From positions 2,232,001 to 2,296,000 of the forward strand of contig NZ_JBGKAC010000001.1 of assembly GCF_041361465.1 (NCBI RefSeq): a DNA stretch of 64,000 nt, written 5' to 3'. The position numbers were made by a program, and so were the translations under genes. The stretch is from Halobaculum sp. MBLA0143 (GTDB taxonomy: Archaea; Halobacteriota; Halobacteria; Halobacteriales; Haloferacaceae). A model generated the notes under the pieces. The model saw only the letters and a program-made list of their open reading frames with translations. It searched no databases and was not told where the DNA came from. Position 1 is the first letter of the stretch. Every line of letters starts with the position of its first letter. Below are positions 1 to 64,000 of the stretch, one piece after another.

Positions 1-1182
1 CGTCTCGCCGCGGACGACCGGCATCATCGGGAAGCCCGCCCGCTCGTAGTCGTCCTCGTACGCGAGTGCGAGGTTGTAGAAGTGGGCGGGCGTCCACAGG
101 AATATCAGTGCCGCGACGGCGAGCCCGCCGAGCCCGACCGTGCCGGTGACGGCGGCCCAGCCGATCAGCGCCGGCAGCGCGCCGGCGGCGCCGCCGACGA
201 CCGTGTTCTGGACGGTGTTGGGCTTCAGGATGAGCGTGTAGACGACGGAGTAGAACAGGATGGCGACGAGCCCGAGCACGGCCGCCAGGAGGTTGACGGT
301 GGCGAACAGTCCGAGCGACAGGGCCGACAGGACCACACCGAACGCGACGGCGTTGGGGACGGAGACGAGATCGACCGCCAGCGGGCGGTCGTTCGTCCGT
401 TGCATCCGGCGGTCGATGTCGCGCTCTAGGACGTGATTGAACGTGCCGGACGCGCCGATGGAGAGGGCGCCGCCGGCGAGCGTGACGGCGACCGTGCGGG
501 CCGACAGCGACGGCCCGGCCGCCAGCGCCATCGCGGCGGCGGCGACGAGACACAACAGCCACATCAGCCGGGGCTTCGTGAGCCGGTAGTAGGCGGTCGC
601 GGTCAGCCGGGCACGCCGGAGCGGACGGTCGGTCCACGCCGGCACGTCCGGCCGGGTCGGCTCGGACAACGGCGGTGCGTCTGCCTCCTCCGGGCCGGAG
701 GGTGGGTCGGTCGGCGTGTCGGTCGGGTCGCCGGTGCGGCGCTCTAGCTCCCAGGCGAGCGCCGCCAGCAGCCCGCCGAAGATAGCGAGCCCGACGAGGA
801 GGTGGAGTGTCCGAACTGTCAACGACAGGCCGGCGACGGCCGCCAGCACCGTGTCGCCGCCGGCAGTGGCGACGAACGCGCCGAGACCGGCCTGGAGCGG
901 GAACAGGAGCGTCGCGGCCGCGAGTGCGGCGGCGACACGACGGCTCGGGCGCACACGGACGGCGACGGCGGCCGTGACGAGCACGAACAGGCCGACGACG
1001 GCGGCGACCGCCCGGTGACCGAGCGCGACGAGCGCCGGGCCGGTGGTTGCGAGCCCGCCGTCACACAACGGCCAGCCGACACAGGCGTCGGCGGCACCGG
1101 TGACGGCGGTGGTCGCTCCGACGACGAGCAGGAGGTAGACGCCCATCGCGGTGGACGCCAAGAGAGCCGGAAAACGGTCCAT
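1..1182 (-). CDS. ctaB: Heme A synthase-like/heme o synthase fusion (CtaA-CtaB), 3' end cut by window
   Basis: This membrane enzyme farnesylates protoheme IX to heme o for terminal oxidases. The visible 394 residues start at the ATG at 1182 and run off the window edge. The N-terminal part has several hydrophobic segments and a GHRAVAAVVG-like segment, resembling CtaA/COX15. An acidic linker follows, then a UbiA-type prenyltransferase with NHVLERDIDRRMQRTNDRPL (Asp-rich first motif). The visible end, YEDDYERAGFPMMPVVRGE, is the second conserved loop. It is divergent from coxB, which supports a role in cytochrome oxidase heme assembly. Family assignment is firm; whether the N-terminal half still has CtaA activity is not clear from sequence. 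Confidence 0.9.
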   Translation of the reverse strand, partial: MDRFPALLASTAMGVYLLLVVGATTAVTGAADACVGWPLCDGGLATTGPALVALGHRAVAAVVGLFVLVTAAVAVRVRPSRRVAAALAAATLLFPLQAGLGAFVATAGGDTVLAAVAGLSLTVRTLHLLVGLAIFGGLLAALAWELERRTGDPTDTPTDPPSGPEEADAPPLSEPTRPDVPAWTDRPLRRARLTATAYYRLTKPRLMWLLCLVAAAAMALAAGPSLSARTVAVTLAGGALSIGASGTFNHVLERDIDRRMQRTNDRPLAVDLVSVPNAVAFGVVLSALSLGLFATVNLLAAVLGLVAILFYSVVYTLILKPNTVQNTVVGGAAGALPALIGWAAVTGTVGLGGLAVAALIFLWTPAHFYNLALAYEDDYERAGFPMMPVVRGET

Positions 1183-1365
1183 CGTTGGTCGTCTGCGCTA
1201 CCAACTGGCCACATATCAACCCCCCGCTTCGGACCCCGACCGTGGGAGCCGTCGGCGCGACGACGCGGCCGTACGAGGGGTGTGCCGGCGTGGTGACGGC
1301 GCCGTCACCGTGATCGTGGTAGCTCGGTGACAGCCCGGGACGGGAGCGGGGTGGACAACAGTAGG

Positions 1366-1373
1366 TATTTACG
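1366..1373 (+). promoter_or_regulatory. TATA-like box for coxB
   Basis: TATTTACG centred about 27 nt before the ATG at 1397. This spacing predicts a leaderless or nearly leaderless mRNA, as is common in haloarchaea. Confidence 0.5.
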
Positions 1374-1396
1374 TACCCTACGCCAAGCGCGGCGTA

Positions 1397-2188
1397 ATGA
1401 CGGAGACGCGACTCGGGAGCCTCGCCCGAGGACTACTGGTCGGGGCGCTCGCGACGGTGCTGTTCGCGGTGCCGGCGGCGGCACAGACCTCCACGACACA
1501 GCAGTTGATCGACGGGCTCAACGCCCGGCTGCTGTGGGTGGCGATCCCGATCACGATCCTCGTCGAGGCGATCCTGATCTACACCGTGTTGAAGTTCCGG
1601 AACGCCGACGAGGCCAAGGAGACGAAGGAGAATCGTCGCCTGGAGATCACCTGGACGGTGGCGACGGCCGTGATCCTCCTGTTCGTCGGTGTCGCCTCCT
1701 ACGGCGTCCTGGCCAACGAGGACGTGACCTACACCCAGCCGGAGCCCGGCGAGGACGGCGTCCACGTCGAGACGGTCGCCTACCAGTGGAACTGGAAGAT
1801 GAACTACCCGAGCGAGAACATCTCGCGGCTGACCGCCCGTGACGTGAACTTGGACGTCGTGGAGGAGAACGACGTATCCGGGCCCATAATCGTGGCACAG
1901 AAGGGTGAACCCCTGTACATCACCACCACCTCGGAGGACGTGATCCACGCCGTCCACGTCCCGAAGATGGGGCTCAAGCAGGACGCGATCCCGGGCCAGA
2001 ACAACACGATCCGCACGGTCCCCCTAGAGACCGGTGTCTTCCAGGGCTACTGTGCGGAGTACTGTGGCCAGGGGCACTCGAAGATGTACTTCCAGGTAGT
2101 CGTGGTCGATGAAGACACGTACCAGCAGTTCCTCCAGCGGCAGTCCGACGACGGGACGACGAACGCCTCCGTGACCGCGCCCGCCTGA
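1397..2188 (+). CDS. coxB: Cytochrome c oxidase subunit II
   Basis: This oxidase subunit carries the CuA centre, which accepts electrons and passes them to subunit I. The 263-residue protein has a hydrophobic N-terminal segment (about 11-30) resembling a signal or anchor, two transmembrane helices (about 46-65 and 86-105) and a C-terminal cupredoxin domain. CuA ligands are visible: His184 in DVIHAVHVP, then CAEYCGQGHSKM with Cys219, Cys223, His227 and Met230. Subunit I is not in the window. The divergent neighbour is ctaB. The in vivo donor is probably a halocyanin; two halocyanin-like genes occur further along. Confidence 0.95.
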   Translation: MTETRLGSLARGLLVGALATVLFAVPAAAQTSTTQQLIDGLNARLLWVAIPITILVEAILIYTVLKFRNADEAKETKENRRLEITWTVATAVILLFVGVASYGVLANEDVTYTQPEPGEDGVHVETVAYQWNWKMNYPSENISRLTARDVNLDVVEENDVSGPIIVAQKGEPLYITTTSEDVIHAVHVPKMGLKQDAIPGQNNTIRTVPLETGVFQGYCAEYCGQGHSKMYFQVVVVDEDTYQQFLQRQSDDGTTNASVTAPA

Positions 2189-2239
2189 GGCCGGGCGCGA
2201 CCGCCAGCGTTGATTACACTCCGGTCGTTACACCGGGGT

Positions 2240-2386
2240 ATGCGTGACGAAGAGGAGATCCGCGAGCAGTACGAGTTTCTCGAAGAACAGCTCGACGCCG
2301 AGGAGATGAACCACGAGGGTGTCCGCGAGATGTTCACCTACTACAAACGGGCGCTCGGGTGGGCGCTGGAGGAAGAACACATGTAG
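2240..2386 (+). CDS. Small acidic conserved-type protein, 48 aa
   Basis: A short ORF from ATG 2240 to TAG 2386, beginning MRDEEEIREQYEFLEEQ and ending LGWALEEEHM. It is Glu-rich and predicted fully helical. A TATA-like TGATTACAC near 2212-2219 sits about 27 nt before the start. It resembles the short helical proteins often found beside haloarchaeal genes, but I do not recognise a family and assign no function. Confidence 0.6.
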   Translation: MRDEEEIREQYEFLEEQLDAEEMNHEGVREMFTYYKRALGWALEEEHM

Positions 2387-2913
2387 ACCGCCTCGGGGCC
2401 GAGCCCCGAGGCTCTCGCGTGAGCCACCGTCGCTCCCTCGCGCTACCACCCCGGCGCTCGGGGTGGGGTCGGAACGCACCGGGCGTCGACTGTCTACGTC
2501 GTCGTTCCCGAGCGGACCGTGCTCCGGCGTTCCTGCTCGTCGGAGTTGTCTGTCTGTGAACCCACAGTCGGTCCGAGCACGGCGTCGGGACGTGTGTTCC
2601 GGCTCGGTCCGCTCTACGAGACGGCCCGTTCTGGTGGCGTGTACTCGACACACGCGCAGAGGTGTCGAAGCGAAACAGCCAGATACCACCGCTTCGCTCG
2701 GGGAGGCGACCGCGCACCGTTCGCCGACAGTCACAGTCCCGCGCCACCTGCCGACAGTCCTAAACCGATGGCGTCTGTCATACCATACGACGCTTCGCTT
2801 GGAGGGCCGAAGCGTCAGCGGGGACCAACTCAAGGCGGCACGCGCTGCAGTTGCGGCGCGTATCCGCTTTCTCACGTCAGTCCGTTCAAGTCGCCGGAGC
2901 GTTAGGTGTCGGT
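2387..2913. other. Intergenic stretch without a credible gene
   Basis: About 530 bases between the 48-residue ORF and the SDR gene. Reading frames here give Ser/Arg-rich translations without domain features or haloarchaeal codon bias. I see no tRNA, no repeat array and no IS end. It may be decayed coding DNA. Confidence 0.4.
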
Positions 2914-3618
2914 ATGTCCGTCTCGTACGACTTCGACGGCACGGTGGCACTGATCACGGGCGCGTGCGGCGCGCTCGGGAGCGCCGCGGCGGCCGCGTTC
3001 GCCGACGCGGGAGCGACGGTCGCGGCCGCAGACGTGGTAGACGTCGACAGCGACGACAGCCTCTTGGACCGGGAGACGGTCGACAGCTTCCACCGGACGG
3101 ACTTCACGGACGAGGAGGCGGTCGGAGAGACAGTGGCGGCGGTCGTCGCGGAACACGGCCGACTGGACCACCTGCTCAATGTGGCGGGGACGTGGCGCGG
3201 CGGCGACCCCGTCGACGAGACGCCCGTCGAGACGTTCGACATGTTGTTCGACGTGAACCTGAAGACGGCGTTCCTGGCGTCGAAACACGCGATCCCACAC
3301 CTCCGGGAGACGGACGGCGCGATCGTCTCCGTGTCGGCGGAGTCGTCCCTGGAGGGTGGCGAGGGTGACGCCCCCTACCGGGCGAGCAAGGCCGGCGTCC
3401 GGCTCCTGACGGAGTCCATCGCCGAGGAGAACCTCGGCAGCGTCCGGGCGAACGCCGTGATGCCGTCCGTGTTGGACACGCCGATGAACCGCGACATGAT
3501 GGAGCCGAGCGACGACTGGGTCCAGCCGGCAGAAGTCGCGGACGTGATGTTGTTCCTCTGTTCGGACGCCGCGGACGTGACGAGTGGTGCCGCCGTCCCG
3601 GTGTACGGGCAGGCGTAG
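2914..3618 (+). CDS. Short-chain dehydrogenase/reductase (SDR)
   Basis: An NAD(P)-dependent oxidoreductase of unknown substrate, 234 residues, a typical classical SDR length. The Rossmann glycine motif TGACGALG is at residues 15-22, NVAGT near 89-93, a Ser near 139-141, and the catalytic YRASK (Tyr155, Lys159). ATG 2914 is preferred over upstream codons because MSVSYDFDGTVALITG puts the cofactor motif at the usual distance from the N terminus. Asp40 and the following acidic residues after beta-strand 2 suggest NAD rather than NADP (inference). Neighbours do not point to a pathway. Confidence 0.85.
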   Translation: MSVSYDFDGTVALITGACGALGSAAAAAFADAGATVAAADVVDVDSDDSLLDRETVDSFHRTDFTDEEAVGETVAAVVAEHGRLDHLLNVAGTWRGGDPVDETPVETFDMLFDVNLKTAFLASKHAIPHLRETDGAIVSVSAESSLEGGEGDAPYRASKAGVRLLTESIAEENLGSVRANAVMPSVLDTPMNRDMMEPSDDWVQPAEVADVMLFLCSDAADVTSGAAVPVYGQA

Positions 3619-3624
3619 TCGCCG

Positions 3625-4164
3625 TCAGACGCCCTCGGACTCGCGTTCTCGCCGGCGGCGTGCCTCGCGTCTGGTCGACTGGAGTCGTTCCTCGTCGGGG
3701 GCGTCGTCTGCGGTCACTCGTTCACCGGGCGCTTCGCGGGCCGCGAACACGTCGTCCAGTCGGCGCTCGAACTCCTCGCGGGTGAGCTCGCCGGCTGCGT
3801 AGCGGCGTTGGAGGATCTCCTCCGGGTCGGCTTCGGGCGTCTCCAACCCGTCGCCGACGCCGTAGGCGGCCGGCTCCCGGAGGTTGCCGATGACCGAGAG
3901 GTAGACGGGCCACAGCGCCGCGAGCCCGACGACGAACAAGGGGACGCCGACGAGCAGCCCGGCGACCCCGACGAGGAACGCCGACACCGTGCCGGCGAAC
4001 ACGCCGGCCAGTCCGATCAACGCCGTCCCGGCTCCGACGCTCCCCACGAGCAGCCCGAACAGGAGCCGTCCGAGCGCGCCGTCGGGGGTGTAGTGTTCGA
4101 TCAGTGCGTGGTAGTCGGGGTCGTCGTCTGGAGGGCGGGTCACAGCGACGAGTGACGGCGGCAA
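3625..4164 (-). CDS. Membrane protein with C-terminal SHOCT domain
   Basis: A 179-residue protein with a short polar N terminus and two long hydrophobic stretches (about 33-61 and 63-90) that are probably membrane helices. Near 122-140 it has the SHOCT signature LQRRYAAGELTREEFERRL, followed by a charged Arg/Glu-rich tail. SHOCT domains are short helical oligomerisation or interaction modules at protein ends in bacteria and archaea. The specific function is unknown. It is convergent with the SDR gene and ends 7 bp from it. Confidence 0.75.
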   Translation of the reverse strand: MPPSLVAVTRPPDDDPDYHALIEHYTPDGALGRLLFGLLVGSVGAGTALIGLAGVFAGTVSAFLVGVAGLLVGVPLFVVGLAALWPVYLSVIGNLREPAAYGVGDGLETPEADPEEILQRRYAAGELTREEFERRLDDVFAAREAPGERVTADDAPDEERLQSTRREARRRRERESEGV

Positions 4165-4184
4165 CGACGTAAGTGTACCCGTGT

Positions 4185-4331
4185 TCAGTTCTTCTTCTCT
4201 CGGACCTTCTTCCCCCGCCGGACCATGTCCTCACAGTGAGGACACGCCCGGGGGCTGGTGATCCCCTCGGGCTCGAACACCTTCACGTACCGCTCCGTCA
4301 CGAAAGAGCCGCAGTTCTGGCACTCTGGCAT
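4185..4331 (-). CDS. Small zinc-ribbon protein, 48 aa
   Basis: From ATG 4331 to TGA 4185 this encodes a 48-residue protein with two metal-binding pairs, CQNC near residues 4-7 and CPHC near 30-33, and a Lys/Arg-rich tail (RRGKKVREKKN). This fits a rubredoxin-like or treble-clef zinc ribbon, as in the small haloarchaeal zinc-finger proteins (DUF7563-type, from memory). It probably binds nucleic acid or protein; the target is unknown. It lies just upstream of the SHOCT membrane protein on the same strand. Confidence 0.7.
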   Translation of the reverse strand: MPECQNCGSFVTERYVKVFEPEGITSPRACPHCEDMVRRGKKVREKKN

Positions 4332-4420
4332 ACCCGTCCGAGCGCCACACTGCTGTAAACCAGTTGTGGATCGACACCGGCGTGTGAACGAATCCCGTGG
4401 CGAGAGGAGGGACGGCTCAC

Positions 4421-4550
4421 TCCCGCAGCCACGCCAGCGTCTCCCCGTCTCGTTCCTCGACGGCGACGAGCCCGTCGTCCGCGAGGTCGGTGACGAGCCC
4501 GCGGAGCCACTCGCGGCCGTGGTCGCCGTCGGGTGTGTAGTTCTCGACGG
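4421..4550 (-). pseudogene. Orphan copy of the mutY 3' end
   Basis: Read on the minus strand this stretch encodes YTPDGDHGREWLRGLV, then TDLADDGLV, and ends in WLRE and a stop. That closely matches the last residues of MutY at 5261-5390 (YTPDGDHGREWLRGLV, then SDLADDGLV). Bases 4496-4541 are identical to 5340-5385 (46 bp). No upstream MutY sequence or start codon is attached, so this is a displaced 3' fragment, not a gene. The VapBC-like pair lies between the two copies. Confidence 0.8.
4496..4541. repeat. 46-bp direct repeat, left copy
   Basis: Identical base for base to 5340-5385 inside mutY. Together the two copies bracket the toxin-antitoxin genes, like the direct repeats left by site-specific integration into a gene's 3' end. 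Confidence 0.85.
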
Positions 4551-4552
4551 CT

Positions 4553-4921
4553 CTATTCGTCGGGGTCGAGTTGGATACGCGTCACACCGCCGAGGTCGTC
4601 GTACACACCGTCACTGGAGACGATACGCCCCTCGGAGAGCGCGGCGTGGAACGCGTCGAACGGTGACAGGCCTCTCTCGACGTTCTGTGACGCCTGGTAC
4701 ACGACCGTTGGGTCTCCCGGGAACGTCGCCAGTTCGAGTATCGCAGTGATGGCACGCTCACGGTCGAATCCGAACCGCTCTTCGACCAGAAACAGTTCGA
4801 CGAACGTCGCCAGCGAGACGGTGAGTTCCCCCTCGTGTTCGTCGAGAATCCGCTCGGCACGGGCGGCGAGCCAGTCGTCGTCTTTCAGGAGTGCCAGCCA
4901 GAAGTCGAGATCAGCGTACAT
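4553..4921 (-). CDS. VapC-like PIN-domain toxin
   Basis: A probable ribonuclease toxin of 122 residues. PIN-domain acidic residues are visible: Asp4/Asp6 in MYADLDFW, Glu42 in FVELF, Asp89 in SPFDAFHAA and Asp104 in VSSDGVYDDL. These would bind the Mg/Mn ions used to cut RNA. ATG 4921 overlaps the end of the upstream AbrB-type antitoxin gene by 11 bp, the normal toxin-antitoxin arrangement. It ends just before the orphan mutY fragment. The RNA target cannot be read from sequence. Confidence 0.85.
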   Translation of the reverse strand: MYADLDFWLALLKDDDWLAARAERILDEHEGELTVSLATFVELFLVEERFGFDRERAITAILELATFPGDPTVVYQASQNVERGLSPFDAFHAALSEGRIVSSDGVYDDLGGVTRIQLDPDE

Positions 4922-5159
4922 GTTCGCTGCTCTCGTCGCGTGCCGTCTCGCTGGCTGCGGCTTCGAGTTCGTCGAGTGACGCCGAACGGAGCTCCGCCGA
5001 TCCGGCGGCGCGGAGTGCCTCCACTGGGTCGTCCGGGATCGGAACGAGTTTGATGCCGTTGTCCAACTCCACGAGTCTGAATCTGTCTCCGTACTGCTCG
5101 CGCGTCTCCTTGGGAATCGTCACTCGCCCTCGTTCGTCTGTCTGTAGTTCACTGGTCAC
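4911..5159 (-). CDS. AbrB/SpoVT-fold antitoxin (VapB-like)
   Basis: A DNA-binding antitoxin of 82 residues. The swapped-hairpin signature TDERGRVTIPKETREQYG lies near the N terminus, and the acidic, Ala-rich C terminus should bind the PIN toxin encoded next. I chose the GTG at 5159 because a TATA-like CTTTACAC at 5183-5190 sits 27 nt upstream, predicting a leaderless transcript. The longer ATG start at 5201 would put that promoter inside the gene. It should repress its own operon together with VapC (family knowledge). Confidence 0.85.
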   Translation of the reverse strand: MTSELQTDERGRVTIPKETREQYGDRFRLVELDNGIKLVPIPDDPVEALRAAGSAELRSASLDELEAAASETARDESSEHVR

Positions 5160-5182
5160 ACTCGTACGGTCGTGGTGGGGGA

Positions 5183-5190
5183 GTGTAAAG
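5183..5190 (-). promoter_or_regulatory. TATA-like box for the vapBC-like pair
   Basis: CTTTACAC on the minus strand, centred 27 nt before the GTG at 5159. It decides the antitoxin start. Confidence 0.5.
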
Positions 5191-5260
5191 GCTGCTCCCA
5201 CTCAGTTAGAATTCGTGGGTCAGAACTACTCGCCGCGGGAGTCCGGGCGTCGGTCTACCC

Positions 5261-6187
5261 TCACTGACGCAGCCGGGCGACGAGCTCCCCGTCCCGTCGT
5301 TCGAGGTCCACCAGTCCGTCGTCGGCCAGATCCGAGACCAGCCCGCGGAGCCACTCGCGGCCGTGGTCGCCGTCGGGTGTGTAGTCGACGCGGACGCGTG
5401 GACCGAGGGTGTCCAACGCCAACGGGCCGTGTTCACCCAGGACGCCGACGACCCGGCCGCGCATCTGGCGGCGACTCCCCTCGAACGACGGCTGTTCGGG
5501 CACGTCCGGCGCGGTGAAGTCGCCGGTCTCGTAGGCGCCACACCACCGGCGCCACGGGCACCCCTCTTCGTCACACCGCGGCGTCGACTCGCAGGCGACA
5601 CCACCCAGTTCCATGATCGCGTTGTTCCAGACCCGCGACTCCCCGGCGGGCATCAGTTCGTTCGCGGCCCGTTCGAAGGCGTCGTCGTCGTCCGGTACGT
5701 CGAACGCACGGTGTAGCACTCGTTTCACGTTCGTGTCGACGACGGCGTCGCCGTTGTCGAACGCGAAGGATGCGACGGCGTTGGCGGTGTACGGCCCGAC
5801 GCCCATCAGCTCCTGGAGTCCGTCGGGGTCGCGGGGGAACTCGCCGTCGTGGTCGTCGACCACCTGGCCGGCGGCCTCGTGGAGGTACTTCGCACGGTTG
5901 TTGTAGCCCAGCGAGTGGTCCGACCAGAAGGCGACGACGGCGGCGCGGTCGTCGGCCGCCAGCTCCTCGACGGTCGGCCAGCGGTCCAAGAAGGCCTCGT
6001 AGGCGTCGACCACCCGGGAGAGCTGGGTCTGTTGGCTCATCACCTCCGAGACGAGCACGGCGTAGGGGTCGGTCGTCTCCCGCCAGGGGAACGAACGGTG
6101 GTCCGTCTCGTACCAGTCGACGAGCGCCTCGCGGACATCGGCGACGGCGGAGGCGTCGTCCGCGAGCCGCGGGAGGTGGTCGGGCAC
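5261..6187 (-). CDS. mutY: A/G-specific adenine glycosylase MutY
   Basis: A base-excision repair enzyme that removes adenine mispaired with 8-oxoguanine. In 308 residues it has SEVMSQQTQ with the catalytic Glu near 48, the helix-hairpin-helix LMGVGPYTANAVA (about 128-139) and catalytic Asp151 in VVDTNVKRV. The four 4Fe-4S cysteines are at about 199, 205, 210 and 216. Their spacing (5, 4 and 5 residues between) differs slightly from the usual bacterial 6-2-5. The C-terminal part is short and lacks a full bacterial-type MutT-like domain. Its last 40 codons are duplicated at 4421-4550. Confidence 0.93.
   Translation of the reverse strand: MPDHLPRLADDASAVADVREALVDWYETDHRSFPWRETTDPYAVLVSEVMSQQTQLSRVVDAYEAFLDRWPTVEELAADDRAAVVAFWSDHSLGYNNRAKYLHEAAGQVVDDHDGEFPRDPDGLQELMGVGPYTANAVASFAFDNGDAVVDTNVKRVLHRAFDVPDDDDAFERAANELMPAGESRVWNNAIMELGGVACESTPRCDEEGCPWRRWCGAYETGDFTAPDVPEQPSFEGSRRQMRGRVVGVLGEHGPLALDTLGPRVRVDYTPDGDHGREWLRGLVSDLADDGLVDLERRDGELVARLRQ
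5340..5385. repeat. 46-bp direct repeat, right copy (inside mutY)
   Basis: Matches 4496-4541 exactly. It codes for the conserved TPDGDHGREWLRGL part of MutY, so the intact gene keeps this copy in frame. Confidence 0.85.
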
Positions 6188-6220
6188 GCCCCGCGGTACG
6201 ACGCGCGTTCACTTCGACCC

Positions 6221-6325
6221 GTCGGGTCGCACACGGGCGTCTCCGTCGCCGGGTCGCACACGGGCGTCTCCGTCGCCGGGTCGTGCACGGGCGTGCTCCC
6301 TGTGGTATCGCACACGGGCGTGTCC
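6221..6325. repeat. Four-copy ~27-bp tandem repeat, operator-like
   Basis: The unit is about 27 bp with core TCGCACACGGGCGT. It occurs near 6221, 6245, 6272 and 6300, the outer copies being more divergent. Two copies contain short perfect inverted repeats, GCACGGGCGTGC and ACACGGGCGTGT. It fills the divergent promoter region between mutY and the regulator gene at 6383, which suggests reiterated regulator binding sites (inference). Confidence 0.6.
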
Positions 6326-6382
6326 AGCGCCGGGTCGCGTCGATCCGACGTGTTCAAGCTTGTGCAACCGTCCAACACCGGC

Positions 6383-7099
6383 ATGAACAGAGCAGAGAAG
6401 GCGACTCTCCAACTGCGGGCGGTCGCCGTGTTGCGGACGCTGAAGGAGACTCGGACGTACGAGGAGTTGGCAGAGCTGACCGGGCTGCCGGCGGGCGACC
6501 TCAACCGCTACGTCAACGGGCACGTCCTGCCGGGCGCCGACCGGGCGGAGGCGGTCGTCGCCGGGGTCGGTCGGGAGGCGCTGGCGACGGAACTGCGCGA
6601 ACGGGTGTCGTTCGACGACGAGGGGTACGTGGACAACTCTGCGGTCGTGTTCGACCAGTCGTTCTTGGATCTCGTCGCCCCGGTCGCGGCCGAACGCCTG
6701 GGGTTCGAACGGCCGGACGTGGTGTTGACGGCCGCGACGGACGGGATCACCCTCGGCGCGGCGATGGCCTCGCACTTCGACGCCCGGGTGGCGTACGCCA
6801 AGAAGTCGAAGGAGACCGCCGTAGAGGAGTTCGTGGAGTCGCGCCAACGGCTCGCGTCCGGGATCGAGCTGACGTACTACCTCCCGGCCGACGCCGTCAA
6901 CGACGGGGAGACGGTGCTCGTCGTGGACGACCTGATCCGGTCGGGCGAGACACAGGAACTGTTGTTAGACATCGTCGAGCGGGCGGGCGGCGAGGTGACG
7001 GGCGTGTTCGCGCTGATCGCGGTCGGCGACGAGGGCGTCCAGCGGGCCGAACGCCAGACGGACGCGCCGGTGGGATCGCTGACGCAGTTCGAGCAGTAG
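6383..7099 (+). CDS. HTH plus phosphoribosyltransferase-domain transcriptional regulator
   Basis: A 238-residue protein. Residues about 15-55 look like a helix-turn-helix (RTYEELAELTGLPAGDLNRYVNG splits as a winged-helix or XRE-like motif). The rest is a type I PRTase fold with the PRPP loop VLVVDDLIRSGET near 175-187. Such fusions (GfcR and PurR-like proteins) use the PRTase domain as a ligand sensor rather than an enzyme, with sugar phosphates or PRPP as candidate effectors. The start at ATG 6383 follows the tandem operator-like repeat. The regulon cannot be assigned from sequence, so no symbol is given. Confidence 0.75.
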   Translation: MNRAEKATLQLRAVAVLRTLKETRTYEELAELTGLPAGDLNRYVNGHVLPGADRAEAVVAGVGREALATELRERVSFDDEGYVDNSAVVFDQSFLDLVAPVAAERLGFERPDVVLTAATDGITLGAAMASHFDARVAYAKKSKETAVEEFVESRQRLASGIELTYYLPADAVNDGETVLVVDDLIRSGETQELLLDIVERAGGEVTGVFALIAVGDEGVQRAERQTDAPVGSLTQFEQ

Positions 7100-7104
7100 T
7101 CTCC

Positions 7105-7908
7105 TCACACTCGCCCGACAGTCACGTCGAACGGTACGACCTCCACGCGCTCGTAGTCGTCGGTCTGCATCTGTTCGACCACGTCGCGGCCCATCGCCCG
7201 CCAGCGCTGTCGGAGGTCGTCGTAGGCGGTCGGGGACAGCGCCCGGCGGAGCTCAGTCTCGTGGCTGGCGAGCGCGGCGCCGGTCGCCTTCCGGGTCGCC
7301 CCCTCCAGGTCCGTCTCGGAGTACGGCGGCGTCACGCGTTTCTCGTGGTGGTAGCGACGGGTGGAGACGGCAGACAGCCCCGCCGCCGCGAACGTCTCCG
7401 TCAGGTCGGCGGTGGTCACGTCCGTGGCGACCCCGTCGACGAACGCCGCTCGCGCCTCCGCCTCCAGCGACGCCTCCGTCTCGACGGTCGAGGAGACGGC
7501 CACGTCGGCGTTGTCCGGCTCCACCGCCGCCACCAGATCACGAGAGACCCGGGCGAACTCCCGGAGCGCCGCCGGGGGCTCCGGGAGGTTGACCAGCAAC
7601 GCCTGACAGACGACCAGATCGAAGCTGTCGGCGGCGAACGGGAGTCGGACGGCGTCGCCGGCGGCGTAGCCGTCGATCCCGTCTCTCGACCGGTCACGGG
7701 CCGTGGTCAACAGTTCGGTGTCGGCGTCGACGCCGACGACGGTGCCGCCGGTCTCCTCGGCCAGCACGGCCGTCAGCTCGCCGGTGCCACAGCCGACGTC
7801 GAGAACTCGCTGCCGGCTCGACAGGGAGAGGTCCGCCAGCGCCGCTCGGCTGTCGGCCCACATCCCGCGGCGCGTGCGGTCGAGGTAGTCGGCAGAGAAC
7901 TCGCGCAC
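7105..7908 (-). CDS. Class I SAM-dependent methyltransferase
   Basis: A 267-residue methyltransferase of unknown substrate. The SAM-binding motif I is VLDVGCGTGELTAVL, followed by GVDADTELL (motif II acidic residue) and FDLVVCQALLVNLPEP (post-I/IV region). The start is taken at GTG 7908 (reads MREFSADYLDRTRRGMW when initiated) because upstream codons run into the carboxypeptidase gene and lose coding character. The C-terminal half carries no recognised domain. It lies 94 bp downstream of the M32 peptidase gene on the same strand, so the two may be cotranscribed. Confidence 0.8.
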   Translation of the reverse strand: MREFSADYLDRTRRGMWADSRAALADLSLSSRQRVLDVGCGTGELTAVLAEETGGTVVGVDADTELLTTARDRSRDGIDGYAAGDAVRLPFAADSFDLVVCQALLVNLPEPPAALREFARVSRDLVAAVEPDNADVAVSSTVETEASLEAEARAAFVDGVATDVTTADLTETFAAAGLSAVSTRRYHHEKRVTPPYSETDLEGATRKATGAALASHETELRRALSPTAYDDLRQRWRAMGRDVVEQMQTDDYERVEVVPFDVTVGRV

Positions 7909-8002
7909 TGGCGCCGGCTCGGGGAGCGACGCGCCTGAGTCTGACGGTCGCGGGTGGCGCCGGGCGACCGAGCCGTGCCCGTCGGGTCCGCGGGACGGTG
8001 AG

Positions 8003-9529
8003 CTACACCGACTCCTCGAGGTCGTACAGCGCGCCGTACTTCTCGCGGACGTACGAGAGGAAGGCGTCGGCGGTGAGCTCCTCGCCGGTCGCCTGGGCGA
8101 CGAGTTCGTTCGTCTGGTAGCGGGCGCCGTGGCGGTGGACGTTCTCGCGGAGCCACTCCTGGAGCCGGCCGAACTCGGCGTCGCCGATCTCCTCAGTGAG
8201 GTCACCCAGGTCGTCTTCGGCGGCGTCGAACAGCTGTGTCGCCATCACGGAGCCCAGCGAGTAGGTGGGGAAGTAACCGAAGTTGCCGTGGCTCCAGTGG
8301 ATGTCCTGGAGACACCCCTCCGCGTCCGTCTCCGGCCGAATTCCGAGGTACTCCTCGTACTTGTCGTTCCACACCTCGGGCACCTCCGAGACGTCGAGGT
8401 CGCCACGGATCAGGTCGCGTTCGATCTCGAACCGGATGACGATGTGGAGGTGGTAGGTGAGTTCGTCCGCCTCCACCCGGATCAGGTTGTCGTCGTACAC
8501 CTGATTGACGGACTCGTACGCCTCTCGGGCGGTGGCGTCCGTGTCGAAGTACTCCGCGAACGCGGGGATGATCTGCTCCCAGAACGCCTCCGTCCGGCCG
8601 ACGTGGTTCTCCCACAGTCGTGACTGGCTCTCGTGGACGGACAGGTCGCGCGACTCACCCAACGGTGTCCCCCAGCGATCCTGGGGGAGGCCGAGGTTGT
8701 AGAAGGCGTGCCCGAACTCGTGGACGGTCGCCGTCAGTCCGCCGAGCGGGTCGGACTCGTCGAACCGAGTCGTGACACGGCAGTCGTGCTGGTTGCCGGA
8801 GGTGAACGGGTGCGAGGAGGTGTCGAGGCGTCCGCGCTCCCAGTCGTACCCCAGCGTGGACAACACGTCCCGCGAGAACGCCTCCTGGTCGTCCGTGTCG
8901 TACGTGCCGGAGAAGGCGTCGGTGGTCACGTCGGCGTCGCTGTCGGCAATCTCGTCGATCATCGGCACGAGCGCCTCCTTCAGCCGTTCGAGGATACGCT
9001 CGGCTCGGTCGAGAGAGAGGTACGGCTCGTACTCCTCGAACAAGACGGCGTACGGGTCGCGGTCGTCGTCGATAGCGGCCGCCTCCTCCCGGCGGAGTTC
9101 GACGAGCTCCTCCAGGTACGGCGCGAACGTCTCGAAGTCGTCGTTCGCCTTCGCCTCCTCCCAGGCGGACAGCGCCTCCGAGGAGGTCTCGGAGATCTCC
9201 TCCACCAGCTCGCGGGGCTTCGACGCCTCGCGGTCGAACTCCCGACGGACCTCCCGCACTGCCGCCGCCTGCTCGTCGTCCAGGTCGCCCGCCTCCGCCG
9301 TCTCCAGCAGTTCGGCCATCTCGTCGTCCGTCAGGAGGTCGTGGCCGATGGACGACAGCGTCGACAGCTCCTTCGAACGGGCCGGAGTACCCCCCTCCGG
9401 CATCGTCACCTGTTGGTCCCACTGGAGGACGCCCGCCGCCGACGCGACGGCGCTCATCCGCTCGTACCGGTCGAGCAGTCGGTCGTAGGCCGTCGGCTCC
9501 GCGTCGGCGTCTGTGGTCTCCGTTGACAT
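8003..9529 (-). CDS. M32 family metallocarboxypeptidase (Taq-type)
   Basis: A cytoplasmic zinc carboxypeptidase that trims C-terminal residues from peptides, 508 residues, the usual M32 length. The zinc motif VHEFGHAFYNLG gives His270, Glu271 and His274; HESQSRLWEN near 299-308 supplies the third ligand (Glu300). The second-shell motif YFPTYSLGSVMA is also present. ATG 9529 (MSTETTDADAEP) is preferred over the extension to 9559, which adds a basic, non-haloarchaeal-looking tail. Confidence 0.92.
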   Translation of the reverse strand: MSTETTDADAEPTAYDRLLDRYERMSAVASAAGVLQWDQQVTMPEGGTPARSKELSTLSSIGHDLLTDDEMAELLETAEAGDLDDEQAAAVREVRREFDREASKPRELVEEISETSSEALSAWEEAKANDDFETFAPYLEELVELRREEAAAIDDDRDPYAVLFEEYEPYLSLDRAERILERLKEALVPMIDEIADSDADVTTDAFSGTYDTDDQEAFSRDVLSTLGYDWERGRLDTSSHPFTSGNQHDCRVTTRFDESDPLGGLTATVHEFGHAFYNLGLPQDRWGTPLGESRDLSVHESQSRLWENHVGRTEAFWEQIIPAFAEYFDTDATAREAYESVNQVYDDNLIRVEADELTYHLHIVIRFEIERDLIRGDLDVSEVPEVWNDKYEEYLGIRPETDAEGCLQDIHWSHGNFGYFPTYSLGSVMATQLFDAAEDDLGDLTEEIGDAEFGRLQEWLRENVHRHGARYQTNELVAQATGEELTADAFLSYVREKYGALYDLEESV

Positions 9530-9594
9530 ACTACTCCGTTGCGCGCCACGGTTTTTCAAATGCCCGTTCCAGATCGTCCGCGAGGGTGGTCCAG

Positions 9595-9789
9595 TCAGTC
9601 CGGATCGTTCGATTTGTCTGTGGGCGTTTGCGGCGTGTCAGACGGCGACGTGGTCGCGTTGTCGCCGGCGGTTCTCCGGAGATCCCACTCGACGGCCTTG
9701 CGAACAACCCCGCCGCGACGGTCAACTGTGTGTTGCCACGCCCGTCCGGTAATCGGAATGCCCATCGACTGTGCTCGTCTCGGGCGCAT
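9595..9789 (-). CDS. Doubtful small ORF, 64 aa
   Basis: An open frame from ATG 9789 to 9595 in the gap between the carboxypeptidase and the lipoprotein gene. It has a basic N-terminal half (MRPRRAQSMGIPITGRAW) and a Thr/Pro/Asp tail. An AT-rich tract immediately upstream could be its promoter but fits the opposite-strand gene better. No family is recognised; it may be non-coding. Confidence 0.3.
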   Translation of the reverse strand: MRPRRAQSMGIPITGRAWQHTVDRRGGVVRKAVEWDLRRTAGDNATTSPSDTPQTPTDKSNDPD

Positions 9790-9806
9790 CGTTATGTGAG
9801 ACCAAA

Positions 9807-9814
9807 ATACAATT
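9807..9814 (+). promoter_or_regulatory. TATA-like box for the lipoprotein gene
   Basis: ATACAATT inside the AT-rich tract 9803-9816, centred 30 nt before ATG 9841. It predicts a leaderless mRNA. Confidence 0.5.
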
Positions 9815-9840
9815 AACCTGGTGGAAGCGAATCCGTGTAA

Positions 9841-10302
9841 ATGCGCGAAGCGCTCACCCGCAGACGAGTGCTGGCTGCCTGCGGCGCAGTGGCGACAGCC
9901 GGGTGTCTCAGCGGCGGCGACCCACCACTCGGGCTCCAGCAAATCGAGATCACCAACTACGCAGACACAGACGTGACAGTCGACGTGACAGTCGTCAAGG
10001 GAGAAGAGATTGTGTACGATAGCACCATCCCCGTCGAAAGCGAACACGGGCACAGAGTGGTGCAGATACGACGCGACTGGATGGGTGACAGGGTCTACTA
10101 CGAGGGCCGCTTCAGCACGGTCGTCAACGGACAGCGACTCGAAGCGTCGTCGGACTCGTTCGCGTTGGTCGGCGACGACGGAGACTACGGCGAGATGGCT
10201 TGTTTCGCCCTCCACGCGGACGTGTACCCTGACGAGATTCTGACCGCCCACGGGTACTCTGACACCTGCGAACCGCCGACGACAGAGACCTCAACCGAGT
10301 GA
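9841..10302 (+). CDS. Tat-exported lipoprotein of unknown function
   Basis: A 153-residue protein with a twin-arginine lipoprotein signal: LTRRRVLAACGAVATAGCLS, where TAGC is the lipobox and Cys21 would be lipidated. The mature part is an acidic, probably all-beta domain (repeated VDVTVVKGEEIVYDS-like strands) with two further cysteines near the end. Many haloarchaeal proteins share this build, and their roles are mostly unknown. It starts an accessory-looking patch with weaker GC bias than its surroundings. Confidence 0.75.
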   Translation: MREALTRRRVLAACGAVATAGCLSGGDPPLGLQQIEITNYADTDVTVDVTVVKGEEIVYDSTIPVESEHGHRVVQIRRDWMGDRVYYEGRFSTVVNGQRLEASSDSFALVGDDGDYGEMACFALHADVYPDEILTAHGYSDTCEPPTTETSTE

Positions 10303-10313
10303 GTCTCTCCCGA

Positions 10314-11267
10314 TCAGTCGGCTCTCCTGCGTTCTTTTCTTCTAGAGTGGCTCACTTCGACGTTCTTGAACGGGCACTCCGTAGCAACGTGCGTGACTTC
10401 GTGCCTCTCTCCGTCTACGACCGTCGTCAACCGCTCGTCTTCAGGAACCCGGCGGATCGGGAGTTCTTCCATCTCTCTTGCCGTCAGGCGAGTCGGGTCG
10501 TCCAGACTGGAGGGATGTGAGTAGTCACTCAGGCTGTAAGTGATGTCGTCCCAGAAGTACACATTGCTCGCCGTCACTAGGTCAGAGATGGAGGTTCGAA
10601 CGTTGAGTTCGGGGCTGAACAGGTCACTCTCATACTGGACCTGATGAAAGGAGGTACACTCTCGCCAGCTCTTGATAGAGACTGTATTCGTGTGCTTGAA
10701 TCCGTGGGGAACGCCTAAGTCGAAGCCATCAACTGGGCCGAGTTTGTTTCGGAGCTTGTCCGTGACGAGGAAGAACCACGATGGAGCGGCGGTCTTACTC
10801 AGTGTTGAGAGGGTGGTCTTCAGGACGGCGGCGGTCCACTGTTCAATCTCTCCGCTGTTCGGTCCAGGGTGCTCGCCGTGCGTATTCTTGCTTGTTCGGG
10901 CTAGAATACTTCCATCTGGCCCCTGGATCTTGTACTGTTGTCCCTGCAGCACATCACCGTAGGTGTACTGATCGGTTGAGGCTGCACCCACAGAGACCGA
11001 AATTTCGTGCTCCCACGTGTTCCTCGTATCGAGGTAGACTGAGCTAAACCAGTGAATAGCAGACCCACCCTTGTAGCCACCACCGGGAGAGAACTCGTCG
11101 TCACGGATCACAGTGTCAGGACAGTCGGTGCTGCAGTTCCACTCGTCTGTGGATTCGACACCCGCGACACGCTGGGAGCCGAACCCAACGAGAGACGTAG
11201 CGCCTGCGGCAGCGATTGATCCCAGTACACCTCTTCTTGACGTGCTCGAACTGTGTTTTTCAGACAC
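10314..11267 (-). CDS. Tat-signal secreted protein of unknown function
   Basis: A 317-residue protein starting at GTG 11267. TSRRGVLGSIAAAGATSLVG is a twin-arginine signal. After it come two cysteines (NCSTDCPD) and a Ser/Thr/Tyr-rich, probably beta-rich body with few recognisable motifs, then a basic tail (SRRKERRR). Base composition is visibly lower in GC than the flanking housekeeping genes, which suggests transfer. It is convergent with the lipoprotein gene (11 bp apart). A secreted factor or immunity partner is possible but unsupported. Confidence 0.65.
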   Translation of the reverse strand: MSEKHSSSTSRRGVLGSIAAAGATSLVGFGSQRVAGVESTDEWNCSTDCPDTVIRDDEFSPGGGYKGGSAIHWFSSVYLDTRNTWEHEISVSVGAASTDQYTYGDVLQGQQYKIQGPDGSILARTSKNTHGEHPGPNSGEIEQWTAAVLKTTLSTLSKTAAPSWFFLVTDKLRNKLGPVDGFDLGVPHGFKHTNTVSIKSWRECTSFHQVQYESDLFSPELNVRTSISDLVTASNVYFWDDITYSLSDYSHPSSLDDPTRLTAREMEELPIRRVPEDERLTTVVDGERHEVTHVATECPFKNVEVSHSRRKERRRAD

Positions 11268-11287
11268 ATGGTTAACATCCGGGCAGA

Positions 11288-11299
11288 TAGTATTAAGTG
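11288..11299 (-). promoter_or_regulatory. TATA-like box for the Tat-signal protein gene
   Basis: Minus-strand ACTTAATACTAT, centred about 27 nt before GTG 11267. It supports the GTG start and a leaderless transcript. Confidence 0.5.
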
Positions 11300-11587
11300 T
11301 TCTGAAAAAGAGCGTGACTGGGGCGCGATAACATGCCTACCAAGGCAGGGCTCGGTGTAGGTGGTCGTCTGGGAGAGCGGACCCGAGTCCGTATCGGGAC
11401 TGATCGACACATCGAGTCCGAACCAACTGAATCGTTCTACTGTTCTATTGGGAACAACAATGGTGAGCAGGGCGTGTTACCTGGCAACACGGACTTGCCG
11501 CGGATAGCGACGGGGGGTGTCTTCGACAGCCAGCCACGGATCGACAACACTCGGGTTCAGTTCTATTCGCCCCAGAGCGCGTTGGAG
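11300..11587. other. Intergenic stretch, no supported gene
   Basis: About 290 bases of mixed composition upstream of the Tat-signal gene. A plus-strand frame from 11333 to 11713 is open but has no recognised domain and overlaps the minus-strand gene. No RNA gene or repeat was seen. Confidence 0.4.
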
Positions 11588-12085
11588 TCACGGGCGAGAC
11601 ACCCCGGCCGCCACGACCTCGCTGTCGCCGACGTGTATCACACTCTCGCGTACTACCACGATCCCACCGACGGTGTCGTCCGTGACGCTGGCTACGACAC
11701 CGTCTGGGAGTGACGGCTGTCGTCGCCCCCGAGTGAGTCGGGTCTCGTCGGACACGAGCCTCCGGGTGGGACAGCGGGGTCGCGCGCTCCAGTCGTCCGA
11801 CCACGCCAGCCACTCCGAGCCCGTCCGAGCGACGGCGAGGTCGACGTCGCCGCGCTCGACTGCGCCGGCGAGTCGGTACCGGCCGGGCCACCCCAGGCCG
11901 TCGAGTCCAGCGGGCGCGGCGTACACCGAGACGAGAGCCGTCGCCGTCTCCGCGGCTGTCAGCGCCGCGCGCACGCTCCCGGTCGTCGGACAGGTCACGC
12001 CGACGCGGTCGTCGGCCTCGACCGCGTAGCGGTACATCGCCGCCGCGGTCGGCAGCCGGACCGTCGTGGAGTCGGCCACGCTCAC
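11588..12085 (-). CDS. Hypothetical protein, possibly 5'-truncated
   Basis: A 165-codon frame starting at GTG 12085 with Val/Ala-rich, haloarchaeal-like codon use. The codons upstream of the GTG still look coding (a Trp-Asn-Val-Arg-Val segment) until an in-frame TGA, so the original N terminus may have been lost. There are no recognisable motifs and the C-terminal third is Arg/Asp-rich. It lies next to another hypothetical gene in the accessory patch. Confidence 0.45.
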   Translation of the reverse strand: MSVADSTTVRLPTAAAMYRYAVEADDRVGVTCPTTGSVRAALTAAETATALVSVYAAPAGLDGLGWPGRYRLAGAVERGDVDLAVARTGSEWLAWSDDWSARPRCPTRRLVSDETRLTRGRRQPSLPDGVVASVTDDTVGGIVVVRESVIHVGDSEVVAAGVSRP

Positions 12086-12173
12086 GACGCCACACCCCCG
12101 TCGGGTGTCGACCCGGACGTTCCAGCCGTCACGTCCGTCGCCTTCTCACGGCGTTCTCATGTAACCCAGAGTT

Positions 12174-12692
12174 CTACGAAACGTCGGCGGCGAGCGTGTC
12201 ACGCGACGCGGGAACGGCCGTCCCGTCGCCGGACGGGGCGAGCGGCACTGCCGCCGGGAGGAGCCGCTCGTAGTCGGGGAGGTACTCCAGCTCCAGGTCG
12301 ACGACGATCTCGCTGGCGATCCGGCCGTCGGCGACCGCCCGGACGACACACAGCCCGCGGACGCTACAGTGGAGTCTGACGGTCTCGTCCGTGGGCGACA
12401 CGCTCGCGGAGTCGATCGTCCTGCCGCTGGGCGTGGCGGTCGTCACCTCGACGACACCGCTGCCCTGTGAGATCCGGAAGGTGACGGGGACCTGGCCGGA
12501 GATGGCTCGGTCCGGCCGCTCGACGCCGGTGAACACGTCGGAGTCGTCCACGCCGTACGTCGTCACGCGCACGTCGCCCGTGAGCACGACCGCCGGGCCG
12601 ACGACGACCGCGACGGCAACCAGCGTCACCAGAACGACCTTGGCCGCCCGGAACGGACTCGTCTTCCCTGTAGGCAGCACGCACCACACCAT
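12174..12692 (-). CDS. Membrane-anchored hypothetical protein
   Basis: A 172-residue protein from ATG 12692. A short basic N terminus (MVWCVLPTGKTSPFRAAK) is followed by one strong membrane helix at about 19-41. An extracytoplasmic domain rich in beta-strand patterns then contains two cysteines (LHCSVRGLC). No family is recognised. The orientation (positive inside, single anchor) suggests a surface-exposed soluble domain. Confidence 0.6.
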   Translation of the reverse strand: MVWCVLPTGKTSPFRAAKVVLVTLVAVAVVVGPAVVLTGDVRVTTYGVDDSDVFTGVERPDRAISGQVPVTFRISQGSGVVEVTTATPSGRTIDSASVSPTDETVRLHCSVRGLCVVRAVADGRIASEIVVDLELEYLPDYERLLPAAVPLAPSGDGTAVPASRDTLAADVS

Positions 12693-12790
12693 GTCACACC
12701 GACGAGTAAATCCGTTTCGGGGCCACCGAACTGGAGACGACAGAGCGGCGACGGTCGGGTGACGGACGGGCAGCGAACGAGAGAAGGGGA

Positions 12791-12839
12791 GACGAGTAAC
12801 GGACGAAACGACGGCAGACGAGTAACGGACGAAACGACG
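12791..12839. repeat. Two-copy 23-bp direct repeat, 26-bp period
   Basis: GACGAGTAACGGACGAAACG plus three more bases occurs at 12791-12813 and again at 12817-12839. It lies in the gap between the anchored protein and the Cys-motif protein. Function unknown. Confidence 0.6.
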
Positions 12840-12862
12840 ACGAACGGGCGACGGTCGGCCGG

Positions 12863-13459
12863 TCAGCCGTGGGCGTCGATCACGCGTTTCGCGGCCTTCG
12901 CCTTCTCCTTCCACCCGTAGCCCGCCTCGTACACGTGTCGCTTCTTGTCGACGAGCTCCGCGGGCGAGGTCTCCTCGAACCCGCCACGCTCCCAGGTGCC
13001 CGACTCCCGGAGCCACTCGATCACACTCTCGCGGGTCTCGGCCCACGACAGGCCGACCATCTCGTAGAAGGCGATCATGGCGAACACGGCGTTGTCGTGG
13101 GCACCGGGGTACGACCCCTCGCGGTAGATCGTGGCGACGGGGTCGGTCGTCGGCTCCGACACCGCCTCCCGGTACGCCTCGCCGGACAGCAGATCCAGTC
13201 CGGCGTCCGCCTCGGCGAGCCGGCCCTCCCGTTGGAGCAGGTCCAGTGCGGCGCGGTGGAGGCCGGACCAGGCGTCCGGGCCGCCGGGGATCGCGTGTCT
13301 GAGTGTCGACTCCGGCACCGTCTCGTCCACGAGCACGGACAACAGGTCCGTGTAGGCGCGCTCGATCTCGTGCCAGTCTGTCCCCTCGAACTCACAGCCG
13401 GTGTCGTGGAGGCTGTTGGTCGTGCGACAGTCGGGACAGGGGTAGGCGAACCGCGGCAC
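12863..13459 (-). CDS. Conserved-type protein with N-terminal zinc-finger cysteines
   Basis: A 198-residue protein starting MPRFAYPCPDCRTTNSLHD, with CPDC and a following Cys forming a probable zinc-binding knuckle. The rest is helical, including FAMIAFYEMVGLSWAETR, and ends in a Lys-rich YGWKEKAKAAKRVID segment that could bind nucleic acid. I recognise the general look of a haloarchaeal conserved protein but no defined function. It lies 49 bp downstream of the moxR gene on the same strand. Confidence 0.65.
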   Translation of the reverse strand: MPRFAYPCPDCRTTNSLHDTGCEFEGTDWHEIERAYTDLLSVLVDETVPESTLRHAIPGGPDAWSGLHRAALDLLQREGRLAEADAGLDLLSGEAYREAVSEPTTDPVATIYREGSYPGAHDNAVFAMIAFYEMVGLSWAETRESVIEWLRESGTWERGGFEETSPAELVDKKRHVYEAGYGWKEKAKAAKRVIDAHG

Positions 13460-13508
13460 ACGCGGACGTGTGACCCGGACGGATTTAGCCGTCGTGGTTC
13501 CCGGCCGG

Positions 13509-14480
13509 CTACTCCGCCGTCGGCTCCTCGTAGTCGACGGTCGGCACCTCGACGCGGTCCAACACCCCCGCGAGCACGTCCGACTTCTGCACCTCGTTCA
13601 CCTTCGCGTCCGGCGTGAGCACGAGCCGGTGGGCGATCACGGGCTGTGCCACCCGTTTCACGTCGTCCGGCGTGACGAACCCTCGTCCGGACAACACCGC
13701 GGCCGCGCGGGTCGCCTCCAACAGTCGCTGGGTGCCACGCGGCGACACCCCGACCTCCACGCGCCGGTCCGTTCGGGTCGCGTGGGTGATCCGGGCCATG
13801 TACTCCAAGAGGTCGTCGTCCACCCGGACCTGTTCGGGCGCCTCGCGGACCCCCGTCACCGTGTCGCGGTCCAACACGTTCGAGACGCTCGGGTCCTGGT
13901 CCGTCCGGCCGACCCGCCGGCGCAACAGCTCCACCTCGCCGCCCTCGTCCGGGTAGCCCATCGCCGTCTTCACGATGAACCGGTCCAACTGCGCCTCCGG
14001 CAACGGGAAGTTCCCCTCCTGTTCCACCGGGTTCTGGGTGGCGATCATGAAGAACGGCTGGGGCAGTTCGTACGTCTCCCCGTCGACGGTCACCTGTTCT
14101 TCCTCCATCGCCTCCAACAACGCCGCCTGCGTCTTCGGCGGCGCGCGGTTGATCTCGTCGGCCAACACGACGTTCGCGAAGATCGGCCCCTCGGAGAACT
14201 CGAAGCTGGCTTCACCCTCGTTGTACACGTTCGTCCCGGTCACGTCCGACGGCAGCAGGTCCGGGGTGAACTGTACTCGGGAGAACGACAGCCCCAGCGC
14301 CGTGGCGACGGACCGCGCCGTCAGCGTCTTCCCCGTGCCGGGCACGTCCTCGATCAGAACGTGACCCCGGGAGAGTAGTCCCAGGAGTACGTTCTCGAAG
14401 AACGTGTCTTCGGCGACGATCGACTCCGAGAGGGCAGACAGCACGTCCGAGCAGGCACCACTCGCGTCGGTGACGTCCAT
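13509..14480 (-). CDS. MoxR-family AAA+ ATPase
   Basis: A 323-residue AAA+ chaperone-like ATPase. The Walker A GHVLIEDVPGTGKTL spans residues 39-53, Walker B VVLADEINRAPPKTQ has Asp108 and Glu109, and ATQNPVEQEGNFPLPEAQLD includes sensor 1. MoxR proteins mature or activate partner proteins, commonly encoded next door with DUF58 and von Willebrand A proteins. Here no such partner follows, so its client is not evident. The start at ATG 14480 matches the family length. Confidence 0.9.
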   Translation of the reverse strand: MDVTDASGACSDVLSALSESIVAEDTFFENVLLGLLSRGHVLIEDVPGTGKTLTARSVATALGLSFSRVQFTPDLLPSDVTGTNVYNEGEASFEFSEGPIFANVVLADEINRAPPKTQAALLEAMEEEQVTVDGETYELPQPFFMIATQNPVEQEGNFPLPEAQLDRFIVKTAMGYPDEGGEVELLRRRVGRTDQDPSVSNVLDRDTVTGVREAPEQVRVDDDLLEYMARITHATRTDRRVEVGVSPRGTQRLLEATRAAAVLSGRGFVTPDDVKRVAQPVIAHRLVLTPDAKVNEVQKSDVLAGVLDRVEVPTVDYEEPTAE

Positions 14481-14546
14481 GCGTGGACGTGACAGGGACT
14501 GTACTTGAAGCGTCGGGGTTCGTCTCCGCGAACGGAGCGGTCCCGT

Positions 14547-16448
14547 TCACAGCCGAATCGATCGACCGAGGATGTACACGAGCAGCGCGAGAACGAACGC
14601 GCCGAAGAACGCCTCGACGCCTGCCAGAACTCGTCCGAGCGGCGAAGTCAGAGCGAAGTTGCCGTAGTCGACGGTGGTGAACGTGACGAAGCTGAAGTAC
14701 AGCGAGTCGAGCAACGCGGTCGTGGCGTCAGAGCCGTACCGCAGTGTCGTTCCGTTGCGTGCGAGCCCGCCGGTCGCCGGGTACAGCACGGCGAACCCTA
14801 GGACGGTGGCGACGGACATCAGCACTACCCGTCCGGGTCGTTCCCCGTAGCCCGTGAGAACACCCAACGTCGTGTTGCTCACAGCCCGGTAGAGGCTCAC
14901 GAGGCCAGCGATCGACACCGGTGACGCAGAGAGCGTGTCGAGGTAGCCGTTCCGACGGTGACGCATCTCCCGGACGAAGAACTCCGAGGCGGCAACCGTG
15001 TCTCCGTGGTCGTCTGCGCCCTGTTTGGCACGGAGATACGTCGTCTCGAAGTCGATCGGCTCGTCGGCGACGGCGGCAGCCGGCTCGTGGATGTTCCAGT
15101 CGACGGCAGCCAACGCCTCGCGGTGGGCACCCCTCGCAAAGTCGAACCCGTCGAACACCGTGTCTCTGAGCAGGAACGACTCGAACATGTCCGGCGGCCC
15201 CTCGAACGTGACATCGCCGAGCGTCGCCTCAGTCAGGTTACAGGTGAACTCCTCGTCGTCGGGTACCTCGATACGCCCCTCGTGGAGTGTGCCGGTCATC
15301 ACCGTCAGCGTCTCCGTCGTCAGATTCGCCGCGCGCAACTGCTCGACAGTTGCGCCCGCGAAGTTGATCTGCTGATCGACGACCACGTCGTCGAGAGAGA
15401 TCGGCCCAACTGTCGCGTCGGCGAACAGGACAGCCTCGGCTCGGATCTCGTCACAGAGCAGTCGTTCGCCGAACGTGGTGCCGACGAACACGAGTTCGTC
15501 GGTCGCCTCACTCCCGTCGAACACCGCCATCTTGTCGAAACGAGCACGCGAGAAGGAGGTCATCTCCGCCGTCAGCCGCTCGAACGACGCGATCCCCTCG
15601 AACGTCGCGGTCTTGAAGTTCCCGGTCGTCAGTTCGGCACCGTCGAAACTCGTCTCGTCGGTGAACGTCGTGCCGAAGAAGTTCGCCTCCGGAAGCGAGG
15701 CGTCGTCGAACGCGACGGACCCGCGGAACACTGCTCGCGTGATGCGCACGTCGTCACCGGCTCGCAGCCGCTTCGCATCCAGTCTGCCGCCGACGGTCGC
15801 CTCGTCCGCGTCGAACCCTGTCTCGAATTCGGCCCCTCGAAGCGCGAGAAACCGCTCGAACGTCGCGTTGTGGAAGCTCGCGTCGCCGGTCACCCGGGCG
15901 TACCGGAGGTTGAGTCCCTGCGTGACCGTCGCACTGTGGAAGTCGAGCCCGTCGACAGTCGCGTACGACAACACCAACGGATGTGTGTCGGGGGCGGCGA
16001 TGCGTTCGAACCGGAAGTCCAGCGACGGGAACGTGCCACCAGAGAGGAGTCGGTCGGCCCGCCGCTCCGAGTCGATCGCCTCGGAGACGGCAGCCCGGAC
16101 GGTCTCGTCGTCGGCGTCGCCGTGGAACACGCAACGGTCACCCCCCGTCGGCTCGTGTGGACACGCCTCCGGCGGGTCCGGCGTCACCTCTCGGTCGTCC
16201 CACGCGGCCAACACGTCCTCGCGCGTCCAGCCGGCGACCGGCGTCTCCCGCGGCCACACGTCGCCGACTGTGAACGCAGACAGTTCCGTCTCCTGTGACC
16301 GCGACTCCGGGTTCACGACACCCGCGAGCGCGTCCTGCACGTCGGCGTCGACGAACGCCGCGAATCCGTCGAGTTGCCACTCGGAGGCGGCACGCCACCG
16401 TCGGTCGTCCCACTCGACGGAGTCGAAGTACTCGCACTCGTTGTGCAT
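14547..16448 (-). CDS. Pentapeptide-repeat protein fused to a two-helix ion-channel pore
   Basis: A 633-residue protein. The N-terminal region (about 1-125) has two Cys/His-bearing segments (CPHEP and CVFHGD). Residues about 150-450 are pentapeptide-like repeats with recurring F/L every five residues (SFHNATFERF, ANFFGTTFTDETSF), expected to form a right-handed beta-helix. The C terminus is a two-helix pore: helix near 542-560, filter-like TTVDYGN at 591-597, helix near 608-627. The filter departs from the K+ channel consensus TVGYGD, so ion selectivity is uncertain. It is probably a ligand- or contact-gated cation channel (inference). Confidence 0.75.
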   Translation of the reverse strand: MHNECEYFDSVEWDDRRWRAASEWQLDGFAAFVDADVQDALAGVVNPESRSQETELSAFTVGDVWPRETPVAGWTREDVLAAWDDREVTPDPPEACPHEPTGGDRCVFHGDADDETVRAAVSEAIDSERRADRLLSGGTFPSLDFRFERIAAPDTHPLVLSYATVDGLDFHSATVTQGLNLRYARVTGDASFHNATFERFLALRGAEFETGFDADEATVGGRLDAKRLRAGDDVRITRAVFRGSVAFDDASLPEANFFGTTFTDETSFDGAELTTGNFKTATFEGIASFERLTAEMTSFSRARFDKMAVFDGSEATDELVFVGTTFGERLLCDEIRAEAVLFADATVGPISLDDVVVDQQINFAGATVEQLRAANLTTETLTVMTGTLHEGRIEVPDDEEFTCNLTEATLGDVTFEGPPDMFESFLLRDTVFDGFDFARGAHREALAAVDWNIHEPAAAVADEPIDFETTYLRAKQGADDHGDTVAASEFFVREMRHRRNGYLDTLSASPVSIAGLVSLYRAVSNTTLGVLTGYGERPGRVVLMSVATVLGFAVLYPATGGLARNGTTLRYGSDATTALLDSLYFSFVTFTTVDYGNFALTSPLGRVLAGVEAFFGAFVLALLVYILGRSIRL

Positions 16449-16560
16449 TCGTCAGTTGAGTTTGCCCGTCGGAAGATAATACCTTCCTAGTCGGGGTGGT
16501 ACGTCGCCGCCGCGTCCGAACCGAAACGGACTAAAACGGCAGTGCGTTACGCTTTGGTGA

Positions 16561-16646
16561 GCCGAGGTAGCCTAGCCCGGCCAAGGCGGTTGATTCGAGA
16601 TCAACTGTCCGTTCAGGACACAGGAGTTCAAATCTCCTCCTCGGCG
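16561..16646 (+). tRNA. tRNA-Ser(CGA)
   Basis: An 86-nt class II tRNA. The acceptor GCCGAGG pairs with CCTCGGC. The anticodon stem GTTGA/TCAAC encloses loop TTCGAGA (anticodon CGA, reading UCG). The long variable arm is TGTCC-GTTCA-GGACA, and the T arm is AGGAG-TTCAAAT-CTCCT. No CCA is encoded. A TATA-like ACTAAAACGG lies about 30 nt upstream. It is convergent with the acyl-CoA ligase gene. Confidence 0.95.
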
Positions 16647-16666
16647 CTTTCCACCGGCGAGCCGCG

Positions 16667-18661
16667 CTACTCCTCGTACAGCCGTTCGATCTCCGCGTCG
16701 TAGTACGACTCGATCTCTCGGCGTTTCTTCTTCATCGTCGGGGTGAGCATGTCGTTGTCTTCCGTGAACGCCTCGGACACGAGCCGGAACTGCTTGATCC
16801 GTTCGTGTTTCTCGAACCCCTCGTTGATCTCGTCGACCTCGCGCTGGATTCGGTCGATCACGGCCTCGTCCTGACAGATCAGCCGCTCGGCGTCCGGCAG
16901 GTCCACGCCGTTGGCGTCCGCCCACGCCCGGACCCCCTCGAAGTCCGGGACGAGCAACGCGCCGACGAACTTCCGGGCGTCACCCACCACCATCGTCTGC
17001 TCGACGAGTTCGGAGGCGGCGAACGCGTCCTCGATGGGGCCGGGCGGCACCATCTTCCCGGTCGACAGCTTGAGCAACTGCTTGGCCCGCTCGCGGAAGG
17101 CGACGTAGCCGTCGTCGCGGATCTCCACCACGTCGCCGGTACGGAACCACGGCTCGTCGGAGGTCGTCGCCTCGCTCTCGCCCGTGTCGACGGCGACGCC
17201 GCCGTCGGCGGCGGCGCCCGACAGCGCCGACTCCGAGACGAACGCGGCGTCGGTCTTGTCCGGCTTCTCCCAGTAGCCGTCGAACACGTTCGGCCCGCGG
17301 ACGAGCAGTTCGCCGACGTCGTCCCCGTCGTCCGGAGCGACGCTCGTGTCCAGTCGGATCTCTACGTCCTGCACCGGTGGGCCGATGGTGCCGACCTGCG
17401 GCGTCTCCGGCGGGTTGACCGCGACGACCGGCGAGGTCTCCGTGAGGCCGTACCCCTCCAACACCGGCACGCCCATCGCGTGGTACAGCTCACACAGGTC
17501 CGCCGACAGCGACCCCCCGCCGGAGATGAAGAAGTCGACGTTGTCGCCGAGCGCCTCCCGGACCGACGAGAAGACGAGTCGATCCGCGAGCGCGTACTTC
17601 GCCCGCAGGAACGGCCCGGGGCTGTCCGCACGGTAGTGCTCCCGACCCACCTCCGTCGCCCACGAGAAGATCCGGCGGCTGATGTCGGACTCGCTCGCCT
17701 GCTCCCGAATCGCCGCGTACAGCTTCTCGTACACCCGGGGGACGCTCGCGGCGGTGTCGGGCTGCACGAGTCCGAAGTCCTCCCGGAGCGTGTCCGGCGA
17801 CTCCGCGTACGCGACCGTCGCGCCCGCCGACAGCATGAGGAAGTGGCCGGCCAGCCGTTCGAACACGTGCGCCAACGGCAGAAACGAGAGGTTCACTTTC
17901 CCCGGCTCGATGGCGGGGGTGTCCGTCCTGGTCTTGTCCGGCCGCGGGCCGAATCGGCGGTAACACTGCTCGACGTTCGACAGGAAGTTCCGGTGGGTCA
18001 ACACGGCACCCTTCGGCTGGCCGGTCGTCCCGGAGGTGTAGATCAGACTCGCGGGGTCGGAGCCGTCGCGGTCGACGATCCAGTCGTCGCCCGGGCCACA
18101 CGCCTCGCCGGCGCGGTACACTTCGCCGAGCGTGTACACGTCCTCGCGTTCGTGAGCGCCGCCGTCGATCAGGACGACGAACTCCAGGTCGAGGTCGTCC
18201 TCGACGGCCAACACCCGGTCGAGCAGTTCACGATTCTCCACGACCACCCCGTCTGCGTCCGGGTCGTCGAGCAGATACCCCACCTGATCCGCCGACGAGG
18301 AGGTGTACACGGTGGTGACGACGCCGCCGGCGCCCAACACCGCCAGGTCGGTCTGTGCCCACTCCATCCGGGTGTGAGACAACAGACCGACCCGATCGCC
18401 CGGGTCGACGCCGATCTCTCGGAAGCCGACAGAGAGTCGCTGGACGACCTCGTGGCTCTCCTCGTAGGTGAGCCCGGCGAACGCGCCGTCGGGCGCGGGG
18501 TCGATCACCCCGGCGTCCACGAGCGAGCGGTCGTAGACCCCACCCTTGTACTGCTGGGCCTGGAGGCCGGCGTGTTCGTCCGCCGCCGCGCGAAACGTCT
18601 CCGGAATCGTCTCCCGGACCACGTCGGGGTGGAACTCCGTCTCCGCGCTCTGCCAGTCCAT
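16667..18661 (-). CDS. Long-chain acyl-CoA synthetase (AMP-forming)
   Basis: This enzyme activates fatty acids to acyl-CoA via acyl-adenylate. The 664-residue protein has the ANL signatures in order: LIYTSGTTGQPKGAVLTH (AMP/P-loop), VLEGYGLTETSP, GELLVRGPNVFDGYW, WFRTGDVVEI and the C-terminal hinge with KLSTGKMVPP. Length and motifs match FadD/ACSL-type ligases rather than short-chain acetyl-CoA synthetases. The start is set at ATG 18661 (MDWQSAETEF), since the longer frame adds an unrelated basic leader. Methylmalonyl-CoA and carboxylase genes elsewhere in the window fit acyl-CoA metabolism. Confidence 0.92.
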   Translation of the reverse strand: MDWQSAETEFHPDVVRETIPETFRAAADEHAGLQAQQYKGGVYDRSLVDAGVIDPAPDGAFAGLTYEESHEVVQRLSVGFREIGVDPGDRVGLLSHTRMEWAQTDLAVLGAGGVVTTVYTSSSADQVGYLLDDPDADGVVVENRELLDRVLAVEDDLDLEFVVLIDGGAHEREDVYTLGEVYRAGEACGPGDDWIVDRDGSDPASLIYTSGTTGQPKGAVLTHRNFLSNVEQCYRRFGPRPDKTRTDTPAIEPGKVNLSFLPLAHVFERLAGHFLMLSAGATVAYAESPDTLREDFGLVQPDTAASVPRVYEKLYAAIREQASESDISRRIFSWATEVGREHYRADSPGPFLRAKYALADRLVFSSVREALGDNVDFFISGGGSLSADLCELYHAMGVPVLEGYGLTETSPVVAVNPPETPQVGTIGPPVQDVEIRLDTSVAPDDGDDVGELLVRGPNVFDGYWEKPDKTDAAFVSESALSGAAADGGVAVDTGESEATTSDEPWFRTGDVVEIRDDGYVAFRERAKQLLKLSTGKMVPPGPIEDAFAASELVEQTMVVGDARKFVGALLVPDFEGVRAWADANGVDLPDAERLICQDEAVIDRIQREVDEINEGFEKHERIKQFRLVSEAFTEDNDMLTPTMKKKRREIESYYDAEIERLYEE

Positions 18662-18810
18662 ACCACGCTCTCGGCGGTTCTCCGATAAATAAGCGTGTGG
18701 TACGGCGAGCGCGTTTCTGACTGTTGTCACGGCGTTGGAACGCCGTCGTCCCGGTCGTCACCGTCCCACTGCCGTCGTCTGCCGCTGGCCTCCGGCGACA
18801 CCGCGGCCGA

Positions 18811-19719
18811 TCACGGCTCCGCGGCGCCGTCGAGGTAGCCCAGTACACCACGGGTGTTGAGCCGTTCTTCGGCGCGTGCCTTCTCTTCGCCCCACACCTC
18901 GATCAGGTCCCCGTCGACGGCGTCCGCGAACGACGCCACCACGCTCTCGTCGTCGGTCGCCTCCGCGCGGGCCCGGCGGACGTTCTCGACCCACTCGACG
19001 AGGGTGCGCTTGTACCCCGAGAACAACGAGTCACTGGCCGTGGTCGCGCCGAAGTGAGGGAAACACAGCGTCTCCGGGTCGAGCGCCGCGACCGTCTCCA
19101 CGTCTGCGATGGCCCGATCCAGGTCGAACTGCGAGGGAGGTGTGGTCTGGCGGACGGCGTCCAACGCCGGGACGTAGATGCCGACGGCGTCGCCCGTGAA
19201 CACGGCGTCGTCGCGGTCGTCGTGGAACACGACTTGGTGGGGGGCGTGGCCGGGAGCGTGGTGGGCCGTCAGCGTCCGGTCGCCCAGGTCAACCTCGTCA
19301 CCGTCCGTCAGCGGGGCGATCCGGTCGGCCGGCACCGGCTCCGGGTCGACGTAGTACTCCCACTGCTCGCCGACGGCCGCCTTCGTCCCGGCGACGAGCC
19401 GGGAGGGATCGACGAGGTGGTCCAGGCCGATCTCGTGGACCCGGACTTCGGCGTCCGGGAACGCCTCCGCGAGGAAACCGGCCCCGCCGGCGTGGTCGAG
19501 GTGGACGTGTGTCGGTAAGATCAGCTCCGGCTCGACGCCCAGCTCCGCCAGCGCGTCCAGCACGCGGTCGTGGTGAGTGCCGATCCCGGTGTCGACGACT
19601 GCCGGCCGGTCGGCGTCGATCACGTACACTGCGCCGTAGCCGGGGGTGCCGTACATCCCGGTGTCGACGTAGTGGAGGTCGGTACACTCCGCGACGGTCG
19701 TCACGTCGCCGGCTGCCAT
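18811..19719 (-). CDS. MBL-fold metallo-hydrolase
   Basis: A 302-residue metallo-beta-lactamase-fold hydrolase. The binuclear metal motif is LPTHVHLDHAGG (HxHxDH). Further ligands are in HAPGHAPHQ (His), VFTGDAVG (bridging Asp) and FPHFGAT (His). These are typical of glyoxalase II-like or lactonase-type enzymes; the substrate is unknown. It follows the acyl-CoA ligase (transcribed towards it, same strand) with a 149-bp gap. ATG 19719 gives the normal N terminus. Confidence 0.85.
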   Translation of the reverse strand: MAAGDVTTVAECTDLHYVDTGMYGTPGYGAVYVIDADRPAVVDTGIGTHHDRVLDALAELGVEPELILPTHVHLDHAGGAGFLAEAFPDAEVRVHEIGLDHLVDPSRLVAGTKAAVGEQWEYYVDPEPVPADRIAPLTDGDEVDLGDRTLTAHHAPGHAPHQVVFHDDRDDAVFTGDAVGIYVPALDAVRQTTPPSQFDLDRAIADVETVAALDPETLCFPHFGATTASDSLFSGYKRTLVEWVENVRRARAEATDDESVVASFADAVDGDLIEVWGEEKARAEERLNTRGVLGYLDGAAEP

Positions 19720-19798
19720 ACTGTGGCACGCGGCCGGGCGGGCGATAAGCGTTCGGAATCCGCGGGTCGACCCCGCGACGGCAGCGAGGAACGAACGG

Positions 19799-19805
19799 TT
19801 TTAGT
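19799..19805 (+). promoter_or_regulatory. TATA-like box for rps17e
   Basis: TTTTAGT centred 28 nt before ATG 19830, predicting a leaderless ribosomal protein mRNA. Confidence 0.5.
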
Positions 19806-19829
19806 GGCGGTTCGGCGTTACCTGTCCGT

Positions 19830-20021
19830 ATGGCAATCAAGCCGAAGTACGTCAAGAAGACCGCCAGCCTCCTGCTGGAACGGTACCCGCAGTCGTTCAA
19901 CGCCGACTTCGAGACCAACAAGGAACACGTCTCGGAGCTCACCAACGTGGAGTCGAAGTCCGTCCGCAACCGGATCGCCGGCTACATCACCCGACAGAAG
20001 GCCAACGCCGGTCCCGCCTGA
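19830..20021 (+). CDS. rps17e: 30S ribosomal protein S17e
   Basis: A 63-residue ribosomal protein found in archaea and eukaryotes but not bacteria. It begins [20 protein letters not shown] and contains [20 protein letters not shown], the characteristic S17e helical core. It is complete, unusually basic for this proteome, and has a strong promoter-like box upstream. It supports the archaeal assignment. Confidence 0.95.
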
Positions 20022-20147
20022 CGAACCGACCGCCAACGACGAACGCGGCCGAGACACGCGCCGACCGCCAGCGACACGAACGACGGAGGCACGCACCTCC
20101 CGCCAGACACCGACAGATTCTCACACACGGCCGACCCGTCGTCGGGT

Positions 20148-21269
20148 ATGGCTACGGTCACGGACCGCGTCGACACGGACTTCTCGGCGACGACGCTGTG
20201 GGTCGCGAGCGCCGCCGCCGTCACGGCCGTCCTCGGCGTCGGCAGTCTGCTCGCTCCGGAGACGTTCTACGACGGCTTCCTCTGGCACTACTTCTGGGGG
20301 CCGGTCCAGGCGGACGCTCAGTCTGCCGTCTGTGCCGTCCGGCCCGGCAGCACCGTCCAGTACCTCTACAGCTCGGCGGAGTGTGCGGCCGCCGCCGAGC
20401 CGGTGGCGTACCCCGGCTACACTGTCGTGAGCGAGGTCGGCTACGCCGTCACCCTCGTGTTCGCGCTGTCGGGGGTCGTCCTCCTGCTCCGCCGGCTGGA
20501 GATCGCCGAGGACCCACGGTTCTTCTACGCGATGGTGCCGTTCTTCTTCCTCGGCGGGGCGCTCCGGGTCGTCGAGGACGCCGACAACGCCTCCGAGGCG
20601 GACGTGCTTCCGGAGCTCGTGAAGTCGTTGCTCATCAGCCCGATCATCTACTTCACGTTGTTCTTCCTCACGCTGACGATCGTCGCCGGCGCCGTCGTCG
20701 CGGTCCGGCGCGGGCTGCTCCCCGCCGTCGGCGACGGTGAGGGGTACGAGACGCCGATCCTCGTCGCCGGCAGCGCCGTCCTCGCGGGCACGCTGGGGTA
20801 CCTCCTCCTGTTCGGGCTCTCGCCCGACAGCCCCGGCACGGTCTACCCCCAGGTGATCGCCACGATCCTGATCGTCGCCGTCGTGTCGACGGTCGCCACC
20901 TGGTACGGCACACGAGAACTACTGCCGTCGATCCACGGGGGCACCGGCGCCGCCGGCGTGGTCGTCGTGTTCGCCCACGCGTTGGACGGCGCCGCGAACG
21001 TGATCGGGCTGGACTACATGGTCGCGCTCGGCGCCGGCCCGAACCTCGTCCCGAAACACCCCGTCAACCAGTTCGTCGTCGACGTCGCCGGCGCCGCCTG
21101 GCCGTTCCTCCTCGTCAAGCTCGCGGCCGCCGTGTTCGTCCTCTCCGTGCTGGACGAGCCGTTGTTCGAGGAGTCACCCCGCTACGCCGTGTTGCTGCTG
21201 ATCGCCGTGACCGCCGTCGGGCTCGGGCCCGGGACGCGGGACATGCTGCGGGCGACGATCGGGGTGTGA
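20148..21269 (+). CDS. DUF63-family multi-pass membrane protein
   Basis: A 373-residue membrane protein with about eight to nine hydrophobic helices. It has the DUF63-type segments FYDGFLWHYFWGPVQAD near the N terminus and FFLGGALRVVEDA, HALDGAANVIGLDY and HPVNQFVVD later. Charged residues within membrane segments (Arg/Asp in GGALRVVEDA) are typical of the family. The family is widespread in archaea; its role is not established. It lies 126 bp downstream of rps17e and is probably transcribed separately. Confidence 0.8.
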   Translation: MATVTDRVDTDFSATTLWVASAAAVTAVLGVGSLLAPETFYDGFLWHYFWGPVQADAQSAVCAVRPGSTVQYLYSSAECAAAAEPVAYPGYTVVSEVGYAVTLVFALSGVVLLLRRLEIAEDPRFFYAMVPFFFLGGALRVVEDADNASEADVLPELVKSLLISPIIYFTLFFLTLTIVAGAVVAVRRGLLPAVGDGEGYETPILVAGSAVLAGTLGYLLLFGLSPDSPGTVYPQVIATILIVAVVSTVATWYGTRELLPSIHGGTGAAGVVVVFAHALDGAANVIGLDYMVALGAGPNLVPKHPVNQFVVDVAGAAWPFLLVKLAAAVFVLSVLDEPLFEESPRYAVLLLIAVTAVGLGPGTRDMLRATIGV

Positions 21270-21334
21270 CCGGCGGCGTCGCTGCTCGTTCCACACAGTT
21301 ATTTAGACCTGACGACAGTTAGTCGCAGGGTAAC

Positions 21335-21814
21335 GTGGGCGAACCTCGAACGGTGTTCTAGGACGAGAGAGTCGGCCTGACCGTCACGATCACCCTCGTG
21401 GCCGTCGTCGCATTGGGGGCGTCGCTGTACACGGCCGGGCGCTATCAAGAAACCGACGGCCCACCCATCGAGACGGACTGTCAGTACGACGAGCCGGCGG
21501 CGCAGTTGAGGTTCGAGGTGGAACGCGGGAGCGTCACGGAGAGGGAGTTCGACGGGCTCTGGGTGTACGTCGACGACGAACTGGCGTCGCTGTCCGGGCC
21601 ACAGGGGCGCACCGACACCGGGGCGTGGGTGATCGACGGGAACGTGAGCGACGCCGCGGACTACCCCGTCGAGCGCGGGTCGACGGTGACCGTCCACGGC
21701 GTGGGTCCGGACTCGGACGTGTACGTGACCGTCGCGTGGGAGAACACCGAGGCGAACTCACTGACCGCGGCTGCCGACCCCGCGGCGGCGGACTGTTCGC
21801 GGGTGTCGGTGTAG
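21335..21814 (+). pseudogene. Pilin-like secreted protein gene with in-frame TAG
   Basis: A frame from GTG 21335 reads eight codons, then TAG at 21359-21361, then continues open to 21814. Right after the stop it encodes DERVGLTVTITLVAVVALGA, which resembles the hydrophobic class III signal/assembly helix of haloarchaeal pilins. It is followed by a beta-rich acidic domain with two cysteines. A TATA-like TATTTAGA at about 21299-21306 fits a start at 21335. So the gene either carries a nonsense mutation, or starts internally at GTG 21398 and loses the processing site. A sequencing error is also possible. Confidence 0.55.
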
Positions 21815-23650
21815 CTACTCCAACACGAGCAACACGTCGCCCATGTCGACGCTGTCGCCCTCGGCGACGGGCACGTCCGTCACCGTGCCGCCGGCGTCGG
21901 CGGTGATGTCGTTCTCCATCTTCATCGCCTCCAGCACGCACACCACGTCGCCGGGGGCGACCTCGTCACCCTCCGACACCTCGACGGAGAGGAGCGTCCC
22001 CTGCATCTCCGCCGCCACGGTCTCGCCGTCGCCGACGGCGACCGTGTCGTCGTCGCCGTCGTCGTCCGTGGCCACGTCCGGCCGGTCGCGGCCGCCGCCG
22101 GTGTCGGGCGTTGGGATCGCGGGCGCGCCACGCTCTTCTAAGTTCACCTCGAAGCGCTTGCCGTTCACCTCGACGGTGAACTCGCGTTCGGTGGTCTCCT
22201 CGTCGTCGTCGGCGGTCGGGGCGTCACCGGTGCCGTACTCCTCCTGGGCGGCAGCGATGGCGTCTCTGTCGGCGTGTTCGTCGAGGTACTTCGTCGTGTG
22301 GGTGCCGCCGACGAAGGCGTCGTCGTCCGTCACCATCAGCCGGTGGAACGGGACGATCGTCACCACGCCCTCGACGTCGTACTCCTTGAGCGCGCGGGCC
22401 GAGCGAGCGAGACAGGTCTCCCGGTCCGGCCCGTGGACGATCAGCTTGGCGATCATCGAGTCGTAGTCCGTGACGAGGTCGTCGCCCTGCCGGAGCGCGT
22501 CGTCCACCCGGACGCCGATCCCACCCGGCGGGTCGTACACGTCGAGACTCCCCTCGTTCGCGGGCTGGAACTCGTCGGCGGCGTTCTCGGCGTTGATCCG
22601 GTACTCGACGGCGTGACCTTCCAACTCCACGTCGTCCTGTGTGAACGCGATCTCCTGGCCGGCGGCGATCTTCAGTTGCTCCTCGACGATATCGATCCCC
22701 GTCAGCTCCTCCGTGACGGTGTGTTCCACCTGGATCCGGGTGTTCACTTCGAGGAAGTAGAAGTCCGTCTCCGGACCGAGCAGTTCCCCGGGCTCGCGGT
22801 CGGGATCCTCCTCCACGAGGAACTCCACGGTGCCGGCGTTGGTGTAGCCGGCCTCGCGGACGCCGTCGCGGGCGGCCTCGCCGATCTGCTCGCGGAGCTC
22901 GTCCGACAGCGCCGGGCTCGGCCCCTCCTCGATCACCTTCTGGTGGCGACGCTGGAGCGAACAGTCGCGTTCGCCGAGGTGGCGGACGTTGCCGTGTTCG
23001 TCGGCGACGATCTGCACCTCGATGTGGCGGGGGGTCTCCAGGTACCGCTCCAGGTAGACGGAGTCGTTCGAGAAGTACGCCTCACCCTCGCGTTTGGCCG
23101 ACTCCAGCTCCTCGGCGGCCTCCTCGGGGCCGCGGACGACCTTCATCCCACGGCCGCCGCCGCCGCCCTCCGCCTTGATGGCGACGGGGTAGCCGTTCTC
23201 CTCGCCGAACTCGCGGACGGTCTCCGCCTCGGTGACGGGCTCCGTCGTCCCCGGGACGATGGGGACGCCCGCCTCGTTCATGATCGAGCGCGCCTTCGTC
23301 TTCTCGCCGAGCGTCCGCATCGGGCCGGGGTCGGGTCCGACCCAGGTGATCCCCTCGGTGTCGGCGACCCGCCGGGCGAAGTCGGCGTTCTCCGCGAGGA
23401 AGCCGTAGCCGGGGTGGATCGCGTCTGCGCCCGCCTGCCGGGCGGCGTCGACGACCGCCTCGCCGTCGAGGTACGAGTCGGCAGCCCGCGCCGGGCCGAC
23501 GTTGTACGCCTCGTCGGCGTACCGGACGTGACCGCCGTGGCGGTCCGGGTCGCTGTAGACCGCGACCGTGTCGATCCCCAGATCCTCACAGGCACGCATC
23601 ACGCGGACGGCGATCTCTCCACGATTTGCGACGAGCACCTTGTCGAACAT
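21815..23650 (-). CDS. Acetyl/propionyl-CoA carboxylase biotin carboxylase subunit with biotinyl domain
   Basis: A 611-residue alpha subunit that carboxylates its own biotin with ATP and bicarbonate for acyl-CoA carboxylation. It starts [18 protein letters not shown] at ATG 23650. ATP-grasp motifs include [10 protein letters not shown] and [16 protein letters not shown] low-complexity linker follows, then the biotinyl domain with EAMKMENDI, Lys about 577 being the attachment site. The fused carrier domain is typical of haloarchaeal AccC/PccA proteins. The carboxyltransferase is not adjacent. The gene is convergent with the pilin-like gene, ending immediately after it. Confidence 0.92.
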
Positions 23651-23730
23651 CCTTGCCACCAGTTCGCGCAAAACCTACCTCAATCCGTCGGTCTACGACG
23701 ACGGGGAGTCGCCGGGGCACCGGTCGGACG

Positions 23731-23930
23731 CTACGGCGGCGACTCGGGAAACTCCAGCGGCTCTCCGTCGGTGCCGTCCGTCTCGTCGGCGACCTCGTCG
23801 ACCAGATCGTACTCCAGCTCGGCGAGCCGCTCCGCGACCGGGCTGTCGCGGTTGATCTGGTACAACGGGCTCCCACTCACCTCTCGCGTCTGCTCGACCA
23901 CGCCGAGGTCGATCGGTATCGGGCTCGTCC
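23731..23930 (-). pseudogene. Remnant of a winged-helix regulator, C-terminal part only
   Basis: A minus-strand frame ending at a TAG at 23731 encodes LGVVEQTREVSGSPLYQI, followed by an acidic helix (ERLAELEYDLVDEVAD). This pattern, wing then dimerisation helix, is typical of haloarchaeal winged-helix proteins. No DNA-recognition helix and no usable start precede it. On the other strand, 23955-24045 encodes a fragment (FLERFDEDDDYAWFYRTRS) that also has no start or continuation. The stretch 23651-24037 therefore looks like eroded genes. Confidence 0.45.
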
Positions 23931-24037
23931 GAGAGAAGGGTCGTGGGACTGTGACGCTGAAGAGTGTACAAGATGGAAAGCGGTTCCTCGAACGCTTCGA
24001 CGAGGACGACGACTACGCCTGGTTCTACCGAACCCGA

Positions 24038-24502
24038 TCACTCCCGCACGCCCAACTCCGACAACGCCAACTGCACGAGCCGCGCTTCCACCAGGTCCCG
24101 TTCCTCCGTCATCGGGTCGTCGGCGGCGGTGACGGTGTCTGCGGCCTCGGACAGCATCCGTTCTTCCAGCTCCGTCTGGTCGGGCTCGCCGCGGGTGTCG
24201 TTCAGGAGTGCCTCGAAGTCCTCCCGGAGGTCGAAGTCGGCGCGGGCGACGTTACACCGCGACAACGGGGACATCCCGGTCTCCAGGACGAGGTCTCGGA
24301 CGACGGCCCAGTCGGACTCGCAGAACTCCAGGGTGACGGCGCCGACGACGTCTCGCCAGGCGATTGGGTCGCCGTTCTCCATCAGCTGGATCGCGCGGGG
24401 CGGCACCGCGACCCGGTGGGCCGTGTCGGGGTCGTCACACAGACAGCAGGGCTGCTGGGTGCGTCCGGTGTACACGTCGACAGACAGGAGCCGCGGCGAC
24501 AA
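24038..24502 (-). CDS. Hypothetical protein with CCLCDD cysteine motif
   Basis: An acidic protein of up to 154 residues. The N-terminal part has QPCCLCDDPDTAHRVAVPP, possibly a metal site with a later Cys pair (EFCESDW and SRCN). The C-terminal half is helical and Glu/Asp-rich. The frame opens with TTG 24502; GTG 24475 is an alternative start that keeps the cysteine motif. It looks like a conserved haloarchaeal protein, but I cannot name a family. It is divergent from the FlaD/E-like gene. Confidence 0.65.
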   Translation of the reverse strand: MSPRLLSVDVYTGRTQQPCCLCDDPDTAHRVAVPPRAIQLMENGDPIAWRDVVGAVTLEFCESDWAVVRDLVLETGMSPLSRCNVARADFDLREDFEALLNDTRGEPDQTELEERMLSEAADTVTAADDPMTEERDLVEARLVQLALSELGVRE

Positions 24503-24621
24503 GTCCCCGTCGGTCGGGCGTCTGCCGGACGGCAGACAGTTCTCGCGGACGATACGCCCAGGACAAGACCTTTAGCCCAGTTGGTCGAACCCTGTGGTAG
24601 CCGCGAGAGCGGGAACCCAGT

Positions 24622-25083
24622 ATGCTCGACCCGAAGGAGTACGACCCGGAGGAGCTGCGAACGCTGGCGGGCGCAGCGAGCCCGACGGCGGAGCCGACCG
24701 ACGAGGAGCGCCGCTGGGCAGAGCCCGCGGACTTCCTCGGCCAGGCAGAAGCGAGCGCGATGGCGGCGCAGCTGGGGGACGTCTACTACCTCCAGGCGGC
24801 ACAGGGCGGCGCCGAGCGGCCGTACCTCTCGGCGCTGCCTGCCGCCGCCCCGGGGGCGCGACTGGCGCTCGACTGGCTGGAGTTCCTCGTCGCCGTCGGC
24901 GGCCACGACCGTGCCGAGGAGGCGCTGGACTACTACCAGCGCGTCCAGTGGATCGGCGCCGACGCGAGCGAGACGCTGGCGGAGCTGTTGCCCGGGCTGT
25001 CGGCCGGCGGCGACGACCGCCTCCGACCGGCACACCACCGGACCAGCCTCCTGTTCGTCGCTCGCCTCGCCGCCCTCCGGTGA
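24622..25083 (+). CDS. Archaellum accessory FlaD/FlaE-domain protein
   Basis: A 153-residue protein. After an acidic, coil-like N terminus it contains the FlaD/E domain pattern RPYLSALPAAAPGARLALDW, followed by LEFLVAVGGHDRAEEALDYY and RVQWIGADASETLAELLPG. FlaD/ArlD and FlaE/ArlE proteins belong to the cytoplasmic switch complex that couples chemotaxis (via CheF) to the archaellum. No archaellin or arl motor genes lie here, so this is a stand-alone copy. It is followed 75 bp later by an actin-like gene on the same strand. Confidence 0.8.
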   Translation: MLDPKEYDPEELRTLAGAASPTAEPTDEERRWAEPADFLGQAEASAMAAQLGDVYYLQAAQGGAERPYLSALPAAAPGARLALDWLEFLVAVGGHDRAEEALDYYQRVQWIGADASETLAELLPGLSAGGDDRLRPAHHRTSLLFVARLAALR

Positions 25084-25158
25084 GACTCTCGGGCCCACGC
25101 GGCAGACGGCACTGGACGGATCGAACGACCACCACGGCCACGACCACGGTCACCAGAA

Positions 25159-26220
25159 ATGTCAACAGAAGACGACGAGACGGACGGATTCGAGAGTTCG
25201 CAGTCGGTCCCGGTCGGCGTGAAGCTGGGGTCGACGCGGACGGTCGTACGCTACCCCGACGCGGCGGGCGAGACGCAGACGGTCAGGACCCTCACCTGTC
25301 TGGCGACGTACGAGGACGCCATCACCGGCTCCGAGCGGGTGTTGTTCGGCGAGCAGGCGGCCGCCGAGTACCCGAATCGGGTGGAGTTCATGCTCCGGTC
25401 GGGACTGCCCGAGGACGACGAGCGGACGGAACTGGCACGGCGGTACTTCGACGAACTCGTCGAGACGAACGGTGTCCCGCAGGACAGCACCGTCGTGTAC
25501 GCCATCCCGACGATCGACAACGAGGCCGGACTCCGGAACCTCTCGGCGGTGATCGAGGAGTCGGCCATCGGGACGGTGGAGATGCGGTCGTACCCGGAGT
25601 CGCTGTGTAGCGCCATCCCGGCGATGGGCGACGGGGTCGAGGCTATCGACGACGTGTTCGTCGCGGTCAACATGGGCTCGACCAACCTGGAGGCGTGCGC
25701 CTACCGACGGGGCGAACAGCTGCTCCCCTTCTCCACCGGCTCGGTGACGGGCAACGCCGTCGACCGGCGGATCGTCAACAACGTCGAAGAGGAGACCCAG
25801 GGGCGCGTCCACGTCGACCTCACGACCGCCCGCGAGTACAAGGAAGAACACGGCAGTGTCGGCGGCTTCGAGCCGTTCTCGGACGTGGTCCAACAGCCCG
25901 GCGGCGGCTCGCACGAGTTCACCATCGAGGAGTCCGTCCCGGACGCGCTGAACTGGTACGTCGACGAGGCGGTCGACCGCGTCGCCAACGAGTTCCTGCC
26001 GGACTTCGCCAACGAGTACATGAAGCCGTACCAGATGGCGTTGTCGAGCCCCATCGCGCTCACCGGCGGGATGGCGTGTCTCCCGGGGCTCCCGGAGGCG
26101 TTCGAGGAACGACTCGCCGCGGAGCTCGACCGCGAGGTGGACGTCGTGACGCCGCCCGCGCCGGACACGGCCGCCGCCGAAGGGGCGATGCGGATTGCCA
26201 AGCGACTCACCGGCGACTGA
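25159..26220 (+). CDS. Actin/MreB-superfamily protein, salactin-like
   Basis: A 353-residue actin-fold protein. The phosphate-1-like loop is VGVKLGSTRTVV near residues 18-29, the phosphate-2-like loop is VFVAVNMGSTNLEA near 168-181, and the adenosine-type motif is PIALTGGMACLPGLPEAFEE near 295-315. The Asp normally found in phosphate-1 (DxG) is Lys here, and that in phosphate-2 is Asn. Haloarchaeal salactin (described in Halobacterium salinarum as a polar, dynamically unstable filament) is the closest family I recall. Partner genes: FlaD/E-like upstream, a membrane protein directly downstream. Confidence 0.75.
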   Translation: MSTEDDETDGFESSQSVPVGVKLGSTRTVVRYPDAAGETQTVRTLTCLATYEDAITGSERVLFGEQAAAEYPNRVEFMLRSGLPEDDERTELARRYFDELVETNGVPQDSTVVYAIPTIDNEAGLRNLSAVIEESAIGTVEMRSYPESLCSAIPAMGDGVEAIDDVFVAVNMGSTNLEACAYRRGEQLLPFSTGSVTGNAVDRRIVNNVEEETQGRVHVDLTTAREYKEEHGSVGGFEPFSDVVQQPGGGSHEFTIEESVPDALNWYVDEAVDRVANEFLPDFANEYMKPYQMALSSPIALTGGMACLPGLPEAFEERLAAELDREVDVVTPPAPDTAAAEGAMRIAKRLTGD

Positions 26221-26227
26221 GCCGGGC

Positions 26228-26860
26228 GTGGACGGGAGTTCGCGGGCGGCCCGTCCGGACGGCGGGGGGGTGCCGGAGCGTGTCGCCGCGCTCACCTACG
26301 CCGGCGAGGAGCCGACTGCGACGCTGCCCGTCCGGGACGGCTGTGTCGTCGCCACGACCCACCGACTGCTCGTGTACACGCCCGAGGGAGACGGGGCGAA
26401 CCTCCGGGCGGTCGAAGCGCCGAACGTCGTCGGCTTCGCGGCCGGCGTCCGCGGCCGGCCGACGGTCCAACGTGTCGGCGTGTTCGGCGTGTTGGCGGGA
26501 CTCACCGGGCTCGTCGCCGGGCGGCTCGTCGACTTCGAGAGCCCGGCAGACGCCGTCCCGACGGACGTTGGCGTGCTCGGTGTCGGGGGGCTCTTCCGGA
26601 CGATCGCGGACGCGGTCGCGTTGTTGACGCTACTGGACGAGGCGCTGACGTTGTTCGGCGCGGTCGCACTGCTGGCGGGTGGGGTCGCGCTCGCGGCCGC
26701 CGTCGCCGGACGACGGCAGACGGTGGTCGTCGCGGTCGCCGGCGGGCCGGACGTGCAGGTGCCGGCCGGACGCACGGACGCCGACGACGTGCGGGCGTTC
26801 GCAGAACGGGTCGGGGTCGACTACAGCCCGCCCAGCTTCCGGATGAGCTGGCCGCGGTAG
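26228..26860 (+). CDS. Hypothetical membrane protein downstream of the actin-like gene
   Basis: A 210-residue protein starting at GTG 26228, 8 bp after the actin-like gene stop, so probably cotranscribed. The N-terminal third is a PH-like/GRAM-like beta pattern (LPVRDGCVVATTHRLLVYTP). Two hydrophobic segments follow (about 90-105 and 150-175), and the C terminus returns to beta strands. This resembles small bacterial-PH-like membrane proteins, but the assignment is weak. It ends 40 bp inside the convergent CBS gene. Confidence 0.65.
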   Translation: MDGSSRAARPDGGGVPERVAALTYAGEEPTATLPVRDGCVVATTHRLLVYTPEGDGANLRAVEAPNVVGFAAGVRGRPTVQRVGVFGVLAGLTGLVAGRLVDFESPADAVPTDVGVLGVGGLFRTIADAVALLTLLDEALTLFGAVALLAGGVALAAAVAGRRQTVVVAVAGGPDVQVPAGRTDADDVRAFAERVGVDYSPPSFRMSWPR

Positions 26861-27957
26861 CGCTCGTCGGCCACGACGCCCTTCAGCTCCAACACGTTCC
26901 GCTCCAGCTTGTCGAGGGCCACTCGGAAGGCGTTCTCGGCGCCGTACCCCTCGCCGGAGCCGGCGACCTGGCCGTGGCTCGTCCGCAGCCGGATCTGACA
27001 CTGGAGCAACGGCGTCCCGCGCAGCTTCTCTTTGTGTTCGTGGAACCGAACGTGTGCGTGGACGACCGTCATCTCCTGGTACTTCTCGGCCACCTCGGCG
27101 ATGGAGCTACGCACGGCCTCGCGGTCGAGCGTCTCCAGTAGGGCCACGTTCGTGATCTGCACGTCCAGCGTCTCTTCTTCGGTGAACGTCAGCGCGCGCA
27201 GCACGTCCGTCTTGGTGACGACCCCCGTCGCGTCGTCGTCTGTGTCGCCGGTGACGACCAAGCCCGCCACGTCGTCGTCCAGCATCCGCTGGACGGCCGC
27301 CTCGGTGGTCTCGTCCGTCGTCGCGGTGATCACCGGCGCGGTCATCAGGTCGTACACCGGGATGTCCAGCATCCGGTCTAGGTCGCCGCTGCGGTCACCC
27401 CGCCCCTGGCGGTCGTCGTCGCGGACGACGAAGTCCACGATGTCGTGGGGAGTGAGGATCCCCGTGAGTCCGCCGTCGTCGACGACCGGGAGCCGGGAGA
27501 TGCCGTGTTCTCGGAGCCGGTTGATCGCCTGGCCGACGTTGGCGTCCTCGTGGATCGTGATCGGCTCTTCCGTGTAGATGTCGCCGACAGTGATCGCGTC
27601 GAGGCTGTCGAGCACTGCCTCCAAGATGGCATCGGCCGTCACGACGCCGTACAGGCCGCCGTCGTCGTAGACGGGCGCCAGCTTCACGCCCCCTTCGACG
27701 AGCACGCGGGCCACCTCGCGCACGTCCTCCCCGCGGTCGACCGAGGGCGCGGACTTCGCCAGCGCCGACGCCTTCGTCTTCTCTTCGACACGAGACCGGA
27801 TCAGGTCCCGCTCGCCGATCACGCCCGTCACCTCGCCGTCCGCGACGACGACGACCCCGCGGGGCGCGTCACGGTCGAACAACGACTGAATCTGCCCCAG
27901 TCGCTCGTCGGGGGCGACCTCCACGAACTCCTGGACGGCAATGTCGGTGATATCCAT
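26821..27957 (-). CDS. Four-CBS-domain protein with C-terminal HPF-like domain
   Basis: A 378-residue protein from ATG 27957. Four CBS repeats run from about 5 to 270 (PRGVVVVADGEVTGVIGERD, then KLAPVYDDGGLYGVVTADAI and two more), forming two Bateman modules that bind adenosyl ligands. Residues about 290-378 (HVRFHEHKEKLRGTPLLQCQ, then an alpha/beta region) look like a ribosome-hibernation-factor/sigma-54-modulation-type domain. CBS proteins are known as ribosome-silencing factors in some archaea, so nucleotide-sensed ribosome binding is a plausible role (inference). The upstream in-frame extension to 27993 is not needed. Confidence 0.75.
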   Translation of the reverse strand: MDITDIAVQEFVEVAPDERLGQIQSLFDRDAPRGVVVVADGEVTGVIGERDLIRSRVEEKTKASALAKSAPSVDRGEDVREVARVLVEGGVKLAPVYDDGGLYGVVTADAILEAVLDSLDAITVGDIYTEEPITIHEDANVGQAINRLREHGISRLPVVDDGGLTGILTPHDIVDFVVRDDDRQGRGDRSGDLDRMLDIPVYDLMTAPVITATTDETTEAAVQRMLDDDVAGLVVTGDTDDDATGVVTKTDVLRALTFTEEETLDVQITNVALLETLDREAVRSSIAEVAEKYQEMTVVHAHVRFHEHKEKLRGTPLLQCQIRLRTSHGQVAGSGEGYGAENAFRVALDKLERNVLELKGVVADERYRGQLIRKLGGL

Positions 27958-28109
27958 GGGTCTCCCTGGAGGTACGCCGCGCCGTGTCTTCAATATTCGT
28001 TTCTCACTCGTCGTCTGGGACTCGACGACAGATTCGACTCACGACCGCGTTCGCGGCCGTCTCGCGGCCCCTCTCGCCGGGGTGGAGCACCGCGAGCGTC
28101 TCGCGGTCG

Positions 28110-28433
28110 TCACTCCCCGTCCGGCTCCGTCCCACACGCCGGACACGTCTCACCGGGCGCCCGCAACACCCCACACGACGGACAGCCGACGGGGCCGGAA
28201 CTCCGGGCGGGCGGCCCGTCGGTCCCGTCCGACAGGAACGGGTTCGCGTCACTGCCAGGGCCGACGACCCCGCCCGGGCCACGGTCCACCTCGGCGCGGG
28301 CCAACACCTCGTCGACGAGCCGGTCGTCACGCAGACGGAGCAGTCCGCGCCACAGCCCCAGGAACAACAACGACGGAACGAGGGTCATCCCCAGTGTGAC
28401 CAGGAGCGCGAGGACTGCGGAACTCGGTGCCAC
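28110..28433 (-). CDS. Small membrane protein with C-terminal zinc ribbon
   Basis: A 107-residue protein from GTG 28433. One membrane helix at about 5-27 is followed by a charged linker, then a zinc ribbon CPSCGVLRAPGETCPACG near the C terminus (two CxxC pairs). This topology is common among haloarchaeal small proteins of unknown role. It stands alone between the CBS gene and the nucleoside hydrolase gene. Confidence 0.7.
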   Translation of the reverse strand: MAPSSAVLALLVTLGMTLVPSLLFLGLWRGLLRLRDDRLVDEVLARAEVDRGPGGVVGPGSDANPFLSDGTDGPPARSSGPVGCPSCGVLRAPGETCPACGTEPDGE

Positions 28434-28496
28434 GACAACTGTTCACAGGCCGCAATCGGCTTCAGCCTGACGCCGGCCGTCGTGGCGACTGTCCGG

Positions 28497-29540
28497 TTAC
28501 TCCTCGGTCGTCTCCGGCGCTACGGGGCGTCGACGATCCGGGTCCCGCGCCAGCAGGAGCCCGCCGAGCCGCTCGCGGAACGCCGTCGGGTCCACCGCGC
28601 GGACGACGCGCGTCGGCGTGTGTGTGTCGTTCTCTCCTGCCGCATCGGACGCGTCGTTCGCCTCCGGCGCGTCGGGCGCGCTGTCGAACACGCTGTGGCC
28701 GCGGGTGAGCCCCTCGCGGTCGTCCACCCGGACCGCGCCGGTCGCGGTCTCCGCCACGAGTTCCGGGTGGGCCGCGACCGCCGCCGCGAGCGCGTCCGGC
28801 TGTGCCACCCGTTCCGGGCCGGGTGTCGTCCGGCTCCGCTCGCGGGCCGTCGCCGTCGCCGCGGTGAAAAAGTCCGCCAGCTCCGTGTCGGCGGCCGCGA
28901 TCCGGTCGAGCGTCGCCGCCGACAGTGCGCCGTCGCGCAGCGTCACCCCCCAGTCGACGAGCGTGACCGGCAGCTCCGCACAGACGAGTCTGGCCGCGTC
29001 CGGGTCCGCCCAGAAGTTGTACTCCGCCGCCGGCGTGACGTTGCCCGCGTGGTGGATCGCCCCGCCCATCAGCCACACCCCCGCCAGCCGCTCGGCGACG
29101 CTCGGGTCCCGGCGCCACGCCTCCGCCAGGTTCGTCGCCGGGCCGATCGCCACCACGGCCAGTTCGCCCGCGTGCTCTCGCGAGAGCCGGAGGATCGTCT
29201 CCGGACCGTACTCCCCCGTCGGGGACGCGGTCGTGTCGTGGTCCACGTCTCCCAGCCCCGTCTCGCCGTGCACCCCCGCCGCGTGCTCCCACGACTTCGC
29301 CAACGGACGCCGCGCGCCCGCCGCGACCGGCACGTCCGCGTCCACGAGCGACAGCGTGTGTGCCGCGTTGTTCAGCTGTGCGTCGAAGTCGACGTTGCCC
29401 GCGACGACCGTCACCGCGCGCACGTCCAGTCGATCCGTCTGGAGCGCGTACAGCAGGGCCTGGGCGTCGTCGCTCGCCGTGTCCGTGTCGACTACCGTCG
29501 GTACTGGGTCGGCTGTGGGTCGGTCTCGGGTTCCTGCCAC
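28497..29540 (-). CDS. Nucleoside hydrolase (IUNH family)
   Basis: This enzyme hydrolyses ribonucleosides to base and ribose for salvage. It is a 347-residue protein starting at GTG 29540. The calcium/ribose site motif DTDTASDDAQALL matches the family DTDPGxDDAxAL, and VWLMGGAIHHAGNVTPAAEYNFWADPDAA splits into the second conserved block (MGGA, then EYNFWxDPDAA). Substrate preference cannot be read. An acidic low-complexity insert lies near residues 285-305 (DSAPDAPEANDASDAAGEND). ATP-independent hydrolases of this type act in the cytoplasm. Confidence 0.88.
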   Translation of the reverse strand: MAGTRDRPTADPVPTVVDTDTASDDAQALLYALQTDRLDVRAVTVVAGNVDFDAQLNNAAHTLSLVDADVPVAAGARRPLAKSWEHAAGVHGETGLGDVDHDTTASPTGEYGPETILRLSREHAGELAVVAIGPATNLAEAWRRDPSVAERLAGVWLMGGAIHHAGNVTPAAEYNFWADPDAARLVCAELPVTLVDWGVTLRDGALSAATLDRIAAADTELADFFTAATATARERSRTTPGPERVAQPDALAAAVAAHPELVAETATGAVRVDDREGLTRGHSVFDSAPDAPEANDASDAAGENDTHTPTRVVRAVDPTAFRERLGGLLLARDPDRRRPVAPETTEE

Positions 29541-29647
29541 TGGGTGGGCCCTCGTCCCCCGGTCACTCGGTCTTTCGGGTCGGACGACTCGCCCGACGGC
29601 CGCCCGGGCGCGTCACACACGGCAGAGACGGGTCGTACGAGCGAGAG

Positions 29648-30421
29648 TCACTTCGGTTCGCCGGCGAAGGTGTACTCCGCGGAGTCGTCTTGCGGGTCGT
29701 ACCCCAACACCTCGCGGGCCCGGTCGATGGAGTAGTACTTCCGTTCGTTGTCGGAGATACCGTAGACGATCTCGAACTCGTAGTCGGCGGACAGACAACA
29801 GTCGAACAGGTGGGCGCAGTCGCGGTGTGACAGCCACATCGCCTGGCCGCGCTCGTACTCGATCGGCGGGTGGCCCTCGGTGAGGTTGCCGATCCGGACG
29901 CACGCCACCGAGAGGTCGGAGTGGTCGTAGAAGTGCCGCCCGATCAGCTCGCCGGCCGCCTTCGAGACGCCGTACTCGTTGGACGGCCGAGGGAGTTCCG
30001 TGCCGTCGAGACGGAGGTCGTCGTCGGTGCGGTACATCGCGGGGGTACGGTCGTCCGTCTCGTAGGCGCCGACGGCGTGGTTGGAGGAGGCGAACACGAC
30101 CGTCTCCACATCCGTCTCGGCCGCGACCTCGAAGACGGCGTGGGTCCCGTCGATGTTGTTCGTGAGGACGGAGTCCCACGGGGCCTTCGGCCGGGGGTCG
30201 CCCGCGAGGTGGACGACGGCACCGACGCCCGACAGTGCCTCCCGGAGCGCGTCCCGGTCGGTCACGTCGCCGACGAACACGTCCGACTCGTCGACGCCGG
30301 CCGGTGTCGACGCCGGGGGTTCGAGATCGAACAGCCGCCAGTCGTACGTCTCCCCCAGCCCGTCGAGGATCGCGGTCCCCACCCGCCCGCCAGCACCCGT
30401 GAGAAGCACCGGGTCGTCCAT
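29648..30421 (-). CDS. azf: NAD-dependent glucose-6-phosphate dehydrogenase-type SDR (Azf)
   Basis: A 257-residue extended-SDR protein. The cofactor motif LLTGAGGRVGTAIL lies at residues 6-19, HLAGDPRP near 70-77 and the catalytic YGVSK near 150. Asp37 (LFDLEPP) after beta-strand 2 supports NAD. It closely resembles haloarchaeal Azf, the NAD-linked glucose-6-phosphate dehydrogenase of the oxidative pentose phosphate pathway characterised in Haloferax volcanii. Related uronate dehydrogenases share this fold and are the main alternative. ATG 30421 is preferred, since upstream codons lie in degenerate repeats. Confidence 0.8.
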   Translation of the reverse strand: MDDPVLLTGAGGRVGTAILDGLGETYDWRLFDLEPPASTPAGVDESDVFVGDVTDRDALREALSGVGAVVHLAGDPRPKAPWDSVLTNNIDGTHAVFEVAAETDVETVVFASSNHAVGAYETDDRTPAMYRTDDDLRLDGTELPRPSNEYGVSKAAGELIGRHFYDHSDLSVACVRIGNLTEGHPPIEYERGQAMWLSHRDCAHLFDCCLSADYEFEIVYGISDNERKYYSIDRAREVLGYDPQDDSAEYTFAGEPK

Positions 30422-30480
30422 TCGAGTACGACTCCGCGAGGCGAGGGTAAATATCGGACGGTCCGGCGTCGCCGCCGCCA

Positions 30481-30600
30481 CAGCGGCACGCAGTCGGCGC
30501 ACACTCGACGCGGTAGCGTGCAGTCGGGCACGGAGGCGCACACTCGACGCCGGGGCGCACATCCGGCGCCGCGGTGCACGTTCGGGTCGCGGCACCGACA
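30481..30600. repeat. Degenerate GC-rich repeats upstream of azf
   Basis: GGCGCACACTCGACGC occurs at about 30495-30510 and 30535-30551 among further GTGCAG/GCACG variants. It sits in the divergent promoter region of azf and mptD, so it may be regulatory. Confidence 0.4.
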
Positions 30601-30677
30601 CGACACCGACACCGCCGCGGGCGGCCGCCGTCGCTCCGTGACGACAGCGTTACCTCGGCGACGGCCCAGCGACTCGT

Positions 30678-31040
30678 ATGGCCACCGACCCACAGCAGGC
30701 GTGTTTCGAGGCGGGGATCAAGTTCGGTTCGCTGTACCACCAGTTCGCGGGGACACCGGTGTCGCCCGACAGCACACGGTCGTTGGAGACGGGGATCGCG
30801 GAGTCGATCGAGAACCAGCCCCACTGCGAGGCGGTGACCGTCGAGGTCGACGACGAGGCCGTCGCGGCCGACATCGACCACGAGAACGGCTACACGGAGC
30901 TGTCGGGCCACCTGATGGAAGTGGAGATGCGGATCGAGTACGCGGACGTGACCGTCCACACCCGGATGGAGATGGAAGACGGCTACCCCCGGATGAAGCT
31001 GGTCGACGTCGAGACCGACGAGGGAGAGCAGCCGGCGTGA
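30678..31040 (+). CDS. mptD: Archaeal dihydroneopterin aldolase
   Basis: A 120-residue enzyme that cleaves 7,8-dihydroneopterin to 6-hydroxymethyl-dihydropterin and glycolaldehyde for pterin cofactor synthesis. It has the archaeal MptD pattern FEAGIKFGSLYHQFAGTPVS near the N terminus and HCEAVTVEVD plus GYTELSGHLMEVEM later. These are distinct from bacterial FolB. Length matches the family. Its TGA overlaps the GTG of the next small membrane protein gene. Confidence 0.88.
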   Translation: MATDPQQACFEAGIKFGSLYHQFAGTPVSPDSTRSLETGIAESIENQPHCEAVTVEVDDEAVAADIDHENGYTELSGHLMEVEMRIEYADVTVHTRMEMEDGYPRMKLVDVETDEGEQPA

Positions 31041-31201
31041 ACGGACGACTGGTCGGCGTCTGGGTCGTCGCGGTCGTCGTCGGCTACGGGCTGGCGCCGT
31101 CTCTCGCGCCGGACCCGACGGGCCTGGTGACGCTGGCCGTCGGCACCGGGCTGACCGTCGCGTTCGGTGCTGCCGGGCGTCGCCTCGTCCGGGCCGAGTG
31201 A
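31037..31201 (+). CDS. Small two-helix membrane protein, 54 aa
   Basis: Starts at GTG 31037 overlapping the mptD stop (GTGA), so translation is coupled. Two hydrophobic segments, VGVWVVAVVVGYGLAPSLA and LVTLAVGTGLTVAFGAAG, are joined by a short DPTG turn, and the end is RRLVRAE. No homologous family is recognised. The overlap and codon use make it a credible gene. Confidence 0.65.
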   Translation: MNGRLVGVWVVAVVVGYGLAPSLAPDPTGLVTLAVGTGLTVAFGAAGRRLVRAE

Positions 31202-31259
31202 CCGATTACTTCCACTCGCGGCCGACGCTTTATACCTCGTTCCGGCGTAGTGCCGGGGT

Positions 31260-31682
31260 ATGGGACAGACCACGTTCGACGACGACGAGCTGTTGGACGA
31301 GGCGACCGACGAGAAGCGCGAAGTCGTCCGGGAACACCTCGCAGACGCCCGGGCAGAGCTACCGACCGCCGACGCGGTCTGGGAGACGGACGCCGACAAC
31401 GTCCTCGGCGCGCTCAACGGACTGTCGGCCGCACTGGACACGGACGCCGCCGTCGAGCCGCTACGCCAGGCCCGCAAGGAGTTCCTCCTGGGTCGGCAGG
31501 CCGGCGTGTTCGAGGAGAGTGACGAGCTCGGCGAGGAGATCGAGGCGGCCGTCGAGCTCGTCGACAGCCTCCAGGAGGCCCACGAGCGTGTCGGAGAGCT
31601 GACCAGTACGGTCCCGAAGCTCCGCAGCGACCTCCAGGACGCTCACGCGGAAGCCGACGACGCCGGAGCCCCCGAGGCGTAA
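31260..31682 (+). CDS. DUF5790-type acidic helical protein
   Basis: A 140-residue protein beginning MGQTTFDDDELLDEATDEKR. It is almost wholly helical with heptad-like Leu/Val spacing (LDTDAAVEPLRQARKEFLLG, IEAAVELVDSLQEAHERVGEL), suggesting a coiled coil. This looks like the haloarchaeal DUF5790 family, whose function is unknown. It is followed by the CRTAC1-type gene on the same strand after 90 bp. Confidence 0.7.
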   Translation: MGQTTFDDDELLDEATDEKREVVREHLADARAELPTADAVWETDADNVLGALNGLSAALDTDAAVEPLRQARKEFLLGRQAGVFEESDELGEEIEAAVELVDSLQEAHERVGELTSTVPKLRSDLQDAHAEADDAGAPEA

Positions 31683-31772
31683 CGCTCACTCGGACGTTCT
31701 CTCCCGCGGGAAGGCGGGGATCCGTCGTTTCGGACCCTTACGCTGAAATGCTCGCAGTTCCGACCGTGTCGC

Positions 31773-33212
31773 GTGTTCGTCGACCGGTCCGACAGAGTAC
31801 GTCCGCAGGCGGCGTTCAAGGGGTACGGCGTAGCGGTCACCCCGGGTGTGAACGGTCCGTGTGCGTTCGTCGCCGGCCACGGCTGTGCCAACCGGTTGTA
31901 CACCTGGCGAGACGGTCGACTCCGCGACGTGGCGCCGAGGCCGCTCGCCGACGACGGCAGTCACGCGGTCGGGGTCGCCGCCGGCGACGTGGACGCCGAC
32001 GGCCGCGAGGAACTGTACGTCCACGACACGGACAGCTACGAGGGGGAGACGACCGACACGGACCGGTTGTTGGACCCCGTCGGCGACCCGGCAGACGACC
32101 CCGACGGGCGGTGGCGCGACCTGTTCGGCCGCGAGATCAACGCCGGCCGCGACAACTTCCGGGCCGGGCGGTCCGTCGCCGTGCTGGATCGTTACGGCAC
32201 CGGTCGCTACGGTGTCGCCGTCGCCAACCACGGCGAACCGTCGCGCTTCTACGAGGTGGGCGAGGACGGCGAGATCTCCGACATGGCCGCCGAGGTCGGC
32301 ATCCGAGTGGCCGACCGCGGCCGGTCGCTGCTGGCCGGCCCCATCGTCTCCGACCGGACGGACCTGTTCGTCGGCGTCCAGAACGGCCCGAACCGGCTGT
32401 TCCGCAACGAGGGGGGCCACTTCACGGAGGTGGCCGCCGAGATGGGTGTCGACGCTCCGGACGTGAACGCCCGCGGCGTCACCCTCTCGAACGAACTCCT
32501 GGCCGTCTGCTCGTGGGAGGGGCCGAACCAACTGTTCCGGCCGGCCGACGCCGTCGGTGTCGAGACGGGCGACGGCGTCGATACCGAGGTGAGTGAGGCT
32601 ACCGGCTGGCGTGCCGACGGCGGGTGGTTCGAGGACTGCACGCCCGCGGTGTTCGCCGAGCCCTCTCGGGTCCGGACGGTCGTGGCGACGGACTTCGACA
32701 ACGACGGCCGCGACGAACTGTTCGTCAACGCCCTGGGCACGGCCAACCGACTGTTCCGACACCACGACACCCCCGACGGGCCGCGACTGGAGTCGATCGA
32801 CCCCGGGCCGGCCGCCGAGCCGCGCGGGCTCGGCACCGGCGCGGCCGTCGCCGACTTCGACGGGGACGGCGTCCGCGAGCTGCTCGTCGTCCACGGCGAA
32901 GTCGAACCCCGGCCCGTGTCGCTGTACGCCGTCGCCGACCCCGGCGACCGATTCGTCCGGGTCCGGCCGCTGACGAGCGCCGGCGCTCCCGCCCGCGGCG
33001 CTGCCGTCGTCTTGGAGACGGACGAGTGGCGCCACCGCCGAATCGTCTGTGCCGGCTCCGGCTACCTCTGTCAGATGGAGCCGGTCGCACACTTCGGGCT
33101 CGGCGACGCGACGCCGGAGCGACTCACCGTGCAGTGGCCGGACGGCCGGACGGAGACCGTGACCGACCCTGCGGTCGGCCGGGCGTACGAACTGGACCAC
33201 CCCGCCGGGTGA
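31773..33212 (+). CDS. CRTAC1/ASPIC-UnbV beta-propeller protein
   Basis: A 479-residue protein from GTG 31773. It has FG-GAP/VCBS-type repeats with calcium-like loops: VGVAAGDVDADGREELYVHD, ATDFDNDGRDELFVNALG and VADFDGDGVRELLVVHG. An ASPIC/UnbV C-terminal domain follows (VAHFGLGDATPERLTVQWPD). Such proteins fold as beta-propellers and often act extracellularly in adhesion or ligand binding. No clear signal peptide is seen, so location is uncertain. A TATA-like box near 31740 supports the GTG start. Confidence 0.82.
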   Translation: MFVDRSDRVRPQAAFKGYGVAVTPGVNGPCAFVAGHGCANRLYTWRDGRLRDVAPRPLADDGSHAVGVAAGDVDADGREELYVHDTDSYEGETTDTDRLLDPVGDPADDPDGRWRDLFGREINAGRDNFRAGRSVAVLDRYGTGRYGVAVANHGEPSRFYEVGEDGEISDMAAEVGIRVADRGRSLLAGPIVSDRTDLFVGVQNGPNRLFRNEGGHFTEVAAEMGVDAPDVNARGVTLSNELLAVCSWEGPNQLFRPADAVGVETGDGVDTEVSEATGWRADGGWFEDCTPAVFAEPSRVRTVVATDFDNDGRDELFVNALGTANRLFRHHDTPDGPRLESIDPGPAAEPRGLGTGAAVADFDGDGVRELLVVHGEVEPRPVSLYAVADPGDRFVRVRPLTSAGAPARGAAVVLETDEWRHRRIVCAGSGYLCQMEPVAHFGLGDATPERLTVQWPDGRTETVTDPAVGRAYELDHPAG

Positions 33213-33222
33213 CACCCGGCGT

Positions 33223-34944
33223 TCAGGGGTGTGCGTAGTAGGCGACCGCCGTCTCGTCGCCGGCCGGCTCGTCGATCCGGGCGAAGCCGACCCGTTCGAA
33301 CTGGACGAGGTCGTCGGTCTCGTACTCGACCAGCCGCGGCTCTGCGCGACCGGTCACGTCGCCGTCGGGCGTCCGCATCACGACCGGCTCGCTGTCGTCG
33401 GCCGACACCCAGTGGACGACCGGCACCCCCTCTTCGCGCACGACTGTGATGTCCTGGCCGTCCCACGCGAGACCGTCGCCGTCCCGGCGGAGACAGCCGA
33501 ACCCCTTCAGCCACACCCGCTCGCCGTCGGCGGGCACGTCGTCCGGCTCCAACAGGACCGCGTCACCGACCGGAATCTCGCGGGTCCCGCGGTCCTCGTG
33601 GTCCGGGTGGACCGGCGGGTGGCCCGCCTCGGGGTGGTCGCCGGTCACCGGCAGCCGCTGGCCGTCGCGGACGAAGAACAGCCGATCCGTCTCGTCGTCC
33701 ACGAGGTCGCGGTTGTGAGCGTACACGGACGACATCGCCAGGTCCACGTCCGAGGTGGACATCCCCAGTTCCACCATCGCGTCCACGATGGCCCGACCGC
33801 GGACCCCCCGTCGGCGCAGCGAGGCGATCGTCGGCGCTCGTGGGTCGTCCCAGCCCGTCAGCTCCCCGTCGTCGATCAGCTCGGCGATGCTCGACGTGGA
33901 CACTTTCACGTCGTACTCGTCGAACTGGACGTGGCCCCAGTGGAGCACCTCGGGGTACTCCCAGTCGAAGTAGTCGTAGACGAACTGCTGGCGCTTGGCG
34001 GAGTCCTGGAGGTCGATCCCACGGATGATGTGACTCACGCCCGTCAGGTGGTCGTCGATTCCGGACTGGAAGTCCAGCATCGGCCAACACCGGTACTCCG
34101 CCGCCGCCTCGCGCGGGTGCGGCGTGTCGATCATCCGGAAGGCGACGAAGTCCCGCAGCGCCGGGTTCTTGTGCTCGATGTCCGTCTTCACCCGCAACAC
34201 CATCTCGCCGGCGTCGTACTCGCCGGCGACCATCGCGTCGAACTCCTCGTGAACCGTCTCGACTCCCTTCTCCCGGTGGGGACACGCCTCCGCGTCGGCC
34301 TTCAGCCCGCGGAACTCCTCTGCCGGGCAGGAACACGTGTACGCGCCGCCGCGGTCGATCAGCTCTCGTGCGTGGTCGTAGTACGTCTCCAACCGGTCCG
34401 ACGCCCGGATCACCTCGTCCGGCTCGAACCCGAGGTAGTCGACCGCCTCCAAGATCGCGTCGTAGGCGTCCAGATCCGGCCGTTTCGTCTCCGGGTCCGT
34501 GTCGTCGAACCGGACGACGAACTCCCCGTCGTAGCGTTCCTTGTACGTCCCGATGACCGACGGCATCCTGACGTGCCCCAGGTGCCACGGTCCGTTCGGG
34601 TTCGGCGCCGCCCGCATCCGCACCGTGTCGTAGTCGTCGACGTTCGGCAGATCCGGGAGTGCCCGGTCGTCTTCCTCGTCGTCCGCCTCCAGCTCGGCGA
34701 GCCGGTCCGGCGCCACCTCCGCGAGCCGGTCGCGTCGCTGCGTCTCGTCCATCTCCGCCACCTCCCCGACGGCCGGGGCGGCGACGCCCGCCACCTCGTC
34801 GCCGTGCTCCCGGAACTCCGGGTTCTCGCCCATCAGCGGGCCGAGAATGGCGCCCACCTCCGGGTCGGAGTCGTGTTTGACCGCGTTCAACAACGCGTGG
34901 AGCTGTGCCTCCTCGCGGACACGGTCGCGTAACGCCTCGTCCAT
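33223..34944 (-). CDS. gltX: Glutamyl-tRNA synthetase, archaeal type
   Basis: Charges tRNA-Glu and, in archaea, also tRNA-Gln for later amidation. A 573-residue protein from ATG 34944. The class I HIGH-type motif PNPNGPWHLGHV has His121 and His124, and the KMSKS equivalent is VKVSTSS near residue 345. An acidic helical N-terminal extension (1-100) is typical of archaeal GluRS, as is the all-beta C-terminal anticodon domain. The upstream frame to 35076 is not supported. It is convergent with the CRTAC1 gene. Confidence 0.95.
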   Translation of the reverse strand: MDEALRDRVREEAQLHALLNAVKHDSDPEVGAILGPLMGENPEFREHGDEVAGVAAPAVGEVAEMDETQRRDRLAEVAPDRLAELEADDEEDDRALPDLPNVDDYDTVRMRAAPNPNGPWHLGHVRMPSVIGTYKERYDGEFVVRFDDTDPETKRPDLDAYDAILEAVDYLGFEPDEVIRASDRLETYYDHARELIDRGGAYTCSCPAEEFRGLKADAEACPHREKGVETVHEEFDAMVAGEYDAGEMVLRVKTDIEHKNPALRDFVAFRMIDTPHPREAAAEYRCWPMLDFQSGIDDHLTGVSHIIRGIDLQDSAKRQQFVYDYFDWEYPEVLHWGHVQFDEYDVKVSTSSIAELIDDGELTGWDDPRAPTIASLRRRGVRGRAIVDAMVELGMSTSDVDLAMSSVYAHNRDLVDDETDRLFFVRDGQRLPVTGDHPEAGHPPVHPDHEDRGTREIPVGDAVLLEPDDVPADGERVWLKGFGCLRRDGDGLAWDGQDITVVREEGVPVVHWVSADDSEPVVMRTPDGDVTGRAEPRLVEYETDDLVQFERVGFARIDEPAGDETAVAYYAHP

Positions 34945-35205
34945 ACGACCGCTACTGCACGCCCCCGGATAACTGACGCGGATTCCGTCATCTGGGAGGT
35001 CCGTCTCGGCTCGAACTGTCCGTGTGCGTGTGGAGAGTCGGTGTCCCACCGGCCCCGTCGTGGCCGAACGGCACACCCGGGTAGGGGTACTCGTGGGTAG
35101 GTGTCACACGGTATTGAGGCTGACGGGCGTTCTACTCGGTGGAGTCGTCTCCCGTCGGCACCGACCGCAGACCTGCGGGACTCCGACCTCGTCGGGCCAC
35201 GGGAC
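34945..35205. other. Intergenic gap upstream of gltX
   Basis: About 260 bases between gltX and the glycosyltransferase end. I see only GC-rich, GTGT-bearing sequence without a gene or clear repeat. Confidence 0.4.
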
Positions 35206-36252
35206 TCAGAACAGCCCGAACGCAGCGTCGGCCGCTTCGTACACCTCTGTGAACCGATCCAGGACGGCGTCGTGGTCGAACTCGGTGAACGAGTCGTCGA
35301 TCGTCTCGCGCGAGACGGACCGACAGCCGACGATCTCGTCGGCCAGTTCCTGCGGGTCGGTCACGCGCCGGCCACGGTCGGCGTTCTCGACGAGTTCGTG
35401 GGCGCTGGAGCCGGCCTGGTACTGGACGATCCCGACACAGCCACACGCCAGCGCCCACAGGAGTCCGGACGCGAACGGCTCGCGGGTGGCGGTCTGGGCA
35501 CAGACGTGAGCACCCTTGAGGATCGGGACGAACTCCGCGGGGGGGAGTCGACCGAGGAAGGTGACACGGTCGTCGATCCGGAGGTCCGCGGCGGCGCGCT
35601 CGGCGGCCGCGCGGCCGGGACCGTCGCCGATCACGGTCGCGCGCCAGTCGCGGTCCCGGAGCTCCGCCAGCGCGAGCAGGAACCCCTCGACGTTGGCGTG
35701 GCGGTCGATCCGGTCGCGGACGTACACGAGGTCCGTGCGTTCGTCCACGTCGGCAGCCCGGATCAGGTCGTAGTCGACACCTTCGGGGACGACACGGACG
35801 GTGTCCTCGTCTGCACCGTGTTCGCGGACGGCCGTCCGGACGAACTCCGAGGGGGCGGTGAGGCGGGTGGGCTTGCGGGCGACCTTCCGGGAGCCGTCGT
35901 CCGGGTCCCACCAGTCGACGACGACCGGGGTACGGAGGACGCGCCCGGTCGTCGCGGCGGTGGTGGCGTGGCCCGGTGGGTCGGCGACCGCGTGGACCAC
36001 GTCTGCGCCGACGCGCCGGAGGGCGACGGGCAGCTTCGAGCGGAACGAGCCCGCGGCCGGCCCCTGGGTGACGGCGCGGTAGCGGACGTCGTTGCGGCGG
36101 AACTCCCGGTCGGTGCCGTCCCACCACTGCGAACAGAGCCACGCCACGTCGTGGCCGCGGGCCGCGAGCCCCTCGGCGACGCGCCGGGTCCGGCGAACTG
36201 CGGGGCCGTCGCGGTGGGCGGGCGTGTACATCGAGACGACCGCGACGCGCAT
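35206..36252 (-). CDS. Glycosyltransferase family 4 (GT-B fold)
   Basis: A 348-residue GT-B enzyme, probably a retaining transferase using a nucleotide sugar. The N-terminal Rossmann half begins MRVAVVSMYTPAHRDGPAVR. The C-terminal donor domain has VPEGVDYDLI, ATVIGDGPGRAAAE, VTFLGRLPPAEFVPIL and an EX7E-like region around REPFASGLLWALACGC and GSSAHELVEN. Some loops deviate from standard GT4. Acceptor unknown; surface glycan or lipid glycosylation is plausible. ATG 36252 fits the fold start. Confidence 0.82.
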   Translation of the reverse strand: MRVAVVSMYTPAHRDGPAVRRTRRVAEGLAARGHDVAWLCSQWWDGTDREFRRNDVRYRAVTQGPAAGSFRSKLPVALRRVGADVVHAVADPPGHATTAATTGRVLRTPVVVDWWDPDDGSRKVARKPTRLTAPSEFVRTAVREHGADEDTVRVVPEGVDYDLIRAADVDERTDLVYVRDRIDRHANVEGFLLALAELRDRDWRATVIGDGPGRAAAERAAADLRIDDRVTFLGRLPPAEFVPILKGAHVCAQTATREPFASGLLWALACGCVGIVQYQAGSSAHELVENADRGRRVTDPQELADEIVGCRSVSRETIDDSFTEFDHDAVLDRFTEVYEAADAAFGLF

Positions 36253-36364
36253 TCTGCAGTGGGGTTGTCCCGGGGGGTTGTTAAACCGGGTGGTACCGGC
36301 CCGGCGCCGTCGGTCGGTCGCCGCGGCCCGAACGCTTTCGGCACCCCGCGGAGTACCCTGTTGC

Positions 36365-38200
36365 GTGAGTGAGAAGTCGTCACACGAGACGGGCGGCGGC
36401 GCCGCCCACGCGTACGACGTAGAGCGGTACCTCCGGATCAGAGCCGCGAGACGCGCCGACGTGGCCCGTGACGGGACGCTGGCGTTTCTGATGGACACGA
36501 CCGGGACGAACCAGGTGTGGACCGTCTCGGAGCCGGGCGCGTGGCCGACCCAACGGACGTTCTACGAGGAGAACGTCTCGTTCGTCGACTGGTCGCCGAC
36601 ACGACGCGAACTCGCTTTCGGGATGGACCAGGGCGGCGACGAACGGACGCAACTGTACCGACTCGACCCCGAGCAGGGCCGGGTCCACGAGCTGACGGGG
36701 TTGCCGGAGGCGAAACACCGCTGGGGGGGCTGGAGCCACGACGGGGACAGAGTCGCGTTCGCCTCCAACCGCCGGGCCGGCGACGTGTTCGACGTGTACG
36801 TCCAGGGCCGCGACGAGCGGGGCGAGACGGCCGAACTCCGCCACGAGGGGGACGGCTGGCTGTCCGTCGCCGGCTGGAGCCCGAGCGACGACCGGCTGCT
36901 CGTCGGGAAGGCACACGCGACGTTCGATCAAGACCTCTACGTCCTCCACCTCGACAGCGGGGAGTTCCGACACCTCACGCCACACGACGGGGAGGCGCGC
37001 TTCGAGAGCCCGGAGTGGGGACCGGACGGCGAGTCGATCTACGTCGTCACCGACCGCGACACGGACCGGCTGGAGTTGGCCCGGCTCGACCCCGACGACG
37101 GCACGCTGTCGACGGTGGTCGCCGACTCGGAGTGGAACGTCGACGGGGTCGAGGTCGACGACTCCGGCCGACTGGTGTACTCCCGCAACGTCGACGGCTA
37201 CACGGAGCTGACGGTGGGTGAACTGCGCGACCCGACGACCGTCGAGACGGTCGCGGAAGTAGACCTCCCGAAGGGGGTCGCCGGCGGCACCGCCTTCCAC
37301 GAGGGCGGCGACGAGTTCGCCGTCACCGTCTCCGGTCGCACCGTGAACCCCAACTGCTTCGTCGTCGACGCCGACACCGGGGCGGCCGAGCAGTGGACCC
37401 ACGCCGGCACCGCGGGGATCCCGACCGAGACGTTCGTCGAGCCGGATATCGTCCACTACCCCACGTTCGACGGCCGGGAGGTGCCGGCGTTCTTCTCGAC
37501 GCCGGACGGCGCCACCGACGAGCTCCCGGTGGTGGTCGACGTCCACGGCGGGCCGGAGAGCCAACGGCGCCCCGGCTTCGACGGCGTGAAACAGTACTTC
37601 CTGGCGAACGGCTACGCCGTGTTCGAGCCGAACGTCCGGGGGTCGTCCGGCTACGGCCGGGCGTACAGCCACTTAGACGACGTGGAAAAGCGGATGGACT
37701 CCGTGGAGGACCTGAAGGCGGGCGCAGAGTGGCTCCACGACCACCCCTCCGTCGACCCCGACCGGATCGCCGTGATGGGCGGCTCCTACGGCGGGTTCAT
37801 GGTGTTGTCGGCGATGACGGAGTACCCCGAGCTGTGGGCCGCCGGGGTGGACATCGTCGGCATCGCCAACTTCGTGACGTTCCTGGAGAACACCGGGGAC
37901 TGGCGGCGGTCGCTCCGAGAGGCGGAGTACGGCTCGCTGGAAGACGACCGGGAGTTCCTGGAGTCCGTCTCGCCGATCAACAGCGTCGACCAGATCGACG
38001 CCCCCCTGTTCGTCCTCCACGGCGAGAACGACCCGCGGGTGCCGGTCGGCGAGGCCGAACAGATCGTCGAGGAGCTACGCGGCCGGGGGGTCCCGGTTCG
38101 GAAACTGATCTTCGAGGACGAGGGCCACGGGATCGGGAAGCTGGACAACCGGATCGAGGCGTACCGGTCGGTGGTAGAGTTCCTCGCGGAGTACGTGTAG
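36365..38200 (+). CDS. S9-family serine peptidase (acylaminoacyl/prolyl oligopeptidase type)
   Basis: A 611-residue oligopeptidase from GTG 36365. The N-terminal part is a TolB/DPP-like beta-propeller with repeated WSP and GD blocks (VDWSPTRRELAFG, WSHDGDRVAFASNRR, WGPDGESIYVVTDRD). The C-terminal alpha/beta-hydrolase domain has the nucleophile MGGSYGGFMVL (Ser), HGENDPRVPV (Asp) and DEGHGIGK (His). The propeller restricts access to short peptides. It has no signal peptide, so it is probably cytoplasmic peptide recycling. Confidence 0.93.
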   Translation: MSEKSSHETGGGAAHAYDVERYLRIRAARRADVARDGTLAFLMDTTGTNQVWTVSEPGAWPTQRTFYEENVSFVDWSPTRRELAFGMDQGGDERTQLYRLDPEQGRVHELTGLPEAKHRWGGWSHDGDRVAFASNRRAGDVFDVYVQGRDERGETAELRHEGDGWLSVAGWSPSDDRLLVGKAHATFDQDLYVLHLDSGEFRHLTPHDGEARFESPEWGPDGESIYVVTDRDTDRLELARLDPDDGTLSTVVADSEWNVDGVEVDDSGRLVYSRNVDGYTELTVGELRDPTTVETVAEVDLPKGVAGGTAFHEGGDEFAVTVSGRTVNPNCFVVDADTGAAEQWTHAGTAGIPTETFVEPDIVHYPTFDGREVPAFFSTPDGATDELPVVVDVHGGPESQRRPGFDGVKQYFLANGYAVFEPNVRGSSGYGRAYSHLDDVEKRMDSVEDLKAGAEWLHDHPSVDPDRIAVMGGSYGGFMVLSAMTEYPELWAAGVDIVGIANFVTFLENTGDWRRSLREAEYGSLEDDREFLESVSPINSVDQIDAPLFVLHGENDPRVPVGEAEQIVEELRGRGVPVRKLIFEDEGHGIGKLDNRIEAYRSVVEFLAEYV

Positions 38201-38237
38201 GCAACGCTTAACTACCTGCCGACACCCCGTTCGGCAG

Positions 38238-38957
38238 ATGATCACAGACGGTCTCTCGTACCCGGTGTCGGGCGACGACGGTCTCAAGCGACTGCTGATC
38301 GGGTCGGTGCTCGGGTTCGCCAGCGTACTCGTGTTGCCGGCGTTCCTCCTCCTGGGTTACTCCGTCCGGGTGCTCGGGGACGCCGCCCACGGCGGGACCG
38401 AGCCGCCGGCGTTCGACGACTGGGGGGAGATGTTCGTCACCGGACTGAAGGCGACGCTCGTGGCGGTCGTCTACGGGTTGGTGCCGTTCGGGCTGGTCGT
38501 CCTCCTGGCGGTAACGATCCTGAGCGGTGCGGCCGTCGGCGGGGACGCCGGTGGACTCCTGGCCGGGGTCGGACTCCTGGGCGTGTTGCTGTCGGTCGTG
38601 GCGTCAGTCCTCGTCTACTACCTCGTCCCCGCGGCCCTGACGAACATGGCCGTCGACGGCCAGATGGGTGCCGCGTTCGACCTCGGTCGGCTGAAGCGCG
38701 TGTTGCTCAGCGGCGACTATCTGCTCGCGTGGCTCGCTCCGGTGGCGCTGGCGGTCGTGTTGAACGTCGTCACGGTAATTCTCGTGGCGACGATCGTCGG
38801 GGCCCTGCTCGTCCCGATCGTCCAGTTCTACGTCCAGGTGGCCGTCCTGTACATGTTCGGCCGCGCGTACGGCGAGGTGACGGGGACGGCCGAGGGGCGT
38901 CAGACGCCGACCGGCGCCGGAGCTGGCCGGGACAACTCAGACACGAAACTCCGTTAG
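38238..38957 (+). CDS. DUF4013-type membrane protein
   Basis: A 239-residue membrane protein with five to six hydrophobic helices. The first block, YPVSGDDGLKRLLIGSVLG, and the PPAFDDWGEMFVTGLKATLV block are typical of DUF4013 proteins in haloarchaea. The C-terminal tail is polar and Gly/Thr-rich. Function unknown. It precedes the mutase small subunit gene by 31 bp and may share its transcript. Confidence 0.75.
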   Translation: MITDGLSYPVSGDDGLKRLLIGSVLGFASVLVLPAFLLLGYSVRVLGDAAHGGTEPPAFDDWGEMFVTGLKATLVAVVYGLVPFGLVVLLAVTILSGAAVGGDAGGLLAGVGLLGVLLSVVASVLVYYLVPAALTNMAVDGQMGAAFDLGRLKRVLLSGDYLLAWLAPVALAVVLNVVTVILVATIVGALLVPIVQFYVQVAVLYMFGRAYGEVTGTAEGRQTPTGAGAGRDNSDTKLR

Positions 38958-38988
38958 AGTGAACACGACGGCTCACGAAGACCGTGGT

Positions 38989-39414
38989 ATGAGTACACAA
39001 CAAGAACCGGGCGAGCGGACGATCCGGTGTCTGATCGCCAAGGTAGGGCTAGACGGCCACGACCGGGGCGCACACGTCATCGCGCGGGCGTTCCGCGACG
39101 CCGGCTTCGAGGTGATCTACTCCGGGCTCCACCGTGCGCCCGACGAGATCGTCCAGGCGGCCGTCCAAGAGGACGTGGACGTCCTCGGGATCTCTATCCT
39201 CTCGGGGGCTCACAACACGCTCGTCCCGAAGATCGTCGACGGGTTGGAGGAGTACGGCGCCTTCGAGGACACCCTGTTTCTCGTCGGCGGGATCGTCCCG
39301 GACGAGGACCGCGAGACGCTGAAGGGGCTGGGCGTCGCCGAGATCTTCGGCCCGGGCACGCCGATGGAGGAGACGATCGAGTTCGTCGAGGCGAACGCCC
39401 CCCAGAACCGATGA
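38989..39414 (+). CDS. Methylmalonyl-CoA mutase small (B12-binding) subunit
   Basis: A 141-residue cobalamin-binding protein. KVGLDGHDRGAHVIARAF carries the DxHxxG motif for the lower-axial His, followed by GISILSGAHN (SxL) and FLVGGIVPDED (GG). It binds adenosylcobalamin for isomerisation of methylmalonyl-CoA to succinyl-CoA. The separate large catalytic subunit is not in the window. ATG 38989 gives MSTQQEPGERTIRCLIAKVG. The next gene, meaB, overlaps by 4 bp (ATGA), which confirms the assignment. Confidence 0.92.
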   Translation: MSTQQEPGERTIRCLIAKVGLDGHDRGAHVIARAFRDAGFEVIYSGLHRAPDEIVQAAVQEDVDVLGISILSGAHNTLVPKIVDGLEEYGAFEDTLFLVGGIVPDEDRETLKGLGVAEIFGPGTPMEETIEFVEANAPQNR

Positions 39415-40574
39415 CGAGCGCCGACCAGGGACAGGGGATCGACCCGGACGACGCCGACCGCGACGGCGGCGGCGACGGGCGAGACCCCGAACGCGACGAC
39501 GTGGACGACTCGGACGACGACCACGCCGCACTGGTCGAGGAGCTGTTGGAGGGGCGTCACCGCGCGCTGGCGCGGGTCATCACCAAGATCGAGAACCGTG
39601 CACCGGGCTACCGAGAGATCGTCTCCCGGCTCCACGAACACACCGGCGCCGCGAGCGTCGTCGGGATCACCGGCTCGCCCGGTGCGGGCAAGTCGACGCT
39701 GGTCGACAAGCTGGCGAAGGCGTACCGCGACCGGGGGGAGACGGTCGGCGTGATCGCGGTCGACCCCTCCTCGCCGTACACCGGCGGCGCGGTCCTGGGC
39801 GACCGGATCCGGATGGCGTCGAACGTCGGCGACATGGACGTGTTCTTCCGGTCGATGTCCGCCCGCGGGAGCCTCGGCGGGCTGTCGACGGCCACCTCGG
39901 ACGCGGTGAAGGCGTTGGACGCCTTCGGCAAGGACCGCGTGATCGTCGAGACGGTCGGCGCCGGCCAGAACGAGGTGGACGTGGTCAAGACCGCAGAGAC
40001 CGTCTGTGTCCTGGTCCAGCCCGGATCCGGCGACGACGTACAGATGCTGAAGGCCGGCATCCTGGAGATCGGCGACGTGTTCGTCGTCAACAAGGCGGAC
40101 ATCGACGGCGCCCAACAGACGGTCGCCGAGCTGGAGGAGATGCTCCACATGCGCGACGACCCGACGAAGAACCTGAACACGGGTCACCACGGTCCGGTGT
40201 CGACGGACGACCTCGGCGCCGACGGCGACGACAGTGACGACGACAGAGACGCCTGGGAGCCGACGGTGTTGGAGACGGTCGCCACCGCCGGCGAGGGGGT
40301 CGAGGAGCTGATCGAGACGGTCGACGACCACCGCGACCACCTGGAGGCCACCGGGCAGTTGGCCGCCCACGCCCGGACGCGCTACGCCGAGGAGATCAGA
40401 CAGCTGTTGCGGGCCGACACCGCGACGTTGTTGGAGGGGGAGTTGGCCGCCCGCGGCGGCGTAGAGCGGCTCGCCGAACGGGTCGCCGACCGCGAGACGG
40501 ACCCGTACGCCGTCGTCGACGAGATCGTCGAGCCGTTGGCGGACTGTCTCGACGGGCGGCGGCCGGACGACTGA
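39411..40574 (+). CDS. meaB: MeaB/ArgK-type G3E GTPase, mutase chaperone
   Basis: A 387-residue GTPase that protects and reactivates methylmalonyl-CoA mutase by gating cofactor loading. After an acidic, disordered N terminus (about 1-35) come Walker A GITGSPGAGKSTL (about 86-98), VIAVDPSSPYTGGAVLGDR, VETVGAGQNEVDV (switch) and VVNKADID (NKxD). A second acidic insert (DGDDSDDDRD near 275-285) is haloarchaeal in style. ATG 39411 overlaps the stop of the small mutase subunit. Confidence 0.93.
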   Translation: MTSADQGQGIDPDDADRDGGGDGRDPERDDVDDSDDDHAALVEELLEGRHRALARVITKIENRAPGYREIVSRLHEHTGAASVVGITGSPGAGKSTLVDKLAKAYRDRGETVGVIAVDPSSPYTGGAVLGDRIRMASNVGDMDVFFRSMSARGSLGGLSTATSDAVKALDAFGKDRVIVETVGAGQNEVDVVKTAETVCVLVQPGSGDDVQMLKAGILEIGDVFVVNKADIDGAQQTVAELEEMLHMRDDPTKNLNTGHHGPVSTDDLGADGDDSDDDRDAWEPTVLETVATAGEGVEELIETVDDHRDHLEATGQLAAHARTRYAEEIRQLLRADTATLLEGELAARGGVERLAERVADRETDPYAVVDEIVEPLADCLDGRRPDD

Positions 40575-40580
40575 CGCCGG

Positions 40581-42269
40581 TCAGGCTCGCTCGACGGCCG
40601 CCCCGACGACCGGCTCGGTGGCGGTGCCGGACTGGGTGTCGTCGGCGACCGGGAGCCGGAGTCTGACGACACTCCCCCGCGGCTCGTTTTGCTCGTACTG
40701 GAGTTCACCACCCAGTCGCGTCACCGCCCACCGCACCGCCCACAGTCCCAGCCCGCTGCCGTGTTCCAGCGGAGTCTCTTCTCCCTCCTCGATGGCCGTC
40801 CACTCGTGGGTCGGGATCCCCGGGCCGTTGTCGCGCACCGTCACCTCGACCGGGTACGCCCCCTCGCAGTCCGTCGTGACGGTGACGACGACCCGCGGGT
40901 CGTCGGTGTCGTTGTGGACGACCGCGTTCTGTGCGAGGTGGCTCAGCGAGCGGTACAGCAGTTCCGGGTCCGTCTCCACCCGGGCGTCCGGCGGGACGTT
41001 CGTCTCGACGGTGAGACTCGCCGCCTCCTCGTGGAGGTCGGCCGCGATCTCCGAGACGAACGACCCCAGGTCCACTTCGCGGGTCTCGGGGTCGTGGTCG
41101 AACAGCTGTGCGGCCTCGCGGGCCCGTTCCCCGAGCGTGATGAGGTTGTCCGACGCCTCCACGATCCGGTCGGCCGCCAGATCGTTCGACACCCCCTCGT
41201 TGCCGATCTCCTGTGCGAACCCGCGGACGACCGACAGCTCGTTGCGGAGGTTGTGACGGACGACCCGGTTGAGAACGGCCAGCCGTTGCTCGCGGAGCTT
41301 CTGGTCCGTGATGTCGGCCAAGACGACGATCGTGCCACGGACGCGGTCGCGGTGGTCGTGGAGCTGTGACACCCGCGGGGCGAACTGGCGGCGACCCTCG
41401 TCGGTGATGAGTTCGACGCTGTCCGTGGCGACGAGTTCCGAGAGGGTGGCGCCGATCACGGCCGGCAGCGGGTCACCCGTAGCCGCCGCCTCCTGCACCT
41501 CGAACTGTCGGTCGAAGGCGTCGTTCGTCTCGATCACGTCGCCGTCGGCGTCCAGGAACGCGACGGGGTCGGTGATCTCGTCGGCCAGCCGGCGGCGGCC
41601 GTACCGGCCGGCCGCGGGCGTCGTGTCGAACACGTCCCACAGGGTCGTGCCGCCGCCGACGGCGACACCGCCGACGAGCGTGGCGACGGCCAACGACGAC
41701 GCCGGCGCCGGCGTCGCGCTGGCGAAGGCGACGGCCAACAACGGCGCCGCGACCGGCAGCCACAGCGCCGCCCCGGCGGACGACTCGACGCTGTCGTACG
41801 CGAGACTGCTGTACAGGTGGAGCGCACTCCCGCTGACGACGAGCAGGAACGTCCCCAACACCGCGACCGAGGCGGCGACGGCCACGAGCGGTGAGTCCGA
41901 GAGCCCGGTCGGCAGTCCGACCGTCGCGCTGACGAGCGTCCAGGCCGCGAACACGACCGGCGGCGTCGCCGCGGCCGTCACCCGGGGCCAGGTGGCCAAC
42001 TCCCCGTTGCCGGTGTACTGGAGCACGAACACGAGCCACGGGACGGTCGCGGCCACGGTCGCGGCGCCGACGAGCGCTCTCATCGTCGTCGTGTCGCCGG
42101 GCGCCGCGACGACGACGGCCGCGGTGGCACCGGCGGTGACCAGGAGCGTGGCCGTAGCGAGGCTGTTCGTCCCCGCTTCGTCCGACCGGAACGCCGCGAG
42201 CGTCCCGACGGCGTACAGGAGTCCGCCCACAGTCGACGGGAGGACCACCGTGACGAACGGGGATAGCAT
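40581..42269 (-). CDS. Sensor histidine kinase with N-terminal membrane sensor and PAS domain
   Basis: A 562-residue kinase. The first 220 residues hold about seven membrane helices (histidine-kinase 7TM-type sensor). A PAS domain (DPVAFLDADGDVIETNDAFD) runs to about 345. The HisKA box RVVRHNLRNELSVVRG carries the phospho-His near 360, and the HATPase motifs are NAVVHND (N box), VRDNGPGIP (G1) and HGSGLGLW (G2). No response regulator is adjacent; such orphan kinases are common in haloarchaea. The signal is unknown. Confidence 0.88.
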   Translation of the reverse strand: MLSPFVTVVLPSTVGGLLYAVGTLAAFRSDEAGTNSLATATLLVTAGATAAVVVAAPGDTTTMRALVGAATVAATVPWLVFVLQYTGNGELATWPRVTAAATPPVVFAAWTLVSATVGLPTGLSDSPLVAVAASVAVLGTFLLVVSGSALHLYSSLAYDSVESSAGAALWLPVAAPLLAVAFASATPAPASSLAVATLVGGVAVGGGTTLWDVFDTTPAAGRYGRRRLADEITDPVAFLDADGDVIETNDAFDRQFEVQEAAATGDPLPAVIGATLSELVATDSVELITDEGRRQFAPRVSQLHDHRDRVRGTIVVLADITDQKLREQRLAVLNRVVRHNLRNELSVVRGFAQEIGNEGVSNDLAADRIVEASDNLITLGERAREAAQLFDHDPETREVDLGSFVSEIAADLHEEAASLTVETNVPPDARVETDPELLYRSLSHLAQNAVVHNDTDDPRVVVTVTTDCEGAYPVEVTVRDNGPGIPTHEWTAIEEGEETPLEHGSGLGLWAVRWAVTRLGGELQYEQNEPRGSVVRLRLPVADDTQSGTATEPVVGAAVERA

Positions 42270-42342
42270 ACGGATTTCTCCGGTGCTTTCCTACATAAAA
42301 TCCCGGTCCGGGTATCCGCGTCGGTAGCCCCGAGACAGTGTG

Positions 42343-45018
42343 TCAGTCGCCGTCGGAGTCGATCCGGCGGGCGACCGCCGCGAGGACGGCCACAGTTCCC
42401 GTCACCACACCTAATCCGGGTGCGCGTGTCGCGGTCGACTCCGTCCGCGGCTCCGTCGCAGTCGCCGTCCGCGTCGGGGTCGTGGTCGGCGACTCCCTCG
42501 TGGTCGGGGTCCGGGTCTCCGGCGTGGCGCTCCCCAGCGTCGCCAGCGTCGCCCGCGACCCGCGTCCGGAGCCGTCGTGTGTCTCGGTGATCGCGTACAC
42601 GCGGCCGGCACCGTCGGCGGCGTAGACGACGCCGCCGGCGACCGTCGGCGGAGCCGCGACCGGTGTGTCGGCCTGGAACGACCACACTGGCGTCCCGTCG
42701 GCGACGGAGACGGCGTACAGGCTGCCGTCGGCGCTGCCGGCGTACACGCGGTCGGCGGCGACGGTCGGCGCCGACGACAGCTCCCCGTCGGTCTGGAACC
42801 GCCAGCCGCCCGTCCCGTCGGCGCCGACCGCGTGGAGCGTCCCGTCCTCGCTGCCGGCGTAGACGACCCCGTCCGCGACCGTCGGCGCCGCCGACACCCC
42901 GCTACCGGCGTCGTACGTCCACCGGCGGTCGCCGGTCGCGGCGTCGACCGCCGACAGCCGGCCGCCGTCGTCGCCGACGTACACCGTGCCGTCCGCGACC
43001 GTCGGCGCCTCCCGGACCCACCCCGCCGTCTCCAGCGTCCACCGACGGCTGCCGTCCGCGCCGACGGCGAGCAGCCGCCCGGGGCGACCGCTGCCGACGT
43101 AGACGGTCCCGTCGACGACCGTCGGCGCCGTGAGTCCGTACCCCTTCGGGGTCAGTGTCCAGCGGGTCTCTCCCGTGGCCGCGTCGACCGCGTACAGCGT
43201 GTGGTCGTAGTCGCCGGCGTAGACGACCCCGTCCGCGACCGTCGGCGACGACCGGATCGTCCCGGTGGACAGCCGCCACCGAACTGCGCCGGTCGCGGCG
43301 TCCAACGCGATCAGTTCGCCGTCGTCGCCGTCGCCGCCGACGCCAGCGTACACCACGCCGTCCGCGATCGCCGGCGCCCCGGCGACGTAGCCGTCCAGCC
43401 GACGACGCCACCGGATCCGACTTGTCTCCGTGTCGACCGCGAGCACCGCACCCGCGTCTGTGTCGGCGACGCCGACGTACGCCGTCCCGTCGACGACCGT
43501 CGGGGCTCCGTACACCGGGCCACCGGCGGCGACGGTCCACTGGACGCCGACATCGACCCCCGAGACTACCGTGTCCGTGTCCCCGTCTGCGTCGGTGACC
43601 GCGAGCCGGACGGGCTTGGTTCCCGGCGTGTCAAAGGATACCGCCGTCGACCGGCCGGTTCCGACGGGCTCGCCGTCGAACGACCACTCGTACGACAACG
43701 GCGTCGCGCCGCCGGTGGAGTCGCCGGCGTCGAGTCGGACGGCGTCACCGACCTCGGGGTTCGGGTCGCCAGACCGGATTCGGGCCGTCGGCCCCGGGAC
43801 GGCTCCGTCGCCCATCGCCAGTTGCGCGCGAGAGTCGGCGCTCGTGGCGTCCCCCTCCGTCTGGGCGGCCAGGAGGCGGTCCGGTCGGCCGACCCGGTTC
43901 TCGACGCCGTACAGCGTCCCGTCGACGACGAAGAGCCCGTGTGCGTGCCAGTCGGCTCGGAAGCGTCGGCGGCGACGCCCGGTTCCGGCGTCCAGCGCTG
44001 CGACACCGTCGGCACCGTCGACGCAGACGACCCCGCCCGCGACCGTCGGGGTGACGGGCTCTACGTCGACCCGGCTGTGCCAGCGTCTGTCGCCGCTCTC
44101 GGGGTCGAGTGCGACGAGTGACCACCCGTCGCCGTCGTCTGCCGTCGGCACGAACAGCCGGCCGCCGGCGACCGTCGGCGTGACGGCCGCCGCCCCGACG
44201 GTCGCGCGCCACCGTGTCTCGCCGGTCGCGGCGTCGGCGGCGACGACCGCTCCGTCCCCGTCGACGACGTAGACCGTGTCCTCGACGACGGTGACGCCGC
44301 CGGCGTCGAACCGGTTGACCCCGGCCGGGCGGTCGGACACCTGGAGTCGCCACAGTTCGTCGCCGGCGGCGTCGAACGCCCAGACACCCGTCCGGTCGAC
44401 GGCGTACACGCGGCCGTCGGCGACGACCGGCGCACCGTTCACCGGCTCGCTCGTCGACGCCCGCCAGCGTTCCGTCCCGTCGTCGGCCGCGACGGCGTGG
44501 ACGCTCCCGGCCACGGTGCCGGCGTAGACCGTGTCGCCGGCGGCGGCGACGGCCGCGACGGGCGGGCCGTCGAGTCTCGTCTGCCACGCCCGCTCGCCCG
44601 TCTCGGCGTCGACGGCGGACAGTCGCCCGTCAGCGTCTCCGTTCGGACCGAGTTCGCCGCCGCCGACGTACACCGTGCCGCCCGCGACCGCGGGCGTCGC
44701 GCTCACGTCCCGCCCGGTGGTGTGCGTCCACCGACGCTCCCCGGTGTCCGGCCGGACCGCGACGACTCGGCCGTCGGAACTGCCGAGACAGACGACGCCG
44801 TCACCGACCGCGACCTCGCCGCGGACGTAGCCGCGGACCGGTTCGCGCCACCGGAGTTCGCCCGGAGTCGCCGTGGCCGTGCCCGTCGCGGCCGTCAGCC
44901 CGGTCACTCCGGCACCGGCGGCCGCCAAGAGTCGCCGGCGGGAGACTGCGCTGTGGTCGGTCGTCTCACTGTGCGCCGTGTCCGTGGCCGTCCGCCGGCC
45001 GTGTGGCTCGGGTGACAT
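42343..45018 (-). CDS. Surface PQQ-like beta-propeller protein with PKD domain and PGF-CTERM-like tail
   Basis: An 891-residue protein. VSRRRLLAAAGAGVTGLTAA is a twin-arginine signal. Two PQQ-type propellers (repeats of AxVDGTVYVGxxDGxLxAVDAxTG style) flank a PKD domain near residues 415-495 (YEWSFDGEPVGTG, VRLAVTDADGDTDT). The tail is Thr/Pro-rich, then TRAPGLGVVTGTVAVLAAVA and a basic end, fitting archaeosortase-type PGF-CTERM anchoring. Binding partner or substrate unknown. The length and many near-identical repeats suggest internal duplication. Confidence 0.85.
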   Translation of the reverse strand: MSPEPHGRRTATDTAHSETTDHSAVSRRRLLAAAGAGVTGLTAATGTATATPGELRWREPVRGYVRGEVAVGDGVVCLGSSDGRVVAVRPDTGERRWTHTTGRDVSATPAVAGGTVYVGGGELGPNGDADGRLSAVDAETGERAWQTRLDGPPVAAVAAAGDTVYAGTVAGSVHAVAADDGTERWRASTSEPVNGAPVVADGRVYAVDRTGVWAFDAAGDELWRLQVSDRPAGVNRFDAGGVTVVEDTVYVVDGDGAVVAADAATGETRWRATVGAAAVTPTVAGGRLFVPTADDGDGWSLVALDPESGDRRWHSRVDVEPVTPTVAGGVVCVDGADGVAALDAGTGRRRRRFRADWHAHGLFVVDGTLYGVENRVGRPDRLLAAQTEGDATSADSRAQLAMGDGAVPGPTARIRSGDPNPEVGDAVRLDAGDSTGGATPLSYEWSFDGEPVGTGRSTAVSFDTPGTKPVRLAVTDADGDTDTVVSGVDVGVQWTVAAGGPVYGAPTVVDGTAYVGVADTDAGAVLAVDTETSRIRWRRRLDGYVAGAPAIADGVVYAGVGGDGDDGELIALDAATGAVRWRLSTGTIRSSPTVADGVVYAGDYDHTLYAVDAATGETRWTLTPKGYGLTAPTVVDGTVYVGSGRPGRLLAVGADGSRRWTLETAGWVREAPTVADGTVYVGDDGGRLSAVDAATGDRRWTYDAGSGVSAAPTVADGVVYAGSEDGTLHAVGADGTGGWRFQTDGELSSAPTVAADRVYAGSADGSLYAVSVADGTPVWSFQADTPVAAPPTVAGGVVYAADGAGRVYAITETHDGSGRGSRATLATLGSATPETRTPTTRESPTTTPTRTATATEPRTESTATRAPGLGVVTGTVAVLAAVARRIDSDGD

Positions 45019-45137
45019 CGTCTGCGGGGGTGGCCTCCCCCGACGCGACTGCAGACTGGAGGGTCAGGCGGGGGAGTGCTCGTATGGTCCAGGGACGGAG
45101 GTCCCAGTAATAAATCGGGCGGTCGTAGACGGAACGG

Positions 45138-45764
45138 CTACTCCGGCGGACTGTAGTCGCCGCCGTACTTCACGAAGAAGTACGTCAGCCCGAGCGTCGT
45201 CACCATCGCCACGCTGGCGGCGACGCCGATCGTCTTCGCGGAGTCGGGGATCGTCGGGGCGCCGCCGGCACCGCCGCCCCCGCCGCTCGACGACTCGACG
45301 GCCTTCGTCGCGACGTCGCCGCCGACCGCGATTCCACCGACCATCCCGAGGCCCTTGTGGGGCTGGCAGTAGTACTTGTAGAGCCCTCCGCTCTCGAAGG
45401 TGATCTCGTGGGTGAAGCCGCTCCCTTCGAGCCCCTCGTGGCCGGAGACCCCGGCACCGTCTGGCATCGCCTCGAACAGGACGTTGTGCGACTGGTTGCC
45501 GACCCACTCGAACGTCACCTTCGTCCCGGTGTCGATCCAGAGGTTCGTCGGCGCGAACGCGACGCCGCCGCCGGCGCCGACCTTCACCGTCACCTCCTTA
45601 CTCCCGCGCTTGTCGGCGTAGTCCCCACCCTTGGCGCCGTCCGTGTAGCCGCCGAAGTCGGGCTGCTTGCTCTGTGCAGTCGCCGGCGCCGACGCCCCGG
45701 CACCGAGTGCCGTCGCGCCCGCCGCCGTCCGCACGAACCCACGGCGACTCATCCCGTCGCTCAT
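45138..45764 (-). CDS. Halocyanin-like blue copper protein, membrane-anchored (copy 1)
   Basis: A 208-residue protein from ATG 45764. The Tat signal MSRRGFVRTAAGATALGAGA is followed by a cupredoxin domain with type 1 copper ligands His93 (QSHNV), Cys133, His136 and Met141 (YYCQPHKGLGM). A Gly-rich linker and C-terminal membrane helix (about 178-197) follow. It should shuttle electrons at the membrane surface. A near-identical 250-bp core (45312-45562) is shared with the halocyanin gene at 61564-62211, which suggests gene conversion. It is divergent from the XPD helicase gene. Confidence 0.88.
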   Translation of the reverse strand: MSDGMSRRGFVRTAAGATALGAGASAPATAQSKQPDFGGYTDGAKGGDYADKRGSKEVTVKVGAGGGVAFAPTNLWIDTGTKVTFEWVGNQSHNVLFEAMPDGAGVSGHEGLEGSGFTHEITFESGGLYKYYCQPHKGLGMVGGIAVGGDVATKAVESSSGGGGGAGGAPTIPDSAKTIGVAASVAMVTTLGLTYFFVKYGGDYSPPE

Positions 45765-45864
45765 AGCCGCCCGTAGCCTGCTGGGGGACGTGAATCCATC
45801 GGTTCGCCCTCCCCCGCGGGCGTCCGCCGTCAGTGATTCATACCGTGGAGAACCAACTCCGAGC

Positions 45865-48033
45865 GTGGCGACAACAGACGACCACCTCCGTTTCTTCCCG
45901 TACGAGGAGCCGTACCCGAACCAACGGGAGGCGATGGACCGGGTCGGCAACGCCCTCGCGCGCGGCCAGGACGTGTTGTTCGAAGGGGCGCCCGGAACGG
46001 GCAAGACGCTGTCGGCGCTCGTGCCGGCGCTGAACCACGCCCGTGAACACGACCGGACGGTGGTCATCACGACGAACGTCCACCAACAGATGCGGCAGTT
46101 CGTCGCCGACGCTCGCGCGATCAACGAGGTGGAGCCGATCGACGCCGTCGTCTTCCGCGGGAAGTCGTCGATGTGTCACATCGACGTGGACTACCAGGAG
46201 TGTCAGACGCTACGGGACACGACCCGGACCCTCGTGGAGGACCAGCAGGACCGTGATCGACTGGAGCGGCGCGCCCGCGAACTCCGAGACCGGATGCGCG
46301 AGGGTGACGACGACGCCGCGGAGGCGTACGAGGCGGTGGCCGAGGAGTTGGAGGAGTTGGACGACCAGATCGACGAGGAGGCGGCGAACGTCTGTGACTA
46401 CTACCGACAGAACCTCACGGGCGACACGGACGACTTCTTCGCGTGGCTGTTCGACGACGTGCGGACACCCGACGAGATCTACGAGTACGCCGGCGAACGC
46501 GGGTTCTGTGGCTACGAACTGCTGAAGGAGGGGATGGAGAACGTGGAGTTGGTGGTCTGCAACTACCACCACCTGCTGGACCCGACGATCCGCGAGCAGT
46601 TCTTCCGGTGGCTGGACTGTGACCCCGAGCAGGTCGTGACGGTGTTCGACGAGGCCCACAACGTCGCCGACACCGCCCGCGACCACGCCACGCGGACGCT
46701 GACGGAGAACACGCTGGAGTCGGCGCTGGAGGAACTGGAGGAGACGGACGACTCGCGGGCGGAGCCGGCCCGGAACGTCCTCACCGCGTTCACGGAGGCG
46801 CTGCGGGAGACGTACGAGGACGGTCTCGGCTTCGGCGCCCGCGAACGGGTCGACGAGAACTGGGAGGACGTCCCCGTCGCCAACGACGACCGCCGGGACG
46901 ACCTCACGCTCGCGTTCCTCGACCGCTACGAGGGCCGCGGCATCCGCGCGGAGTGTGACCTGGCGCTCCAGCTGGGCAAACGGCTGGACGAGCGCTACGA
47001 GGAGGCGTACCGCAACGGGGACAGTGCCACCCGGCGAGAGTGTCAGCTCCTCCAGGCCGCCGACTTCGTCGCCGCCTGGATGGACGACAACGGCGAACTG
47101 GGTCAACACCCCGTGGTGGCCGTCCGGCGCGACGGCGGCACCGGCGACGTGTACGGCCGGGCGGAGCTGTACACCTGTATCCCGCGACAGGTGACCGGAG
47201 AGCTGTTCTCGGAGGTGTACGCCTCCGTGTTGATGTCGGCGACGCTGCGGCCGTTCGACGTGACCGAGGACGTGCTCGGGCTGGAGTCGCCGGCGACGCT
47301 GGCGTACGACCTCGCGTACCCCGAGGCGAACCGGCGGACGTACGCCGTCTCCACGCCGGCGTTGTTCGCGTCCGAACGCGACGACCCCGCCACCCAGGAG
47401 ACGGTGGCGAGCACACTCGCCGACGCCGTCCGGACGACGCCCGGCAACAGCCTGTTGTTCTTCCCGTCGTACGCCGAGGCGGAGCGTTACCACGAACTGC
47501 TGTCGGGCGACCCGGAGTTGGGCCGGCTCATGCGTGACGAGGCCGGCAGCCGGGCCGAAGAGCTCCGCCGGCGGTTCGTCGACGCCGACGACGCCGCTCT
47601 GTTCACCTCGCTGTGGGGGACACTCGCGGAGGGGGTGAGCTTCGACGGGGACGCCGCCCGGACGGTCGCGGTCGTCGGCGTGCCGTACCCCCACCTCTCC
47701 GAGCGGATGGAGGCCGTCCAGGAGGCTTACGACCGGGCGTTCGCGGAGCGGACCCGCGACGCCGGCTGGGAGTACGCCGTCGAGATCCCCACCGTCCGGA
47801 AGACCAGACAGGCGCTCGGGCGGGTGATCCGGTCGCCCGACGACTACGGCGTCCGGCTCCTGCTGGACGAGCGCTACACGACCGCGGACATGGGACAGTA
47901 CTCCGTCCGGGACGCGTTCCCGCCGGCGGAACGCTCGGAGCTCGTGGACGTGGAGCCGGAGAAGCTCCGCTTCGGGATGCGCAACTTCTACGTCGACCAC
48001 GACGCCTACGACGGCGACCCGCCGGCGCCGTGA
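45865..48033 (+). CDS. XPD/Rad3-family DNA helicase
   Basis: A 722-residue superfamily 2 helicase from GTG 45865. Walker A is GAPGTGKT (41-48) and the DEAH box is VFDEAHNVADT. Later motifs include VLMSATL, LLFFPSY and the ARTVAV...QALGRVIRSPDD block (motif VI). Cysteines near 104, 113, 177 and 215 lie in the region of the 4Fe-4S domain, with a Glu/Asp-rich helical insert between them. It unwinds DNA 5' to 3' in repair or transcription-linked processes (family knowledge). Confidence 0.9.
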   Translation: MATTDDHLRFFPYEEPYPNQREAMDRVGNALARGQDVLFEGAPGTGKTLSALVPALNHAREHDRTVVITTNVHQQMRQFVADARAINEVEPIDAVVFRGKSSMCHIDVDYQECQTLRDTTRTLVEDQQDRDRLERRARELRDRMREGDDDAAEAYEAVAEELEELDDQIDEEAANVCDYYRQNLTGDTDDFFAWLFDDVRTPDEIYEYAGERGFCGYELLKEGMENVELVVCNYHHLLDPTIREQFFRWLDCDPEQVVTVFDEAHNVADTARDHATRTLTENTLESALEELEETDDSRAEPARNVLTAFTEALRETYEDGLGFGARERVDENWEDVPVANDDRRDDLTLAFLDRYEGRGIRAECDLALQLGKRLDERYEEAYRNGDSATRRECQLLQAADFVAAWMDDNGELGQHPVVAVRRDGGTGDVYGRAELYTCIPRQVTGELFSEVYASVLMSATLRPFDVTEDVLGLESPATLAYDLAYPEANRRTYAVSTPALFASERDDPATQETVASTLADAVRTTPGNSLLFFPSYAEAERYHELLSGDPELGRLMRDEAGSRAEELRRRFVDADDAALFTSLWGTLAEGVSFDGDAARTVAVVGVPYPHLSERMEAVQEAYDRAFAERTRDAGWEYAVEIPTVRKTRQALGRVIRSPDDYGVRLLLDERYTTADMGQYSVRDAFPPAERSELVDVEPEKLRFGMRNFYVDHDAYDGDPPAP

Positions 48034-48075
48034 TACGGCGGAGGCGGCCGAGCCACGCTGTGCCGTCCCACCACT

Positions 48076-48086
48076 CACTTAATGAT
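48076..48086 (+). promoter_or_regulatory. TATA-like box upstream of the alpha/beta hydrolase gene
   Basis: CACTTAATGAT overlaps the possible ATG starts at 48082 and 48085, which makes a start at GTG 48118 more likely. Confidence 0.4.
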
Positions 48087-48117
48087 GGTCGCGAGTACGT
48101 ACTCTCGTGACTCTCCC

Positions 48118-48912
48118 GTGACGCTCCCGGACGGGTGGACGACCGACGCGGTCGAGGCGAACGGCGTCGAGCTACAGTACTACCGGACGGGCGAGGGGCC
48201 GCCGTTGGTGCTCGCACACGGGTTGTTCGACACGGGGCGGTGTTGGGCGCCGCTCGTCGCCGACCTGGCGGCCGACTACACCGTGGTGACGTACGACGCC
48301 CGCGGGCACGGCCGGTCGGCGGCGCCGGAGACCGGGTACGGGCTCGACGACCGAGTGGCCGATCTCGTCGGGCTGTTGGACGGCCTGTCGGTGACCGACC
48401 CCGTGCTGGTCGGCCACTCGATGGGCGGCTCGACGGTCGCCTGGGCCGCCGCACGCCACTCCGAGCGTCCGCGCGGGGTCGTCCTCGAGGACCCGGCCGG
48501 GCTGCACGGCGACCCGGAGACGGGACCGGACGAACGGGCCGCCGCCGTCCGTGACCGGGTCGAGACACGCGCCGAGCAGTCCGTGGCCGAGATCGCCACG
48601 GAGTACGACGACCGCGACTCGGACCTCGCACGCCGGCTGGCGGTCGCCGACCGGGAGTGTTCGCCGACGGTCGCGGAGATCGTCCGTCACGGCTTCCCGC
48701 CGCTCGGGGACGCGTTCGCCGAGATCGACGCCCCGACGCTCGTGTTGAACTCCGACGCCGAGCCGTCGACCCGGGCGGCGGATCTCGCCGTCGCCGACGA
48801 ACTCCCCGCTGGTCGGCTCGTCCACGTCCCCGGCGCCGGCCACTGTGTGTTCAGAGACCGGTCCGACGCCGCGGTCGCCGAGCTCCGGACGTTCCTCCGT
48901 CGGATCGAGTGA
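48118..48912 (+). CDS. Alpha/beta-fold hydrolase
   Basis: A 264-residue hydrolase from GTG 48118; two upstream ATGs (48082, 48085) are less likely because a TATA-like box covers them. The oxyanion block is VLAHGLFDTGRCW, the nucleophile elbow GHSMGGST, the acid NSDAEPS and the His GAGHCVF. It resembles small-molecule esterases or C-C hydrolases; the substrate is unknown. It lies between the XPD helicase and an M20-type amidohydrolase, all on the plus strand. Confidence 0.82.
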   Translation: MTLPDGWTTDAVEANGVELQYYRTGEGPPLVLAHGLFDTGRCWAPLVADLAADYTVVTYDARGHGRSAAPETGYGLDDRVADLVGLLDGLSVTDPVLVGHSMGGSTVAWAAARHSERPRGVVLEDPAGLHGDPETGPDERAAAVRDRVETRAEQSVAEIATEYDDRDSDLARRLAVADRECSPTVAEIVRHGFPPLGDAFAEIDAPTLVLNSDAEPSTRAADLAVADELPAGRLVHVPGAGHCVFRDRSDAAVAELRTFLRRIE

Positions 48913-48987
48913 GCGACGACGGTCACGGGCCGTGCCTCGTTCACCGCCGCCACAACGGCCAAGCCCTCGCCGCTCCGACTGAACGGC

Positions 48988-50253
48988 GTGAACCTCACTG
49001 TCGACGCCGAACGACTGCGGGCCGACGTGGAGCGGAACGGGGAGTTCGGCGCCGTCCCGACGGAGCGGGGCCACGCCCGCACGGTGCTCTGCGGGACGGA
49101 CGCCAACCGCCGGGCGCGGGAGTACCTGATCGAGCAGCTGCGGGGCGCAGACGCCGAGGTGACGGTCGACGCCGTCGGCAACGTCGCCGGCACCTGGTGT
49201 CCGCCGTCGGCCGACTCCGACGCCGCGCCGGTCGCGGTCGGCAGCCACCTGGACTCCGTTCCGGACGGCGGGATCTTCGACGGCCCGCTGGGGGTGTACG
49301 CCGGGCTGGAGGCGGTGCGTACGCTCCAGGACGCCGACGCGCGCCCGGAGCGACCGATCACCGTCGTCTCGTTCACCGAGGAGGAGGGCAGCCGCTTCGC
49401 CGACGGACTGCTGGGGTCGTCCGTCGCCGTCGGCCACCGGAGCGTCGACGACGCGCTCGCGCTGACGGACGCCGACGGCACCACGCTCGGGGAGGCGCTG
49501 TCGGGGATCGGGTTCCGGGGGGAGGGTCGGCTCGACCCGAGCGAGTGGGGTGCGTGGTTCGAGCTCCACGTCGAACAGGACACCGTCCTGGAGTCGGCGG
49601 CGGTCCCGGTCGGCGTCGTGACGACAATCACCGGGATCACCCACTGTGAGGTGCGGATCGACGGGGAGGCGGACCACGCCGGGACGACCGCGATGGACAG
49701 CCGGACGGACGCCCTCGCGGCCGCGTCGGAGCTCGTCCTCGCGGTCGAGCGCGCGGCGAACGAGGTGACCGCGACGGACAGCGCCTCGGCGGTCGCCACC
49801 GTCGGCTCGTTGGACGTCTCGCCGAACGCGACGAACGTCGTCCCCGGAGCCGTCACGGTCGGGATCGACGTGCGGGACGTGCGCCAGGCGTCGATAGAAC
49901 GGATCCTCGACCGTGTTCGGGAGACCCTGGCGCGGGTGGAACGCGAGCGTGGCGTCGAGACGACACTCGAACGCCCGTTCGACCTGGCGCCGACGGGGAT
50001 GAGCGACCGACTCCGGCGGGCGGCACACGACGCCGGTGCACAGGCCGGGCTGGAGACGACCGACCTCCACTCCGGAGCCGCACACGACACGATGCACGTC
50101 GCCGACGCGACGGACGCGGCGCTCCTGTTTGCTCCCTCCCGGGACGGGATCAGCCACAATCCGTTGGAGTGGACGGACTGGGACGACTGTGCGGCCGCAA
50201 CGCGGGTGCTCGCGGGTGCCGTCGCCGACGCAACCGGAGTGACGAGCGTCTGA
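48988..50253 (+). CDS. Zn-dependent amidase/carbamoylase (M20 family)
   Basis: A 421-residue binuclear metal amidohydrolase of the N-carbamoyl-amino-acid/allantoate/beta-ureidopropionate hydrolase group. Visible motifs are GSHLDSVPDGGIFDGPLGV (His and Asp ligands), FTEEEGSRF (catalytic Glu pair), ELHVEQ (His), the dimerisation-domain block GEADHAGTTAMDSRTDAL and DLHSGAAHDTM (last His). These favour carbamoyl or ureido substrates over peptidases. GTG 48988 gives VNLTVDAERLRADV. It fits a pyrimidine or purine catabolic role, unconfirmed by neighbours. Confidence 0.88.
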   Translation: MNLTVDAERLRADVERNGEFGAVPTERGHARTVLCGTDANRRAREYLIEQLRGADAEVTVDAVGNVAGTWCPPSADSDAAPVAVGSHLDSVPDGGIFDGPLGVYAGLEAVRTLQDADARPERPITVVSFTEEEGSRFADGLLGSSVAVGHRSVDDALALTDADGTTLGEALSGIGFRGEGRLDPSEWGAWFELHVEQDTVLESAAVPVGVVTTITGITHCEVRIDGEADHAGTTAMDSRTDALAAASELVLAVERAANEVTATDSASAVATVGSLDVSPNATNVVPGAVTVGIDVRDVRQASIERILDRVRETLARVERERGVETTLERPFDLAPTGMSDRLRRAAHDAGAQAGLETTDLHSGAAHDTMHVADATDAALLFAPSRDGISHNPLEWTDWDDCAAATRVLAGAVADATGVTSV

Positions 50254-50262
50254 GCAAAAGGC

Positions 50263-50271
50263 CTATAATAC
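50263..50271 (+). promoter_or_regulatory. TATA-like box for tatA
   Basis: CTATAATAC centred 29 nt before ATG 50296, which favours that start over GTG 50287. Confidence 0.5.
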
Positions 50272-50295
50272 ACTCCGGGTTATCGGGTGGTAGAG

Positions 50296-50556
50296 ATGCT
50301 ACCCACAGCACCACTCTTCGGGGCGATCCCGGGCGGGCCGGAGATGATCGTCATCCTGCTCGTGCTCGTCCTGTTGTTCGGCGCGAACAAGATCCCCAAG
50401 CTGGCTCGGTCCACCGGGCAGGCGATGGGCGAGTTCAAGAAGGGACGTGAAGAGATCGAAGACGAGCTCGAGGAGATGCAGGGCGACGACGAGGACGCGG
50501 ACACGGACTTCGTCGAGACGGAGATGGGCAGCAACAGCAACAACAACAACAGCTGA
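50296..50556 (+). CDS. tatA: Twin-arginine translocase subunit TatA
   Basis: An 86-residue TatA-family protein that forms the pore-lining component of the Tat system. One membrane helix (about 14-31, EMIVILLVLVLLFG) is followed by the hinge FGANKIPKLARSTGQAMGEF and an amphipathic helix, then a Glu/Asp-rich tail ending in Asn repeats. ATG 50296 is preferred on promoter spacing over the GTG at 50287. tatC is not in view. Several Tat-signal genes in this window depend on this system. Confidence 0.92.
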   Translation: MLPTAPLFGAIPGGPEMIVILLVLVLLFGANKIPKLARSTGQAMGEFKKGREEIEDELEEMQGDDEDADTDFVETEMGSNSNNNNS

Positions 50557-50610
50557 GACCACCCGAAGATCGTTTCTGTCCCGTTTTCCAGGCTGTGAGA
50601 TAGATCTGTG

Positions 50611-50683
50611 GGGCGTGTGGCCAAGTGGACACGGCGAGCGGTTCCTAACCGCTAGATCGCGGGTTCGATCCCCGCCACGCCCG
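50611..50683 (+). tRNA. tRNA-Arg(CCT)
   Basis: A 73-nt tRNA. The acceptor GGGCGTG pairs with CACGCCC. The anticodon stem AGCGG/CCGCT encloses loop TTCCTAA, anticodon CCT (reads AGG). The T arm is GCGGG-TTCGATC-CCCGC. No CCA is encoded. Copies of its 3' end recur downstream, and an accessory islet follows it. Confidence 0.95.
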
Positions 50684-51045
50684 CTGTCGTGTCGAGCGGA
50701 GCGAGACCGACAGCGGTCGGTGGCGGGGATCGAAGCAGGGAGCGGAGTGAGCGTTAGCGAACGGAGCGACCGTGGTTCGACTTCCGTCACGCCCGTTCGT
50801 CCTCACTCGCTTCGCTCGTTCGTCCTCACGGGCGTGACGTAGTCACACTCGCTCCCTCCGGTCGCTCGCGTGACTCCCGTCACGCCCGGTGCGAGGCCGA
50901 ACGGAGTGAGGCCTCGATAGGCGAGCGGCGAACGCAGTGAGCCGCGAGCCATGTCGTGTCGAGTGCCAGCGAACGGAGCGACCATGGTTAGATCTCGTCG
51001 TCAGGAAGTACTCGGTGAGTGGAGCGATGCTCGGGTCTGGTGGAA
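50684..51045. repeat. Palindrome-rich region with tRNA-Arg 3'-end remnants
   Basis: About 360 bases without a gene. GGTTCGACTTCCGTCACGCC at 50773-50792 and CTCCCGTCACGCCCG near 50874-50888 resemble the tRNA T-arm/acceptor end. A 10-bp inverted repeat GGGCGTGACG (50830-50839)/CGTCACGCCC (50878-50887) can form a hairpin, and TTCGTCCTCAC is repeated nearby. This is the kind of debris left by repeated integration at a tRNA gene. Confidence 0.55.
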
Positions 51046-52461
51046 TTAGTCTGCCACTGTCTTGGTAGAATCAGAGCTGGACGATCCTGTTCCGGGGAGA
51101 ATATCGATCTCCGATTCCGTTCTAGATGAAGCAGTCTCCTCACAAGGCACGCTCTCTCGATCAAAGAAGTCGTCTAGTTCTATGTCGAACCCTGTCAGGA
51201 ACCCTGTTACTCGAATCTCCGTCTTCTCCACTGTTCCAGGTTGAATCACAACACGACTACTCCAGACGAGTTCCCGTGCACTGTCACTGATCGAACTGAT
51301 GATGCTGTCGATTCGGCCGGACGGAGAGTCCACCTCCGGGCCGGCGGTAAACGTCAGGAGAGCCTGATCCGCACGCCTAGACTCGATGTCAACGTTAGTG
51401 TACTGAAGTAGCCGATCAGACAATTCATCGTAGGTTTCTCCAAGTGCTGTGTCGATTGTCGAGTCGAGCAGAACAGAACGGTTGCCGTTGCTGAGCTTTT
51501 CCAGTAACGACTCTGCTTTCTCTGTCGTGTAGAACTGACCGATGTCTAAACAGATACTTGAAATGAGGTGGGCGATGTTGTTGTTAATTCGACATAATGC
51601 CTCACTCATCGAGACCGCCGGGTCTGCAGAGACTCGATCAGCGTCCAACACGGCGAGAGTGTCAGAGACGGCATCTAATCGTTCTAGTCCGTTTCGAGCC
51701 CGGATCACCTTCGAGTCGTCTGTTCTGAACGGAAGTGTAGCGAGAGAGACCGTGACAGCACCCGACTCCTGTGCCATCTTGGCGAGTTCGGGGGCGACCG
51801 CAGTCCCCGTTCCGCCGCCGAGGCCAGCAACCACAAAGACAAGGTCCGCGTCACCGATCATCTGTCGAATTACCGGCCGTGAGTTGTCGACCGCCTTGCG
51901 AACTGTCTCGACATCACCGTCTGCGCCCTGACCGTCGAACTTGTCTTTAGCGAGCACCGCCCGGGTGTCCGCAGCGTTGGCGTTGAGATGGGTGATGTCG
52001 GTGTCAATGATAGCTGTCTGACCCGTGTCGTCGTTGCGCTGGTAGACCTCACTGGCGATTCTGACGCCACCACCACCGCAGCCAGCAACTAAGATATCCG
52101 CGTCGTCGTCCTCGTCAAGAAGGGTGCCGAGGTCACTCTCGACGAGAGTGCTGACCTCTCCGAGTGAGTTTCCACCAACGATCATACGGCCAACAGCGTC
52201 GTTACTGTCGAACGTCTCTCGCGCCTCCAGAGACATTCGGTCCACCTCTACTCGGTCTCGGACCTCTTCTAAGGGGAGAGTCTCTTCACCCTCAGTAGCT
52301 TCTGCTTGGATCTGGTTGTGATCTAGCCGCGGCTCGGCGTCAATTCCGTCACGGAGAAGTTCACGGACGAACTCAGAACGACTTCCGAAGCCTCTCGCCT
52401 CCTCCTTTTTATCAATCTCGTCTAGAAGGGGCTCTGGCACCCGCACGTTCAGTGGCTCCAT
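51046..52461 (-). CDS. FtsZ/tubulin-fold GTPase with N-terminal ribbon-helix-helix domain
   Basis: A 471-residue fusion. Residues 1-45 (MEPLNVRVPEPLLDEIDKKE, then SRSEFVRELLRDGI) match an RHH DNA-binding domain. After a linker (46-122), residues 123-423 follow FtsZ in order: T1 GCGGGGVR (127-134), IIDTDITHLN (151-160), T4 GLGGGTGTA (213-221), VTVSLATLPF (236-245), T7-equivalent CLDIGQF (304-310) and IRVTGF (416-421). In FtsZ the T7 loop reads NLDFAD; here Asp306 remains but the second Asp is Gln309, so GTP hydrolysis may be weak. The disordered Ser-rich tail resembles FtsZ tails. It is divergent from a RelE-like gene. Confidence 0.8.
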   Translation of the reverse strand: MEPLNVRVPEPLLDEIDKKEEARGFGSRSEFVRELLRDGIDAEPRLDHNQIQAEATEGEETLPLEEVRDRVEVDRMSLEARETFDSNDAVGRMIVGGNSLGEVSTLVESDLGTLLDEDDDADILVAGCGGGGVRIASEVYQRNDDTGQTAIIDTDITHLNANAADTRAVLAKDKFDGQGADGDVETVRKAVDNSRPVIRQMIGDADLVFVVAGLGGGTGTAVAPELAKMAQESGAVTVSLATLPFRTDDSKVIRARNGLERLDAVSDTLAVLDADRVSADPAVSMSEALCRINNNIAHLISSICLDIGQFYTTEKAESLLEKLSNGNRSVLLDSTIDTALGETYDELSDRLLQYTNVDIESRRADQALLTFTAGPEVDSPSGRIDSIISSISDSARELVWSSRVVIQPGTVEKTEIRVTGFLTGFDIELDDFFDRESVPCEETASSRTESEIDILPGTGSSSSDSTKTVAD

Positions 52462-52467
52462 CTTGTC

Positions 52468-52479
52468 TTACAATCGTAA
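52468..52479. promoter_or_regulatory. TTAC-N4-GTAA inverted repeat, candidate operator
   Basis: TTACAATCGTAA lies between the RHH-FtsZ start (52461) and its putative TATA box (52483-52492, minus strand GAAGTATCC). RHH proteins usually bind short inverted repeats at their own promoter, so this is a candidate self-regulation site (inference). Confidence 0.35.
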
Positions 52480-52558
52480 CACAGGATACTTCACCTTGTC
52501 GGTGTTTAGAGGGTTTGTTTCGTCTATCCAATAGCCGTTAAGATACGCATCCGCCAGC

Positions 52559-52566
52559 AATTTACG
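52559..52566 (+). promoter_or_regulatory. TATA-like box for the RelE-like gene
   Basis: AATTTACG centred 30 nt before GTG 52593. It lies in the same 131-bp intergenic region as the divergent RHH-FtsZ promoter. Confidence 0.45.
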
Positions 52567-52592
52567 ACCCCAGTGCGACGTACAACCGTTGC

Positions 52593-52877
52593 GTGAAGGT
52601 AGAATTCACATACGCCGGACAAGAGAGCTTGCGTCAACTCAACTCGGGCGCACAGGACGCAGTTCTCTCTGTTCTAGATGATCTCAATGGTGGTCATAAA
52701 GACCGTTCAGAAGTGTTGGAAAAAGATGCAGGAGGAAAGTACCACTATTTCGAGTTTGAGTTCTCTGGTGAGAGCTACACTGTAGTTGTGGATTTGACCC
52801 GGCACTACAGCGGGCTTGAGGACGAACTCGCAGTCGTCGATATGGGGCCGACATCTGACTTTTTGTTGGATAGTTAG
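52593..52877 (+). CDS. RelE/ParE-superfamily-like small protein
   Basis: A 94-residue protein from GTG 52593. The N-terminal helices MKVEFTYAGQESLRQLN and QDAVLSVLDDLN, then the strand run KYHYFEFEFSGESYTVVVDL and ELAVVDMGPTSD, follow the RelE/ParE toxin layout. Basic catalytic residues are few, so toxicity is not certain. No co-directional antitoxin is present. The divergent gene begins with an RHH domain, the usual antitoxin type for RelE/ParE toxins. Its 3' end overlaps the convergent membrane protein gene by 4 bp. Confidence 0.6.
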   Translation: MKVEFTYAGQESLRQLNSGAQDAVLSVLDDLNGGHKDRSEVLEKDAGGKYHYFEFEFSGESYTVVVDLTRHYSGLEDELAVVDMGPTSDFLLDS

Positions 52878-53431
52878 TGATCAGTAGAGACACTGACCTG
52901 TTCTGACGGTGGTCGAGTCGTGTGCTCGTCTTCCAGCGATATCTGTTCCAAGTTGTCGCTGTGTTTCTCGTCTATAGAGAGGTTAGACTCCAGTTCGCAC
53001 AGTACCTCGATACTACTCTCGTGAAGTTCGATAGCCGTCTCGCGCAACAACGCTACGTTCGGAGGCGAGATCTCCTCACAGTCGTCGATTGCCGCGAGAA
53101 GTCGCTGGAACTGGTTGCAACGAGAGTAGTACCGCACCACGGTTTCGTTTTCGTCACGGGAGAGGAGGCCGAGTGAGCCTGCATTCGATGTGTACACGGT
53201 GGTTGTGACCGTATCTTTCGGAAGAACGACATTAGAGGCGGACGGGTCTACTGTTTTTAATCTCGTCGCAACCGGTTCGGTGTGCTCGGAGTTTTCTCTA
53301 ACTTCGACGTATAAACTTCGTCTGAGCTGTTTTCGTCGCCTGCTCTGTTTGTACACTGTATGTAAAACACGAGCGGCGACACCGCCGGCTGCACCCGCCA
53401 AGGCACTGACAAAGAGCGAGACACTAGCCAT
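52874..53431 (-). CDS. Membrane-anchored hypothetical protein in the islet
   Basis: A 185-residue protein. The N-terminal hydrophobic segment (about 4-24, VSLFVSALAGAAGGVAARV) is a signal anchor and is followed by the basic stretch KQSRRRKQLRR, which predicts the rest stays cytoplasmic. The remainder mixes beta-like and helical regions with acidic tail residues (DEKHSDNLEQISLEDEH). No family is recognised. Lower-GC codon use matches the islet. A TATA-like TTTATTTTG precedes ATG 53431. Confidence 0.6.
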   Translation of the reverse strand: MASVSLFVSALAGAAGGVAARVLHTVYKQSRRRKQLRRSLYVEVRENSEHTEPVATRLKTVDPSASNVVLPKDTVTTTVYTSNAGSLGLLSRDENETVVRYYSRCNQFQRLLAAIDDCEEISPPNVALLRETAIELHESSIEVLCELESNLSIDEKHSDNLEQISLEDEHTTRPPSEQVSVSTDH

Positions 53432-53526
53432 CGTCCTGTAGAAGTTCGCAGTTCAAAATAAAGGTATGTGGAGGCCAGTAGATCCACCACACGATTTACC
53501 ACCCGACCGCCCCCACACCCGGACAG

Positions 53527-54855
53527 ATGCTGTTCACTGCCGCCAGCCTCGCGGACGGTCGGACACGGGACGTACGGGTGACAGACGGGGAGATCACGGC
53601 GGTCGCAGAGTCGTTGGACGCCGACACCGGGGAGACGGTGATCGACGCGGCGGGGCGACACCTCCTCCCGGGCGCGGTGGACGTGCACGTCCACTTCCGC
53701 GAGCCGGGGTTCTCGCACAAGGAGACGTGGGCGACGGGGTCGCGGGCGGCGGCCGCCGGCGGGGTGACGACCGTCGTGGATCAGCCGAACACGACGCCGC
53801 CGACGACGACCGGTGCGGCGTTCGACGAGAAGGCGGGGCTGGCGCGGGAGTCACTCGTCGACTACGGGGTGAACGGCGGGGTGACGGCCGACTGGGACCC
53901 CGAGAGTCTGTTCGACCGCCCGGTGTTCGCGCTGGGGGAGGTGTTCCTGGCGGACTCGACGGGGGAGATGGGGATCGAGACAGAGTTGTTCGAAGGCGCG
54001 CTGGCGCGGGCCAGCGAGGCGGGCGTGCCGGTGACGGTCCACGCCGAGGACGCGACACAGTTCGAGTCGGCGGCGCTGGACGAGGCCGGCGACGGCGTCG
54101 GGCGGGCGGCGCCGGTAGACAGGTGGAGCCGGTACCGACCGGCGGCGGCGGAGGTGGCGGCCGTGGAGACGGCGTTGGCGTCGGCGGCGACGGCCGACAG
54201 CCAGGTCCACGTCGCCCACACCTCGACGCCGGAGGCGGTCGACGCGGTCGCGGCCGCAGACCGCGCGGCCGACGACCGCCGGGTGACGTGCGAGGTGACG
54301 CCCCACCACCTCCTGTTGTCACGGGACGACGGCGAGCGACTCGGGACGTACGGACGAATGAACCCCCCGTTGCGGTCGGAGTCGCGCCGCGAGGCGCTGT
54401 ACGAACGAGTCCGCGACGGGACGGTGGACGTGATCGCCACGGACCACGCCCCGCACACGACCACAGAGAAGGAGGCGACGCTGGCAGAGGCACCCTCCGG
54501 TGTGCCGGGCGTAGAGACGATGCTGCCGCTCCTGTTGGGCGAGGTGACGGCCGACCGGCTGTCGCTCGAACGGGTCCGGGACCTCGTGGCGGCGAACCCG
54601 GCGGAGATCTTCGGCCTCCCGCGGAAGGGAACGGTCGCGCCCGGGACGGACGCGGATCTGGTGCTCGTCGATCTGGACGCGACGGAGCCGGTCCGGGGGG
54701 ACCGACGCCACACGGACTGTGGGTGGACGCCGTTCGAGGGGCGGACAGCGGTGTTCCCGGAGCTGACGCTCGTCCGCGGCAGCGTCGTGTACGACGGCCG
54801 CGACGGAGAGACGTTCGGCGACGCGGTCGGTCGGAACGTCCGGGCCGCCGACTGA
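53527..54855 (+). CDS. pyrC: Dihydroorotase
   Basis: This pyrimidine biosynthesis enzyme cyclises N-carbamoyl-aspartate to dihydroorotate. The 442-residue type I dihydroorotase has the zinc motif VHVHFREPG (His54, His56), the substrate block QPNTTPPTTT, HAEDAT (about 172-177), HTSTPEAV (231), TPHHLLL (259) and the catalytic ATDHAPH (Asp306). Length and motifs match the bacterial/archaeal class rather than allantoinase, a close relative. The gene flanks the accessory islet and has normal high-GC codon use. Confidence 0.92.
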   Translation: MLFTAASLADGRTRDVRVTDGEITAVAESLDADTGETVIDAAGRHLLPGAVDVHVHFREPGFSHKETWATGSRAAAAGGVTTVVDQPNTTPPTTTGAAFDEKAGLARESLVDYGVNGGVTADWDPESLFDRPVFALGEVFLADSTGEMGIETELFEGALARASEAGVPVTVHAEDATQFESAALDEAGDGVGRAAPVDRWSRYRPAAAEVAAVETALASAATADSQVHVAHTSTPEAVDAVAAADRAADDRRVTCEVTPHHLLLSRDDGERLGTYGRMNPPLRSESRREALYERVRDGTVDVIATDHAPHTTTEKEATLAEAPSGVPGVETMLPLLLGEVTADRLSLERVRDLVAANPAEIFGLPRKGTVAPGTDADLVLVDLDATEPVRGDRRHTDCGWTPFEGRTAVFPELTLVRGSVVYDGRDGETFGDAVGRNVRAAD

Positions 54856-54894
54856 ACCACAAGCTACACGTCGCCGGCGGGGCCCGAGAGAGAC

Positions 54895-55299
54895 GTGTCT
54901 ACCCCTCCACCGGACGGAGAGCGACCCAGCCTGTCGCTCACCGACGACTCGAGCGGACTGTTCGTGTTGTTCCTGGCGTTGCTCACCCTCGTGTACGCGC
55001 TGATCGCGATCGGGAACATCCTGTTCGGAGTGTTTCTGGCGACCGTACTCGTCGGGGGATTCCTGACGTTCCGGCTCGCGCGGCGATTGCTCCGGCTCGC
55101 GGAGCGACTCGTCGCGGCCCGCGAACGCCGGGCACGGGCCGCAGAGGCGGAGGCCGCCGTCGCCGCCGAGTCGGCGGCGAACGTCACGTTCGAGCAGTCG
55201 ACGGACGGCGGACGGGCGGGCGACGAGAGCGTCAGCGAGACGAGAGACGGAGACGCGAGCGGCGAGACGGAGACCGAGAGCAACGAGTGGGCGGACTGA
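54895..55299 (+). CDS. Small membrane protein with long acidic/Ala-rich tail
   Basis: A 134-residue protein from GTG 54895. After a short polar leader, two adjacent hydrophobic segments (about 20-40 and 42-60) form a helical hairpin. A basic amphipathic stretch (RLARRLLRLAERLVAARERR) and an Ala/Glu-rich coil follow, then a Ser/Thr/Glu tail. No family recognised. It follows pyrC by 39 bp. Confidence 0.65.
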   Translation: MSTPPPDGERPSLSLTDDSSGLFVLFLALLTLVYALIAIGNILFGVFLATVLVGGFLTFRLARRLLRLAERLVAARERRARAAEAEAAVAAESAANVTFEQSTDGGRAGDESVSETRDGDASGETETESNEWAD

Positions 55300-55314
55300 T
55301 GCCCGGCTGTCGGG

Positions 55315-55746
55315 TCAGTTCACTTCGATGGTCGTGCCGTCGACGTCGTCGTGGTCCGGCGTCGCCAGCGTGACCGTCAGGACACCGTTCTCGTAGGTGG
55401 CCGTCGTCTCGTCGTCGACGACCTCCTCGGGGAGCTGGACCCGCCGTTGGACGGAGCGCTGCCGTCGCTCCCGGCGGTGGAACGTCGTCTCGTCGTCGCC
55501 GACCTCGACCGTCTCGTCGCGTTCGGCCGTAATCGTCAGGTCGCGGTCGACGAGCGACACGTCGATGTCCTCGACGTCGAAACCGGGAAGGTCGACGACC
55601 ACCACGACTTCACTGTCGCGTGTCGCTACGTCCACGTTCGGCCCACGCCGGAGCGTCGGCTCGAACTCGTCGCCGACGGCGGCCAGTTCGCGGCTCATCC
55701 GGTCGAACGCGCGCTCGATCTCGTCGATTGGACTCCGTCGTGTCAT
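55315..55746 (-). CDS. Hsp20/alpha-crystallin small heat-shock protein
   Basis: A 143-residue ATP-independent holdase chaperone. The alpha-crystallin domain covers about 36-135, with VVVVVDLPGFDVEDIDVSLV, TTFHRRERRQRSVQRRVQLP and the conserved C-terminal block ATYENGVLTVTLATP (ENGVL). ATG 55746 (MTRRSPIDEIERAFDRM) gives a normal short N-terminal arm; the longer frame to 55899 is unlikely. It would bind unfolding proteins under heat or salt stress. Confidence 0.9.
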   Translation of the reverse strand: MTRRSPIDEIERAFDRMSRELAAVGDEFEPTLRRGPNVDVATRDSEVVVVVDLPGFDVEDIDVSLVDRDLTITAERDETVEVGDDETTFHRRERRQRSVQRRVQLPEEVVDDETTATYENGVLTVTLATPDHDDVDGTTIEVN

Positions 55747-55907
55747 ACCCGAACGTACGCTGTCGACCGTAATCAATCTGTCCCCACTCGTGGGACGGAA
55801 CACCCTGATCGGGCGTGTCGGTGGTGTACACCGCCGGAGAGCCGTGTTCCGACGAGACACACGCAACGGCAGGGAGCGTTTATGTCCACGCCGGACCAAT
55901 TCGGAAC

Positions 55908-56537
55908 GTGACAGACGACACGACAGACGACGCGGACGCGCCGGCGGTCACGGCAGCGCGGCCGGACAGCCCGATCACGACGACCGGAACGGACCACGTC
56001 ACCATCTGGGGCTCCAACGAGGAGGACACCCTCGCCTTCTACCGCGACCTGCTGGGGATGCCGTTGGTGTTGCGCCAGCCGAACTTGGACGACCCCTCAC
56101 AGACACACCTGTTCTTCGACACCGGGGACGACCGCATCCTGACAGTGTTCGTCGGCGACCGGCCGTCGGCGGCCGGCCAGCGTCCGGGGACGGGTGCGGT
56201 CCACCACCTCTGTTTCTCCGTCGCTCCCGGGGCGTTTCGGACGACGATGGAGGCGTTGGAAGACGACGGTCGCGGCTACAACGTGTTCGACCGCGGCGTG
56301 TTCCTCTCGCTGTACACCCGGGACAACAACGGGCTCGTGATCGAGCTGACGACGGACAAGTACGACATTCCGGACGGGGAACGGGGTACGGTGTTGGCGA
56401 CCGCACAGCGACTCCGGGAGGCCGACGGGGCGGAGTTCGCCGAGGACGAACACCTCAGACGGGCGCTGGAGGAACACGGCTACGACGCCACCCCGAACGA
56501 TCTGCCGGACGCACCGAGCGGGGCCGGCCTGGAGTGA
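55908..56537 (+). CDS. Glyoxalase/dioxygenase-fold (VOC) protein
   Basis: A 209-residue VOC-superfamily protein from GTG 55908 (TATA-like GTTTATG near 55878). First module: GTDHVTIWGSNEEDTLAFYR with DLLGMPLVLRQP. Second: GAVHHLCFSVAPGAFRTTM with GLVIELTTDKYD, whose His and Glu residues are expected metal ligands. Such proteins are ring-cleaving dioxygenases or glyoxalase-like; the reaction is unknown. The last codons, GGCCTGGAGTGA, are the founder of the 31-bp tandem array that follows. Confidence 0.8.
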   Translation: MTDDTTDDADAPAVTAARPDSPITTTGTDHVTIWGSNEEDTLAFYRDLLGMPLVLRQPNLDDPSQTHLFFDTGDDRILTVFVGDRPSAAGQRPGTGAVHHLCFSVAPGAFRTTMEALEDDGRGYNVFDRGVFLSLYTRDNNGLVIELTTDKYDIPDGERGTVLATAQRLREADGAEFAEDEHLRRALEEHGYDATPNDLPDAPSGAGLE

Positions 56538-56944
56538 GCGCGGAGACGCGAACGACGGCCTGGAGTGAGCGCGGAGACGCGAACGACGGCCTGGAGTGAG
56601 CGCGGAGACGCGAACGACGGCCTGGAGTGAGCGCGGAGACGCGAACGACGGCCTGGAGTGAGCGCGGAGACGCGAACGACGGCCTGGAGTGAGCGCGGAG
56701 ACGCGAACGACGGCCTGGAGTGAGCGCGGAGACGCGAACGACGGCCTGGAGTGAGCGCGGAGACGCGAACGACGGCCTGGAGTGAGCGCGGAGACGCGAA
56801 CGACGGCCTGGAGTGAGCGCGGAGACGCGAACGACGGCCTGGAGTGAGCGCGGAGACGCGAACGACGGCCTGGAGTGAGCGCGGAGACGCGAACGACGGC
56901 CTGGAGTGAGCGCGGAGACGCGAACGACGGCCTGGAGTGAGCGC
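56526..56944. repeat. 31-bp minisatellite, 13 full units plus a 16-bp partial
   Basis: The unit begins GGCCTGGAGTGAGCGCGGAG and continues for 11 more bases, repeated head to tail without spacers and with no visible mismatches. It begins inside the last codons of the VOC gene, so every unit carries that gene's end and stop codon. A 31-bp period shifts frame each unit, so long antisense ORFs through it are not real. The absence of unique spacers excludes a CRISPR array. Confidence 0.9.
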
Positions 56945-56955
56945 TCCGACAGTCT

Positions 56956-56962
56956 CTTTATT
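56956..56962 (+). promoter_or_regulatory. TATA-like box for mscS
   Basis: CTTTATT directly after the minisatellite, centred about 24-27 nt before ATG 56983. Confidence 0.45.
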
Positions 56963-56982
56963 GCCCACCAGTTGGTGTGGAT

Positions 56983-58179
56983 ATGTTCGCGACGCTCGTC
57001 GACGACCTCCAACGGTACCTGGAGGGGTTCGTCACGACCGAGGCACGGCTCGCGGCGACGGCGTTCCTGTTGGTCGTCGCCGCGGTGGGTGCGCTGGTCG
57101 CCGCTCCGCGGGTCGTCCGGGCGGCGCGGCGAGTCGTCGTCGGGAGACTCCTAGAGAGCCCCCGGGTCCCGGTCGACGCCGGACGGTTCGACTGGCGAGT
57201 GCCGACGCGGCTGCTCGTCCGGCTGTCTCAGTCCGGCGTCGTCGTCGGCGCCGTCCTGTCCGTCCTCGTCGTCTGGGGGTACGTCGACACCGCGGAGACG
57301 ACAGTCGGCTTCCTGGCCGGGCTGGTGCCGACGGTGGTGAGAGCCGCCGGCACCATCGGGGTCGTCGCCGGCGCCTTCGTCGGGATCGACGTGTTAGAGA
57401 CCTGGCTAGAGTCGTACGCCGCCGAGTCGGACACGCTGAACGAACACCAACAGGGGATCGTCTTCCGTGTGCTCCAGTTGAGTGTGCTCGCGGCCGGCGC
57501 CGTCGGTGCGCTCACCGTCTGGGGGGTGAACTTGGACGGCCTGTTCGTCGGCGCGGGGTTCCTCGGGATCGTCGTCGGCACCGCCGCCCGGACGACGCTC
57601 GGCTCGCTGATCGCCGGCTTCGTGTTGATGTTCTCTCGCCCGTTCGAGCTGGGTGACTGGGTGGAGGTCGACGGCGACGAGGGGATCGTCACCGACATCA
57701 CCGTCGTCAACACCCGTATCCGCAACCAACACGGCGAGGAGGTCGTCCTCCCCAACGAGCGGGTCGCCAACGCGACGATCACCAACCGGACGCGGCTGGG
57801 TCAACTCCGCTTGTCCGTCGACGTCGGCGTCGACTACGACGCGGACGTGCCCGAGGCGGAGTCCGTCGTCGCCGACGCCTTGGACGAGGTGCCAGAGATT
57901 CTCTCGAATCCGACGCCACAGGTCGTCCCGAAGTCGCTCGGCGACTCTGCAGTCGTGTTGGAGTGTCGGTTCTGGATCGATCACCCCAGCGCGGCCCGGC
58001 GGACGATGGCGAAGGCGGCCGTCGTCCGCGCGGTGAAGGCGGCGCTAGACGAGGCGGGCGTGAAGATCCCGTACCCGCAGCGGGAACTGCTGGGCCGCGA
58101 GGAGTCCGGCGGCTTCCAAGTGGAGTCGAGAGCAGAGCGGACCACTCCGACGACCGACGGCGGCCACGACGGAGAGTAG
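56983..58179 (+). CDS. MscS-family mechanosensitive channel
   Basis: A 398-residue channel that releases solutes under membrane tension. There are four to five hydrophobic helices up to residue about 220, including the pore-lining TM3-like helix with Gly/Ala spacing (FVGAGFLGIVVGTAARTTLG). The beta domain follows, with GDWVEVDGDEGIVTDITVVN and VVLPNERVAN, then an alpha/beta C terminus. ATG 56983 fits the promoter spacing; GTG 56977 is an alternative. Relevant to osmotic downshock in a halophile. Confidence 0.9.
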   Translation: MFATLVDDLQRYLEGFVTTEARLAATAFLLVVAAVGALVAAPRVVRAARRVVVGRLLESPRVPVDAGRFDWRVPTRLLVRLSQSGVVVGAVLSVLVVWGYVDTAETTVGFLAGLVPTVVRAAGTIGVVAGAFVGIDVLETWLESYAAESDTLNEHQQGIVFRVLQLSVLAAGAVGALTVWGVNLDGLFVGAGFLGIVVGTAARTTLGSLIAGFVLMFSRPFELGDWVEVDGDEGIVTDITVVNTRIRNQHGEEVVLPNERVANATITNRTRLGQLRLSVDVGVDYDADVPEAESVVADALDEVPEILSNPTPQVVPKSLGDSAVVLECRFWIDHPSAARRTMAKAAVVRAVKAALDEAGVKIPYPQRELLGREESGGFQVESRAERTTPTTDGGHDGE

Positions 58180-58182
58180 CCG

Positions 58183-58578
58183 TCAGGGGACGACCGTCAC
58201 CGGCACCGTCGCCCCGCGAACCATCGTCTCGCTGGCGCTGCCGAGGATGGCCCGCTCGACCCGGCCGGCGCCGTGGTGACCGATCACGATGTGGTCGATC
58301 TCCTCGTCGGCGGCGTACGTCAACAGCTCTTTGGCTGCGGCGTGGGCGCTCCGAACGGGCATCTCCGACACCTCCAACAGCTCTAGGTCGGCGTCGACGG
58401 CCATGTCGGCGACGACCTCGCGTGCCTCGTCCAACACGGCCTCCGTCGCTCCCGTCTCCGCGTCCGAGACGTGGACCGCGTGGAGCGTCGCGTCGAAGTT
58501 CACCGCGAACTCCGTGGCGAACGACAACGCCCGCATACTGTTGTCCGATCCGTCGATGGCGGCGAGAACGTGATCCAT
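58183..58578 (-). CDS. UspA-family universal stress protein
   Basis: A 131-residue UspA-fold protein. It begins MDHVLAAIDGSDNSMRALSF and ends with the ATP-binding signature IVIGHHGAGRVERAILGSAS followed by TVPVTVVP. The G-2x-G-9x-G(S) spacing suggests an ATP-binding member. Role in stress tolerance is general and unspecific. It is convergent with mscS. Confidence 0.9.
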   Translation of the reverse strand: MDHVLAAIDGSDNSMRALSFATEFAVNFDATLHAVHVSDAETGATEAVLDEAREVVADMAVDADLELLEVSEMPVRSAHAAAKELLTYAADEEIDHIVIGHHGAGRVERAILGSASETMVRGATVPVTVVP

Positions 58579-58609
58579 GTCCACCGTGGACGGCGGGGAG
58601 AGTATGAAG

Positions 58610-59512
58610 CTACCGCTGTCGGATCTCGACCGTCTGGCCGTCGTGCGGGAAGGCGACCCCGTCGGGCGCGTCCGGGTCGTCCGCGTACGCTGCCGACAGC
58701 GCTCGGTAGTCGGCGTATGTCCGGGCGTACTGGTGACCGAGGTGCGAGAGGAAGGTTCGTCCGGCGTCGACGGCTGCGACCCGTTCGAGCACCGCCTCGT
58801 GTGAGAGGTCGTCCGTCTCCAGTCGCGGCGACCGGAGCCGCTCGCCGTCCGGTCCGTGCCCGAACGTCCCACACTCGAACACGAGCGCGTCCAGCCCGTC
58901 CGGCAGCCGGGACACGTCGAACCGTCGGGCGTCGTCGGCGACGACCGCCAGTCGGACGCCCGCCCGCTCGAACACGAACGCCGTCGCCTCCCGCGGGGCG
59001 TCGTCGTCCAGTCGGTACGGAAGCGCCCGCACCGTCACGGGCGGCCCGCCGTCGGACGCCGACAGCGTCGCCGGCTCGTCGTCCAGGAACCGGGTCTCGA
59101 CGAAGCCCTCCGAGACGAGGTACGGCAGCACACCGACCGTCTCGCAGGCACGGTCGTACACCGCACGGGTCGTCACCAGCGTCGGTGCGGTCCGTCGCTT
59201 CGCCTCCTGGAAGGTCTCGTCCGGCTCGCGGTCGGTTGGCCGCATCGACAACGCCCGGACGCCGCCGGCGTGGTCCGGGTGCCAGTGGGTGAGGAGACAC
59301 CGGTCCAGCCGGTCGACGTCCCAACGGACGAGACTGTCGGCGGCCTGCTCGGGCGTGTCGATCACCGCGCCGACGGCCGGGAGGAACAGACTGTAGCCGC
59401 GTCGGGCGTCCGGCGGGCCGTCGGCCGCCGCCCGGCACACACGGCAGTCACACGTCGGCAACGGAATCGGCTGGCTGCCGCCCGTGCCGAGGAACTGGAG
59501 TCGGAGGGTCAC
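58610..59512 (-). CDS. PhnP-like MBL-fold phosphodiesterase
   Basis: A 300-residue metallo-beta-lactamase-fold protein from GTG 59512. Its start MTLRLQFLGTGGSQPIPLP with CDCRVCRAA resembles the PhnP N terminus and its Cys pair (zinc knuckle). The active-site motif is LLTHWHPDHAGG, with later metal ligands VVADDARR and LSHLGHQY. PhnP relatives cleave cyclic phosphodiesters; whether that holds here is inferred. It lies 60 bp downstream of the cytochrome b-type genes on the same strand. Confidence 0.8.
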   Translation of the reverse strand: MTLRLQFLGTGGSQPIPLPTCDCRVCRAAADGPPDARRGYSLFLPAVGAVIDTPEQAADSLVRWDVDRLDRCLLTHWHPDHAGGVRALSMRPTDREPDETFQEAKRRTAPTLVTTRAVYDRACETVGVLPYLVSEGFVETRFLDDEPATLSASDGGPPVTVRALPYRLDDDAPREATAFVFERAGVRLAVVADDARRFDVSRLPDGLDALVFECGTFGHGPDGERLRSPRLETDDLSHEAVLERVAAVDAGRTFLSHLGHQYARTYADYRALSAAYADDPDAPDGVAFPHDGQTVEIRQR

Positions 59513-59572
59513 GACTGTGGAACGACGACGGGAAGAGAAGGTCGTTTCGGCTACGGGACCGAAGGAGGCGGG

Positions 59573-60337
59573 CTACTTCGGCGGCCGGAGCCGGTAGTAC
59601 CGACGGTTCAGGTCGTACATGTACCCCTCGCGCATCGTCTTCAGCACGGCGTACGACACCGCCGCGGTGACGATGGGCAGGAGCAGCGTCAGGTCCTGGA
59701 GCAGCTTGATGTTCATCGGCAGGAGGTTCTTCACCGACAGCATCGAGATGGTGAACGCGAACGTCACGCCGGAGATGCCGACGGCGGCCCAGAACGGCTG
59801 CTCGACCGGTCGTCGGGCGGCCCCCTTGTTGATGAACGGCACGATGGCGACGAAGCCGACGACCACGACGTTTGCGAGCACGCCGTACGTCCGGTCGGCC
59901 ATCAGCTTCTGCCCGCCCAGGATCGACAGCTCGGGGTTGAGGAACCCCATCTTCAGCAGGCCGAACGACCAGTAGAGGTACCAGTCCGGCAGGATGATCG
60001 CGGGCGTGCTGCCGGAGTCGGCCGGCGAGGCGATGTGGGGCGGCATCGTCGCCGCCAGGAACAGCATGATCCCGACGAAGAACGAGCCGATAGCGAGGTT
60101 CCGGATCACCTCGTGGGGCCAGGTCGGGAACGCCAACACGTCCCGTTCCACGTAGTCGGACTCTCGCCGGAGATCCTCGTCCTCGCGGCGTGCCCGCTCG
60201 AAGTACTCGTACGTCAGCCGGGAGAGCCCCTCCGTGCGCTCCTTCCGCTCGCGCCAGGTCGGGGTCTCGTCGTCCGGCGCGACGATCCCGGTGCCGCCGC
60301 CGTCCGTCCGTGCGTCTGCGTCGTCTTGGTCACTCAT
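59573..60337 (-). CDS. Cytochrome b C-terminal-type subunit (PetD-like)
   Basis: A 254-residue membrane protein corresponding to the C-terminal part of cytochrome b (subunit IV). It carries LPDWYLYWSFGLLKMG, the haloarchaeal form of the quinol-site PEWY motif, then three further helices and a polar tail. The N-terminal 75 residues are a hydrophilic, acidic extension. It is cotranscribed with the cytochrome b gene at 60360-61166 (22-bp gap) and acts in the bc-type quinol oxidising complex. Confidence 0.85.
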   Translation of the reverse strand: MSDQDDADARTDGGGTGIVAPDDETPTWRERKERTEGLSRLTYEYFERARREDEDLRRESDYVERDVLAFPTWPHEVIRNLAIGSFFVGIMLFLAATMPPHIASPADSGSTPAIILPDWYLYWSFGLLKMGFLNPELSILGGQKLMADRTYGVLANVVVVGFVAIVPFINKGAARRPVEQPFWAAVGISGVTFAFTISMLSVKNLLPMNIKLLQDLTLLLPIVTAAVSYAVLKTMREGYMYDLNRRYYRLRPPK

Positions 60338-60359
60338 GGATTTGTGTGTGGTGTGGTGG

Positions 60360-61166
60360 TCAGTGCGGCTCTGCGATCCCCTGCACCCAGACGATCCCGA
60401 TGTGGATGGCGATCAGCGAGGTGACCACGAACGGGAGCAGGAACACGTGCAGGATGTACATCCGGATCAGCGTCGACGGACCCAGCGAGAACCCGCCGAA
60501 GATGAGCTGGGCGACCCACTCGCCGACCAACGGGATCGAGAGGCTCATCTCGACGCCGATCTGGCCGGCCCAGAACGCCAACTGGTCCCACGGGAGCAGG
60601 TAGCCCGTGTAGCCGAACACCATCGTCAGCGAGATCAGGACGATCCCCAGCAGCCAGTTGAGTTCGCGTGGCTCCTTGTACGCCCCGGTGAAGTACACCC
60701 GGAGCATGTGGAGGAACACGGCCGCGGTCATCACCTGTGCGGACCACCGGTGGATCGACCGCAGCATGAACCCGAACTGGAGGTCCGTCATGATGAACGC
60801 GATCTGGTCGTACGCGGCTGTCGCCTCGCCCGCGGCGCCGCCGACTGCCGACGGGGTGTAGTAGAACCCCAGCAACGCGCCGGAGATTGCCGCGACCACG
60901 TACGCGAGCGTACTGAAGAACCCGAGCGTGTACAACGGGTACCAGTACCAGAACTTGTTGTCTAAGTCGTACTGTTCCGTGTGGGACTTGGGCATCTGGA
61001 GGTTGACCCTGTAGTAGAGGGTCTCCAGCAGTTCCAGGTAGTCGACGATCCGGAACCGCTTGTCCAGCCAGATCAACGCCGTGAGGAACGTCGTCTCCAC
61101 CGGCGTCAGGTCCTTCTCCTTCAACCAGGCCTTGTGGTCGTAGTCGTCTTTCTTCTGAAGGCTCAT
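60360..61166 (-). CDS. Cytochrome b N-terminal-type subunit (PetB-like)
   Basis: A 268-residue four-helix heme protein. Two pairs of heme ligand His residues are visible: RSIHRWSAQVMTAAVFLHML (about 134-153) and YILHVFLLPFVVTSLIAIH (about 235-253). FGYTGYLLPWDQ is the conserved quinol-site block. Together with the PetD-like subunit it forms the cytochrome b core. No Rieske protein or cytochrome c gene is seen here; the adjacent halocyanin may take their electrons (inference). Confidence 0.9.
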   Translation of the reverse strand: MSLQKKDDYDHKAWLKEKDLTPVETTFLTALIWLDKRFRIVDYLELLETLYYRVNLQMPKSHTEQYDLDNKFWYWYPLYTLGFFSTLAYVVAAISGALLGFYYTPSAVGGAAGEATAAYDQIAFIMTDLQFGFMLRSIHRWSAQVMTAAVFLHMLRVYFTGAYKEPRELNWLLGIVLISLTMVFGYTGYLLPWDQLAFWAGQIGVEMSLSIPLVGEWVAQLIFGGFSLGPSTLIRMYILHVFLLPFVVTSLIAIHIGIVWVQGIAEPH

Positions 61167-61170
61167 ACTG

Positions 61171-61557
61171 TCACCGTGATCTGTAGGGGTACACCGCGCG
61201 CTTCACCTGATCCCAGGCCCCTTCGCCCAGGGTGGTGCCGTCCACGTCGTCCTCGCTGATGTACAGGTCCTCCCACTTGCGACGACGCTTCTTGACGATC
61301 ACGACGTCCGGGAGGAACTCCTTCCGGTACAGCGCCAGAATGAAGGCGAGATCGATGAAGATCGCCGCCAGGATCCCGCCGAGGAACATGTTCCCGGTGT
61401 CACTCAGCCCCCAGCCGCTGACGAGACCGTACGTGAACAGGAACACGAACACGATCTCGACGACGGTCAGGAGGATGATTGCGATTGTCGCGGCTGTGCT
61501 CTCCCGTGCCGGCTCGTACCGGTGGATGTCGCCGTAGGTCGATCCTGTGGATGACAT
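61171..61557 (-). CDS. Two-helix membrane protein of the bc cluster
   Basis: A 128-residue protein with two membrane helices (about 24-45 and 55-75) and a basic C-terminal half (KKRRRKWEDLY, then VDGTTLGEGAWDQVKRAVYP). I associate it from memory with the haloarchaeal DUF7318 family found beside cytochrome b genes. It is 4 bp upstream of the PetB-like gene and likely a complex subunit. Confidence 0.75.
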   Translation of the reverse strand: MSSTGSTYGDIHRYEPARESTAATIAIILLTVVEIVFVFLFTYGLVSGWGLSDTGNMFLGGILAAIFIDLAFILALYRKEFLPDVVIVKKRRRKWEDLYISEDDVDGTTLGEGAWDQVKRAVYPYRSR

Positions 61558-61563
61558 TGTCTG

Positions 61564-62211
61564 TTACCTCCCGGTCCCCGTGTGGGGACTCTCGCCGTAC
61601 TTGAGGACGTAGAAGGAGAACACCACGGTCATGACGATCCCGAGGATCGTCGCCGCCCCGACCCAGTGCGCCTGGATCGGCACGCCGAGCTCGTGGAGTG
61701 ACTTCCCGCCCCCGCCGCCGACGGACTTCGTCGCCACGTCGCCGCCGACCGCGATTCCACCGACCATCCCGAGGCCCTTGTGGGGCTGGCAGTAGTACTT
61801 GTAGAGCCCTCCGCTCTCGAAGGTGATCTCGTGGGTGAAGCCGCTCCCTTCGAGCCCCTCGTGGCCGGAGACCCCGGCGCCGTCTGGCATCGCCTCGAAC
61901 AGGACGTTGTGCGACTTGTTGCCGACCCACTCGAACGTCACCTTCGTCCCGGTGTCGATCCAGAGGTTCGTCGGCGCGAACGCGATACCACCGCTGCCGA
62001 CGCCGACCTCCACCGTCACCTCCTTGCTGCCGCGCTTGTCGGCGTACGATCCGCCCTTGGCGCCCTCGGTGTAGCCACCGAAGTCGGGCTGTTTGGTGCC
62101 GCCACCGCCGCCCTCCTCCGCTGCGGCCGCGGTGCCGGCCGTGGCCGACGCCCCCGCACCGAGTGCGGCGGTCGCGCCACCGGCGGACCTGACGAACTCC
62201 CGCCTGTTCAT
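61564..62211 (-). CDS. Halocyanin-like blue copper protein, membrane-anchored (copy 2)
   Basis: A 215-residue protein. MNRREFVRSAGGATAALGAG is a twin-arginine signal; a Gly-rich spacer follows. The cupredoxin ligands are His101 (KSHNV), Cys141, His144 and Met149 (YYCQPHKGLGM). A C-terminal helix (about 188-207) anchors it. Its position directly before cytochrome b genes makes it the likely electron acceptor of the bc-type complex. Nucleotides 61736-61986 are almost identical to the halocyanin gene at 45138-45764. Confidence 0.9.
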   Translation of the reverse strand: MNRREFVRSAGGATAALGAGASATAGTAAAAEEGGGGGTKQPDFGGYTEGAKGGSYADKRGSKEVTVEVGVGSGGIAFAPTNLWIDTGTKVTFEWVGNKSHNVLFEAMPDGAGVSGHEGLEGSGFTHEITFESGGLYKYYCQPHKGLGMVGGIAVGGDVATKSVGGGGGKSLHELGVPIQAHWVGAATILGIVMTVVFSFYVLKYGESPHTGTGR

Positions 62212-62367
62212 GTGTAGGCGGCTCTCCGTCTCCGTCGCGCATAAACCCTCCGACCCTGGTCGACGGTCTCGCCCCGACGTGTCGGGGTTCTCCGCCGTCG
62301 CGAGCGGGCGACACCCTGGGTTCTGTTCACACGACAGCGCCGTACCGAAGCCCGGGTGGATCGTAGC

Positions 62368-63393
62368 TCACGCCCACGACTCGCCTGCCGGATCGTCGGG
62401 GTCGTCGGCGCCGTCGGCGTCGGACTCCCCGTCAGTCGCCGGCTCGTCGTCGGGCTCCTCGTCCGTCGCCTCCGCGGGCAGCCCGTCTCCGTCCAGCGTG
62501 GTCTCGACGACCTCCTCGAACGGGAGGAACTCCGGGCGGTCCTCGTCGGTGATCCCGGACTCCCCGTCCGTGATCCCGGCGGCGCGGAGTCGGTCGCGGT
62601 ACTCTTCGGCACGGAACCGGTCGGACAGCCGGGCGTTGGCCACGACGAACAACAACAACAGCCCGACCCCGAGGAAGAACACTGCCAACACCGGCACCAG
62701 GAGGTTCGTCGTGTTCTCCGGCGACGGGATCAGCCCCGTGAACAGCCAGATCCCGAGGATGCCCAGCCCCGCGAGCACCTGTGCGGCCGCAATCAGCTGC
62801 ATGACGTTGTTGCCGAACTCCCCGGTCCCGGCCTGGACCTCCTCGGGCGAAGGGAGCTCGTACGCTTCCGGCGGGTCGGCCACCTCGTAAGAGTCCATCG
62901 AACACAGCGCGATGGTGGGCTTCACGTCCCGCAGCACCGTTCCCTCTCCCTCGACACTCCCGTCCGGGTAGACGATCGCCCACCCCTCGTCGGAGTAGGC
63001 GACGACGCGGTCCGGGTCCTCGGCCCGCTCCAAGACGGCGAACACCTCGCGGCGGGCGATCCGGCTGCGGAGGTCCTTCTCCACCCGCGCCAACAGCTCG
63101 TCGCCGGTGATCCACGTCTCCGGGTCGAAGGCGGCCTCCCACTCGCGGGCGCTCATGTCCGCCATGTCCGACGGAGAGAAGTTGTCGAAGTCGTACTTGT
63201 CGTCCACCTCCTCGCGGAGCGCCTCCAGGTCGGCGTCCGCGGGATCCTCGTCGGCCGACGCCGCGCGGTCTGCGGCCGCCGCCTCCGCGTCCGACGCCGC
63301 CTCGACCGACTCGTCGCCGTCCCGCGTCGCCGGATCGGACGCGCCGTCGGCGTCTTCCGTCTCCCGCTTGGGCTCGTCGGAGGATTCGGCCAT
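62368..63393 (-). CDS. Acidic membrane protein of the bc cluster
   Basis: A 341-residue protein from ATG 63393. The first 75 residues are Glu/Asp/Ala-rich and disordered, then comes a domain with DNFSPSDMADMSAREWEAAF and DPETWITGDELLARVEKDLR. Two membrane helices (about 205-225 and 235-258) and another acidic tail follow. It resembles the haloarchaeal DUF7319-type protein found with cytochrome b/halocyanin genes (from memory). It lies upstream of the halocyanin gene by 156 bp. Role unknown, probably assembly or an accessory subunit. Confidence 0.7.
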   Translation of the reverse strand: MAESSDEPKRETEDADGASDPATRDGDESVEAASDAEAAAADRAASADEDPADADLEALREEVDDKYDFDNFSPSDMADMSAREWEAAFDPETWITGDELLARVEKDLRSRIARREVFAVLERAEDPDRVVAYSDEGWAIVYPDGSVEGEGTVLRDVKPTIALCSMDSYEVADPPEAYELPSPEEVQAGTGEFGNNVMQLIAAAQVLAGLGILGIWLFTGLIPSPENTTNLLVPVLAVFFLGVGLLLLFVVANARLSDRFRAEEYRDRLRAAGITDGESGITDEDRPEFLPFEEVVETTLDGDGLPAEATDEEPDDEPATDGESDADGADDPDDPAGESWA

Positions 63394-63464
63394 CACTCCT
63401 CGTTCGACCGGGCGACAGGTTAGCGTGTTGGTTCGGGCGAATCCGAGGAGTGGGCGAAGTGGCG

Positions 63465-63477
63465 TAATCTGTAATAG
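63465..63477 (+). promoter_or_regulatory. TATA-like box for the 65-aa membrane protein gene
   Basis: TAATCTGTAATAG, centred about 27 nt before GTG 63500, supports the start and leaderless transcription. Confidence 0.45.
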
Positions 63478-63499
63478 GCCTGACGACGACCCGTCGGTC

Positions 63500-63697
63500 G
63501 TGAATACGAGAGACACACACGCCGAAGCCGACCGGTACGCTGCGAGTCTCGCACTGTTCGCCGGATCGCTCGCAACCGCCGCCGTGTTCCTGCTGTCGGA
63601 GTTCGTCGCCATCTCGCGGCCCGTCGTCGTCGCCGCGACGCCGGTCGTGGTGGTCGGGGCCGTCGTCGGGGCGGCGATCCTGATCCGACGGGGGTGA
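63500..63697 (+). CDS. Small two-helix membrane protein, 65 aa
   Basis: From GTG 63500 to TGA 63697. The short acidic N terminus (NTRDTHAEADRY) leads into two hydrophobic helices (SLALFAGSLATAAVFLLSEF and a VVV/GAAI helix), ending IRRG. Promoter and codon use make it credible. It is divergent from the acidic bc-cluster gene. No family recognised. Confidence 0.65.
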   Translation: MNTRDTHAEADRYAASLALFAGSLATAAVFLLSEFVAISRPVVVAATPVVVVGAVVGAAILIRRG

Positions 63698-63790
63698 CCG
63701 CGTCGACTCGATGGCTCCCGGCTCGCCGTCCGCCCGACCCCGACGGCCATTCCACGCCTCTTTACACGCTGGCTCCCCTCTCTCCGTTCG

Positions 63791-64000
63791 ATGGTCGCCG
63801 ACCGAACAATCGCCGTCGTCGCCGCGGTGATGGTCACCGCCAGCTTCCCCTTCTACCTCTACGGGGCCTGGATCATGATCGACCGGGAGACGGAACACGT
63901 CACCTGGGAGATTCTCGTCCGCCACCTGCGGATGATCTTCCCGGGGCTCGTCCTCACCACGATTCCGGTCGTCACCTGGATGGGGCCGCGGCTGTTCGAC
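63791..64000 (+). CDS. Membrane protein, 3' end cut by window
   Basis: The visible 70 residues start MVADRTIAVVAAVMVTASFP and continue with one helix, a charged loop (IDRETEHVTW) and the beginning of a second helix (RMIFPGLVLTTIPVVTWMG). It resembles the haloarchaeal DUF7321-type proteins near bc-cluster genes, from memory only. Incomplete here. Confidence 0.6.
   Translation, partial: MVADRTIAVVAAVMVTASFPFYLYGAWIMIDRETEHVTWEILVRHLRMIFPGLVLTTIPVVTWMGPRLFD

Follow-up and report, generated by a model that had tools for sequence, protein, structure and literature searches.

A probable FtsZ-extended antitoxin in a haloarchaeal genome: a ribbon-helix-helix part fused to a divergent FtsZ domain

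A single gene in the window (the whole 64,000-nucleotide stretch of DNA analysed here) joins a ribbon-helix-helix (RHH) N terminus to an FtsZ domain, and its product is probably an antitoxin that has gained a full FtsZ domain and belongs to a type II toxin-antitoxin module of the RelE/ParE type. Homology to stand-alone antitoxins, a putative operator and a ParE gene beside a homologous fusion in Halanaeroarchaeum make an FtsZ-extended antitoxin the best reading, over a CdrS-type regulator or a partition protein. The fusion gene, its parts and its candidate operator are:

51046..52461, (-) strand: RHH antitoxin-FtsZ fusion gene, 471 aa, from ORF, Pfam and AlphaFold2 analyses.
52240..52461, (-) strand: RHH antitoxin part, complete by alignment, aa 1-74 (RHH at aa 4-40 plus a toxin-binding-type tail ending EEVRDRVEVD); alignable over its whole length with 16 stand-alone antitoxins, profile score 52.9 bits.
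51184..52116, (-) strand: divergent FtsZ domain, aa 116-426 (the GTPase and the C-terminal subdomain), with part of its nucleotide and T7 residues lost, from FtsZ profile and Foldseek.
52464..52483, (-) strand: candidate operator TGTGTTACGATTGTAAGACA, 2 nt ahead of the ATG, matching the palindrome of RHH-ParE modules at 13/16 positions.

The fusion gene is one open frame from ATG to stop without an internal stop codon. An earlier note on this DNA had proposed a single-chain fusion, with an RHH/CopG pattern at the N terminus and FtsZ elements in residues 123-423, and HMM searches bore this out: Pfam placed RHH_1 at aa 4-40 (2.2e-7, 31 bits, cut-off 20.5) and Tubulin/FtsZ at aa 123-276 (5e-27, 95.8 bits, cut-off 33), and a haloarchaeal FtsZ profile covered aa 116-426 (147.5 bits). 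The TIGR00065 ftsZ model also matched, at 130 bits, far under its equivalog cut-off of 295. Codon-position GC of 0.64/0.43/0.59 is consistent with a coding frame inside low-GC DNA. AlphaFold2 modelling was performed on a shallow alignment, for which a viral-contig search with the FtsZ domain supplied 72 loci that served only as alignment rows. The model gave pLDDT >90 across most of aa 121-270, the GTPase core, and about 80 for the two RHH helices; confidence was low in the C-terminal subdomain, where the order of elements agrees with FtsZ. Every listed Foldseek match of the model was an FtsZ (best 4.5e-22), and the Tubulin/FtsZ fold with its GGGTGT signature was identified by Pfam, AlphaFold2 and Foldseek alike. 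The source genome, from a halophilic archaeon, comprises 3.58 Mb in two contigs, the larger of which carries the fusion, and encodes nine tubulin-superfamily genes that include ordinary FtsZ1-type and FtsZ2-type genes.

That unfused RHH and ftsZ genes can adjoin would suit an artefact of assembly or a frameshift that merged two genes, but this explanation is largely refuted by a second natural fusion. Halanaeroarchaeum sulfurireducens WP_079978807 (459 aa) has the same RHH-FtsZ architecture, is annotated only as FtsZ and is encoded on a 124-kb plasmid, with complete plasmids available from two strains. With a homologue of the fusion present in both strains of this second genus, a frameshift artefact becomes very unlikely. 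The two proteins are 27% identical overall and have in common a SLG..L linker and an ET.PL.E motif in the tail, both absent from stand-alone antitoxins, which suggests one origin; in the FtsZ tree the fusion branches were too long for placement, and tests of one origin were uninformative.

A taxonomic survey, which had been proposed as a check, showed that the architecture is rare, with two species represented in several hundred haloarchaeal genomes. A two-fusion profile revealed no third fusion scoring above ordinary FtsZ proteins in 392 genomes of the order, or in sets of 170, 146, 125 and 26 genomes from four families (overlapping sets); with thresholds placed higher than FtsZ scores, this survey could have passed over a fusion that is more divergent. 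Apart from the Halanaeroarchaeum fusion, plasmid and phage collections contained only an RHH-ftsZ pair of Salinibaculum that is not fused. No relatives were found when viral contigs were searched with the fusion and toxin, and a first genome-contig search with the full-length fusion gave no match.

The RHH part is, by alignment, a complete antitoxin, a point absent from the earlier note, as are its putative toxin-antitoxin operator and the divergent RelE/ParE-type candidate gene. A genome-contig search revealed 15 haloarchaeal loci at which a whole small RHH protein matches fusion aa 1-71 or 1-74 (35-42% identity, E down to 1e-12), and the end-to-end alignment of aa 1-74 takes in the toxin-binding C-terminal tail as well as the RHH. 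Further stand-alone RHH proteins of the same kind were found in plasmid searches, several annotated beside a RelE/ParE toxin. At 16/16 loci examined, an 87-aa RelE/ParE-like gene, broken in several cases, overlaps the 3' end of the RHH gene, and one of these toxins matched Pfam ParE_toxin (1.4e-9). The source genome also carries two nearly identical orphan RHH antitoxin copies (L049:4070-4312 and near L049:8900-9154) in a duplicated segment flanking ABC-transporter genes, with no ParE gene nearby.

We compared the fusions with CdrS using a profile made from stand-alone antitoxins only. The window N terminus scored 52.9 bits and the Halanaeroarchaeum fusion 75.5, compared with 27.9 for the genome's own CdrS, the product of the CdrS-like gene upstream of its ftsZ2. 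These scores bear on the idea that the fusion is a division regulator, in which a CdrS-like RHH factor has merged with its usual neighbour FtsZ2 and filament state would act on division-gene transcription. The RHH gene cdrS adjoins ftsZ2 in haloarchaea, this synteny is widespread in archaea (PMC7439475), and unfused RHH-ftsZ pairs occur on the Salinibaculum plasmid and in Thermoplasmata/Methanomassiliicoccaceae MAGs. However, the RHH part scored only 16.7 bits against the CdrS equivalog model (cut-off 100), the genome retains a separate cdrS-like gene and ftsZ2, and the putative operator of the fusion is that of toxin-antitoxin modules, so we consider a division regulator unlikely. In the Thermoplasmata/Methanomassiliicoccaceae pairs the ftsZ gene is short (272-282 aa) and directly preceded by the RHH gene (L108:2754-4129, L109:942-2317 and L118:3444-4672).

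The predicted operator supplies the strongest evidence for a fused RHH domain that still reads the antitoxin's DNA site. The palindrome TGTGATACnnnnGTATCACA lies just upstream of the start codon in 14/15 stand-alone modules, at 15-16/16 positions; in the remaining module the contig begins too late to include it. A predicted site precedes the gene in both fusions, as in type II RHH/ParE modules, and the copy in Halanaeroarchaeum, TGTGTTACAACCGTACTACA, shares its half-sites with the window copy, lies 4 nt before the ATG and also matches at 13/16 positions. For each fusion's intergenic region, this match was reached by 4/5000 dinucleotide shuffles. A relaxed pattern, TGTGNTACN4GTANNACA, occurs once in the 3.58-Mb genome, at the fusion site. 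Across 337 genomes a reversed control pattern gave 0 matches; with the relaxed pattern, 23 further loci were examined, of which 15 carry an RHH antitoxin and 14 of these 15 also a recognisable ParE. The relaxed pattern was composed after the fusion sites had been seen, so the fairer number is that of the shuffle test, which used the independent consensus. The stretch 52462-52592, which had been suggested for a gel shift on the view that the fusion binds DNA, thus contains a strong operator candidate by sequence, and the fusion is probably a DNA binder.

The Halanaeroarchaeum fusion has a divergently encoded ParE toxin (WP_079977872; Pfam 2.5e-11) with 51% identity to the usual toxins of the stand-alone antitoxins, which suggests that the fusion there took the antitoxin's place beside its toxin. 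The surroundings of the window copy include:

52593..52877, (+) strand: divergent 94-aa ORF, weakly RelE/ParE-like by hhalign and ParE HMM, candidate toxin.
52874..53431, (-) strand: 185-aa orphan ORF with a hydrophobic N terminus, in the same low-GC island, no matches.
50611..50684, (+) strand: tRNA-Arg (CCT), beside the low-GC island.

The 94-aa ORF, 131 bp from the fusion gene and divergent to it, is a candidate toxin only, and a highly divergent one. Its hhalign score to ParE was 22.1, attained by 0/500 nulls, and with a ParE HMM it ranked first among 5599 sequences (14.9 bits; best null or next unrelated sequence 7.0). It has no Pfam match and lacks the conserved toxin residues GDYR and HR..Y, and these absences count against the antitoxin reading. 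Single-sequence AlphaFold2 gave a pLDDT of 60 with no significant Foldseek match, and among the 392 genomes only its own locus and one marginal match were recovered. The 185-aa orphan adjoins it tail to tail; neither ORF had a tblastn match in plasmids. Two further points stand against the antitoxin reading: the toxin genes of the fusions are divergent whereas those of the stand-alone modules overlap downstream, and there are only two natural examples.

Because the fusion gene falls inside a low-GC stretch of about 2.7 kb (about 50750-53450; GC 0.49-0.61 compared with 0.62-0.76 around it) that adjoins the tRNA-Arg gene, it was probably acquired. No convincing direct repeats (att sites) flank this island, and PADLOC returned nothing convincing for the locus. 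Between the tRNA and the island, positions 50720-50992 hold degenerate repeats around AGCGAACGGAGCGACC, and 50720-50741 repeats part of the tRNA 3' end in inverted orientation. A perfect 31-bp tandem repeat of 13.5 copies (CGGCCTGGAGTGAGCGCGGAGACGCGAACGA) spans 56525-56944, at the 3' end of a 240-aa ORF and just past it.

We next consider the FtsZ domain, which over about aa 116-425 is 32-33% identical to haloarchaeal FtsZ2-type proteins. Compared with FtsZ2, the window copy has VR for the NN after the glycines of T1, DTD for NTD in T3, A for the last G of T4, DAD for DNN in T6 and INN for MDQ at the H7 Asp. The earlier note had read LDIGQ as a T7-like loop whose second Asp is replaced by Gln; this assignment did not hold up, since the haloarchaeal FtsZ profile aligns T7 (nlDfaD) with EKAESL, about nine residues further on (posterior about 0.5-0.6), and MAFFT places LDIGQ at T7 only with large gaps. 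The NxDxxD catalytic pair is not intact with either EKAESL or CLDIGQ, and both T7 catalytic Asp residues appear lost. The domain is thus without the T1, T3 and T6 Asn and the H7 and T7 Asp, and a DNA-tethered dynamic filament or GTP-switched regulator, as had been suggested, finds no support in this copy. With the guanine-contact and T7 catalytic residues lost, a GTP-driven filament is unlikely here, and the domain probably no longer hydrolyses GTP. The Halanaeroarchaeum fusion retains T3, T4, T6, H7 and both T7 Asp residues (DIDFGD).

The mostly intact GTPase motifs of the Halanaeroarchaeum copy and its location on a 124-kb plasmid would suit a one-protein partition system, in which an RHH centromere binder (like ParR) and a cytomotive filament (like TubZ) together segregate a plasmid. 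We regard this as very unlikely, given that the Halanaeroarchaeum plasmid already encodes ParA and that the window copy sits in a roughly 2.7-kb island of the largest contig with its GTPase residues lost. Moreover, the locus has one operator, and no iteron array with units of at least 14 nt was found there.

It is possible, if doubtful, that the window copy is a decaying mobile remnant, a once-working fusion whose FtsZ domain and toxin are drifting; this agrees with the antitoxin reading of the family, though not of this copy. The very long window branch in the FtsZ tree (6.3 changes per column), the lost motifs, a toxin candidate without conserved residues and the low-GC island beside a tRNA are all consistent with decay. 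In contrast, three intact frames with coding-like composition, preserved operator half-sites and a well-conserved RHH and antitoxin tail argue against it.

If the fusion is an FtsZ-extended antitoxin, its RHH part would dimerise and bind the TGTGNTACnnnnGTANNACA operator before its own start codon, repressing the divergent promoters, while the tail after the RHH would hold the divergently encoded toxin. The fusion, its antitoxin homology, the conserved operator and, in Halanaeroarchaeum, the neighbouring ParE gene are established at the sequence level; DNA binding, autoregulation and neutralisation are suggested by homology to the stand-alone antitoxins. In type II modules an RHH antitoxin that stands alone, with about 80-90 aa, is normally enough to repress and to neutralise, and control of location or stability through the division apparatus is for this reason the most economical idea for the added domain. 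By co-assembly with host FtsZ or binding to it, the domain might tie the level, stability or location of the antitoxin to division, and loss of this contact would free the toxin. Such a division-linked sensor or tether is a tentative guess. We are more hesitant still about a module that guards FtsZ, in which the antitoxin's FtsZ domain would co-assemble with or sample the host filament and a disturbance of division, for example by a viral or plasmid factor attacking FtsZ, would release the RelE/ParE toxin. The GID motif of archaeal FtsZ is the SepF docking site (PMC8178401); its absence from the Halanaeroarchaeum fusion and its alteration to EIDIL in the C terminus of the window copy argue against an FtsZ role. 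If functional, the fusion would tie a toxin-antitoxin module physically and directly to the archaeal division machinery. In the openly searchable literature we found no antitoxin described as joined to a cytoskeletal domain, and the analysis corrects the public annotation of the Halanaeroarchaeum homologue, listed as plain FtsZ.

Other FtsZ fusions were also observed. L096:1153-3084(-) (G241) and L085:3374-4900 (Haloarcula sp. JP-L23 plasmid CP050019) encode intact FtsZ2-type domains behind an N terminus of winged-helix look (SQETRHSILMAILGHPHHLASR; by eye, no Pfam match), and group together in the FtsZ tree, making a further kind of FtsZ fusion with a DNA-binding-like part. At L105:1483-3441(-) (G367), a 652-aa protein combines an FtsZ domain with a protein kinase domain at its N terminus (Pfam Pkinase 1.4e-21).

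Among known systems, TubZRC and ParMRC employ a DNA binder and a filament-forming NTPase as two genes, with an iteron centromere and an active NTPase, and TubR is a winged-helix protein. The fusion likewise pairs a probable DNA binder with an FtsZ-type NTPase domain, but does so in one gene and, in the window, with the NTPase motifs lost. TubZRC, the comparison drawn previously, is not the nearest; in haloarchaea the RHH gene cdrS lies beside ftsZ2 (PMC7439475). In the CdrS-FtsZ2 operon, as in the fusion, an RHH factor is genetically linked to FtsZ; the genes there are separate, the RHH belongs to a different subfamily and CdrS regulates division genes. Archaeal FtsZ1 and FtsZ2 have the fold and GGGTGT in common with the window fusion, which differs by its antitoxin N terminus and by the loss of nucleotide, T7 and GID motifs. 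In the CbtA/CbeA toxin-antitoxin system FtsZ is the toxin target (PMC5624674), whereas the fusion has an FtsZ domain inside the antitoxin. Haloarchaeal RHH plus RelE/ParE modules (for example Halomicrobium urmianum LCY71_RS20525/20520) resemble the fusions in RHH, tail, palindromic operator and partner toxin (clear in Halanaeroarchaeum), and differ in that the fusion antitoxin is longer by about 350-400 residues, including the FtsZ domain.
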